Below are positions 1-37,386 of a stretch of 37,386 nt of DNA, piece by piece. Numbering within the stretch: position 1 is the first letter of the stretch; each line of letters starts with the position of its first letter. The position numbers and the translations under genes were made by a program. Origin of the DNA: an uncultured Oscillospiraceae bacterium (lineage in GTDB: Bacteria > Bacillota > Clostridia > Oscillospirales > Oscillospiraceae); contig CANRFT010000019.1 in the NCBI GenBank assembly GCA_947629955.1, positions 1 to 37,386 on the forward strand, in the 5' to 3' direction. Under the pieces are notes generated by a model, which did no database searches, was not told the DNA's origin, and was given only the letters and a program-made list of their open reading frames with translations.

Positions 1-198
1 GGCCTGTACATGGACGGCTATTTCCTGGCCAGCGACACGGACCTGCTCATCAACTGGCTCTATAACCTGTCCATCGATAACAACTATTACAGCATCGGCG
101 CCGCCGTGAGCCTGATCATCTTCATCATCACCTCTGTCATCTCCCTCTCCGTCTATGTGCGGAGCAACGCTTACAGGAAGGAGGATACCTTCCGATGA
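1..198 (+). CDS. Sugar ABC transporter permease, MalF type (3' end only)
   Basis: The window opens inside this gene; the reading frame is open from base 1 to a TGA at 196-198, giving the last 65 residues. The visible part has one strongly hydrophobic segment (about residues 30-52 of the fragment, SLIIFIITSVISLSVYV) followed by a short basic cytoplasmic tail. This is how MalF-type inner-membrane permeases end. The assignment rests mainly on the next gene, a clear MalG-type permease, whose start codon overlaps this stop by 4 bp (ATGA). The two would form the heterodimeric membrane channel of a carbohydrate importer; the ATPase and binding protein are not in the window. The substrate cannot be told from this fragment. 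Confidence 0.75.
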   Translation, partial: GLYMDGYFLASDTDLLINWLYNLSIDNNYYSIGAAVSLIIFIITSVISLSVYVRSNAYRKEDTFR

Positions 199-1022
199 AA
201 TGGAAGCGCTTTGCCGATTTCATCCTCACCCACGCGGCGCTCATCGTGGTGTGCCTCATCTTCTTTTTCCCGATCCTCTGGCTGGTGCTGGCCAGTTTCT
301 CCCGCACCGGCTCCATTTACGACCTGTCCGGCTTCTTCCCCAAGGCGTTCAGCCTGTCCGGCTACCAGATCCTGTTCACTGACACCCAGATGTACGACTA
401 CCCGAACTGGCTGAAAAACACCCTGTTTGTGGCGGTGCTCTCCAGCCTGCTGGGCACCATCCTGGTGATCCTCACCGCGTACACCATCAGCCGCTTCCAG
501 TTCCGCACCCGGAAGGTGCTGATGAAGTCCACCCTGGTGCTGAGCATGTTCCCATCCTTCATGGGGATGACGGCAGTCTATCTCCTGATGGTGAACTTCG
601 GACTCATCAATCAGCTGTGGAGCCTGGTGCTGATCTATGCCTCCGGCGCGCCCATGGGATACCTGGTGCAAAAGGGATACTTTGACTCCATCAGCAGCTC
701 CGTCTTTGAGGCGGCCCGGCTGGACGGGGCCAGCAACCTCACCATCTTCCGGACCATCGCCCTCCCCCTGTCCAAGCCCATCATCGTCTACACGGCGCTG
801 ACCCAGTTCGCCTGGCCGTGGAGCGATTTCATCCTGCCCAACCTGCTGCTGAAAAACAAGGACCTGTGGACGGTGGCGGTGGGGCTGATGCACCTGGACG
901 AGACGCAGTTTACCCGGTTCGCCGCGGGGTCCATCTTTATCGCGGTGCCCATCGTGATCCTGTACTTCTGCCTGTCCGGGTTCCTGGTCACCGGCGTGAC
1001 CGCCGGCGCCGCCAAGGAATGA
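195..1022 (+). CDS. Carbohydrate ABC transporter permease, MalG type
   Basis: This 275-residue membrane protein has about six hydrophobic segments, the first at residues 15-35. It carries the EAA loop of importer permeases near residues 174-197 (EAARLDGASNLTIFRTIALP), the cytoplasmic contact site for the ATPase subunit. Length and layout fit MalG/CUT1-type permeases for oligosaccharides or sugar derivatives. It is translationally coupled to the upstream permease by an ATGA overlap and is the last gene of that operon. The next gene downstream is on the other strand, and a strong hairpin lies about 210 bp after the stop. The family call is secure; the transported sugar is unknown. Confidence 0.93.
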   Translation: MKWKRFADFILTHAALIVVCLIFFFPILWLVLASFSRTGSIYDLSGFFPKAFSLSGYQILFTDTQMYDYPNWLKNTLFVAVLSSLLGTILVILTAYTISRFQFRTRKVLMKSTLVLSMFPSFMGMTAVYLLMVNFGLINQLWSLVLIYASGAPMGYLVQKGYFDSISSSVFEAARLDGASNLTIFRTIALPLSKPIIVYTALTQFAWPWSDFILPNLLLKNKDLWTVAVGLMHLDETQFTRFAAGSIFIAVPIVILYFCLSGFLVTGVTAGAAKE

Positions 1023-1235
1023 ACGGGCGGGGATTTGAAATCGATCCATACCGCCCTCGGGAAACGGGTTCAAAAGCGTGACATGATTCTTCTGATAGCA
1101 GAGAGCAGAGATGTGGAGCGGCTTTGCGCGTTTGACACAGTGCCGCCCCAAGTGTTTTCTTGTTCAGTTCGTCTTGTTCCACTGCTGCTTATGGCAGGGG
1201 GTGGGATAAATCTGAGAGGGAGTGATTTGCTCAAA
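1023..1235. other. Intergenic stretch without a recognisable gene
   Basis: Between the permease stop and the hairpin at 1236-1277 there is no ORF with protein-like composition on either strand and no clear RNA structure. Short open frames here lack a ribosome binding site and look random. It is probably the 3' untranslated region of the permease operon. Confidence 0.5.
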
Positions 1236-1277
1236 ACACAGGCGCCCTTCCACCTCCGGGTGGAAGGGCGCCTGTGT
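1236..1277 (-). terminator. Strong hairpin between convergent operons
   Basis: Bases 1236-1252 and 1261-1277 form a perfect 17-bp inverted repeat, extended to 19 bp by CC/GG inside, leaving a 4-base loop. Read on the minus strand, the stem is followed by a short T run (TTTT at 1233-1236 complement), so it fits a terminator for the GNAT gene. It probably also stops the convergent permease transcript, although the plus side has no U tract. Confidence 0.7.
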
Positions 1278-1335
1278 GCCTCTGCTGGGTAGCATCATTC
1301 TTCATTGCACCGCCCCATTTCCGGCGGGGCCTGTT

Positions 1336-1881
1336 TTACTCTTTCCAGTCTTTTTTCCACAAAACCGTCTCCATCCCGGTCAGCTCCCCGCCGTCCTCCG
1401 CCGGGACGCGGCTCTCACACAGGGGCGCAAAACCCAGCTTCCGGTGGAACGCCTGGGAGGGGAGGTTGAAGTCAAAATATCCGCCGTTGACATAGTCCGC
1501 CCCCTCCGCGAACAGCCGGCCGACGACGGCCCGCACCGCCTCCTCCATCAGCCCCCGGCGGCGGTACTGCCGGGAGATGGAAAAGGACAGCGCCCGCCCC
1601 GTTTTCCCCGCGGTCTCCGGCGCGTTTCTGACCTCCTCCGGGGGTTTCTCGTAGACGGTGAGATCGCCGATCAGCTTCCCGCTCTCTTTGAGGACGATGG
1701 CGCAGGCCCATTTTTCCCCGTGAAGGAACCAGTCCAGCAGTTCTTTGGCCTTCTCCTCGCTGTCCACCGGCCAGTTCCCCATCATCCGGTTCAATTCGTC
1801 GTCCATCACCAGTTCGCAGAAGTCCGGAAGGTCGCTCTCCTCAAATTTCCGCAAAATCAGCCGCTCTGTCTCCAAAAACAT
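1336..1881 (-). CDS. GNAT-family N-acetyltransferase (RimJ/RimL-like)
   Basis: This 181-residue protein starts with the typical RimJ-like opening (MFLETERLILRKFEESDLP). It has the acetyl-CoA pyrophosphate-binding motif A around residues 102-120 (SISRQYRRRGLMEEAVRAVV), where RRRG supplies the Q/R-x-x-G loop. A C-terminal segment matches motif B (AFHRKLGF). Such enzymes move an acetyl group from acetyl-CoA to an amine, often the N-terminus of a protein or a small molecule. The acceptor cannot be predicted here. The gene lies 50 bp downstream of obg on the same strand, so it is probably cotranscribed with it, and it ends before a strong hairpin. Confidence 0.9.
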   Translation of the reverse strand: MFLETERLILRKFEESDLPDFCELVMDDELNRMMGNWPVDSEEKAKELLDWFLHGEKWACAIVLKESGKLIGDLTVYEKPPEEVRNAPETAGKTGRALSFSISRQYRRRGLMEEAVRAVVGRLFAEGADYVNGGYFDFNLPSQAFHRKLGFAPLCESRVPAEDGGELTGMETVLWKKDWKE

Positions 1882-1931
1882 CGTTTTCCCTCCTAATGCG
1901 GGCGCGGCCCTAAAACAGGGGCCGCCGGCGC

Positions 1932-3215
1932 TCAGCGCTGATATTCAAATTCCAGGTTGTAGAGGCACACGTTGTCCCCGTCCCGGACGCCCATGTCCTC
2001 CATCTGCTGGAACACCCCGGCCTCCCGGAGCTTCCGGTCGAACCAGTTGCGGCTCTCGTAGTCGCCAAAGTTCACATTGGCCATGAGCTGCCGCAGCCAG
2101 GGCCCGTCCACCAGCCAGGTGCCATCCTCGTCCCGGGTGATCTCCAGGGGGGCGGAGGTGTCCACCTCCGGGGGGCGCTCCACATAGGTGGGCTCGTAGG
2201 TGATGACCGGCGGCAGCTTGTCCAGCTCCGCGGCGGCGGCGTACATCAGTTCTTTCACCCCCTGGTGGGCGGCGGCGGAGATGACGTACACCGGGCAGCC
2301 TTTGGCCTCAACGTGTTCCCGCAGCCGCTCCAGCAGGGCGGGATTCTCCATGATGTCCGCCTTGTTGGCCGCCACGATCATCCGGCGGGAGGCCAGCTCC
2401 GGGGACCACTGTTCCAGCTCGGCGCAGATGGCGTCGAAATCGGCCACCGGGTCCCGGCCCTCGCTGCCGGACACGTCCACCACGTGGATCAGCAGCCGGC
2501 AGCGGTCGATGTGCCGCAGAAAGTCGTGGCCCAGGCCCGCGCCGGCGGCGGCTCCCTCGATGATGCCGGGGATGTCGGCCAGCACAAAGGAGCGGCCCTC
2601 CTCCATGGGCACCACCCCCAGGTTGGGGAACAGGGTGGTAAAGTGGTAGTTGGCGATCTTGGGCTGGGCCCGGGTGACCACGCTGAGCAGGGTGGACTTG
2701 CCCACGTTGGGGAAGCCCACCAGCCCCACGTCGGCCAGCAGCTTCAGCTCCAGCAGGACCTCCCGCGCCTGGCCGGGCAGGCCCGCCTTGGCGAACCGGG
2801 GCACCTGCCGGGTGGGGGTGGCGAAGTGCTGGTTGCCCCAGCCGCCCTTGCCGCCCTTCGCCAGCACGAAGTCCTCCCCGCCGGACATATCGCAGATGAT
2901 CTCCCGGGTCTCCAGGTCCCGGACCACTGTCCCTCGAGGCACCCGGATCACCAGATCGGCCCCGTCCTTGCCGGAGCAGCGCTTGCCGGAGCCGTCCTTG
3001 CCGTTCTCGGCCACGTATTTCCGCTTATAGCGGAAGTCCATCAGGGTGGACATGTGCTGGTCCACCCGCAGGACCACGTCGCCTCCCCGGCCGCCGTCGC
3101 CGCCGTCGGGTCCGCCGGCGGCCACGTATTTCTCCCGGTGGAAGGACACCGCGCCCCCGCCGCCGTTTCCGGCCCGGACGGTGATGCGGGCGGTGTCGAT
3201 GAATTGGTTGGCCAT
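1932..3215 (-). CDS. obg: GTPase Obg/CgtA
   Basis: This 427-residue protein has the three domains of Gram-positive Obg. The glycine-rich Obg fold spans about residues 1-158. The G domain has P-loop GFPNVGKS at 168-175, DIPG at 214-217 and NKAD further on. A C-terminal OCT domain follows (from about residue 350, ending in NLEFEYQR). Obg binds the large ribosomal subunit and works in 50S assembly and stress control. I chose the ATG at 3215 because GGAGAG lies just upstream and the Obg fold starts there; a longer open frame adds 26 residues that do not look like protein. It follows rplU-prp-rpmA, as in many Firmicutes, but a terminator and a repeat intervene. Confidence 0.98.
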   Translation of the reverse strand: MANQFIDTARITVRAGNGGGGAVSFHREKYVAAGGPDGGDGGRGGDVVLRVDQHMSTLMDFRYKRKYVAENGKDGSGKRCSGKDGADLVIRVPRGTVVRDLETREIICDMSGGEDFVLAKGGKGGWGNQHFATPTRQVPRFAKAGLPGQAREVLLELKLLADVGLVGFPNVGKSTLLSVVTRAQPKIANYHFTTLFPNLGVVPMEEGRSFVLADIPGIIEGAAAGAGLGHDFLRHIDRCRLLIHVVDVSGSEGRDPVADFDAICAELEQWSPELASRRMIVAANKADIMENPALLERLREHVEAKGCPVYVISAAAHQGVKELMYAAAAELDKLPPVITYEPTYVERPPEVDTSAPLEITRDEDGTWLVDGPWLRQLMANVNFGDYESRNWFDRKLREAGVFQQMEDMGVRDGDNVCLYNLEFEYQR

Positions 3216-3280
3216 AATACTCTCTCCTGTGATTTTGGGGTGGGTCTTCATAACGCCGGTTTTAATCAAACTACCTCGAA

Positions 3281-3413
3281 AAGCCTTCCCCATTTATGGG
3301 GAAGGTGGCAGCCCGAAGGGCTGACGGATGAGGCCGGCGTTGTTGCCCTCACCGCCCCTCATCCGCCCCAGTGTGCGCACTGGGGCACCTTCCCCCCGAA
3401 GGGTGGAAGGCTT
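3281..3413. repeat. Structured intergenic repeat, copy A
   Basis: This 133-bp element begins with AGCCTTCCCC and ends with GGAAGGCT, so its ends are inverted. It contains four potential hairpins: CCTTCCCC/GGGGAAGG; a short variable stem (AGCCC-GAA-GGGCT); GCCCCAGTG/CACTGGGGC with loop TGCG; and a terminal CCTTCC/GGAAGG stem. Two more copies occur at about 4776-4902 and 18208-18345. It sits between the rpmA terminator and obg. Confidence 0.9.
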
Positions 3414-3445
3414 AAGGGCGCGGGCACACAGATCATATCTTTCCC

Positions 3446-3479
3446 AAAAAAGCGTCCCGGACAGGGTCTGTCCGGGACG
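3446..3479 (-). terminator. Intrinsic terminator after rpmA
   Basis: An 11-bp perfect stem (3453-3463 with 3469-3479, loop of 5) is followed on the minus strand by six T residues (3446-3451 complement). It lies 14 bp after the rpmA stop and should separate the ribosomal-protein unit from obg, at least in part. Confidence 0.9.
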
Positions 3480-3492
3480 TTTCTCGTCGTGC

Positions 3493-3774
3493 TTACTGCG
3501 CGGCCTCCACGATGGAGACCTTCTTGCGGTCCTTGCCCATCCGCTCGAACTTCACGTGGCCGTCCTTGAGGGCGAACAGGGTGTCGTCGCTGCCGATGCC
3601 CACGTTGGTGCCGGGATGGATGTGGCTGCCCCGCTGCCGGACCAGGATGTTGCCGGCCAGCACGAACTGCCCGTCAGCCCGCTTGACGCCCAAGCGCTTG
3701 GCCTTGGAGTCGCGGCCGTTCTTGGTGGAGCCGCCGCCCTTTTTGTGGGCGAAGAACTGGATGCTGATCTTCAT
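3493..3774 (-). CDS. rpmA: 50S ribosomal protein L27 with cleavable N-terminus
   Basis: This 93-residue protein carries the L27 signature [13 protein letters not shown] and [14 protein letters not shown]27 reaches toward the peptidyl-transferase centre of the 50S subunit. The N-terminus [13 protein letters not shown] matches the extended L27 of Firmicutes, where a cysteine protease (Prp) removes the leader after the FFA motif before the protein can function. Prp is the gene immediately upstream. Start is the ATG at 3774, giving the expected 9-residue leader; an in-frame extension upstream is unsupported. A terminator follows. Confidence 0.98.
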
Positions 3775-3811
3775 GTCGCTTTCCGTCCTTTCTGTCAAAG
3801 GTTGTCGAGGC

Positions 3812-4159
3812 TCACTCGTCCTCGTCGTCATCGTCCAGCAGGACGATGAGATTGTCGGGATATTCCTCCGCCACCGACTGGAGGTAGACCATCAAGCCTG
3901 TCAGTAGGTTCTGGCAGATGTGCTCGTTGGTCTGGCTCAGCCCGGAGGGGAGTTTCAGCGAAATGCTGGCGGTCTTGGGCTTGATCTTGACAGACGCGCC
4001 CAGGCCCAGCACCTCGTTGACGGTACACTCCACCAGCCCCGCCGCGGCGGAGACGGCGGCGCACACGATGTCGCTGCCCGCCTCGGCGTAACCGCTGTGG
4101 CCCTCGGCCTTAAAGCCGTCCAGCCGGCGGTCCGCCCTGTGGAACGTAACGGTGGTCAT
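3812..4159 (-). CDS. prp: Ribosomal-processing cysteine protease Prp
   Basis: This 115-residue protein lies between rplU (7 bp gap) and rpmA (37 bp gap), the standard position of Prp (YsxB). The catalytic pair is visible as His21 (GHSGYAEAG) and Cys33 (DIVCAAVSA). Known Prp proteins cut the N-terminal leader off L27, and the L27 gene here has the matching FFA site. The C-terminus is a run of acidic residues (LLDDDDEDE), a common but variable tail. The call rests on both motif and operon position. Confidence 0.95.
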
Positions 4160-4166
4160 GGCTCTC

Positions 4167-4478
4167 TTACGCCTTGACCGCGGTGATCTCCACCTTGGTG
4201 TAGGGCTGACGATGGCCCTGACGCCGGCGGTAGTTCTTCTTGGGCTTGTACTTGAAGACCAGGATCTTCTTGCCCTTGCCGTTCTTGACCACGTTGGCGG
4301 CCACGGAGGCGCCGGCCACGGTGGGGGCCCCGAAGGTGGCCTTGTCGCCGTCGATGACGGCCAGGACCTTGTCGAAGGTGACGGTCTCGCCGGCCTCGGC
4401 GTTCAGCTTCTCGATGTAGAGGACGTCGCCCTCGGTCACCTTGTACTGCTTGCCGCCGGTCTCGATGATTGCGTGCAT
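4167..4478 (-). CDS. rplU: 50S ribosomal protein L21
   Basis: This 103-residue protein has the L21 opening [14 protein letters not shown] and the C-terminal [19 protein letters not shown] motif, which binds 23S rRNA. Start is the ATG at 4478, preceded by AGGTG; a longer open frame reaches into the leader and is not protein-like. It is the first gene of rplU-prp-rpmA, driven by the promoter at 4580-4608 after a leader of about 95 bases. Confidence 0.98.
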
Positions 4479-4573
4479 TGCTTGCACCTGCCTTTCCTTT
4501 ATTACGGGCTCGCTGTCGGGGGCGGGGAGAACTCCCTCTTGCCTGTGGACACACCACACCCATTCAAAGCGGC
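4479..4573 (-). ncRNA. Leader RNA of rplU (candidate L21 leader)
   Basis: The transcript predicted from the promoter at 4580-4608 has about 95 untranslated bases before rplU. They can fold into short stems such as GTGG/CCAC (around 4543-4555) and GGGA-GTTC-TCCC (around 4525-4536), close to the ribosome binding site. Firmicutes rplU operons often carry a structured leader for autoregulation by L21. Position and general pattern fit, but I could not compare it with the family model. Confidence 0.5.
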
Positions 4574-4579
4574 TTTAGT

Positions 4580-4608
4580 AGTATAGCAAAGGGAAAATCC
4601 AATGTCAA
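4580..4608 (-). promoter_or_regulatory. Sigma-A promoter of rplU-prp-rpmA
   Basis: On the minus strand, TTGACA (4603-4608) and TATACT (4580-4585) are separated by 17 bp, close to consensus, as expected for a highly expressed ribosomal-protein operon. Confidence 0.92.
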
Positions 4609-4682
4609 GGGGTTTTCCTTGCGTTTTTCAAAGTTTTTTCGCCAGCTCCGCCTGCAACAGGAAACTGTCAGCCGCGTTTAAT

Positions 4683-4902
4683 CCATTCCTCTAAAAGCCC
4701 TCCCCACGTTTGACTCTTACCTCTAAGAGCCCTCCCCGCTTGCGGGGAGGGTGGCCCCAAAGGGGCCGGGTGAGGTGTGGGGAAGGTGGCATCGCCGTAA
4801 GGCGATGCCGGATGAGGCCGGCTGACAGCTGACCCTCTCCGCCCCCTCATCCGCCCCAGTGTGCGCACTGGGGCACCTTCCCCCCTACGGGTGGAAGGCT
4901 TT
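4683..4902. repeat. Structured intergenic repeat, composite copy B
   Basis: Bases 4776-4902 match the repeat at 3281-3413, including the variable stem ATCGCC-GTAA-GGCGAT and the GCCCCAGTG/CACTGGGGC hairpin. In front lie partial units: two starts of the form CCTCTAARAGCCCTCCCC (about 4688 and 4722) and a hairpin CCTCCCCGC/GCGGGGAGG with GGCCCC-related stems (about 4728-4775). The whole looks like a nested or tandem insertion of related elements. Its right end overlaps the last codons of the small minus-strand gene at 4885-5058. Confidence 0.85.
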
Positions 4903-5058
4903 CCCTTTCTCATGCAGCGCCTCCAGTGACAACTCCCCCGCCAGCTTGAACAGGGCGTCGGCCATGACCCGCTGAACGGGCAACCCCGCCCGCCGGGCCG
5001 CCTGCATATAAAAATCAAAGACGTAATCCGGGACCTCCAATTCGACCTCGACCTGCAT
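4885..5058 (-). CDS. Small protein, possible ribbon-helix-helix regulator (57 aa)
   Basis: This 57-residue protein begins MQVEVELEVPDYV and contains two predicted helices separated by a Gly-Leu-Pro turn (FYMQAARRAGLPVQRVMADA). A short beta strand followed by two helices is the layout of ribbon-helix-helix DNA-binding proteins, but I see no diagnostic motif. The ATG at 5058 has a good AGAGGTGG site, and a promoter (TTGTAT-N17-TATAAT) lies upstream, so I believe it is a real gene. The last residues (KAFHP) and the stop codon lie in the terminal inverted repeat of repeat copy B, so the element has probably replaced the original C-terminus. It is divergent from another very small gene at 5191. 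Confidence 0.6.
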   Translation of the reverse strand: MQVEVELEVPDYVFDFYMQAARRAGLPVQRVMADALFKLAGELSLEALHEKGKAFHP

Positions 5059-5082
5059 GATACCACCTCTTTCAACAGGAAA

Positions 5083-5111
5083 ATTATAGCATAGCGCCAC
5101 GCAAAATACAA
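5083..5111 (-). promoter_or_regulatory. Promoter of the 57-aa gene
   Basis: Minus-strand TTGTAT (5106-5111) and TATAAT (5083-5088) with a 17-bp spacer, 25 bp upstream of the ATG. Confidence 0.75.
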
Positions 5112-5138
5112 CAGATTTTATCATAGAATATATGATGT

Positions 5139-5166
5139 TTTACACGTGTTGTTTTTGCGTTATGAT
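5139..5166 (+). promoter_or_regulatory. Promoter of the 59-aa ribbon-helix-helix gene
   Basis: TTTACA (5139-5144) and TATGAT (5161-5166) with a 16-bp spacer, 24 bp before the ATG at 5191. An inverted repeat ATCATA/TATGAT at 5120-5136 lies between this and the divergent promoter and could be an operator. Confidence 0.7.
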
Positions 5167-5190
5167 TTGCCATAGAAAGGGGGGCTTTCG

Positions 5191-5370
5191 ATGCCTTTTC
5201 GTCCAGAGGATACAAGCAAAATCAACCACATCTACAAGAGCCTCTATATCTCCGAAGCTCTGGCCGAACAGGTTGACCGGCTTGCCTCAAAAAACGGCAC
5301 CAGCTTTAGCAAAATGGTCGTCAGAATGATCGAATACTGCCTCAATGATATGGAGCAGGAGCAAAAGTAA
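5191..5370 (+). CDS. Ribbon-helix-helix (Arc/CopG-like) DNA-binding protein, 59 aa
   Basis: This 59-residue protein contains the strand-helix-helix pattern of the Arc/CopG superfamily: KSLYISEALAEQVDRLASKN, then a TSFSKMVVRMIEYCL second helix beginning after a Gly-Thr-Ser turn. Such proteins dimerise and place a two-stranded sheet in the DNA major groove, often as antitoxins, plasmid regulators or autoregulators. The start has a strong purine-rich site (AAAGGGGGG) 6 bases upstream and a promoter in front. A perfect-stem terminator directly follows the stop, so it is a one-gene unit. No toxin-like partner is next to it; the divergent neighbour is another small RHH-like protein. Confidence 0.82.
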   Translation: MPFRPEDTSKINHIYKSLYISEALAEQVDRLASKNGTSFSKMVVRMIEYCLNDMEQEQK

Positions 5371-5405
5371 GCCCCGGACCAAGATACGGTCCGGGGCACT
5401 TTTTT
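5371..5405 (+). terminator. Intrinsic terminator after the 59-aa gene
   Basis: A perfect 10-bp stem (5371-5380 with 5388-5397, loop of 7) is followed by ACTTTTTT. It may also act on hemZ from the other side, where the T run is weaker. Confidence 0.92.
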
Positions 5406-6894
5406 ACGTTCGCTTTGCCAATTCCCCCTGGAATCGGGCGGCCTCCTCCTTGGCGGCGGCCAGCTTGTCCCAGGCGTGCAAATATTCGTGGGGGTATTTC
5501 GGGTTGGTGATGCGCCTGATGTACCCCGTGTCCGGGTCCACCAGCTTGGTGACACCCCCCGCCCCCAGGGACAGCACCGTCTGCAATTCCTCCATCATGA
5601 CGACGTTGTAGGCGCACTCGGTCTCCGGCCGGCACCAGCCCACGTTCTCGAAGGAGCCGGACATATACTTCTGCCGGTAGAGGTAATAGGGCCGGTACCC
5701 CGCCCCCCGGAGACGGCTCTCCGCCAGCTCCAGCATGGCGGCCACATCCGCCGGGGCGCAGAGGTCGCCCCCCTCCTCGGTGAGGCGGGAGCCCTTTTTC
5801 AGGGCCAGGGTGTGGACGGTGACGTTGGCCGGGGCCATATCCAGCACCCGGTCCAGCGTCCGGGAAAAGCCCTCCACCGTGTCGGTGGGCAGGCCGGCGA
5901 TCAGATCCATGTTCACCAGGCCGCCGAACCGTTCGCCCGCCAGGGACATGGCCGCCTCGATTTGGGCGGCGGTGTGGGCCCGGCCCATGGCGGCCAGCAC
6001 GCTGTCCTCCATAGACTGTGGGTTGATTGAGATGCGGTTTATACCGTGCGTTTTCAAAACCTCCAGCTTTGGCCCCGTGATGGTGTCCGGCCGGCCCGCC
6101 TCCACGGTGAACTCGCCGCATTTCTCCATGGGCAGGTGTTCCTCGACGGTGGACAGCACCCGATCCATCTGCTCCGCGGTCAGAGTGGTGGGCGTGCCGC
6201 CCCCCATGTACGCGGTGGAGACGTGGAGGCCGTGGGCCCTCATGTGTTTTCCAGCCTCCTCGATCTCCCGGCAGAGCAGGTCCACGTAGGGCTCCACCAT
6301 GCCCAGCGCCCCCTTCACGTCGGCGGAGATGAAAGAGCAGTAGGCGCACCGGCTGGGGCAGAAGGGGATGCCCACGTACAGGGACAGGCCGTCCTTGGGC
6401 AGTCTGTCCCGGATGGACAGCGCCGTCTCGGCGCACTCCATGGCAAGCTCCGCCCGCCGCTCTCCCACCCGGTACAGATCGGTGAGGACGGCCTTGGCCT
6501 CGTCCCGGCTGGCCCCGGCGGCCATCCGGCGGGTGGGCAGCTTCACGGGCCGCACCCCGGTGAGAGCCCCCCAGGGGGGCTCAGAGCCCCGGGCCTTCAC
6601 CCCGGCGTCGTAAAAGGACATCCGCAAAATCCGCTGGCGCACCCGGTCATCGGCAAGTCCGCCGGTGAGCTCATCCACAGACGCCCGCCGCTCCCCGGTG
6701 TAGACCTGTCCCTCCCACCACAGGGTGGCGGAGGCAATCAGTTCCCCGTCCCTCTGGTCTAAGGACAGCAACAGAGAGGGCGAGCCGCCGTCGGGTCCGC
6801 CCTCGGGATATTCCGCCCTCTGCCCGGGGAACAGGGTGAACAGCATCTCCTGGACGGCGTAGGTATAGGAGTGTCCCCGCAGATACAGCTTCAT
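5404..6894 (-). CDS. hemZ: Oxygen-independent coproporphyrinogen III oxidase-like radical SAM protein HemZ
   Basis: This 496-residue radical SAM enzyme has the cluster motif CPSRCAYC (Cys179, Cys183, Cys186) in the context GIPFCPSRCAYCSF, typical of HemN/HemZ enzymes. An N-terminal region of about 165 residues precedes the barrel, as in HemZ, and the GGGTPTTL motif follows. HemZ is named coproporphyrinogen dehydrogenase; related HemN-like proteins can have other roles such as haem transfer, so the reaction is not certain from sequence. It overlaps the upstream hydrolase gene by 4 bp (ATGA) and ends the three-gene minus-strand operon. Confidence 0.93.
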   Translation of the reverse strand: MKLYLRGHSYTYAVQEMLFTLFPGQRAEYPEGGPDGGSPSLLLSLDQRDGELIASATLWWEGQVYTGERRASVDELTGGLADDRVRQRILRMSFYDAGVKARGSEPPWGALTGVRPVKLPTRRMAAGASRDEAKAVLTDLYRVGERRAELAMECAETALSIRDRLPKDGLSLYVGIPFCPSRCAYCSFISADVKGALGMVEPYVDLLCREIEEAGKHMRAHGLHVSTAYMGGGTPTTLTAEQMDRVLSTVEEHLPMEKCGEFTVEAGRPDTITGPKLEVLKTHGINRISINPQSMEDSVLAAMGRAHTAAQIEAAMSLAGERFGGLVNMDLIAGLPTDTVEGFSRTLDRVLDMAPANVTVHTLALKKGSRLTEEGGDLCAPADVAAMLELAESRLRGAGYRPYYLYRQKYMSGSFENVGWCRPETECAYNVVMMEELQTVLSLGAGGVTKLVDPDTGYIRRITNPKYPHEYLHAWDKLAAAKEEAARFQGELAKRT

Positions 6895-7523
6895 ACGCCC
6901 TTCATCGCCACCCGCAGGAAGGGGTTATACTGCCGCTCATGCTCCAGGGTGGACTGCCCCTCGTGGCCGGGGCACACCCGGTAGTCCTCTTTCAGCTCCC
7001 CCAGCCGTTTCAGGGAGGCCATGATCTGCTCCTCGTCCCCGCCGGGCAGGTCGGTGCGGCCCATGGATTCATTGAATAAGGTGTCCCCGGTGAACAGCAC
7101 ATCGCCCGCCTCCAGGGTCACCGAGCCGGGGGTGTGGCCGGGGGTCTCCAGCACCTTGATGTCCACCCCCGCCACGGCGAGGGCGTCCCCCTCCCGATAG
7201 GTGCGGATGTCCCCGTAAGAGGCCACCGTGGGGACGGACGCGCCGAAGGTACGGGTCCTCTCTCCCTCCCCCAGGTCGGCGGGGTGGCAGTACACGGGCA
7301 GGTCCGGCCAGCTCTCCCGAAGGCCGGGGATACCCATGATATGGTCGAAATGGCCGTGGGTCAGCAGGACGACCTCCGGCTCCAATCCCCGCTCCTTCAG
7401 CCAGGCGGCCACCTTGTCCCCGTCGGCGCCGGGGTCTACGATGCCGCAGCCCTTGCCCTCTCCCTTCCGGAAGATATAGCAGTTGGTGCCGATCATGCCG
7501 AGACGCAGTACGTTGATCTCCAT
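6891..7523 (-). CDS. Metallo-beta-lactamase-fold hydrolase (glyoxalase II-like)
   Basis: This 210-residue protein contains THGHFDH (His56, His58, Asp60, His61), the metal-binding signature. Further ligands lie in TPGHTPGS, FTGDTLF and CPGHEG. Size and motifs match YcbL-like hydrolases, which are small glyoxalase II relatives that act on thioesters such as S-lactoylglutathione or on unknown metabolites. The ATG at 7523 has TGAGGTG just upstream. It lies 12 bp after the HD gene and is coupled to hemZ by an ATGA overlap. The family is certain; the substrate is not. Confidence 0.92.
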   Translation of the reverse strand: MEINVLRLGMIGTNCYIFRKGEGKGCGIVDPGADGDKVAAWLKERGLEPEVVLLTHGHFDHIMGIPGLRESWPDLPVYCHPADLGEGERTRTFGASVPTVASYGDIRTYREGDALAVAGVDIKVLETPGHTPGSVTLEAGDVLFTGDTLFNESMGRTDLPGGDEEQIMASLKRLGELKEDYRVCPGHEGQSTLEHERQYNPFLRVAMKGV

Positions 7524-7535
7524 ACGCTCACCTCA

Positions 7536-8126
7536 TCACAGACTGCCCGTTTTTTCCAGGAAATAGGACGCCTCCATGTCCGCCACCGCCAGGGCGAAGG
7601 CAAGCGGATACTGCTGGAGGGCCTGGCCCACCATCTTGCTGTCCTCCGGGCCGGAGAACCCCATGTGCCAGCGGATGGCCATGGCCTCCTCCCGGGAGAG
7701 GCGCATGAAGCCGGACACGATGTACACCGACTTCTCCCCGTGGCCGTAGGGCAGCTTGTCCTCGTAGAAGAAGGTGGGCACCTTCTCCCACTTGCCGGTG
7801 GCGTCGTCCTTCACGTTGCGGGTGCCGGCCTTGTAGCAGCCGATCTTGCACAGGTCGTGGAGCAGGGCCACGATGGCCACCGACTCCATGTCGTAGTCCA
7901 GGCCGTAGACCTCCTTCACTCGCTGCCGCTCCAGGTAGGCCTCCAGGCACCGGAACACGTTGACGCTGTGGTCGCACAGGCCGCCGGCGTAGGCCCCGTG
8001 GTATTTGGCGGAGGCGGGGGCAGAGAAGAAGTCGCTGCGGTCGGTCAGATAGTCCAGCAGCTCTTTGGCGCCCTCCCGGTGGATGTACTGATTGTATAGT
8101 TCGATAAATTCATCACGTCCCGGCAT
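7536..8126 (-). CDS. HD-domain phosphohydrolase
   Basis: This 196-residue protein has the HD-superfamily metal ligands: His53 (CDHSVNV), the HD pair His90-Asp91 (ALLHDLCKIG), and a later Asp in VADMEAS. Proteins of this type hydrolyse phosphate esters, often nucleotides or cyclic nucleotides. The ATG at 8126 has AAAGGGGAT upstream, while the longer open frame to 8207 would run through the promoter, so I chose the shorter form. It is the first gene of the operon with the metallo-hydrolase and hemZ and is divergent from the AbrB-type gene. Its specific substrate is unknown. Confidence 0.88.
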   Translation of the reverse strand: MPGRDEFIELYNQYIHREGAKELLDYLTDRSDFFSAPASAKYHGAYAGGLCDHSVNVFRCLEAYLERQRVKEVYGLDYDMESVAIVALLHDLCKIGCYKAGTRNVKDDATGKWEKVPTFFYEDKLPYGHGEKSVYIVSGFMRLSREEAMAIRWHMGFSGPEDSKMVGQALQQYPLAFALAVADMEASYFLEKTGSL

Positions 8127-8158
8127 CGCGATATCCCCTTTCCGTTCACTTTTCATCC

Positions 8159-8167
8159 AGTATACCA
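8159..8167 (-). promoter_or_regulatory. Extended -10 promoter of the HD-hydrolase-hemZ operon
   Basis: On the minus strand the sequence TGGTATACT forms an extended -10 element 32 bp before the HD start codon. The matching -35 region (TTCCAA) is weak, as is usual for extended -10 promoters. Confidence 0.6.
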
Positions 8168-8217
8168 GAAAATTCTGCCGTTGGAAAGGCCAAACGTGGG
8201 ACGTCAAAAAATTCCTC

Positions 8218-8246
8218 TTGACAAATCCAATTCCCAGAAGTATGAT
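8218..8246 (+). promoter_or_regulatory. Promoter of the AbrB-type regulator gene
   Basis: TTGACA (8218-8223) and TATGAT (8241-8246) separated by 17 bp, 35 bp upstream of the ATG at 8282. Confidence 0.88.
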
Positions 8247-8265
8247 TAGTATAACTTTTCATACT
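8239..8265 (+). promoter_or_regulatory. Candidate operator overlapping the -10 box
   Basis: AGTATGA (8239-8245) and its reverse complement TCATACT (8259-8265) flank a third related copy, AGTATAA (8248-8254). The group covers the -10 box and likely start point, a suitable site for autorepression by the AbrB-type product encoded 16 bp downstream. Confidence 0.5.
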
Positions 8266-8281
8266 TTAGGAGGTGCTGTTT

Positions 8282-8509
8282 ATGGAAGAACAGACAAGGG
8301 GGCGCTACGCCTGGACGGTGAAGGTGGGGGAAAAAGGCCAGTTCGTCATCCCCAAGGAGGCCAGGGACCTGTTCGGCATCAGGCCGGGGGACACCCTGCT
8401 GCTGCTGGGGGACTCGGAACAGGGCATCGCCATCCCCCCCAAGGCGGTGGCGGAGGCGCTGGTGGACCGTATCTTCGGCAATATGCCCTTCCCGGAGGGC
8501 GGAAAGTGA
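8282..8509 (+). CDS. AbrB/SpoVT-type DNA-binding regulator
   Basis: This 75-residue protein has the AbrB swapped-hairpin sequence near its start (TVKVGEKGQFVIPKEARDLFGIRPGDTLLLLGD), which forms a dimeric DNA-binding barrel. The remainder is a short tail of about 30 residues. I chose the ATG at 8282 because AGGAGG lies 8 bases upstream; a GTG at 8273 falls within that site. Its stop overlaps the GTG start of the acyltransferase gene (GTGA), so the two are coupled, and it probably regulates its own promoter. Confidence 0.93.
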   Translation: MEEQTRGRYAWTVKVGEKGQFVIPKEARDLFGIRPGDTLLLLGDSEQGIAIPPKAVAEALVDRIFGNMPFPEGGK

Positions 8510-9570
8510 GGCGCCCCTGGCTGGACGGGCTGCGCTGGCAGACGGTGCTGCTGGTGCTGGTCTATCACGTGGGCTACCTGTTCAACGGGGTGGGGGTGCC
8601 AGGGGGCATAGGGCCGGACAAGGCCCTCCCCGCCGCCGATGTACTGCTGTCCCTCGTCTACCCCTGGTTCATGGTGCTGCTGTTCGCGGTGGCGGGCATC
8701 TGCGCCCGGTACGCTCTGGAAAGGGAAAAGCCTTCCCGGTTTCTGCGGGAACGGGCCCGGAAGCTGCTGGTGCCCTCTCTCCTGGGGCCCTTCGTCTACC
8801 ACTGGGTCACCGGGTGGATGAACGTGTCCATCGGCGGCGGGCTGGAGTACATCCCGCCTCTGATTCGTTACCCGGTGTTCGTGCTGGCGGGGCAGGGGCC
8901 TCTGTGGTTCTGCCATGTGCTGTTTCTGTGGTCCCTGGCCGCCGCCCTGCTGAAACGGCTGGACAGGGTCGACCGGCTCCACGCCCTCTGCGGCCGCCTC
9001 CCCGGCCCCGCCCTGTTTTTGCTGGGATTTGTCCTCTGGGGCGGGGCGCAGATCGGCAACGTGCCCGTCATCACGGTGTACCGCTTCGGGATCTACGGAG
9101 CGGCCTTCCTGATGGGATACCTGTTCCTCTCCCACGACGGCGCTCAGGAGGCTGTGAAGCGTTATCGCTGGCCGGCGCTGATTGCCGCCCTCCTGCTGGG
9201 CGTGACCTTCGCCGCCCGGTTTTACGGGCAAAACTTTGCCGATGACGCCATCCTCCGCTCCGCCCACGCCAACTGGTTCGCCTGGACGGCGGCGCTGGCC
9301 GCCCTGGGCTGGGGAAAGCACAGCCTGAAAAACAGCTCCCCCTTCGCCCGGTATATGACCGGGGCCAGCTTCGGCTGGTATGTGGTCCACTACCCCGCCG
9401 CGCTGGCCCTGTGCTGGGGGCTGTATGCGAGCCCTCTCCCCGGCTGGGCCTGCTATCTGCTGGGTCTGCTCGGCGTGTTCCCCCTGACGGCGGCGCTCTA
9501 TGAGTTGATCCGCCGTATCCCCGTCCTCCGCTTCCTGGTGCTGGGGATCAAAAAACCGCAAAAGGCATAG
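8506..9570 (+). CDS. Acyltransferase 3 family integral membrane protein
   Basis: This 354-residue protein has about ten hydrophobic segments and the opening RRPWLDGLRWQTVLLVLVYHV, the acyltransferase 3 (OafA/WecH-like) start with the conserved LR and H. These enzymes move acyl groups onto envelope sugars or small molecules at the membrane. The GTG at 8506 overlaps the AbrB stop by 4 bp, so translation is coupled. The upstream continuation of the frame is the regulator gene read in another frame. An 11-bp-stem terminator follows. The substrate is unknown. Confidence 0.88.
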   Translation: MRRPWLDGLRWQTVLLVLVYHVGYLFNGVGVPGGIGPDKALPAADVLLSLVYPWFMVLLFAVAGICARYALEREKPSRFLRERARKLLVPSLLGPFVYHWVTGWMNVSIGGGLEYIPPLIRYPVFVLAGQGPLWFCHVLFLWSLAAALLKRLDRVDRLHALCGRLPGPALFLLGFVLWGGAQIGNVPVITVYRFGIYGAAFLMGYLFLSHDGAQEAVKRYRWPALIAALLLGVTFAARFYGQNFADDAILRSAHANWFAWTAALAALGWGKHSLKNSSPFARYMTGASFGWYVVHYPAALALCWGLYASPLPGWACYLLGLLGVFPLTAALYELIRRIPVLRFLVLGIKKPQKA

Positions 9571-9573
9571 CAA

Positions 9574-9601
9574 AGAGCCGGACGGTCTCCCGTCCGGCTC
9601 T
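9574..9601 (+). terminator. Hairpin terminator after the acyltransferase gene
   Basis: An 11-bp perfect stem (9574-9584 with 9591-9601, loop GTCTCC). The tail is only weakly T-rich. It may also serve the convergent gene at 9624. The same 22-base core recurs at 10245-10266. Confidence 0.75.
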
Positions 9602-9623
9602 CTCCATAATGTGACAGACGGCC

Positions 9624-10163
9624 TCACTCCGCTTTTTTCCGCTCTGCCCAGGTGACGAAGGTGTTGTCCCGGGGCTCGTCGTGGAGGATGACCCGGGGGG
9701 CGGGCAGCACCACGGTGGCGTTGGCGGGCACGTCGAAGGTGACGGCGCAGTTGGCGCCGATGCGGGCGTTGTCCCCGACGGTCACGTTGCCGATGATCTT
9801 GGCCCCCGCGCCGATATACACGTTTTTGCCGATGGTGGGCGCCCCCCGCCCCCGGCTGTCCGGCAGGTTGTTGGAGCCGATGGTCACCTGCTGGAAGATG
9901 GTGCAGCCCTCCCCCACCGTGGCCCCGTAGGAGATAAAGATCCCCGCCAGCCCGTGGGGGGTGGCGAAGGGGGCGATCCGCTCCAGGCAGGGGATGCAGG
10001 CGTTGTGCTTATCCAAAATCTTCTGGTTGGAGTGGGTATACAGAGGCGCAAGGAACCTCTGTATCCGGCCCTTTGGCCGGACGATCTTCTCCCGGTTCTT
10101 CCAGAATTTCGCCACCGGGTCAGGGAAGAAAAACCGCTTGATCTTCCGCAGCAGCTCCCACAT
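9624..10163 (-). CDS. Serine acetyltransferase-like hexapeptide-repeat acyltransferase
   Basis: This 179-residue protein has a basic N-terminal segment followed by hexapeptide repeats forming a left-handed beta-helix (about residues 70-155: ATVGEGCTIF, TIGKNVYIGAGAKIIGNVTVGDNARIGANC). The RGAPTIG loop and the terminal V-P-A-N-A-T pattern match the serine acetyltransferase group used in cysteine or polysaccharide synthesis. It lacks the long N-terminal helical domain of CysE, so it may act on another acceptor. Start is the ATG at 10163, behind GAGGTG. It lies between two near-identical hairpins and is probably transcribed alone or by read-through. Confidence 0.85.
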   Translation of the reverse strand: MWELLRKIKRFFFPDPVAKFWKNREKIVRPKGRIQRFLAPLYTHSNQKILDKHNACIPCLERIAPFATPHGLAGIFISYGATVGEGCTIFQQVTIGSNNLPDSRGRGAPTIGKNVYIGAGAKIIGNVTVGDNARIGANCAVTFDVPANATVVLPAPRVILHDEPRDNTFVTWAERKKAE

Positions 10164-10242
10164 AGAGGGCACCTCAATTCCTCAGGAATGATTCGTCACC
10201 CGTATTGTACCCCATCGGGCGCGGTTTTGCAAGGGCGCGAAC

Positions 10243-10268
10243 GGGCCGGACGGTCTCCCGTCCGGCCC
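10243..10268 (-). terminator. Hairpin after the VanZ-family gene
   Basis: A 10-bp stem (10243-10252 with 10259-10268, loop GTCTCC) begins 14 bp beyond the second stop codon of the interrupted VanZ-family gene. The T tail is poor. The core is identical to the hairpin at 9574-9601. Confidence 0.65.
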
Positions 10269-10281
10269 ATGTAATTTTGCG

Positions 10282-10443
10282 TTATTTCAACGCCGGCACG
10301 AACACCGAGTCGAACCCCAGGTCCTCGATGCCGAAGGCGTACACCGGCTGATAGAACCCCTTGGTGTCCGCCCGGTACTCCAGGGCGCAGGCGGTCACCC
10401 GGACATCGTTATGGGCGTACTCCTTCGTCCAGTATTCCAGTTA
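10282..10443 (-). pseudogene. Detached C-terminal part of the VanZ-family gene beyond an in-frame TAA
   Basis: Directly after the TAA at 10441-10443, the same frame stays open for 52 codons to a second TAA at 10282-10284. The predicted peptide has protein-like composition (it begins LEYWTKEYAHNDVRVTACAL and ends DSVFVPALK) and its codon use matches the gene upstream. A hairpin follows the second stop at the usual distance. No start codon or ribosome binding site serves this piece. The simplest reading is one original gene of about 467 codons with a nonsense mutation or a sequencing error at 10441-10443. Stop-codon read-through is a less likely option. Confidence 0.75.
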
Positions 10444-11685
10444 CTCGTTGTCGGAGCACCGGCCCTTCCGGAGCCGCTGATACGCCTCCTCCGGGGAGAG
10501 GACCGCCTCTTGTTTTGCCAGTTCGCACAGCGCCAGGCTGTTCTCGATCTCCACGATCTCCCCTGCGTCGGTCACCCGGCAGCGGAGGATTCCGGTGGTC
10601 AAGGCGTCCCCCTTCACATCGCCCGACGCCTCGAATTTATGCCAGCCGTCCCCCTCGTACCCGAAGGTCACGTGATCCGGCACGTCGATGTCAAAGGCGG
10701 CCAGCTTCTCCCGCAGCGCCGCCTCGGGCAGCTCGCCATAATGCTCGTCGTGGCGGTACCGGTCGTACCGGAAAGAACGGTCGGCCAGCTCCACCTTCAG
10801 GAAGAAATCCGAGTGGTTGGAATACATCGAGGTCCCGTCGTAATAGTCGGCGTCAAAGTAATATTCAGGCGGGCGGCTCTCGGTGTCCACCCCCAGCCGC
10901 TGGGCGAACCCATAGGCAAAGGCGTCGCAGGCGGCCCGGTCGTAGGCCCCCAGGCGGTACACCCCGGCGGTCTCCCCCACAGAGGGCAGCTTACAGTCCA
11001 GGGTCCAGGCCGCGCCGGAGAGGTCCGCGTCATAGACAGGGGCGTCGGCCAGATTGCCGTAGGGCTGGAGGTAATAGACCGCGAAGGTCCCGCCCAGGAC
11101 CGCCGCCGCCAGCACCGGCAGCGCCGCGCAGGCCCCGGCCAGGGCGGGCCGCTTTTCAATCAGATTCAGCACCATCATGCACAGGCACCAGCCCACCATG
11201 GTCCCCAGGGCGTTGCAGAACAGGTCGTCCACATCTGCCATGCCCAGGGCCCCCACATACTGGACCACCTCCACCGCCAGCGACAGGCCCAGCCCCGCCG
11301 CCAGAGCCGCGTGCCACCGGCGGAAGGGTCTCCACAGCAGAGGCAGCAGGACGCCCAGGGGCAGGAACATGGCGGTGTTCAACAAGGGATTGAGCCAGAC
11401 CTGTAGGGAGAACTCGTTCCACGCCTCCCGGAAGGCCCGGAACAGGTGGAAATTGTACCCCATGGCGCCGATCCCCCCGATGCCCATGCGCCGCAGGGTG
11501 AGGCCAAGCATGGCGGTCAGCCACCCGCACAGCAGGGCGAAAGCGATCACCTTTCCCCAGGAGATGGGCCGCTTTCTGAGCTTGAAGCACAGGGCGGCGG
11601 CCAGCCCGCCCAAAACGGCGGACAAAACCGCCAGGCCCGCCACGCCTCTCAGCAGATAGAAGATCGTGTGGATAAAATCATGCAT
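10441..11685 (-). CDS. VanZ-family membrane protein with C-terminal extracellular domain (prematurely stopped)
   Basis: This 414-residue product has an N-terminal hydrophobic domain (about residues 1-200, five to six membrane segments) with the VanZ-like pattern NPLLNTAMFLPLGVLLPL and EVVQYVGALGMADVDDLFCNALG. A soluble domain of about 210 residues follows and probably lies outside the cell. VanZ relatives are linked to glycopeptide or lipopeptide tolerance, but most have no proven activity. The gene lies 47 bp after the VanY-like gene in a minus-strand operon. It ends at an in-frame TAA, with 52 further codons open beyond it, so the protein is probably truncated relative to its ancestor. Confidence 0.85.
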   Translation of the reverse strand: MHDFIHTIFYLLRGVAGLAVLSAVLGGLAAALCFKLRKRPISWGKVIAFALLCGWLTAMLGLTLRRMGIGGIGAMGYNFHLFRAFREAWNEFSLQVWLNPLLNTAMFLPLGVLLPLLWRPFRRWHAALAAGLGLSLAVEVVQYVGALGMADVDDLFCNALGTMVGWCLCMMVLNLIEKRPALAGACAALPVLAAAVLGGTFAVYYLQPYGNLADAPVYDADLSGAAWTLDCKLPSVGETAGVYRLGAYDRAACDAFAYGFAQRLGVDTESRPPEYYFDADYYDGTSMYSNHSDFFLKVELADRSFRYDRYRHDEHYGELPEAALREKLAAFDIDVPDHVTFGYEGDGWHKFEASGDVKGDALTTGILRCRVTDAGEIVEIENSLALCELAKQEAVLSPEEAYQRLRKGRCSDNE

Positions 11686-11732
11686 AAGTCTCTCCCGTCT
11701 GTGATCATCCGCTTATCTATTACAGGCTGTAT

Positions 11733-12446
11733 TCACGCCGCCCGGTCTCCGTCCAGATATTCGACATACTCCTCCAGGCAGAGGCCCAGCTCTTCCATCT
11801 CCTCTGCGGCCTCCATCCCCACGTAGCGGTAGTGCCACGGCTCGTTGGAGATGCCGGTGATCTCCGTCTTGTCCGGGGGATAGCGGCGCACAAAGCCGTA
11901 CTCGCAGGCGTGCTCCGCCAGCCAACCGTACACCTGGTCCCCGGTGGACAGGCTGCTGTCCGGGTTGATGTCCACCGCCAGCCCCAGCTGGTGCTCGCTG
12001 GTGCCGGGAAGGGCCACCCACTGTTCGGCCAGCTCTCTGGACTCGCTCCAGGAGTGCCCCTGGCCCCGGTACTGGGCCACGCGGTCGTCCATCAACTCCT
12101 GCTGCTCCTCCTGGGAGCGCCAGCCGTCCCGCACCACGGGGTACACGCCCTGATCCCGCATATCGTCGAACATCTCCTGCAAAGCGGGATAGATGCGCTC
12201 GTCCACCTGGGTCCCGTTGGTCAGGGTGACCAGCTCCGGGTCCCAGCCCTCGGGCAGGGAGTGGTCCCGGTTCACCAGCACCAGCTCCCAGCCGTGGTCC
12301 ATGGAGGCCGCCGGGGGCCGGGGCGGGCTCCCCCCGATGAGGAACACGCCCAGCGCCAGCACCACTGCCAGCGCTGCGGCCAGCGCCCCGATCCAGAGGG
12401 GGGCCCTGCTCCGGCGGCTGTGCCGCCTCGTCCGTCTCTCACTCAT
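11733..12446 (-). CDS. D-alanyl-D-alanine carboxypeptidase, VanY type (M15B)
   Basis: This 237-residue protein has a basic N-terminus and one membrane anchor (about residues 17-38), then an extracytoplasmic M15 peptidase domain. The zinc ligands and catalytic residues are visible: SEHQLGLAVDIN (His152, Asp159) and EPWHYRYVG (Glu202, His205). Such enzymes remove the terminal D-Ala from peptidoglycan stem peptides. It lies 22 bp after the ABC permease gene, which suggests membership of the same envelope-related operon. There are no VanH/VanA/VanX partners here, so glycopeptide resistance should not be inferred. Confidence 0.92.
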   Translation of the reverse strand: MSERRTRRHSRRSRAPLWIGALAAALAVVLALGVFLIGGSPPRPPAASMDHGWELVLVNRDHSLPEGWDPELVTLTNGTQVDERIYPALQEMFDDMRDQGVYPVVRDGWRSQEEQQELMDDRVAQYRGQGHSWSESRELAEQWVALPGTSEHQLGLAVDINPDSSLSTGDQVYGWLAEHACEYGFVRRYPPDKTEITGISNEPWHYRYVGMEAAEEMEELGLCLEEYVEYLDGDRAA

Positions 12447-12468
12447 GGGGTCAGGTCACTCCTTTGCC

Positions 12469-14319
12469 TTATTCCAACACCTGCTCCGTCCCCGTAAACC
12501 CCTCGTGCTCCAGGAAGGCGGGGATGATCCGCTCCAGCGCGGCCAGGGTCTCGGCGGCCGTGTCGGGCACCGTCACCTCCATGTCGTGGAGGAAGCCCTC
12601 CTCGTCCCGATAGGTGAAGTCGAGGGTGCGGCGGGTCTCCTGGTGCTGCCCCACGTGGAACTGGCCCAGCCGGCCGGCGGCGAAGTCGGCCTTGGCCGCC
12701 TCCAGCAGGGCGCGGGCGTCCGTACCGGTAAAGGTCATGCTGCCGTAGGTCTGTCCGTACTTATACTCGGGGGTCAGCTCGGCGCCCTCTTCTAACTTTT
12801 CGTTGTCATACCAGTCATGGTCTACATAGTTTACGTGGTGCAGCGCTTCGGCCGCCTGGTCGAAGCCGAAACGGGCCGCTATCAGCGCCGGGTCGCTGTA
12901 GATGCGCTCCAGGGCCCAGGCGGGGGAGCCCTCCTGGTCCACCGGGCCGGGCTCGATGGCGAAACTGTAATCCCGGCTCAGGGTGCCGCCGGACTTCAGG
13001 CGGTAGACCAGCGTCAGGTTCACAGAGCCGTGGGTTCCGCCGGGCACGCCTCCCCTGTCCCGCTGGTCCACCGCCGCCTTGTGGAGGATGATCAGGTCCC
13101 CGATCCGGGCCGGGTCGCTGGTCTCGAACCCGGAGCTGCCGTTGTCCCAGCTGCTGCTCAGATAGGTCACGATGACGCTGTCCACGTCGGCGGCCTCCGG
13201 GACGCGGGTCTCATACCCGGTCAGATCGAAGCACACCACGGCGAACAGGGCGCAGAACACCAGCCCCATCACCGCCGGGCCCTTCCACTTTTTGAACACC
13301 TTGAAGCTCTTGTCCAGGATCATCTGGGCGATGAAGCAGCCCGCCACCGCCCAGACCACCGAGGCGGCGATCCACACCTCGGTGCTCTCCCCCAGCACCA
13401 GGGCGGTGACCCAGCCGAAGAACAGTCCCGCGCAGAAGGACACGCTGTACTTGAACACCGGCTTCATGGGGGCCACGGCCACCACGTCCCCGGCGGTCTC
13501 CAGCCGGCGCCTGCGGTACAGCAGGAAGGCCGCGGCGGTCAGCACCAGGGCCGCCCCGGCGTAGACCGCCAGCGTCCCGCCCCCCTGGAGGGCCACCTCC
13601 GAGACTTTGCTGGGGGGAATGGTGATCTCGATATCCACATTGTAGGCGATCCGGTAAGTGGGGGTGAGCCAGTCCGCCGCCTGGGGCAGGATGTCCCCGA
13701 ACCGGTAATACCCGTAATAGAACTGGGACCAGATAAACTCGAACATCATGATGAGGGCGGCGGCCAGGGCGTTGAAGATGGCGTAAAACGCCGGCAGCGC
13801 CAGGATGTGCCCCGCGAACATGCCGCAGAACACCGCGAAGGAGTAGAAGAAGAACCCCTCGCCGAAGGCGATCAGCAGCCAGTACAGCGCCGTGGTCAGG
13901 CAGTTGGCCCCGAAGGCCGCCCCCACCAGCAGGGTCAAAGCCCCCACGATCAGGTCGGGCACCAGCAGGAAGGCCAGCCCCGCCAGGTAGTGGGTGAGGA
14001 ACAGCCCCTCCCGGCGGACGGGCAGGGCGCCGAAGAAGTTGGCGGAGCGGCTGTTATACAGGTGGCTGAACACCGCCATAGCCGCCAGGGGGGCGAAGAC
14101 CACCGCCGCCGGCAGCAGCGCCTCGGCGGAGGAGGCCAGGATGTTCTCCGCCGTGTAGGCGTAGTGGGCGAACTGGGGATCCAGCCCCTGGAGCTGCATC
14201 AGCATATTCAGGGGCAGGCACACCAGCCAGACCACCAGATAGGCCGCCCACACCGGCCAGTACCGGGCGACGGTCTTTTTGAATACCGTGCCGTTAAAGA
14301 ACGATGTCCCGGACCGCAT
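12469..14319 (-). CDS. ABC transporter permease, ABC-2 type with large extracytoplasmic segment
   Basis: This protein of 616 residues starts at the ATG at 14319, preceded by GGGAGGA. The N-terminal 280 residues hold about six membrane segments. Further segments around residues 300-370 are followed by a hydrophilic C-terminal region of roughly 250 residues, probably outside the membrane. It overlaps the ATPase gene by 26 bp and must be its membrane partner. Together with the GntR gene this matches the Ytr/Bce-like exporters that respond to wall-active compounds. The C-terminal region is not one I recognise with confidence. Confidence 0.85.
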   Translation of the reverse strand: MRSGTSFFNGTVFKKTVARYWPVWAAYLVVWLVCLPLNMLMQLQGLDPQFAHYAYTAENILASSAEALLPAAVVFAPLAAMAVFSHLYNSRSANFFGALPVRREGLFLTHYLAGLAFLLVPDLIVGALTLLVGAAFGANCLTTALYWLLIAFGEGFFFYSFAVFCGMFAGHILALPAFYAIFNALAAALIMMFEFIWSQFYYGYYRFGDILPQAADWLTPTYRIAYNVDIEITIPPSKVSEVALQGGGTLAVYAGAALVLTAAAFLLYRRRRLETAGDVVAVAPMKPVFKYSVSFCAGLFFGWVTALVLGESTEVWIAASVVWAVAGCFIAQMILDKSFKVFKKWKGPAVMGLVFCALFAVVCFDLTGYETRVPEAADVDSVIVTYLSSSWDNGSSGFETSDPARIGDLIILHKAAVDQRDRGGVPGGTHGSVNLTLVYRLKSGGTLSRDYSFAIEPGPVDQEGSPAWALERIYSDPALIAARFGFDQAAEALHHVNYVDHDWYDNEKLEEGAELTPEYKYGQTYGSMTFTGTDARALLEAAKADFAAGRLGQFHVGQHQETRRTLDFTYRDEEGFLHDMEVTVPDTAAETLAALERIIPAFLEHEGFTGTEQVLE

Positions 14320-15196
14320 AGTCCTCCCCTCCCATCTCATAAATGAAGATCTCCTCCAGCGTCAGGGGCAGGGCCTCCTGGAACAGGGGGTCCAGCTCCC
14401 GGAACCGCTCCTGCACCACCTCCGGGGTGCCCCGGACGATATAGGTGTAGATACGGCCCAGATTGGAGGTGTGCAAAATGCGAAGCCCCGCCGGCAGCTC
14501 CGGCGGCTCGCTGGTCTTAAAGGCGATCTGGAGCTTGACGATGCCCCCCTGCAATTCGCTCAGAGAGCGCTCCAGGGCCACCTTGCCGTGGGACAGCAGC
14601 CCCACGTGGTCGCACACGTCCTCCAGCTCCCGCAGGTTGTGGGAGGACACCAGCACCGTAGTCCCCCGCTCGGCCACGTCCCCCATGAGCAGCGACCATA
14701 CCTGCCGCCGCATCACCGGATCAAGCCCGTCCACCGGCTCGTCCAGCAGCAGATAGTCCGCCTTGCAGCTCAGGGCCAGCCAGAAGGCCGACTGCTTCTG
14801 CATCCCCTTGGACAGCCGGCGGATGGGCCGCCGCTCGTCCACCTCGGGGAAGGCCTCCCGGAGCTTTTCGTACCGCTCCATATCAAAGGAGGGGTACAGC
14901 CCCTTGTAAAAGCGCATCATGTCCCTTGTGGAGGCGGAGCCGAACCAGTACACCTCGTCGGGAATGACGGCGATCCGCCGCTTGGCCGCCGGGTTCTCAT
15001 AGATGGGCGCCCCCTCCAGGGCGATGTCGCCCGAATCCTGCCGGTATGCCCCGGACAGGTGGCGCAGGATGGTGGACTTGCCCGCGCCGTTGGGCCCCAC
15101 CAGCCCATAGATGGCCCCCTTGGGCACCGTCATGGTCAGCCCGTCCAGCGCGTGGAACCCGTCAAAGGTCTTGACCACGTTTTTCACTTCGATCAT
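14294..15196 (-). CDS. ABC transporter ATP-binding protein
   Basis: This 300-residue ATPase has Walker A GPNGAGKST near residue 35, the signature RLSKGMQKQ, Walker B YLLLDEP and the H-loop SSHN. The final 80 residues are an accessory domain common in exporters of the YtrB/CcmA type. It overlaps the regulator gene by 4 bp and the permease gene by 26 bp, so the three are made together. The likely role is energising export, or sensing, of an envelope-active compound by the downstream permease. Confidence 0.95.
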   Translation of the reverse strand: MIEVKNVVKTFDGFHALDGLTMTVPKGAIYGLVGPNGAGKSTILRHLSGAYRQDSGDIALEGAPIYENPAAKRRIAVIPDEVYWFGSASTRDMMRFYKGLYPSFDMERYEKLREAFPEVDERRPIRRLSKGMQKQSAFWLALSCKADYLLLDEPVDGLDPVMRRQVWSLLMGDVAERGTTVLVSSHNLRELEDVCDHVGLLSHGKVALERSLSELQGGIVKLQIAFKTSEPPELPAGLRILHTSNLGRIYTYIVRGTPEVVQERFRELDPLFQEALPLTLEEIFIYEMGGEDYAVRDIVL

Positions 15197-15564
15197 TTGG
15201 ATTCACCCTCCTTTTTGCCCATCACCCGGGCGGCCAGCTCGTCCCCGCCGACCCCCAGATACCTCAGCTCCTGGACGATCACGTCCAGCTTGCCCAGCAG
15301 CTCCTCCCGCCGGCCGGCGTTCACGTCCATGGGCAGGGCGGCGAAGCTCCCCTTCCCCGGCACCGAGTAGGCGTACCCCTCCTGCTCCAGAGCCTCGTAG
15401 GCCCGCTGGATGGTGTTGGGGTTGATGGCCAGCGACGCCGCCAGCTGCCGCACCGAGGGCAGCTTGTCTCCCGCGGGGATGCCCCCGGTGATGATGAGCT
15501 TTCTCAGCCCGTCCCGCACCTGTTCATAGATGGGGCGGCTGTCCCGGTAGTTCAACTGGAGCAT
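15193..15564 (-). CDS. GntR-family repressor, YtrA type
   Basis: This 123-residue protein is a winged-helix GntR domain (RPIYEQVRDGLRKLIITGGI, LPSVRQLAASLAINPNTIQRAY) followed by a short dimerisation tail of about 45 residues, the YtrA subfamily layout. YtrA-type proteins repress their own ABC operon and are relieved by wall-active antibiotics in Bacillus. The gene is first in the operon and is coupled to the ATPase by an ATGA overlap. A 23-bp palindrome 39 bp upstream is a likely binding site. Confidence 0.94.
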   Translation of the reverse strand: MLQLNYRDSRPIYEQVRDGLRKLIITGGIPAGDKLPSVRQLAASLAINPNTIQRAYEALEQEGYAYSVPGKGSFAALPMDVNAGRREELLGKLDVIVQELRYLGVGGDELAARVMGKKEGESK

Positions 15565-15602
15565 TTACCCATCTCCTTCCGATTCGGGCGTTTCCGCCCA
15601 TG

Positions 15603-15651
15603 CTGTATTATCTGTACTAATACAGTTATCATACTTTTCCGCCGCTGTCAA
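15603..15651 (-). promoter_or_regulatory. Operon promoter with palindromic operator
   Basis: CTGTATTA (15603-15610) and TAATACAG (15618-15625) form an exact inverted repeat with a 7-bp centre. On the minus strand a consensus TTGACA lies at 15646-15651, with a weak -10 region touching the palindrome; TATGAT at 15628-15633 is too close to that -35 to pair with it. A repressor bound here would block transcription of the GntR-ABC-VanY-VanZ operon. Confidence 0.7.
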
Positions 15652-15763
15652 GAAGTTTTTTCGCTCTGTTCCCGGATTGTTTACAAATTGTCTTTATCTC
15701 CGCCGAATGTTATGATAGAGTAGAAAACAGAACAAATCTCCCGGGAGGAGTGTCTTTATTTCG

Positions 15764-16303
15764 ATGAATCGTGTGAATCTGAGCGTTTTTATCCGCCCCC
15801 CGTCCAAAAGGAAGGGGGCGGCGCTGGCCGCGGAGTGGCTGGAGTACATCGGCCACCTGCTCGTCACCCCGGAGGTGATGTCCATGGGCCAGTACGACCA
15901 CCACTTCGCCATCTCCTGCTACCAGCACTCGGTGTTCGTGTCCTTCATCGCCTTCCGCATCGCCAAACGCATGGGGTGGGACGCCGCCTCCGCCGCCCGT
16001 GCCGGCCTGCTCCACGACCTGTACCTCTACCAGCCCTATGACCAGAGCTGCCACCCCGGCAGCCAGTGCCTGGATCACCCCCTCTTCGCCCTGATGAACG
16101 CCCGCACCCTCTGCCCCGACCTGACGGACGAGGAGCAGAACGCCATCGCCACCCACATGTGGCCCCTTGCCCTGCATATGCCCCGCAACCCGGTGGCGGT
16201 GGCGGTGACCGTGGCGGACAAGGTGTGTGCCTCCGTCGAGCTGTTGAGCCGCTGCCGCGTCTCCGTCCTCCGCAGGCTGCTCCCCTCCGCTGTACCGGTG
16301 TAA
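15764..16303 (+). CDS. HD-domain protein (putative phosphohydrolase)
   Basis: This 179-residue protein has HD-superfamily landmarks: a histidine in YQHSVFVSF, the pair in GLLHDLYLYQ and a final Asp in VADKVCAS. Between them is a cysteine- and histidine-containing stretch (SCHPGSQCLDHPLF) that could bind metal. A GGGAGGAG site lies 13 bases before the ATG, slightly far but the best available. It stands alone, with a terminator behind it and prs about 210 bp downstream. Related proteins are common in Clostridia with no fixed function. Confidence 0.82.
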   Translation: MNRVNLSVFIRPPSKRKGAALAAEWLEYIGHLLVTPEVMSMGQYDHHFAISCYQHSVFVSFIAFRIAKRMGWDAASAARAGLLHDLYLYQPYDQSCHPGSQCLDHPLFALMNARTLCPDLTDEEQNAIATHMWPLALHMPRNPVAVAVTVADKVCASVELLSRCRVSVLRRLLPSAVPV

Positions 16304-16308
16304 AGCGC

Positions 16309-16345
16309 AACGGCGAGAAAACTCGGTTTTCTCGCCGTTTTTACC
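16309..16345 (+). terminator. Intrinsic terminator after the HD gene
   Basis: A perfect 14-bp stem (16309-16322 with 16326-16339, loop of 3) is followed by a short T run. Confidence 0.9.
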
Positions 16346-16415
16346 GTCTTTTGGGGGATATTTTCCCCGCTTTTTCGTCAAAGCAAAATAATTTTCAAAA
16401 TATCGAAAAAAACCC

Positions 16416-16445
16416 TTCCAAAATCGCGCCGTTTGTGTATATAAT
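16416..16445 (+). promoter_or_regulatory. Promoter of prs
   Basis: A consensus TATAAT at 16440-16445 with a weak TTCCAA at 16416-16421 (18-bp spacer), about 70 bp before the prs start codon. Confidence 0.65.
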
Positions 16446-16514
16446 GGATTTGTCTGTGATACCGTTCCGTGCCGACAACATTTGACATACATAAGAGAGG
16501 AAGGAATCTGGTTT

Positions 16515-17480
<966 letters not shown>

Positions 17481-17507
17481 CTCATCCTTGCAAGCCCTAT
17501 ATCCCTC

Positions 17508-17532
17508 ACCCCGGCCGAAAGGCCGGGGTTCT
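17508..17532 (+). terminator. Hairpin between prs and pth
   Basis: A 9-bp GC-rich stem (17508-17516 with 17521-17529) with a GAAA tetraloop and a short T-rich tail. It probably attenuates rather than fully separates prs from pth. Confidence 0.6.
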
Positions 17533-17607
17533 CATTCCGCTGCTTGCCCTCTCCCCACAAAGTGCTTCGCGTTTTGCGGGGACCCCATTTTAGAGGAGGT
17601 GACCCCC

Positions 17608-18195
17608 GTGCTGTTCCAGAAAAAGCTGCCCGTGTCCTGGCTCATCGTAGGACTGGGCAACCCCGGCGACAAATACGAGGACACCCGCCACAACGTGGGT
17701 TTCCTGGTGGCCGACGAGCTGGGGGACCGGGGCGACTTCCCCATCCAGCGGCTGAAATACCACGCTCTCACCAATACCACCGTCATCGGCGGCCAGGGGG
17801 TCTTGGTGATGAAGCCGGTGACCTACATGAACCTGTCCGGCGAGGCGGTGGGGGAGGCCGCCCGGTTCTACAAGCTGTCCCCCGACCATGTTCTGGTCAT
17901 CTCCGACGACGTGGACCTGCCCCTGGGCAAGCTCCGCATCCGCAAGGGCGGCTCCGCCGGCGGCCACAACGGCCTGAAGAGCATCATCCAGCACTTGGGC
18001 ACCGACCAGTTCCCCCGGCTCCGGGTGGGGGTGGGCGGCAAGCCCCACCCTGACTACGATATGGCCGACTGGGTGCTGTCCAAGCTGACCGGCGAGGACA
18101 AAAAAGTCATGGACGAGGCCGTCAAGCGGGCCGCCGACGCGGTGGAAACCATCCTCAAAGAGGGCATCGACCGGGCCATGAACAAATTCAATTGA
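17608..18195 (+). CDS. pth: Peptidyl-tRNA hydrolase
   Basis: This 195-residue enzyme frees tRNA from peptides released early by the ribosome. Diagnostic segments are IVGLGNPGDKYEDTRHNVGF with catalytic His28, the KPVTYMNLSG loop, and GGHNGLKSI. I chose the GTG at 17608 because GAGGAGG lies 8 bases upstream; it leaves a short leader before the fold. It is part of the prs-pth-mfd order, with a structured repeat between it and mfd. Confidence 0.97.
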   Translation: MLFQKKLPVSWLIVGLGNPGDKYEDTRHNVGFLVADELGDRGDFPIQRLKYHALTNTTVIGGQGVLVMKPVTYMNLSGEAVGEAARFYKLSPDHVLVISDDVDLPLGKLRIRKGGSAGGHNGLKSIIQHLGTDQFPRLRVGVGGKPHPDYDMADWVLSKLTGEDKKVMDEAVKRAADAVETILKEGIDRAMNKFN

Positions 18196-18207
18196 TTTTC
18201 CTCTTAG

Positions 18208-18345
18208 AGCCTTCCCCATTTATGGGGAAGGTGGCACCGCCGCAAGGCGGTGACGGATGAGGCCAACGACATCTGCTCCTTTTCGCCCCCTCATCCGCCC
18301 CAGTGTGCGCACTGGGGCACCTTCCACCCGCAGGGGGGAAGGCTT
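18208..18345. repeat. Structured intergenic repeat, copy C
   Basis: A 138-bp relative of the elements at 3281-3413 and 4776-4902. Its variable stem reads ACCGCC-GCAA-GGCGGT, paired but different in sequence from the other copies. The GCCCCAGTG/CACTGGGGC hairpin is identical in all three. It fills most of the pth-mfd gap. Confidence 0.9.
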
Positions 18346-18400
18346 AAAGTGGATTCTTGCACCTGCGACTTCCAAATTTTGTATTTCCTGAGGTGTCCCC

Positions 18401-21400
18401 ATGAAGCAGCTCCTCAAAATCTTAGATCAGGTCCCGGAGTTCTCCCGGCTGGCGGCCGCCTTAGAGAGCGGCCGCTCCCCCGTGGAGGTGTCCGGCCTGG
18501 CCCCGATCCACCGGGCCCACTTCGCCGCCGGGCTCATGACGGCGCTGGACTGGCCGGTGGTGCTGGTTTGCGCCGACGAGGCCGAGGCCGTCCGTCTGGG
18601 GCGGGACGTGACCGCCCTCACCGGGGTGCCCGCCACCCTCATCGCCGCAAGAGAGTTCCTGTTCCACGAGGGGGCCGTGGCCTCCCGCCAGTGGGAGCAC
18701 CGGCGGCTGTCCGCCTTCTGGCAGATGGCCCAAGGGAAGGCCCCGCTGGTGGTGGCCACCGTGGAGGGCCTGCTCCAGCGCACCCTGCCCCGGTCGGAGC
18801 TGGCGGAGCACACCATTACCCTGGAGATCACCGGCCGGTACGACCTGAACGACCTGGCTGACCGGCTCTCCGCCATGGGCTACACCCGGTGCCAGCAGGT
18901 GGAGGGCGTAGGCCAGTTCGCCCTGCGGGGCGGCATCCTGGACGTGTTCTCCCCCGCCCAGGAGGAGCCCGTCCGGGTGGAGTTCTGGGACGAGGACGTG
19001 GACTCCATGGGCCTGTTCGACGTGTCCTCCCAGCGGCGGACGGGCAAACTGGATAAGGCCGTGTTCCTGCCCGTGGGGGAGGCCCTCCCCGTCCGGGAGG
19101 ACGGCCAGTGGGTCCGCACCCCGGACCGGCTCCTCCCCGCCCGGTACAAAGCTCTCGCCACCGCCGCCGACCACCTGCCCCCGGAGGCGGTGGTCATCCT
19201 CTCCGAGTCGGGCCGGGTGGCCGAGCGGGCCAAGAACTGGCTGTGGCAGCTGAACGAGGATGTCAAGACCCTCATGGAAAACGGGGTGGTGGACGGCAAG
19301 CACGCCGTCTTTGCCGCCGATATGGGCCAACTCATGGCCCGCCTGTCCGACCACGCCCTGTGCTTCCTGGACTCCTTCGCCACCTCGGCGGCCCCCCTGC
19401 CTCCCAGGGTGACGCTCACCGCCCAGGGCCGGCAGCTCTCCTCCTTCGGCGCCAGCCTGGACACCGCCGTGGCCGACCTGTCCCAGTTCCAGCGGTCCGG
19501 CGCGGGGACGGTGGTGCTGGTGGGCTCGGAGCAGCGGGCCCTGAACCTCCAGTCCCTGCTGCGGGACAATCAGATCCGCTCCGCCGTGGACTTCCAGCTC
19601 CACGGCCTGCCCCAGCCGGGGAACATCACCATCGCGGTGGGGGGGCTCTCCGCCGGGTTCGACTACATCGGCTGCCCCTACGCCGTCCTCACTGAGGGGG
19701 GCAATGAGCCCCGGAAAAAGGGCAAGCGGCTGAAGCACGCCGCCGACCGCCGGAAGGTGGACTCCTTCACCGACCTGTCCCCCGGGGACCTGGTGGTCCA
19801 CGAGCACCACGGCGTGGGCCGGTTCGTGGGCATGGTGAAGATGCAGGTGGACGGCGTGGAGAAGGACTACGTGAAGCTGGCCTACGCCGGCACCGACACC
19901 CTCTATCTCCCCGCCACCCAGCTGGACGCCATCTCCAAGTACATCGGCGGCGGGGACGACCCCGAGACCAAGAAGCTCTCCAAACTGGGCGGCACCGACT
20001 GGGAGCGGGCCAAGAGCCGCACCCGGGCGGCGGTAAAGGACCTGGCCAAGGGCCTCATCCAGCTGTACGCCCAGCGGCAGCGGCAGCCGGGGTATGCCTT
20101 CTCCCCCGACTCCCCCTGGCAGAAGGAGTTCGAGGACGAGTTCCCCTACGAGGAGACGGAGGATCAGCTCCGCTCCGCCCGGGAGATCAAGCGGGACATG
20201 GAGCAGGCCCGGCCCATGGACCGGCTGCTCTGCGGGGACGTGGGCTACGGCAAGACGGAGGTAGCCCTCCGGGCGGTGATGAAGTGCGTGCTGGACGGCA
20301 AACAGGCCGCCATCCTGGTGCCCACCACCGTCCTGGCCCGGCAGCACTACCTGACGGCCAAGGGCCGCTTTGCCAACTACCCGGTAGAGGTGGACGTGGT
20401 CAGCCGGTTCCGCACCCCCCAGCAGATCAAAAAGACCCTGGCCGCCTTGGAGCGGGGGGACATCGACGTGCTCATCGGCACCCACCGGCTGCTCCAAAAG
20501 GACGTGAAGTTCAAGGATCTGGGCCTGCTGGTGGTGGACGAGGAGCAGCGCTTCGGCGTCACCCACAAGGAGCGGCTGAAAGAGCTGTCCAAACAGGTAG
20601 ACGTGCTCACCCTGTCCGCCACCCCCATCCCCAGGACGCTGAATATGGCCCTCAGCGGCATCCGGGACATGTCCGCCATCGAGGAGCCCCCCGCCTCTCG
20701 GCAGCCGGTACAGACCTATGTATTGGAGCACGACTGGTCTGTCCTGGCCGACGCCATGCGCCGGGAGCTGGAGCGGGGGGGCCAGGTGTACTACCTCCAC
20801 AACCGTGTGGACACCATCGAGCGCACCGCCGCCCGCATCCGGGACATGCTGGGGGAGGACGCGACAGTGGCGGTGGGCCACGGCAAGATGGCCCAGGAGG
20901 AGCTGAACGACGTGATGACCCGGGTGTCCGACGGGGAGGTGGACGTGCTGGTGTGCACCACCATCATCGAGACGGGCATCGACATCGCCAACGTGAACAC
21001 CCTCATCATCGAGGACGCGGATAAGATGGGCCTGGCCCAACTCCACCAGATCCGGGGCCGGGTGGGCCGCTCCCCCCGGCGGGCCTACGCCTACATGACC
21101 TACCGGGCGGGCAAGGTGCTCACCGAGGTGGCCGCCAAGCGGCTGTCCGCCATCCGGGAGTACGCCGAGTTCGGCTCCGGATTCAAGATCGCCATGCGGG
21201 ACCTGGAGATCCGCGGCGCCGGCAATCTGCTGGGCCCGGAGCAGTCCGGCTTTATGATGAGCGTGGGGTACGACCTGTACCTGAAGCTCCTGGAGGAGGC
21301 CGTGCTGGAGGAGAAGGGAGAGGTCCCCGTCCAGCAGGCGGAGTGCACCGCCGATTTGAGCGTGGCCGCCTCCATCCCCGACAAGTACGTGCCCATGCCC

Positions 21401-21802
21401 GAGCAGCGGATGGACCTGTACCGCCGCATCGCCCGCATCCGCACCGCCGAGGACGCGGACGACATGACCGACGAGCTCATCGACCGGTTCGGCGACCCGC
21501 CCCGGCAGGTGAACAACCTGATCTCCATCGCCCTGCTCCGGGGCCAGGGGATGGCCTGCGGCGTCAGCGACGTGAGCCAGAAGGCGGGGATCGTCACCTT
21601 CACCCTGGCCTCGTTTGATTTGAAGACCATCTCCGAGCTGGCGGGGAGCTATCCCGGCCGCCTGCTGTTCTCCCCCGGCGACACCCCCGCCTTCTCCGTC
21701 CGCCTCCGCAAGGGGGAGGACCCCCTCCGGCTGGCCGCCGGGCTCATGGACCGCTACCGGGCCCTGCTGGAACAGGGCGAAAAAGGCGCGAAAGGGCCAT
21801 AA
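18401..21802 (+). CDS. mfd: Transcription-repair coupling factor Mfd
   Basis: This 1133-residue DNA translocase removes RNA polymerase stalled at DNA damage and recruits UvrA. The N-terminal UvrB-like region covers about residues 1-330. The RNA polymerase-interacting (CarD-like) domain begins near 457 (SPGDLVVHEHHGVGRF). Walker A GDVGYGKT is at 612-619 and the DEEQ box at 713-716. The RGRVGRS motif and the C-terminal TRCF domain complete the layout. Length is as expected. The ATG at 18401 has GAGGTG upstream. Confidence 0.98.
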   Translation: MKQLLKILDQVPEFSRLAAALESGRSPVEVSGLAPIHRAHFAAGLMTALDWPVVLVCADEAEAVRLGRDVTALTGVPATLIAAREFLFHEGAVASRQWEHRRLSAFWQMAQGKAPLVVATVEGLLQRTLPRSELAEHTITLEITGRYDLNDLADRLSAMGYTRCQQVEGVGQFALRGGILDVFSPAQEEPVRVEFWDEDVDSMGLFDVSSQRRTGKLDKAVFLPVGEALPVREDGQWVRTPDRLLPARYKALATAADHLPPEAVVILSESGRVAERAKNWLWQLNEDVKTLMENGVVDGKHAVFAADMGQLMARLSDHALCFLDSFATSAAPLPPRVTLTAQGRQLSSFGASLDTAVADLSQFQRSGAGTVVLVGSEQRALNLQSLLRDNQIRSAVDFQLHGLPQPGNITIAVGGLSAGFDYIGCPYAVLTEGGNEPRKKGKRLKHAADRRKVDSFTDLSPGDLVVHEHHGVGRFVGMVKMQVDGVEKDYVKLAYAGTDTLYLPATQLDAISKYIGGGDDPETKKLSKLGGTDWERAKSRTRAAVKDLAKGLIQLYAQRQRQPGYAFSPDSPWQKEFEDEFPYEETEDQLRSAREIKRDMEQARPMDRLLCGDVGYGKTEVALRAVMKCVLDGKQAAILVPTTVLARQHYLTAKGRFANYPVEVDVVSRFRTPQQIKKTLAALERGDIDVLIGTHRLLQKDVKFKDLGLLVVDEEQRFGVTHKERLKELSKQVDVLTLSATPIPRTLNMALSGIRDMSAIEEPPASRQPVQTYVLEHDWSVLADAMRRELERGGQVYYLHNRVDTIERTAARIRDMLGEDATVAVGHGKMAQEELNDVMTRVSDGEVDVLVCTTIIETGIDIANVNTLIIEDADKMGLAQLHQIRGRVGRSPRRAYAYMTYRAGKVLTEVAAKRLSAIREYAEFGSGFKIAMRDLEIRGAGNLLGPEQSGFMMSVGYDLYLKLLEEAVLEEKGEVPVQQAECTADLSVAASIPDKYVPMPEQRMDLYRRIARIRTAEDADDMTDELIDRFGDPPRQVNNLISIALLRGQGMACGVSDVSQKAGIVTFTLASFDLKTISELAGSYPGRLLFSPGDTPAFSVRLRKGEDPLRLAAGLMDRYRALLEQGEKGAKGP

Positions 21803-21817
21803 ATCCGGGCCAGGCCC

Positions 21818-21846
21818 TTGCCTTTCCCCGCCGGGCATGATACAAT
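21818..21846 (+). promoter_or_regulatory. Candidate promoter of the parvulin lipoprotein gene
   Basis: TTGCCT (21818-21823) and TACAAT (21841-21846) with a 17-bp spacer, 46 bp before the start codon. Confidence 0.6.
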
Positions 21847-21892
21847 GGCCGCAATTCATCACATTGATTTTCTATGATTGGAGCGATCGAGA

Positions 21893-23026
21893 ATGAAAAA
21901 ACGCCTGCCCGCCCTGCTGCTGGCCCTGACCCTTGCGCTGACGCTGACCGCCTGCGGTGACAGCGCCTCCGAGCCCTCTGACTCCCCGGCCCCCTCTGCC
22001 TCCGCTGATGTGTCCGCCGCCCCCGAGATCGTGGCCGACCTGTCCAAAAGCATCCTGGAGTTCTCCGTCGGCCTCTCCCCGGAGGACGTGATGGTCACCG
22101 TCAACGGGGAGGGGATCGGAGCCGACCTGTTCTGCTACCTGCTGGCCTCCGACTGCAATAATTTCGTGTATCAGTACTACTCCTATTACGGCACCCCGCC
22201 CGAGTCCCTGGGATCCTATGCCGATTTTCTCCGGCAGGACGCGGTGACCGTCTCCACTTACTATGTGATCCTGCGGCAGAAGGCCGCCGAGCTGGGCGTG
22301 CCCCTCACCGACGAACAGCGCGCCGAGGCTGACGCCCAGCTGAACGACGAGGTGCTGGAGCAGCTGAAGGAGGCGTACTCCTTCTCCGATCAGTCCATCG
22401 ACTTCATCAGCACCCTCCAGTTCTATAACGAAAACGTGCTGTCCACCGTCCCAGAGCCCACTGACGAGGAGCTGAACAACTACGTCTACCGGGTGAAGCA
22501 CATCCTGTTCAAGACGGTGGACGACAACTATGAGGCTCTGGACGACGACACCGTGGCCGAGAAAAGGACCCAGGCGGAGGACGCCCTCTCACAGCTCCAG
22601 TCCCTGGAGGGGGAGGCGCTGACGGCCAAATTTGACGAGCTGATGAACGAATACTCCGAGGACCCCGGGCTGGCCTCCAATCCCGACGGCTATACCTATA
22701 CCGTGGAGGACTCTCTGGTGGACGGCTTTACCGAGGCCGCCCTGGACCTGAAGTCCGGCGAGATCTCCGGGATCGTGGAGACCGACTACGGCTACCACAT
22801 CATGCTCCGGCTGGACGTGGAGGACATCTCCCAGTACAGCGACGACTTCCGGGCCTACCGGCTGGATGATCTGATGGGCCAGTGGGCCGATGACGCCGAG
22901 GTCACTGTCGCCGACGCGGTGGCCGCCATCGACGTGGACGACTTCTACAACAAGTACGTGGCCTATCAGAACGCCTACGCCGAGGCCCATCCCGCCGAGG
23001 ATGCCAGCGCCGCCCCCGAGGGCTGA
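21893..23026 (+). CDS. Peptidylprolyl isomerase lipoprotein (SurA/PrsA-like)
   Basis: This 377-residue protein has a lipoprotein signal (basic start, hydrophobic core, lipobox LTAC with Cys21), then a Ser/Ala/Pro-rich linker. A SurA-N-like helical region follows, then a PpiC rotamase domain (about residues 203-315: VKHILFK, GYHIMLRLD). It should sit on the outer face of the membrane and help secreted proteins fold. Its ribosome binding site is weak. It follows mfd by 90 bp with its own candidate promoter, and a 12-bp-stem terminator follows. Confidence 0.9.
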   Translation: MKKRLPALLLALTLALTLTACGDSASEPSDSPAPSASADVSAAPEIVADLSKSILEFSVGLSPEDVMVTVNGEGIGADLFCYLLASDCNNFVYQYYSYYGTPPESLGSYADFLRQDAVTVSTYYVILRQKAAELGVPLTDEQRAEADAQLNDEVLEQLKEAYSFSDQSIDFISTLQFYNENVLSTVPEPTDEELNNYVYRVKHILFKTVDDNYEALDDDTVAEKRTQAEDALSQLQSLEGEALTAKFDELMNEYSEDPGLASNPDGYTYTVEDSLVDGFTEAALDLKSGEISGIVETDYGYHIMLRLDVEDISQYSDDFRAYRLDDLMGQWADDAEVTVADAVAAIDVDDFYNKYVAYQNAYAEAHPAEDASAAPEG

Positions 23027-23110
23027 GGCCGCGCCGTTCGGAGGCCGTAAAAGCGCCGTGGATCGACGCCGGATGTAGGGGACAGTCGATCAGAAAAGCG
23101 TGTCAGAGCA

Positions 23111-23150
23111 AGGGCGCGGGCCGTGGGGATCCTCAGGCCCGCGCCCTTTC
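23111..23150 (+). terminator. Terminator after the parvulin lipoprotein gene
   Basis: A perfect 12-bp stem (23111-23122 with 23136-23147) with a 13-base loop and a short T run. Confidence 0.8.
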
Positions 23151-23186
23151 CCCATGACAACCGGTACAGAACAGGAGGGATGAGCT

Positions 23187-23885
23187 ATGGACCTGCGCAT
23201 CGCGGTCTGCGACGACTCTGCCGCCGACCGGGAGTACATCGCCGCCCTGGCCCGCCGCTGGGCGGCGGCCCGGGGACACCGGGCGGTGCTGACAGAGTTC
23301 GTCTCGGCGGAGCAGTTCCTGTTTGAATCCGGCGGGCAGAGCCGGTACGACATCCTCCTGCTGGACATCGAGATGGGGCGGATGGACGGGGTGGCCCTGG
23401 CCAGGCGCCTGCGCCGGGAGGACGAACGGGTGCAGATCGTCTTCGTCACCGGATATTCGGAGTACATCGAGGAGGGCTACGAGGTGGCCGCCCTCCACTA
23501 TCTCATGAAGCCGGTCAAAGAGGACAAGTTCTTTTCCGTGCTGGACCGGGCGGCGGAACGCCTCAGACGGGCCGAGCGGGTGTTGACGCTGGACCTGGGC
23601 GGCGAGACGGTGCGACTGCCGCTGCACCAGATCCGCTATGTGGACGTACACCTCAACTACGCCACTGTCCACGCCAAAGAGGACTACACCGTGAAGAGGC
23701 CCCTGGCCGAGATCGCCGCCGCCCTGGACGAGCGGTTCTACCGGGTGGGCCGCTCCGCCATCGTGAACCTGACCGAGATCGGCCGGGTGACAAAAACGGA
23801 CATCTATCTGAACGACGGCTCGGTCATCCCCCTGCCCCGGGGGGCTTACGAGGGGGTCAACCGGGCCATCATCGATCTTCCATAG
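23187..23885 (+). CDS. LytTR-family response regulator
   Basis: This 232-residue protein has a receiver domain (acid pair Asp9-Asp10, phosphoacceptor Asp60 in LLLDIEMGRMDG, Lys in MKPV). A C-terminal LytTR DNA-binding domain follows (RFYRVGRSAIVNLTEI, DGSVIPLPRG). This is the AgrA/LytR architecture that controls secreted factors, peptides or surface proteins. AGGAGG precedes the ATG, and the kinase gene follows after 9 bp. No promoter was obvious in the 40 bp after the preceding terminator. Confidence 0.95.
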   Translation: MDLRIAVCDDSAADREYIAALARRWAAARGHRAVLTEFVSAEQFLFESGGQSRYDILLLDIEMGRMDGVALARRLRREDERVQIVFVTGYSEYIEEGYEVAALHYLMKPVKEDKFFSVLDRAAERLRRAERVLTLDLGGETVRLPLHQIRYVDVHLNYATVHAKEDYTVKRPLAEIAAALDERFYRVGRSAIVNLTEIGRVTKTDIYLNDGSVIPLPRGAYEGVNRAIIDLP

Positions 23886-23894
23886 GAGGCAGCC

Positions 23895-24593
23895 ATGGGA
23901 TTCTGGGACAGGCGCATCGATAAGCGCATCGCCGCCTACCAGCGGGAGCTCATCGAGACCCACTACGCCGAGGTGGAGAATATGTACCGGCAGATCCGGG
24001 GCTGGCGGCATGACTACCGCAATCACATCCAGGCCATGAAGGTCTATGCGGCAAACGGCGATCTGGAGGCCATCCGCCGCTATCTGGACGAGCTGGATAC
24101 CGATCTGAACACGGTGGACACCGCCGTCAAGACAGGCAACCCCATGACCGACGCCATCCTCAACAGCAAGATCTCCCTGGCCAGGTCCAAGGGCATCCAG
24201 GTCCGGGCCGACGCCCACATCCCGGTGAAGCTGCGCCTCTCCGAGCTGGACCTGTGCTGCGTGATCGGCAACCTGTTCGACAACGCCATCGAGGCCAGCC
24301 TGGCCCTGCCGGAGGAGCAGCGGCTCATCCGGGTGTACATGGACATAAAGGGCGCCCAGCTCTACCTCTCCTTCACCAATTTCACCGCCGGGAAGAAGCT
24401 GCCCAAACGCGCCGGCCGCTTCGCCTCCACCAAGGGAGACGGCCACGGCCTGGGGCTGGTCCGGGTGGACACCATCGTGGAGCGGCTGGGAGGTTACCTC
24501 TCCCGCAACAGCGAGGACGGGGCCTTCACCACCGAGATCCTGCTCCCCATCGGCAATTCGTCCCCCACAGAGAACGATTCGTCCCCGGAATGA
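23895..24593 (+). CDS. GHKL sensor kinase without a membrane domain
   Basis: This 232-residue protein contains the AgrC-type dimerisation motif WRHDYRNHIQ (phosphoacceptor likely His39), an N box (NLFDNAIEAS) and a G box (GDGHGLGLVRVD). Typical AgrC-like kinases have six or more membrane segments before this part. Here the ATG is only about 30 codons before the His box, and no hydrophobic segment exists. The short gap to the upstream gene leaves no room for a lost N-terminus. It may sense an internal signal or borrow a membrane sensor, perhaps the ABC transporter downstream. The last codons overlap a terminator stem. Confidence 0.9.
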   Translation: MGFWDRRIDKRIAAYQRELIETHYAEVENMYRQIRGWRHDYRNHIQAMKVYAANGDLEAIRRYLDELDTDLNTVDTAVKTGNPMTDAILNSKISLARSKGIQVRADAHIPVKLRLSELDLCCVIGNLFDNAIEASLALPEEQRLIRVYMDIKGAQLYLSFTNFTAGKKLPKRAGRFASTKGDGHGLGLVRVDTIVERLGGYLSRNSEDGAFTTEILLPIGNSSPTENDSSPE

Positions 24594-24610
24594 CCCGGGG
24601 ACGAATTTTT
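24577..24610 (+). terminator. Terminator overlapping the end of the kinase gene
   Basis: A perfect 12-bp stem (24577-24588 with 24595-24606, loop of 6 containing the stop codon) followed by TTTT. It should reduce transcription into the ABC genes. Confidence 0.85.
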
Positions 24611-24642
24611 GTGGTACGGTATGCTCACGAGGTGAGATAAGA

Positions 24643-26454
24643 ATGAAAGGAAAAGAAAAACCCAAATATGGAACGTTCAGCTGTCTGGGCTGGATGCTGG
24701 GTCGGGCGTGGCGGACCCGGAAGCGGGTGCCGCTGGTGTGCCTGCTGCTGGCAGCCCTGTACACCGCCCAGAGCCTGGCCCAGCTGCTCATCGCGCCAAA
24801 CATCCTGGCGAAGGTGGAGACCGCCGCGCCTCTGGGGGAGCTGCTGGGTGCGGTGGGCTTTTTCACCCTGGCCCTGCTGGTGCTGGCGGGGGCCATCGCC
24901 TACGTAGAGGCCGGGGTCATGTACGCCCGCATCGATGTGCGCACCAGTCTGATTATGGACATCACCGACAAGAGCTGCACCACCTCCTACCAGAATGTGC
25001 TGGACCCGGCGGTGACGGTCCTGAAGGAAAAGGCCCAGGACGCCCACGAGGGCAACCATTCTGCCACGGAGCACATCTGGACCACCCTGACCGACCTGCT
25101 CAAAAACCTGATGGGCTTTCTCATCTATCTCCTGCTGCTGCAAAACCTGGACCTCCGGCTCATGGCGGTGGTGACGGCCACGGCGGTGCTCAGCTTCCTG
25201 GCCACCCTCCGGGTCCAGAACTGGGTGTACGCCCACGAACCGGAGCTGACCGCCATCCTGAAGAAAAAGAATTACATCACGAAGAAGGAGCAGTCGGTGA
25301 AGGCCGCCAAGGACATTCGGATCTTCGGCCTGGGGGCGTGGCTGGACGGGGTGCTGGCCGGCATCCTCCGGCAGTGCGGGGAGTTCTTTGAGCGGAAGGA
25401 GCGGGTGCGTTTTCTCGGCAATCTGGCGGACGTGGCCCTCACCTTGGCCCGCAACGGCCTGGCTTACTTCTTCCTCATCCGTATGGCCCTGGCCGGGGAG
25501 CTGTCCGCCTCCCGGTTCCTGCTGTACTTCACGGCGGTCACCGGCTTCACCGCCTGGGTCACCGGCATCCTGGAGCAGTGCGCCACTCTCCGCCGGGAGT
25601 GCCTGGACATCTCCCGGGTGCGGGAGTACCTGGACCTGCCGGAGCCCTTCCGGTTCGAGGGCGGGCGGCCCATCCCGGACCTGTCCCGGGGCTGTGAGCT
25701 GAGGCTGGAGCACGTCTCCTACCGCTACCCCGGCGCAGAGAGGGACACCATCCGGGACATCAACCTGACCATCCGTCCCGGCGAGAAGCTGGCCATCGTG
25801 GGCCTCAACGGGGCGGGCAAGACCACGCTGGTGAAGCTGCTGTGCGGCTTCCTGGACCCCACCGAGGGCCGGGTGCTCTTCAACGGCGTGGATATTCGGG
25901 AGTTCAATCGGCGGGAGTACTATAAGCTGTTCTCCGCTGTGTTCCAGGATTACTCCGACCTGGATGTGACGGTGGCGGAGAGTGTGGCCCAGGCGGTGGA
26001 CGGCATCGACCGGGAGAAGGTGGCCCGCTGCCTGGAGCAGGCGGGGCTCACGGAGGCGGTGGAAAAGCTGCCTAAGGGGCTGGACGCCCACGTGGGCCGG
26101 AAGGTCTACCTGGACGGGGTGCTGTTCTCCGGGGGCCAGACCCAGCGGCTGATGCTGGCTCGGGCGCTGTACAAGGACGGGCCGGTGCTGGTGCTGGACG
26201 AGCCCACCGCCGCCCTGGACCCCCTGGCCGAGAACGACATCTACCACAAGTATAACGACATGACCGCCGGGAAGACCTCGGCGTTCATCTCCCACCGTCT
26301 GGCCTCCACCCGCTTCTGCGACCGCATCCTGTTCCTGGCGGACGGGCGGATTGCCGAGGAGGGCACCCATGAGAGCCTGCTGGCCCTGGGCGGCGGGTAC
26401 GCGGACCTGTTTGAGGTCCAGAGCCGGTACTACCGAGAGGGGAGGGAGTTCTGA
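24643..26454 (+). CDS. ABC exporter half-transporter (permease-ATPase fusion), first subunit
   Basis: This 603-residue protein has an N-terminal membrane domain of about six segments and a C-terminal ATPase: Walker A GLNGAGKT (387-394), signature FSGGQ (Ser496), Walker B VLVLDEP with Asp519-Glu520 and H-loop ISHRL. The membrane half has a longer N-terminal cytoplasmic start than MsbA-like exporters. It overlaps the next half-transporter by 1 bp (TGATG), so a heterodimeric exporter is likely. It follows the LytTR/GHKL pair. Export of a peptide or lipid is plausible, but the substrate is unknown. Confidence 0.92.
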   Translation: MKGKEKPKYGTFSCLGWMLGRAWRTRKRVPLVCLLLAALYTAQSLAQLLIAPNILAKVETAAPLGELLGAVGFFTLALLVLAGAIAYVEAGVMYARIDVRTSLIMDITDKSCTTSYQNVLDPAVTVLKEKAQDAHEGNHSATEHIWTTLTDLLKNLMGFLIYLLLLQNLDLRLMAVVTATAVLSFLATLRVQNWVYAHEPELTAILKKKNYITKKEQSVKAAKDIRIFGLGAWLDGVLAGILRQCGEFFERKERVRFLGNLADVALTLARNGLAYFFLIRMALAGELSASRFLLYFTAVTGFTAWVTGILEQCATLRRECLDISRVREYLDLPEPFRFEGGRPIPDLSRGCELRLEHVSYRYPGAERDTIRDINLTIRPGEKLAIVGLNGAGKTTLVKLLCGFLDPTEGRVLFNGVDIREFNRREYYKLFSAVFQDYSDLDVTVAESVAQAVDGIDREKVARCLEQAGLTEAVEKLPKGLDAHVGRKVYLDGVLFSGGQTQRLMLARALYKDGPVLVLDEPTAALDPLAENDIYHKYNDMTAGKTSAFISHRLASTRFCDRILFLADGRIAEEGTHESLLALGGGYADLFEVQSRYYREGREF

Positions 26455-28340
26455 TGAAGAAGGATACAGAGAAAGTGACGTGGGGGGAGACCTGGCGGCT
26501 CTCCCTCCGGGCGGCAAAACTGCTGGAGAACTATACGCCGGGGCTGTTCCTGGCTGCGGGGATGGACGCGGTGGTGTCCGCTGTGACGCCCTACGCGGCG
26601 GTGTTCTTCTCTGCCCGGATCATCGACGAGCTTGCGGGGGCCCGGCGGGCGGAGGTCCTCTGGCGCTGGGTCGTCATCGCCGTGGCGGTGACGGGGACCC
26701 TGGCCCTTCTCCAGCACCTGACCACCGGCTGGCGGACGGCACGGGACTACACCCATTTCTACCGTTATCAGGGTATCTACAAGGACAAGCTGCTGAGCAT
26801 GGACTTCGCCGACCTGGAGAAGCAGGAGACCGCCGACCGGCTGGCCCAGATCCAGCAGAACGAGAACTGGACCGGCCTGGGGATCATCGGTGTCCCCGAG
26901 GGCTATGTGCAGCTGGTGAAGGGGCTGTCGGGGGTCATTGGGGCCGCAGCGCTGTGCGCAGGGCTGTTCCTGACGCCCACCCCCGCCGTCACCGGCCCGC
27001 TGGCCCTGCTGGACGGCCCGGTGGGCCTGCTGGCCCTGGGGCTGGCCATCGTTGTGCCTACGGTGCTTTCCCCCTGGTTCCAGGGCAAGTCGGACGAGGC
27101 TGACAGCACCGAGGCCATGTCCGCTGCCGCCACCCTGGGCAACCGCATCTACGGGGCGTTCGGCTTTCTGACCTACGGTGCCGAGTCCGTCGCCCGGGCG
27201 TTGGATATCCGGATGTATGACCAGCAGACGCTGGCCCGCCACTACGTGTCGGAGAACCGCGTCTTCTCCGCTGACGGCCCCCTGGCAAGGATCAAGGCCG
27301 GAAAGGGCGGGCTGATGATGGCCGCTGCGGCGGGGCTGTCCGCCCTGACCACTGGCGGGGTGTACCTGTACGTGTGCCTGAAGGCCTGGGCCAGGGCCTT
27401 CGGCGTAGGCATGGCCACCCAGTATATCGGGGCGGTCACCGCCCTCACCGTCAGCGTGGGGGAGATGCTGCGGTGGCTCATGTACCTGCGGAACCTGACC
27501 CGCTACCTCCGGCGGACCTTTGAGTTCCTGGACATCCCCAACGCCATGTATCAGGGCTCTCTCACCACCGAGAAGCGCTCCGACCGGCAGTACGACGTGG
27601 AGTTCCGGGACGTGTCTTTCCGCTACCCTGGGGCCCCGGACTGGGCCCTGCGCCATGTCAGCGTAAAATTCAAGGTCGGCAAGCGCCTGGCCGTGGTGGG
27701 GGAGAACGGCAGCGGCAAGACCACCTTCATCAAGCTCCTGTGCCGGCTCTACGACCCCCAGGAGGGGCAGATCCTCTTAAACGGCATTGACATCCGCAAG
27801 TACGACTACCGGGACTACATGGACATCTTCTCGGTGGTGTTCCAGGACTTCCAGCTCATCAGTCAGCCTCTGGGCGCTAATGTGGCGGGCAGCGCGGACT
27901 ACGACCGGGCCAAGGTAACCAAAGCCCTGGCGGACGCCGGTTTTGGCGAGCGCCTGGCCTCCCTGCCGGAGGGCCTGGACACCCAGCTCTACCGGGACTT
28001 TGACGGCGAGGGGGTACAGATCTCCGGCGGCGAGGCTCAGAAGATCGCCATTGCCCGGGCGCTCTATAAGGACGCCCCGTTTATTATTCTCGATGAGCCC
28101 ACGGCGGCCCTGGACCCCATCGCGGAAGCGGAGATCTACGGCAAGTTCGACGAGATCGCCGGCGACAAGACCGCCATCTATATCTCCCACCGGCTGTCCT
28201 CCTGCAAGTTCTGCGACGAGATTGCCGTGTTCCATGAGGGCCGCATCGTCCAGAAGGGGACACACGATGAATTGGTCGTGGACGAGGGCGGAAAATACCA
28301 TGAGCTTTGGACCGCGCAGGCCCAGTACTACGACAAGTAA
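26454..28340 (+). CDS. ABC exporter half-transporter, second subunit
   Basis: This 628-residue protein has an N-terminal membrane domain and an ATPase with Walker A GENGSGKT (416-423), signature ISGGEAQK, Walker B FIILDEPTAALDP and H-loop ISHRL. Both ATP sites of the predicted pair look complete (each subunit keeps the Glu after Walker B). The ATG overlaps the TGA of the upstream gene. Many Clostridia pair such half-transporters with two-component systems; no precursor peptide gene is visible next to it. Confidence 0.92.
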   Translation: MKKDTEKVTWGETWRLSLRAAKLLENYTPGLFLAAGMDAVVSAVTPYAAVFFSARIIDELAGARRAEVLWRWVVIAVAVTGTLALLQHLTTGWRTARDYTHFYRYQGIYKDKLLSMDFADLEKQETADRLAQIQQNENWTGLGIIGVPEGYVQLVKGLSGVIGAAALCAGLFLTPTPAVTGPLALLDGPVGLLALGLAIVVPTVLSPWFQGKSDEADSTEAMSAAATLGNRIYGAFGFLTYGAESVARALDIRMYDQQTLARHYVSENRVFSADGPLARIKAGKGGLMMAAAAGLSALTTGGVYLYVCLKAWARAFGVGMATQYIGAVTALTVSVGEMLRWLMYLRNLTRYLRRTFEFLDIPNAMYQGSLTTEKRSDRQYDVEFRDVSFRYPGAPDWALRHVSVKFKVGKRLAVVGENGSGKTTFIKLLCRLYDPQEGQILLNGIDIRKYDYRDYMDIFSVVFQDFQLISQPLGANVAGSADYDRAKVTKALADAGFGERLASLPEGLDTQLYRDFDGEGVQISGGEAQKIAIARALYKDAPFIILDEPTAALDPIAEAEIYGKFDEIAGDKTAIYISHRLSSCKFCDEIAVFHEGRIVQKGTHDELVVDEGGKYHELWTAQAQYYDK

Positions 28341-28352
28341 GCGCCTGTTCCG

Positions 28353-28385
28353 AAAAAAACGGGCCCGCGGTTTCCGCGGGCCCGT
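28353..28385 (-). terminator. Bidirectional terminator between convergent genes
   Basis: A perfect 12-bp GC stem (28359-28370 with 28374-28385, loop TTT). On the minus strand it is followed by seven T residues (28353-28359 complement), so it strongly terminates the transglutaminase gene. Confidence 0.92.
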
Positions 28386-28416
28386 CTCTGCTGTTCAGTT
28401 GTCTTGCGGGGCGGGA

Positions 28417-29409
28417 TCAATAGAAGTACTTGGCGGAGTAGTTCTTGCCGTCGCCGATATACTTCATGATGCTGGCGCTCTGCTTGCCGGAGGAGGCGAA
28501 GGTGGGATCCATCCGCTGCCAGGAGGAGCCGTCGAAGTAGACGGCGCCCTCGATCCAGCCGTCGCTCTCGGACCAGACGCTGATCCAGGCGTGATAGGCC
28601 GTGCCGGCGTAGCCAACCACCAGCTTGCAGGGGACGCCCTGGCTGCGGAGCATACCGGTCATCAGGGCGGCATAGTCGAAGCAGATGCCTTTCTTCCGGG
28701 CGAGCACGTCGTCCAGGACGGGCAGATAACCACTCTTCACGGTGGCCGCCTGCTTCTTGTCATAGGTCAGGGTCTTGACCACGAAGTCGTAGACCGCCTG
28801 CACCTTGTCCAGCTCGGTCTTCTTGCCGGCGCACAGTTCGGCCGCCTTGGCGATGGCCTTGGGCGCGGCCTCGAAGTCCACATACTGGTTGGAGTGGAGG
28901 AAGGGGCCAAATTCGTCCTTCAGGGTCACCTTGATCTGCTGGGACACGACTCCGGAGTAAGACGTGCCTTTCACGTTCTCGTAGACGCCTACCTGATAAG
29001 TGCCGTTGCCGTCGGAGAGGGGAAGCGCCGTCCACTGGCCCGCGTTCAGGTTGTACTGATACTGGGTGGTGGGGCCCTTGACCAGAGCTTTCAGCCGCTT
29101 GTCAGTCTTCCCGGTGAACTTGACCATCACATAGCCGTCGGCGATGTTGGAGTAGTCGATCACGGCCTTGTTGTTTTTCTTCTCCTTGGTCGCGGGGTGG
29201 GAGACGGACATGTAGCTGGAGATGGCAGGAGTATCTGCCAGAGCCACAGCCTCTGGGGTCAGATCGACGACCTCGGTCATGGCCACCTCGTCAGTGAAGG
29301 CTTCCTCCATGGCCTCAGCGGGATCCTCGGCGGGAGCGGCGGTGCTGCAGCCGGCCAAAAGAAGCAGGGCCAGGCACAGCAAAAGGGCCCGTTTCATTGT
29401 GTTACGCAT
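28417..29409 (-). CDS. Transglutaminase-like lipoprotein
   Basis: This 330-residue protein has a lipoprotein signal (lipobox LLAGC, Cys21), an acidic linker, a beta-rich middle region (about 60-175) and a transglutaminase-core domain. The catalytic triad is visible: Cys243 (KGICFDYAALM), His273 (YHAWISVW) and Asp301 (MDPTF). Bacterial members may be proteases, cross-linkers or amide hydrolases at the cell surface. The ATG at 29409 has AAAGGAG 9 bases upstream. It lies 125 bp downstream of a LytTR gene on the same strand, and a 13-base inverted repeat could hide its ribosome binding site. Confidence 0.92.
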   Translation of the reverse strand: MRNTMKRALLLCLALLLLAGCSTAAPAEDPAEAMEEAFTDEVAMTEVVDLTPEAVALADTPAISSYMSVSHPATKEKKNNKAVIDYSNIADGYVMVKFTGKTDKRLKALVKGPTTQYQYNLNAGQWTALPLSDGNGTYQVGVYENVKGTSYSGVVSQQIKVTLKDEFGPFLHSNQYVDFEAAPKAIAKAAELCAGKKTELDKVQAVYDFVVKTLTYDKKQAATVKSGYLPVLDDVLARKKGICFDYAALMTGMLRSQGVPCKLVVGYAGTAYHAWISVWSESDGWIEGAVYFDGSSWQRMDPTFASSGKQSASIMKYIGDGKNYSAKYFY

Positions 29410-29415
29410 AGCAAA

Positions 29416-29491
29416 CGCTCCTTTCTGCGTTCATGAGTCTGACACGGCGGGCGGGTTCCCACCGTCATCCACAGTATAGCAGAAAGGAGCG
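29416..29491 (-). promoter_or_regulatory. Inverted repeat that can mask the ribosome binding site
   Basis: On the minus strand CGCTCCTTTCTGC (29491-29479) is the exact reverse complement of GCAGAAAGGAGCG (29428-29416), which contains the transglutaminase gene's ribosome binding site. The distal arm overlaps the local promoter, so only transcripts started farther upstream contain both arms. Confidence 0.65.
29473..29481 (-). promoter_or_regulatory. Extended -10 promoter of the transglutaminase gene
   Basis: TGCTATACT on the minus strand, about 64 bp before the start codon; no good -35 box at 17 bp. Confidence 0.6.
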
Positions 29492-29534
29492 AGGAAAACG
29501 AGAGATTCTGAAAATGACAGGTTTTCCGTTGAAA

Positions 29535-30275
29535 TCATCCATCCTCGGCGGGAGAGACGGCCTTCTGAGCGGCCCCTTTGCTGGCTGAATAGGCAAAATA
29601 CGCCTCCCGGATGGTCTTCAGGTTCCGCTGGCGGATGAGCACCATCTCGCCGGTGTCCAGAGTGAAGGACTTGCCCGCCTCCCGGACGTGGTCCATGTTC
29701 ACAAGATAGCTCTGGTGGCAGCGGAGGAAACGCGGGTCGTTCAGCTCCGACTCGATCTCGTCCAGACGCTTGTATACGGTGTAGTCCACGCCGTCGCGGC
29801 AGTGGAGGATGCACTTGGTGTTGCTGCTCTCCACATACAGGATCCCGTTCAGCGGCACGCGGACCACATAGGACCGCTGCCGGAAGGCATAGGTGTGATC
29901 GTCGTAATTGCGCAGCACCCGCTCCACCGCCCGGCGGAGCTTCTCCGGGCTGATGGGCTTGAGGATGTACCCGGCGGCGGTGACGTCGTAACTGTCGATG
30001 GCGAAGTCCGGAGAGGCGGTGAGGAAGACGATCTCCCCGGTGTAGCCAAACTCCCGGAGACGGTGGGCGATGTCGATGCCGAGATGATCCGTCATGTAGA
30101 TGTCCAGGAAAACGATGTCGAACCAGTCGCCCTCCTGGATGTCACAGGCCAGAGTGACCCCGCTCTCGTAGAGGACGAGCTCCGGCTTGACAGTGCTCTC
30201 ATCAAAGCATGCGTTCAGCATTTCACGTATGATCTCGCGGTCGATCTCATTGTCGTCGCAAATCGCTACCCGCAT
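29535..30275 (-). CDS. LytTR-family response regulator, orphan
   Basis: This 246-residue protein has a receiver domain (Asp7-Asp8, phosphoacceptor Asp58 in VFLDIYMTDHLG, Lys in LKPIS) and a LytTR DNA-binding domain (RFLRCHQSYLVNMDHV). A short tail rich in Ala, Lys and Ser follows. I chose the ATG at 30275 because GGAGGGG lies 6 bases upstream and the receiver fold begins there; the open frame beyond it is GC-rich noise. No kinase gene is adjacent. It is divergent from the giant surface-protein gene across an intergenic region that holds a LytTR-like double site. Confidence 0.95.
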   Translation of the reverse strand: MRVAICDDNEIDREIIREMLNACFDESTVKPELVLYESGVTLACDIQEGDWFDIVFLDIYMTDHLGIDIAHRLREFGYTGEIVFLTASPDFAIDSYDVTAAGYILKPISPEKLRRAVERVLRNYDDHTYAFRQRSYVVRVPLNGILYVESSNTKCILHCRDGVDYTVYKRLDEIESELNDPRFLRCHQSYLVNMDHVREAGKSFTLDTGEMVLIRQRNLKTIREAYFAYSASKGAAQKAVSPAEDG

Positions 30276-30311
30276 GAAACACCCCTCCGCTCTTTTTAGC
30301 AATACACAATT

Positions 30312-30340
30312 ATTATAGCACGGGCCGCGCGGATTTTCAA
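30312..30340 (-). promoter_or_regulatory. Promoter of the orphan LytTR regulator
   Basis: Minus-strand TTGAAA (30335-30340) and TATAAT (30312-30317) with a 17-bp spacer, 36 bp before the ATG. Confidence 0.88.
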
Positions 30341-30536
30341 GCCGCTGGATCGGGAAAAATTTCGATCCTCGGCCAGAAAAACGGACGCCCCCCGCCCGGA
30401 CCCCAGGAGCGCGGACGCCCCCCCCGCCGCGTATATATATTATATAAGGTAAGCGCCCCAAAAATGCCGGACGGGCCGCCCTGATATTTCCATCAAAACC
30501 GGTTTCGGGAGGCCATATTTTTTGTGCGGTTTTGCC

Positions 30537-30565
30537 TTGACATTCACCTCAAACGATATTACTAT
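30537..30565 (+). promoter_or_regulatory. Possible distal promoter of the surface-protein gene
   Basis: TTGACA (30537-30542) and TACTAT (30560-30565) with a 17-bp spacer, about 210 bp before the start codon. It would produce a long leader covering the direct repeats at 30616-30645. Confidence 0.45.
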
Positions 30566-30615
30566 TGACAGTGATGAAGTGGCCGCTCACCGCGGCGCGG
30601 GGGTCTTCATTGCCG

Positions 30616-30645
30616 ATTTCAATGGAAAAACCGTCAATTTCAATG
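30616..30645 (+). promoter_or_regulatory. Paired 9-bp direct repeats, candidate LytTR operator
   Basis: ATTTCAATG occurs at 30616-30624 and again at 30637-30645. The 12-bp gap gives exactly 21-bp periodicity, two helical turns, as in AgrA and related LytTR sites. The second copy ends 27 bp before the TATAAT at 30673, where an activator would contact polymerase. Confidence 0.6.
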
Positions 30646-30669
30646 TTTGCTGTTTTTTTTAAAATCCGG

Positions 30670-30678
30670 TGCTATAAT
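30670..30678 (+). promoter_or_regulatory. Extended -10 promoter of the surface-protein gene
   Basis: TGCTATAAT, a consensus extended -10 element. The -35 position has no recognisable hexamer but contains a T tract (30653-30660). The start codon is 98 bp downstream. Confidence 0.75.
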
Positions 30679-30776
30679 GGAGCCATCCTAAGATCCCAGC
30701 AATCCCCCCACAGCGTTCATTGTTCACCAACGGGCGTGGGCAGGCCCCACGCAAGTTAAAGAAGGGAGATGCAGTT

Positions 30777-33700
30777 ATGAAAATCAGAAGGACACTGAAG
30801 AAGGTGCTGAGCTTCATCCTCGTGCTCTCCATGGTCATGAGTCTCGTCAACATCACCGTGTTCGCGGTGGATGCCCCCGAGACCGATGTGCCTGAAGAGG
30901 CCCTCCTGACCTGCGGTTTGGAGGAGCATACCCACACCGATGAGTGCTACGCACATGACCTTACGGCCGCTCCTATCTGCGGACAGGAGGAGTCCGAGGG
31001 CCACCAGCACACCGACGCGTGCTACGGCGAGCCCGTCAAGACCCTCGTCTGCGAGCTGGAGGAGTCCGAGGGCCACGTTCACACCGAGGAGTGCGAGCCT
31101 GAGACCGTGAAGACTCTCGTCTGCGGCAAGGCGGAGTCCGAGGGCCACGCTCACACCGAGGAGTGCTTCGAGACCAAGCAGGTCCTCACCTGCGAGATCC
31201 CCGAGAACCACACCCACACCATCGACTGCTACTTGACCGACGAGAACTTCGGCGAAGTGATGGAGTTCGACGGTCAGTATTACAATGTGGTGAGGCTCAC
31301 CTGCGAGATCCCCGAGGGCCACACCCACACCGACGCCTGCTACACCGAGGTGACCGAGCAGGTCTGCGGCCAGGAGGAGTCCGAGGCCCACACCCATACC
31401 GACGAGTGCTACGTCGAGGAGACCGTCTACCACTGCGGCAAAGAGGCGGCCGAGGGCCACACCCACACCGACGAGTGCTACAAGGACATCGCTCCCCTGG
31501 TCTGCGAGCTGGAGGAGTCCGAGGGCCACACCCACACCGACGCCTGCTATCCTCTGACCGACGAGCTGGTCTGCGGCAAGGAGGAGCACACCCACACTGA
31601 GGAGTGCTACGAGCTGCCGATGGGCGCTGCTATTGGCGGCGGCACGTTGACGGTTGATATAAGCGGATTTCCTGAGGGCTCTACAGTTACTGTGATGGAT
31701 ACTGACCATACGATTACGGTAAACGGGGATTGGCGTGGTCAACTTGTTTTCAATCACACAGGAACTGCAAGAATCATTGGTAGCGGAAAAATAATTGCCG
31801 ACAAGAAGGGCAGCGCCATTGTTGTCAAGAGCGGCACGGTTATCCTGGAAACCGGTGTGACCGTCACCGGCGGCATCGGCACCGAAGTGTCTGGTACTGG
31901 GCTGGAAGTGTATAGTACTGATTACCAGGGCCTCGGACGCAATGGCGGCAAGTTCAGAGCCGGCGGCGGCGTTTATGTTGCGGGCGGGACGTTCCAGTTA
32001 GCGGGCGGTACAGTTACTGGGAACACCGCACAGCGCGGCGGCGGTATCTTTGTCAACAAGGGCGCTTCCTTCACTATGACCGGCGGAACCGTCAGCAACA
32101 ATGAGACTGTTGGGATTAGCGAATGGAACAGTGGGAACTATAATCTCGCAGGCGAAGGCGGCGGTATTTACGTCTGGGGCAAGGCCACGATCTCCGGCGG
32201 TTCTATCACCGGCAACACCTGCAACTCTGAGACTGATTTGGGCGGCGGCGGTATTTATATCAATAACGGCGGTATCGCTACGCTGATCAATGCCAAGATC
32301 ACCGGCAACACGGCTTATGGTTTCGGCGGCGGCATCGCGGGCTGCTGCCACGGCGAGATGTCTCTGGTGGCTATTGACGGCGTTGCGATGTATGACAACA
32401 CCGCAAAGGGGACGAATCATACACTACCCAAGTATTGGCCCAATATTAGTGACTATATGAAGGGCAAAAGGGATAATACTGCTGAGACGACTGACCACTG
32501 GAACGCTGCGCATGATCAGGGATTCACGGCCAGTCATACCAAGGACTTCTATACCGCGGGCGCCACAATCGTCAGCAACTATATGGCTGGCGGCGGCTCC
32601 GCAAGGTATAGTGCGAAAGTTGGTAGTGCGAAAGTCGTAGAAATCAAGGACGAGCAAGTTCTGAAGTATGTCGATAATGTCGGCCTTGTTGCGAATCCCA
32701 CGCAGGATTCGAAGAATATGTTCCCCGGCGGCGTTGTGATTTCCGGTAATACTTCTAAAGTTCACGGCGGCGGCATCGGCTGCAACGGCGGTCTTTACTT
32801 CGGTTCTCATAAGGATAACGAGATCGAACTTGATACCATCGACCTGACCCTGAATGCCTCTAAGTCGATTACCGGGCGTGAAATTAAAGAGAATGAGTTC
32901 TTGTTTGGGCTCTATTTAGAGGATGGCACCACCAAGGTTGCTGAGGCGCGTAACGATAAGAACGGTAACATCACATTCAAGATTAACAATTCCACTGATA
33001 ATATTGGTAAGGACTGGGTTACGTCTAAGAAAGTTACCTTCATTATGAAGGAACTGTCTGGTAATAGTAGCGACACCAAGGCTGATCCGAGCCAGTACAA
33101 GTTTGAGGTGACGCTCAGTAAGGAGCTTTATAAGACAGAAACGGTCGTACTTGATCACACGACTGACGGCAATGAGGCGTTCAATACCATCAAAGTCACG
33201 TATTCGAGCTATATATTCAAGAAGCTCAGCGAGACCATCACAAAAATCGTGGATGCAAATGGTAACAGCGTAAGCGAGAACGTTACTGGTGGAGTCAAGT
33301 TTGTCAACGAGCATAAGACCAGCAGCTTGAGCATCACTAAAGAGGTCACCGGCAACATCGACCCCGACATCTACAGCAACCACGAATTTAAGTTCACCGT
33401 CACTGGACCGACCAACTATCCGGGGCTTATCGCACCGAAGACTTACTACCCGGTTACTGTTAAGGGCGGCGCCACTGTGACTCTGACCGATCTGCCTGTC
33501 GGTACCTACACCGTTACCGAGGACACGGACACCGCCAAGATCACTGGCTTCAACTGGACCGGGACTAAGACGTCCGGCTCTGTCACCGTTTCGACCAACG
33601 GGACCGCTACTTTCACTGCGACCAACAACTACACTATTAAGTACGTTGACCTGGCTGTTGTGAAGCAGTGGCCTGCCGACAAGACGGGCGACATCCTCCC

Positions 33701-36700
33701 CGCAAGCGTGACCGTTGCGGTCCAGCGCTCCACGGACGGAACGAATTACGAGACTATCGCCACTGCCGACCTGACCGCCGCCAATGGCTGGAGTGCGGAA
33801 TGGGATCACTCGGTTACAAGCTGGACCGCCGCCGATCTCACGACTGGAAAACTGTATACCTACCGGATCGTTGAGACTGGCGTCACCTATAACGAGAACA
33901 GCTACTACAACAGCGAGAGAGTCGGCACCAGCAATCTCTACAAGGTCTGGACTGACGATGCCAAGTACAATGTGGAAAGTAACACCTATGAGCTGTTCGG
34001 CGGCTGGCAGTCCAGCGAGACCACCACTACCACCGACGGCAGCACCGTCCAGGTGTACGCCACCATCAGCAACACCTGGATTCCTGCCGAGGATATCGGC
34101 ACCGCTTCTTTCACCATCCACAAAGTGGCCGAGGTCAATGACGCCCGGCTCGACTACAATGAAGTGAACCTGGCCGGCGCCGAGTTTACCCTTTACAAGG
34201 GTACGGATACTACCGAAGTTGTCAATACAACTATCACTGACGAGTATGGTAATGGCGGTTTTGCCGGTCTGAAGAAGGGCACCTACACCCTCAAGGAGAC
34301 CAAGGCTCCCGTCGGTTACGACCTGGATAAGACCGTGTGGACTATCGTAGTCAGCGAGGATGAGTTCCAAAAGAGCACAGTCACCGCGAGAGAGAACGGC
34401 TATGATCTCCAGAACGAGTGGACCTGGAAGGCCCAGACCGGTGATAACATCGGCACCCTGAAGGTCGTCAACACCATCAAGCGCTACAACATCACCCTGA
34501 GCAAAGAGGTCCTGTTCGACACCAGGGGCGACGAGTTCATGAACAACTGCAAACTGGTCGAGGATCTGACCTTCACGTTCCATGTTCATGACGAGGCCAT
34601 CAACGGCCAGGTCATCGATACCACCGTGACCCTCAAGGCGGACAAATGGACCGAGACCCTGAGCAATCTGCCCTACGGCACGATCACCATTTCCGAGATC
34701 AATATCCCCGAGGTTCCCTACTTCGATTTCGGCTCCGTCAAGATGGAGAGCGCTGTCGGCACCTGGGCGAACGGAACTCTCACCATCACCGGCGAACAGC
34801 TTGATGCTGCGGCCGATCGCGCTGTGACCGTCACCGCAAAGAACTACTACGAGATCCACCGCGTGAGCCTGGAGCTTGACAAGATCGTCACCCTGGACGG
34901 CAAGGCTCCCACCGAGCGCAACAATTACGTGGTTAATGGTCAGACGTTCGAGTTCAACGTGCGCGGCGTTCCCGCTGACGGCTCCCCGATTTTCGACGAG
35001 CAGGTCACGCTGACCGTGGACGCGACCGGCAACGCGGAGGCTAAAACCCTTACGGACCTGCCTGTTGGCCTCTATATCATCACCGAGACCAAGAACGACA
35101 GCTTGTCGGATTACAACTTCAAGGGCGTGACCTTTGCGGTCACCAAGGGTGGTGATGTTGTCCCGGCCAACGCCACCGGCACCCAGGTTAGCTTCGACCT
35201 GACCGAGGAGACCGACGGCGCGACGATCAGCGTTGCCGCCACCAACGACTACACCGTGAAGACCGGCGACATCGTCATCCACAAGGACGCCAGCATGGAC
35301 GGCACCCTCTACGGTGAGGAAGGCGAGCACATCGTCGAGAAGTTCCACTTCTTCCTGGACGGCACCGACCTCAACGGCAAGGAAGTTCACAAGGACCTTT
35401 GGGTCAAGTACAGCGACGAGGCCACGTTCAAGGACATCCCCTATGGTGACTACGTCATCACCGAGGACATGGAGGCTGCCGGCGTTGAGCACTATGACTT
35501 CGGCGGCGTTAGGTTCCACAATGCGGCCGACGGTAGCAATACCAGCAACGACAAGTACTTTGACCAGAACGAGGTCGGCAAAGAGGACTGGGGCTTCAAT
35601 GTCAAGTTGGATGACGCCCACGACAGCGCGAGTGTTGAACTCAAGCTGGATGTCACCAACGAGTACACCCGCAAGCTGGACAAAATGACCGTTACCAAGA
35701 TCATCTCCGGCAACAACATGGACTACAGCTCCAAGTACGACTTCACCGTGGCGTTCAAGTCCCCCGCCGACTATGTGAAGCTGGCTGGCAGCTACAACTA
35801 CACCGTCGTGGACGCCCAGGGCAACGAGGTTGAGGGCAAGGGCGGCACCATCTCCCCCGTGTTCGTTCCCGACACTGACACGTTCGAGACCGACGACGGC
35901 AACCAGCACTTCGAGTCTGCTGCCGGCCACACCCAGACCGTTGAGGTCAACGGCGAGGTCTACACCGTGTACGGGACCATCGAGGGCCTGGGCAACGGCG
36001 AGAAGGCGGTCGTGACCGGCCTGCCCGTTGGTGTGAAGTGGCACGTGACCGAGGTCAAGGAGAACGAGGGCTACTACACCAGCTACGAGAACCAGAACGG
36101 CACCGTGGCTGAGAACGCCGCGAACGCCGCTACCGTCAACAACAGCAACACCATCAACACCACTGTCAACGTCCAGAAGGTCTGGGTGGGTGACGATGAG
36201 AACCGCCGTCCCACCAGCATCACCGTGCAGCTCTACAAAGACGGCAACCCTGTTGAGGGCGAGACCAAGGTCCTGGATGCGTCCAACAACTGGAGCGCCA
36301 GCTGGACCGGCTTGACCTACGGCTCCACCTACGACGTGGTCGAGGTCGGTAACTATCCCGGCTACACCGCCAGCAGGACCGGTTCCGGCCGGGGCACCAC
36401 GGTGAACATCACCATCACCAACACCTTCGACGAGGAAAGCCTCGACCATGATTTGAGCGTGAGCAAGGTTTGGGAGGGCGGCGATCCGCTGACCCGGCCC
36501 ACCGAGATCCAGGTGCAGCTGTACCGCGGCGAAGAGACCATCGGCGGCCCCGTGACCCTGAGCGCGTCCCAGGGCTGGACCTACACTTGGACCGGCCTGA
36601 AGGGCGATCCCGAAGAGTACACTATCGAAGAGCTCAGCGAGTTCGAGGACTATGAGCCCATGGTCACTAACGACGGTTGGACCTTCACCGTCTACAACAC

Positions 36701-37208
36701 CTACACCGGCAACCCGCTGACGCCCATGCTGAACGTGCAGAAGATTTGGGTCGGTGACGACGAGTTCGTACGTCCCACTGAGATCCAGGTGCAGGTCCTG
36801 AGAGACGGCGAAGTGGACGAGGTCGTGACTCTGAACGCTGAGAACGGCTGGAGCTGGAGCCGTCAGCTGACCCTGGACGAGTTGGATTCCACCTTCGAGG
36901 TGAAGGAGCTCAACGTACCGGCGGACTACACGGTATCCATTGAGGAAGGCAACAACGGCCTGAGCTTCACGATCTACAACACCTACGACATTCCTGACTT
37001 CGACATTCCGGACGACGATGTGCCGCTGGATGACTTCCCGGACATTGACATCCCGGACGACGATGTGCCTCTGGACGACGCGCCCCAGACCGGGGACCAG
37101 AGCCACCTGGCGCTTTGGATCGGTTTGGCTGTGTGCTCCGCGTTCGGTATGGCCCTCTGCAGCACGGACCTGTTCGCGGCTGACAGCAAGAAGAACCGGA
37201 AGAAGTAA
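30777..37208 (+). CDS. Giant sortase-anchored surface protein with Cys/His repeats, beta-helix and pilin/Cna-B-type stalk
   Basis: This 2143-residue protein begins with a signal peptide (residues 1-30, ending VFA). Residues 46-278 hold ten Cys/His repeats with HxHTxxC. About 287-680 form glycine-rich repeats of a parallel beta-helix (TGNTAQRGGGIF). About 684-847 match the pilin isopeptide-linkage (FctA/Spy0128-like) type. About 849-1796 are several beta-sandwich modules, including a SpaA-like domain near 1110-1205 (LAGAEFTLYKG). Three Cna-B domains follow (about 1796-1884, 1892-1976, 1982-2071). Next comes an acidic spacer with two IPDDDVPLDD copies, the sorting motif APQTGD (2102-2107), a membrane segment and the tail KKNRKK. 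Start is the ATG at 30777 behind GGGAGA. No sortase is in the window. Adhesion is inferred. Confidence 0.95.
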   Translation: MKIRRTLKKVLSFILVLSMVMSLVNITVFAVDAPETDVPEEALLTCGLEEHTHTDECYAHDLTAAPICGQEESEGHQHTDACYGEPVKTLVCELEESEGHVHTEECEPETVKTLVCGKAESEGHAHTEECFETKQVLTCEIPENHTHTIDCYLTDENFGEVMEFDGQYYNVVRLTCEIPEGHTHTDACYTEVTEQVCGQEESEAHTHTDECYVEETVYHCGKEAAEGHTHTDECYKDIAPLVCELEESEGHTHTDACYPLTDELVCGKEEHTHTEECYELPMGAAIGGGTLTVDISGFPEGSTVTVMDTDHTITVNGDWRGQLVFNHTGTARIIGSGKIIADKKGSAIVVKSGTVILETGVTVTGGIGTEVSGTGLEVYSTDYQGLGRNGGKFRAGGGVYVAGGTFQLAGGTVTGNTAQRGGGIFVNKGASFTMTGGTVSNNETVGISEWNSGNYNLAGEGGGIYVWGKATISGGSITGNTCNSETDLGGGGIYINNGGIATLINAKITGNTAYGFGGGIAGCCHGEMSLVAIDGVAMYDNTAKGTNHTLPKYWPNISDYMKGKRDNTAETTDHWNAAHDQGFTASHTKDFYTAGATIVSNYMAGGGSARYSAKVGSAKVVEIKDEQVLKYVDNVGLVANPTQDSKNMFPGGVVISGNTSKVHGGGIGCNGGLYFGSHKDNEIELDTIDLTLNASKSITGREIKENEFLFGLYLEDGTTKVAEARNDKNGNITFKINNSTDNIGKDWVTSKKVTFIMKELSGNSSDTKADPSQYKFEVTLSKELYKTETVVLDHTTDGNEAFNTIKVTYSSYIFKKLSETITKIVDANGNSVSENVTGGVKFVNEHKTSSLSITKEVTGNIDPDIYSNHEFKFTVTGPTNYPGLIAPKTYYPVTVKGGATVTLTDLPVGTYTVTEDTDTAKITGFNWTGTKTSGSVTVSTNGTATFTATNNYTIKYVDLAVVKQWPADKTGDILPASVTVAVQRSTDGTNYETIATADLTAANGWSAEWDHSVTSWTAADLTTGKLYTYRIVETGVTYNENSYYNSERVGTSNLYKVWTDDAKYNVESNTYELFGGWQSSETTTTTDGSTVQVYATISNTWIPAEDIGTASFTIHKVAEVNDARLDYNEVNLAGAEFTLYKGTDTTEVVNTTITDEYGNGGFAGLKKGTYTLKETKAPVGYDLDKTVWTIVVSEDEFQKSTVTARENGYDLQNEWTWKAQTGDNIGTLKVVNTIKRYNITLSKEVLFDTRGDEFMNNCKLVEDLTFTFHVHDEAINGQVIDTTVTLKADKWTETLSNLPYGTITISEINIPEVPYFDFGSVKMESAVGTWANGTLTITGEQLDAAADRAVTVTAKNYYEIHRVSLELDKIVTLDGKAPTERNNYVVNGQTFEFNVRGVPADGSPIFDEQVTLTVDATGNAEAKTLTDLPVGLYIITETKNDSLSDYNFKGVTFAVTKGGDVVPANATGTQVSFDLTEETDGATISVAATNDYTVKTGDIVIHKDASMDGTLYGEEGEHIVEKFHFFLDGTDLNGKEVHKDLWVKYSDEATFKDIPYGDYVITEDMEAAGVEHYDFGGVRFHNAADGSNTSNDKYFDQNEVGKEDWGFNVKLDDAHDSASVELKLDVTNEYTRKLDKMTVTKIISGNNMDYSSKYDFTVAFKSPADYVKLAGSYNYTVVDAQGNEVEGKGGTISPVFVPDTDTFETDDGNQHFESAAGHTQTVEVNGEVYTVYGTIEGLGNGEKAVVTGLPVGVKWHVTEVKENEGYYTSYENQNGTVAENAANAATVNNSNTINTTVNVQKVWVGDDENRRPTSITVQLYKDGNPVEGETKVLDASNNWSASWTGLTYGSTYDVVEVGNYPGYTASRTGSGRGTTVNITITNTFDEESLDHDLSVSKVWEGGDPLTRPTEIQVQLYRGEETIGGPVTLSASQGWTYTWTGLKGDPEEYTIEELSEFEDYEPMVTNDGWTFTVYNTYTGNPLTPMLNVQKIWVGDDEFVRPTEIQVQVLRDGEVDEVVTLNAENGWSWSRQLTLDELDSTFEVKELNVPADYTVSIEEGNNGLSFTIYNTYDIPDFDIPDDDVPLDDFPDIDIPDDDVPLDDAPQTGDQSHLALWIGLAVCSAFGMALCSTDLFAADSKKNRKK
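30912..31610 (+). repeat. Ten coding repeats of the C-x(4-8)-HxHTxxC motif
   Basis: Each unit has a Cys, a Glu-rich spacer, then HxHTxxC, usually followed by Tyr. Cysteine pairs are at residues 46/57, 68/82, 92/106, 116/130, 139/151, 176/188, 197/211, 220/234, 243/257 and 266/277. The in-unit distance is 11, 12 or 14 residues. Several units share near-identical DNA (such as GAGGAGTCCGAGGGCCAC), so copy number may change by recombination or slippage. The fifth unit is followed by a longer insert of about 20 residues. Confidence 0.92.
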
Positions 37209-37222
37209 ACAGGCGAATCAAA

Positions 37223-37263
37223 ACACAGGGGGGCAGCCCGCATCGGGCTGCCCCCCCTTGTGT
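37223..37263 (+). terminator. Terminator after the surface-protein gene
   Basis: A 13-bp GC-rich stem (37228-37240 with 37244-37256, loop CAT), extended outward by ACACA/TGTGT with a small bulge. Confidence 0.88.
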
Positions 37264-37386
37264 CGTTTAACGCGACCGATCGCCCCGTGACCGCAACGGC
37301 CACGGGGACTATGTAAGCGCAAAACGTAGCGACGGATAGACAGACATGAGATAATGGAGACGGGGCGGAATGCTCCGCCTCCATTA
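37264..37386. other. Window end: intergenic sequence with two hairpins
   Basis: No gene is visible. One stem is CCCCGTG/CACGGGG (37283-37289 with 37301-37307), with an inner CCG/CGG. A second nested stem uses TAATGGAG/CTCCATTA (37352-37359 with 37379-37386) and GGCGGA/TCCGCC (37364-37379), and runs to the window edge. It could be a terminator for a neighbouring minus-strand gene or the end of a small repeat. Confidence 0.5.

Follow-up and report, generated by a model that had tools for sequence, protein, structure and literature searches.

Phased direct repeats before a giant adhesin gene: the probable operator of an orphan LytTR regulator with a predicted surface-protein regulon

The paired repeats in front of the giant adhesin gene of the window (the whole stretch of 37,386 bases that was analyzed) are very probably the operator of the neighboring LytTR response regulator, which would activate both the adhesin gene and the gene for a transglutaminase-like lipoprotein. 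This reading comes from the comparison of sequences; from it we infer binding, phosphorylation, and activation rather than repression. A small surface-protein regulon under this LytTR regulator is predicted, one switch tying the 2143-aa adhesin and the transglutaminase-like lipoprotein to SLH and CAP proteins. The analysis yields an operator word, a promoter geometry, and a list of targets for a LytTR regulator of little-studied bacteria, checked on sites that were not used for training. As the predicted targets hang on one control switch, the way in which these bacteria control their surface can be put to a direct test. The features concerned are as follows.

28417..29409, minus strand: transglutaminase-like lipoprotein, 330 aa, behind the regulator gene; lipobox recognized by eye
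29473..29481, minus strand: extended −10 of the transglutaminase gene, TGCTATACT; its TATACT starts 36 nt downstream of the box 2 start
29506..29535, minus strand: second predicted LytTR site, ATTTCAACG-N12-TTTTCAGAA, before the transglutaminase gene
29535..30275, minus strand: LytTR response regulator, 246 aa, receiver plus LytTR domain; no adjacent kinase
30312..30340, minus strand: putative promoter of the LytTR gene, TTGAAA-17-TATAAT, from a promoter scan
30616..30624, plus strand: box 1 of the adhesin site, ATTTCAATG; the extended half-site starts with TGCCG at 30611
30637..30645, plus strand: box 2 of the adhesin site, ATTTCAATG; CGTCA (30632–30636) directly 5′
30670..30678, plus strand: extended −10 of the adhesin gene, TGCTATAAT; its TATAAT starts 36 nt downstream of the box 2 start
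30777..37208, plus strand: giant surface adhesin, 2143 aa, ATG at 30777; Cna_B, SpaA, DUF5979, and DUF7601 domains

As the first-pass annotation had claimed, two exact copies of ATTTCAATG lie 21 bp apart from start to start (30616–30624 and 30637–30645). They are the sole copies on either strand of the window (0.11 expected), and two copies turned up in 1 of 100 shuffles of it. When the 501-nt intergenic region was subjected to dinucleotide shuffling, an exact 9-mer pair at period 21 arose in 9 of 3000 cases and a pair at any period between 12 and 59 in 326 of 3000; the 9-mer pair alone is thus no more than moderately unusual. The repeat had first been listed as a 9-mer, which turned out to be the core of a longer half-site of ∼14 bp, near TGYCRAATTCATCG, as read from the site alignment and the period analysis. 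The layout of the adhesin site is 9-12-9, which falls within the LytTR form of 9- to 11-nt repeats 11–13 nt apart. The repeat period corresponds to about two helix turns, and half-sites 21 bp apart would both lie on one face of the helix.

The adjoining regulator consists of a receiver (PF00072) and a LytTR domain (PF04397), both above cut-off, and Asp58 of the receiver was invariant in 14/14 aligned sequences (the alignment leaves out L101, with a stop within the stretch, and L100 of genome G302). Its gene is divergent from that of the adhesin and an orphan, again as first annotated, no GHKL kinase being adjacent to 29535–30275 on the minus strand. Five of the seven LytTR genes in the window's genome adjoin a GHKL kinase gene (PF14501, the family by which kinase neighbors were judged genome-wide), and this one does not; its neighbors are the adhesin and transglutaminase genes, in place of the adjacent kinase of the Agr/Com type. 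The nearest GHKL kinase (23895–24593) adjoins the other LytTR gene of the window, and in the segment 23187–28340 this second LytTR gene, the GHKL kinase, and two ABC transporter genes stand in a row. The matrix scan of the window found no LytTR site preceding the regulator gene's own putative promoter. By eye, the adhesin has H/C-rich N-terminal repeats and a sortase-like APQTG end. The His/Cys-rich repeats (HTHTDECY type; 30900–31650 of the window) are also seen in the adhesins of G460 and L041.

The second site in the window has the same design as the adhesin site and was absent from the earlier entry on these repeats; it overlaps the regulator stop codon by one base, the last of the codon being the first of the site. 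Among 30 transglutaminase loci examined, two have a site, both with the LytTR regulator adjoining. The other 28 had none; the upstream DNA is cut off in two of them (L064 and L065), two gave partial, promoter-only matches (L068 and L069; 18.1 and 13.8 bits), and four (L054, L055, L056, and L061) come from genomes with a regulator ortholog elsewhere. A c-di-GMP-I riboswitch (L106:7744–7827; C14 of the window's genome, G000) precedes a second, 72–74% identical transglutaminase-like gene of the same genome, at which no LytTR site was found.

With an E value of at most 1e-45 as the threshold, orthologs of the regulator were present in 15 of 400 family genomes, the window's genome included. In the genus of G370, 4 of 64 genomes have one, G533 having come from that search, and the 25 genomes searched in the genus of G460 gave no new ortholog (1/25, which is G460 itself). 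L041, a publicly available genome deposited under the name uncultured Oscillospiraceae and the nearest public relative, has a further ortholog. The first-pass annotation had named conservation among related loci as a check, and it came out positively: the repeats and their 21-bp phase are kept beside regulator orthologs in nine other genomes. In L041, the order transglutaminase–regulator–adhesin is retained, and each of the two flanking genes is preceded by phased boxes. In G370 and G460, it is the transglutaminase gene that the site precedes; upstream of the regulator, G460 has a sortase gene that is preceded by the end of an adhesin. G170, G252, G172, and G163 have the site facing a small divergent gene, assigned to DUF6514 by Pfam in three; the product in G172 has no Pfam match and resembles the other three by eye. 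In G080 and G435, the site faces a gene for a Spo0A_C protein. Over these nine genomes, the site thus stays beside the regulator while the partner changes. TTC is invariant in both boxes of all 12 aligned sites, and at period 21 the mean half-site identity over 18 sites is 0.56, whereas none of the other shifts between 10 and 40 exceeds 0.34.

The main negative is G030, from the same genus and with a regulator 65% identical, in which no site was recognizable at the regulator or the transglutaminase gene (best match, 15.9 bits); it was dropped as a supporting ortholog. When the ortholog-bearing genomes were searched with R1, the model that includes the −10, no strong site was found in G011, G302, and G222; in G222, the contig ends just before the regulator gene. 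The ortholog of G302 (L100) has two in-frame stops, and its divergent region holds what by eye is a degraded box pair. Repeats beside the regulator gene of G533 were not counted, being 22 bp apart and lacking a fitting −10 by eye; the counted site of this genome is on a different contig from the regulator. Also not counted were the boxes of G011 (L051:8587–8637), three at 21-bp steps with no fitting −10. They lie upstream of the regulator ortholog and on the same strand as that gene, and autoregulation of the G011 protein through them is possible.

A matrix built from 10 sites of other genomes ranked the two window sites first and second over both strands (29535, 30.0 bits; 30616, 27.4 bits), the next place in the window scoring 13.0. 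Against a background of window composition, the two sites scored 34.8 and 31.6 bits and the next place 17.1, and at most 19.9 bits was reached in 53 other loci (195 kb), which were taken around other LytTR relatives and transglutaminase genes, a few of them from ortholog-bearing genomes. With leave-one-out matrices, most of the remaining sites scored well above the rest of their own locus; weak were the adhesin site of L041 (12.7 versus 10.1 bits, with a tie at 17.7 on the second background) and the site of G435 (14.5 versus 13.2 bits). The 12 training sites were picked near LytTR genes, 11 of them by demanding a −10, so that their nearness and spacing are partly selection.

Over the 15 ortholog-bearing genomes, R1 found four strong sites outside the training set, all on other contigs and scoring 35.4–41.0 bits. 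They precede the gene for an SLH/MucBP protein of ∼1770 aa, the start of which is some 550 nt away (G460 C29, 41.0 bits), that for a SpaA-type adhesin with an unclear start (G460 C147, 39.8 bits), that for a 1497-aa Cna_B adhesin (G460 C26, 36.6 bits), and that for a transglutaminase-like lipoprotein (G533 C93, 35.4 bits). The N-terminal repeats of the 1497-aa adhesin resemble those of the window adhesin (43% identity over 302 aligned columns). A site before another SLH protein (G370 C6, 23.8 bits) is no better than the best matches in control genomes. Two c-di-GMP-I riboswitches (L137:7150–7236 and, on the minus strand, L141:12115–12198) lie between the LytTR site and the SLH/MucBP genes of G460 and G370. 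On the tentative reading of the surface regulon that is given below, a riboswitch added at some relatives' targets would let a single surface gene receive two signals.

Across the 400 family genomes, taken to be the same as those of the ortholog survey, R1 at a threshold of at least 30 bits was positive in 9 of the 15 genomes with an ortholog, all nine of which had supplied training sites, and in 0 of the 385 without (best score, 24.5 bits). R2, a box-only model holding no site of the window's genome, was positive at E 0.05 in 12/15 ortholog-bearing genomes versus 0/25 controls; ten of the 12 had contributed training sites, and the match in another, G222, is weak (C138, judged from its letters alone). 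At E 0.005 over the 400 genomes, it found 8/15 with an ortholog and 10/385 without, where ∼2 were expected. The two of these ten that were inspected, G439 and G233, have a true 21-bp repeat, which indicates that the word is not confined to this regulator; the repeat precedes a gene not resembling a surface protein. In both (L178 and L179), it is a near-perfect 21-bp tandem repeat holding AATTCAATGA, just 3′ of a promoter. The R2 matches G170:C47 and G546:C22 look like chance and were discarded. G349 and G176 (40–41% identity) were left out of the R1 and R2 searches of the ortholog-bearing genomes. Taken together, the conserved phase and the sites before exported proteins outside the training set support the initial suggestion of a LytTR-type operator.

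The adhesin promoter is indeed an extended −10 without a −35 box, as originally described: TG is at 30670–30671 and TATAAT at 30673–30678, and at the −35 place no hexamer agrees with TTGACA in more than 2/6 positions. In 17 of 18 promoters, a set that leaves out inverted sites, the −10 begins 36–38 nt after the start of box 2, so that the site lies just upstream of the target promoter, as expected of a LytTR operator; because 11/12 training sites were selected partly for a −10, which R1 also includes, the tightness of this spacing is overstated. Sixteen of these 17 have the TG, and their −35 place matches at most 4/6. The eighteenth, the CAP promoter, has a perfect −35 and its −10 at 48 nt. 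On the plus strand, the sole candidate reported by a simple promoter scan was TTGACA-17-TACTAT (30537–30565), upstream of the repeats. It scores 10/12 and, as the similar repeat of G439 and G233 is situated just downstream of a good promoter, the site might belong to this LytTR protein and yet repress, or act mainly on the upstream promoter by blocking polymerase. We consider this improbable, since a −10 at 36–38 nt combined with a poor −35, kept in 17/18 promoters, is the usual look of activator-dependent promoters.

Less probable still is that the boxes are bound by another co-inherited regulator, be it a different LytTR protein or the small Spo0A_C/DUF6514 partners. The window's genome does encode six further LytTR proteins, G030, G080, and G011 each have 7–18 matches to this regulator (of which some may involve just the receiver), and a like repeat occurs in the two ortholog-less genomes. 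However, no site lies near any of the other six LytTR loci in the window's genome, the site persists while its partner genes differ from genome to genome, and control genomes with numerous LytTR relatives lack a site. A chance origin of the two 9-mers, for which the frequency of exact repeats at periods 12–59 in shuffled DNA might speak, is practically ruled out by conservation, that is, by the cross-genome matrix, the non-training sites, and period 21 alone standing out.

With the repeats thus read as the operator of the neighboring regulator, its further targets in the window's genome can be predicted. At E 0.05, R2 found four places there, 4/4 before proteins that were judged by eye, from their signal peptides, to be exported: the two window sites and the genes for a CAP-domain lipoprotein (C13) and an SLH lipoprotein (C8), both of which probably belong to the regulon. 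A three-mismatch match on C29 of the same genome is absent from the R2 matches. Before the SLH gene, the boxes have the inverted orientation with respect to it, as they have before its relative on C18 of G460 (39% identity between the two lipoproteins; the latter is without a Pfam match), and in both the −10, with hexamers picked by eye, is at 38 nt. A CAP-like protein of the L041 genome is 38% identical to that of the window's genome; its site (16.2 bits) has inverted boxes whereas the other is direct, and both have the −35 at 25 nt and the −10 at 48 nt. From these few cases, we entertain, loosely and tentatively, the idea that a single orphan LytTR protein governs a regulon of the cell surface via an operator working in both orientations. 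If the sites do act both ways, such behavior would be out of the ordinary, as the operator of this regulator has polarity.

Mechanistically, the LytTR response regulator would be phosphorylated by a kinase encoded elsewhere, and two molecules of it would then occupy the two half-sites of the adjoining operator on one face of the helix. So bound, the regulator would recruit RNA polymerase to the extended −10 promoter that lacks a −35. This would turn on expression of the giant adhesin and, by way of the second site, of the transglutaminase-like lipoprotein.

The regulators AgrA, ComE, and VirR bind paired direct repeats on one helix face, and their genes sit with a kinase gene. The present regulator gene differs from this type by having no adjacent GHKL kinase and, to our knowledge, the AgrA, ComE, and VirR words do not fit these boxes, as first annotated for AgrA and VirR. 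A limited literature search yielded no report of the operator word in connection with LytTR, or of this type of surface-gene regulator. A study on HdrR/BrsR and other LytTR regulatory systems (LRS) describes 9-bp repeats that are mostly 12 bp apart and lie 5′ of the promoter, in some cases together with an extended −10, and, for HdrR with its extended −10, experimentally demonstrated binding (PMC6193735). The words there are mostly of the ACCNCTTA kind, and the regulator is paired with a membrane inhibitor and acts on its own operon (PMC6193735). In contrast, the regulator described here contains a receiver domain, and its own gene was not found to be preceded by a site. An HdrRM-type LRS was ruled out, as the next gene encodes the transglutaminase-like lipoprotein and has its own site, and the scan of the window gave no site before the regulator gene. 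In PMC4847170, the common form of LytTR sites is given as paired repeats of 9–11 nt with 11–13 nt between them and no shared word. Two direct repeats of GGCATTTCAT are listed there for YpdB of E. coli at yhjX, with a period of 21 as counted on the oligonucleotide (PMC4847170). Among the words found in these sources, that of YpdB is nearest to the present half-site, with the core ATTTCA in common and different flanks, and the proteins were likened by domain type. In the YpdA/YpdB system, the kinase partner is reported to respond to pyruvate, and yhjX is induced. An argument of the same kind as ours has been made for YpdB and BtsR, the motifs of which are reported to be kept across species (PMC5552118).
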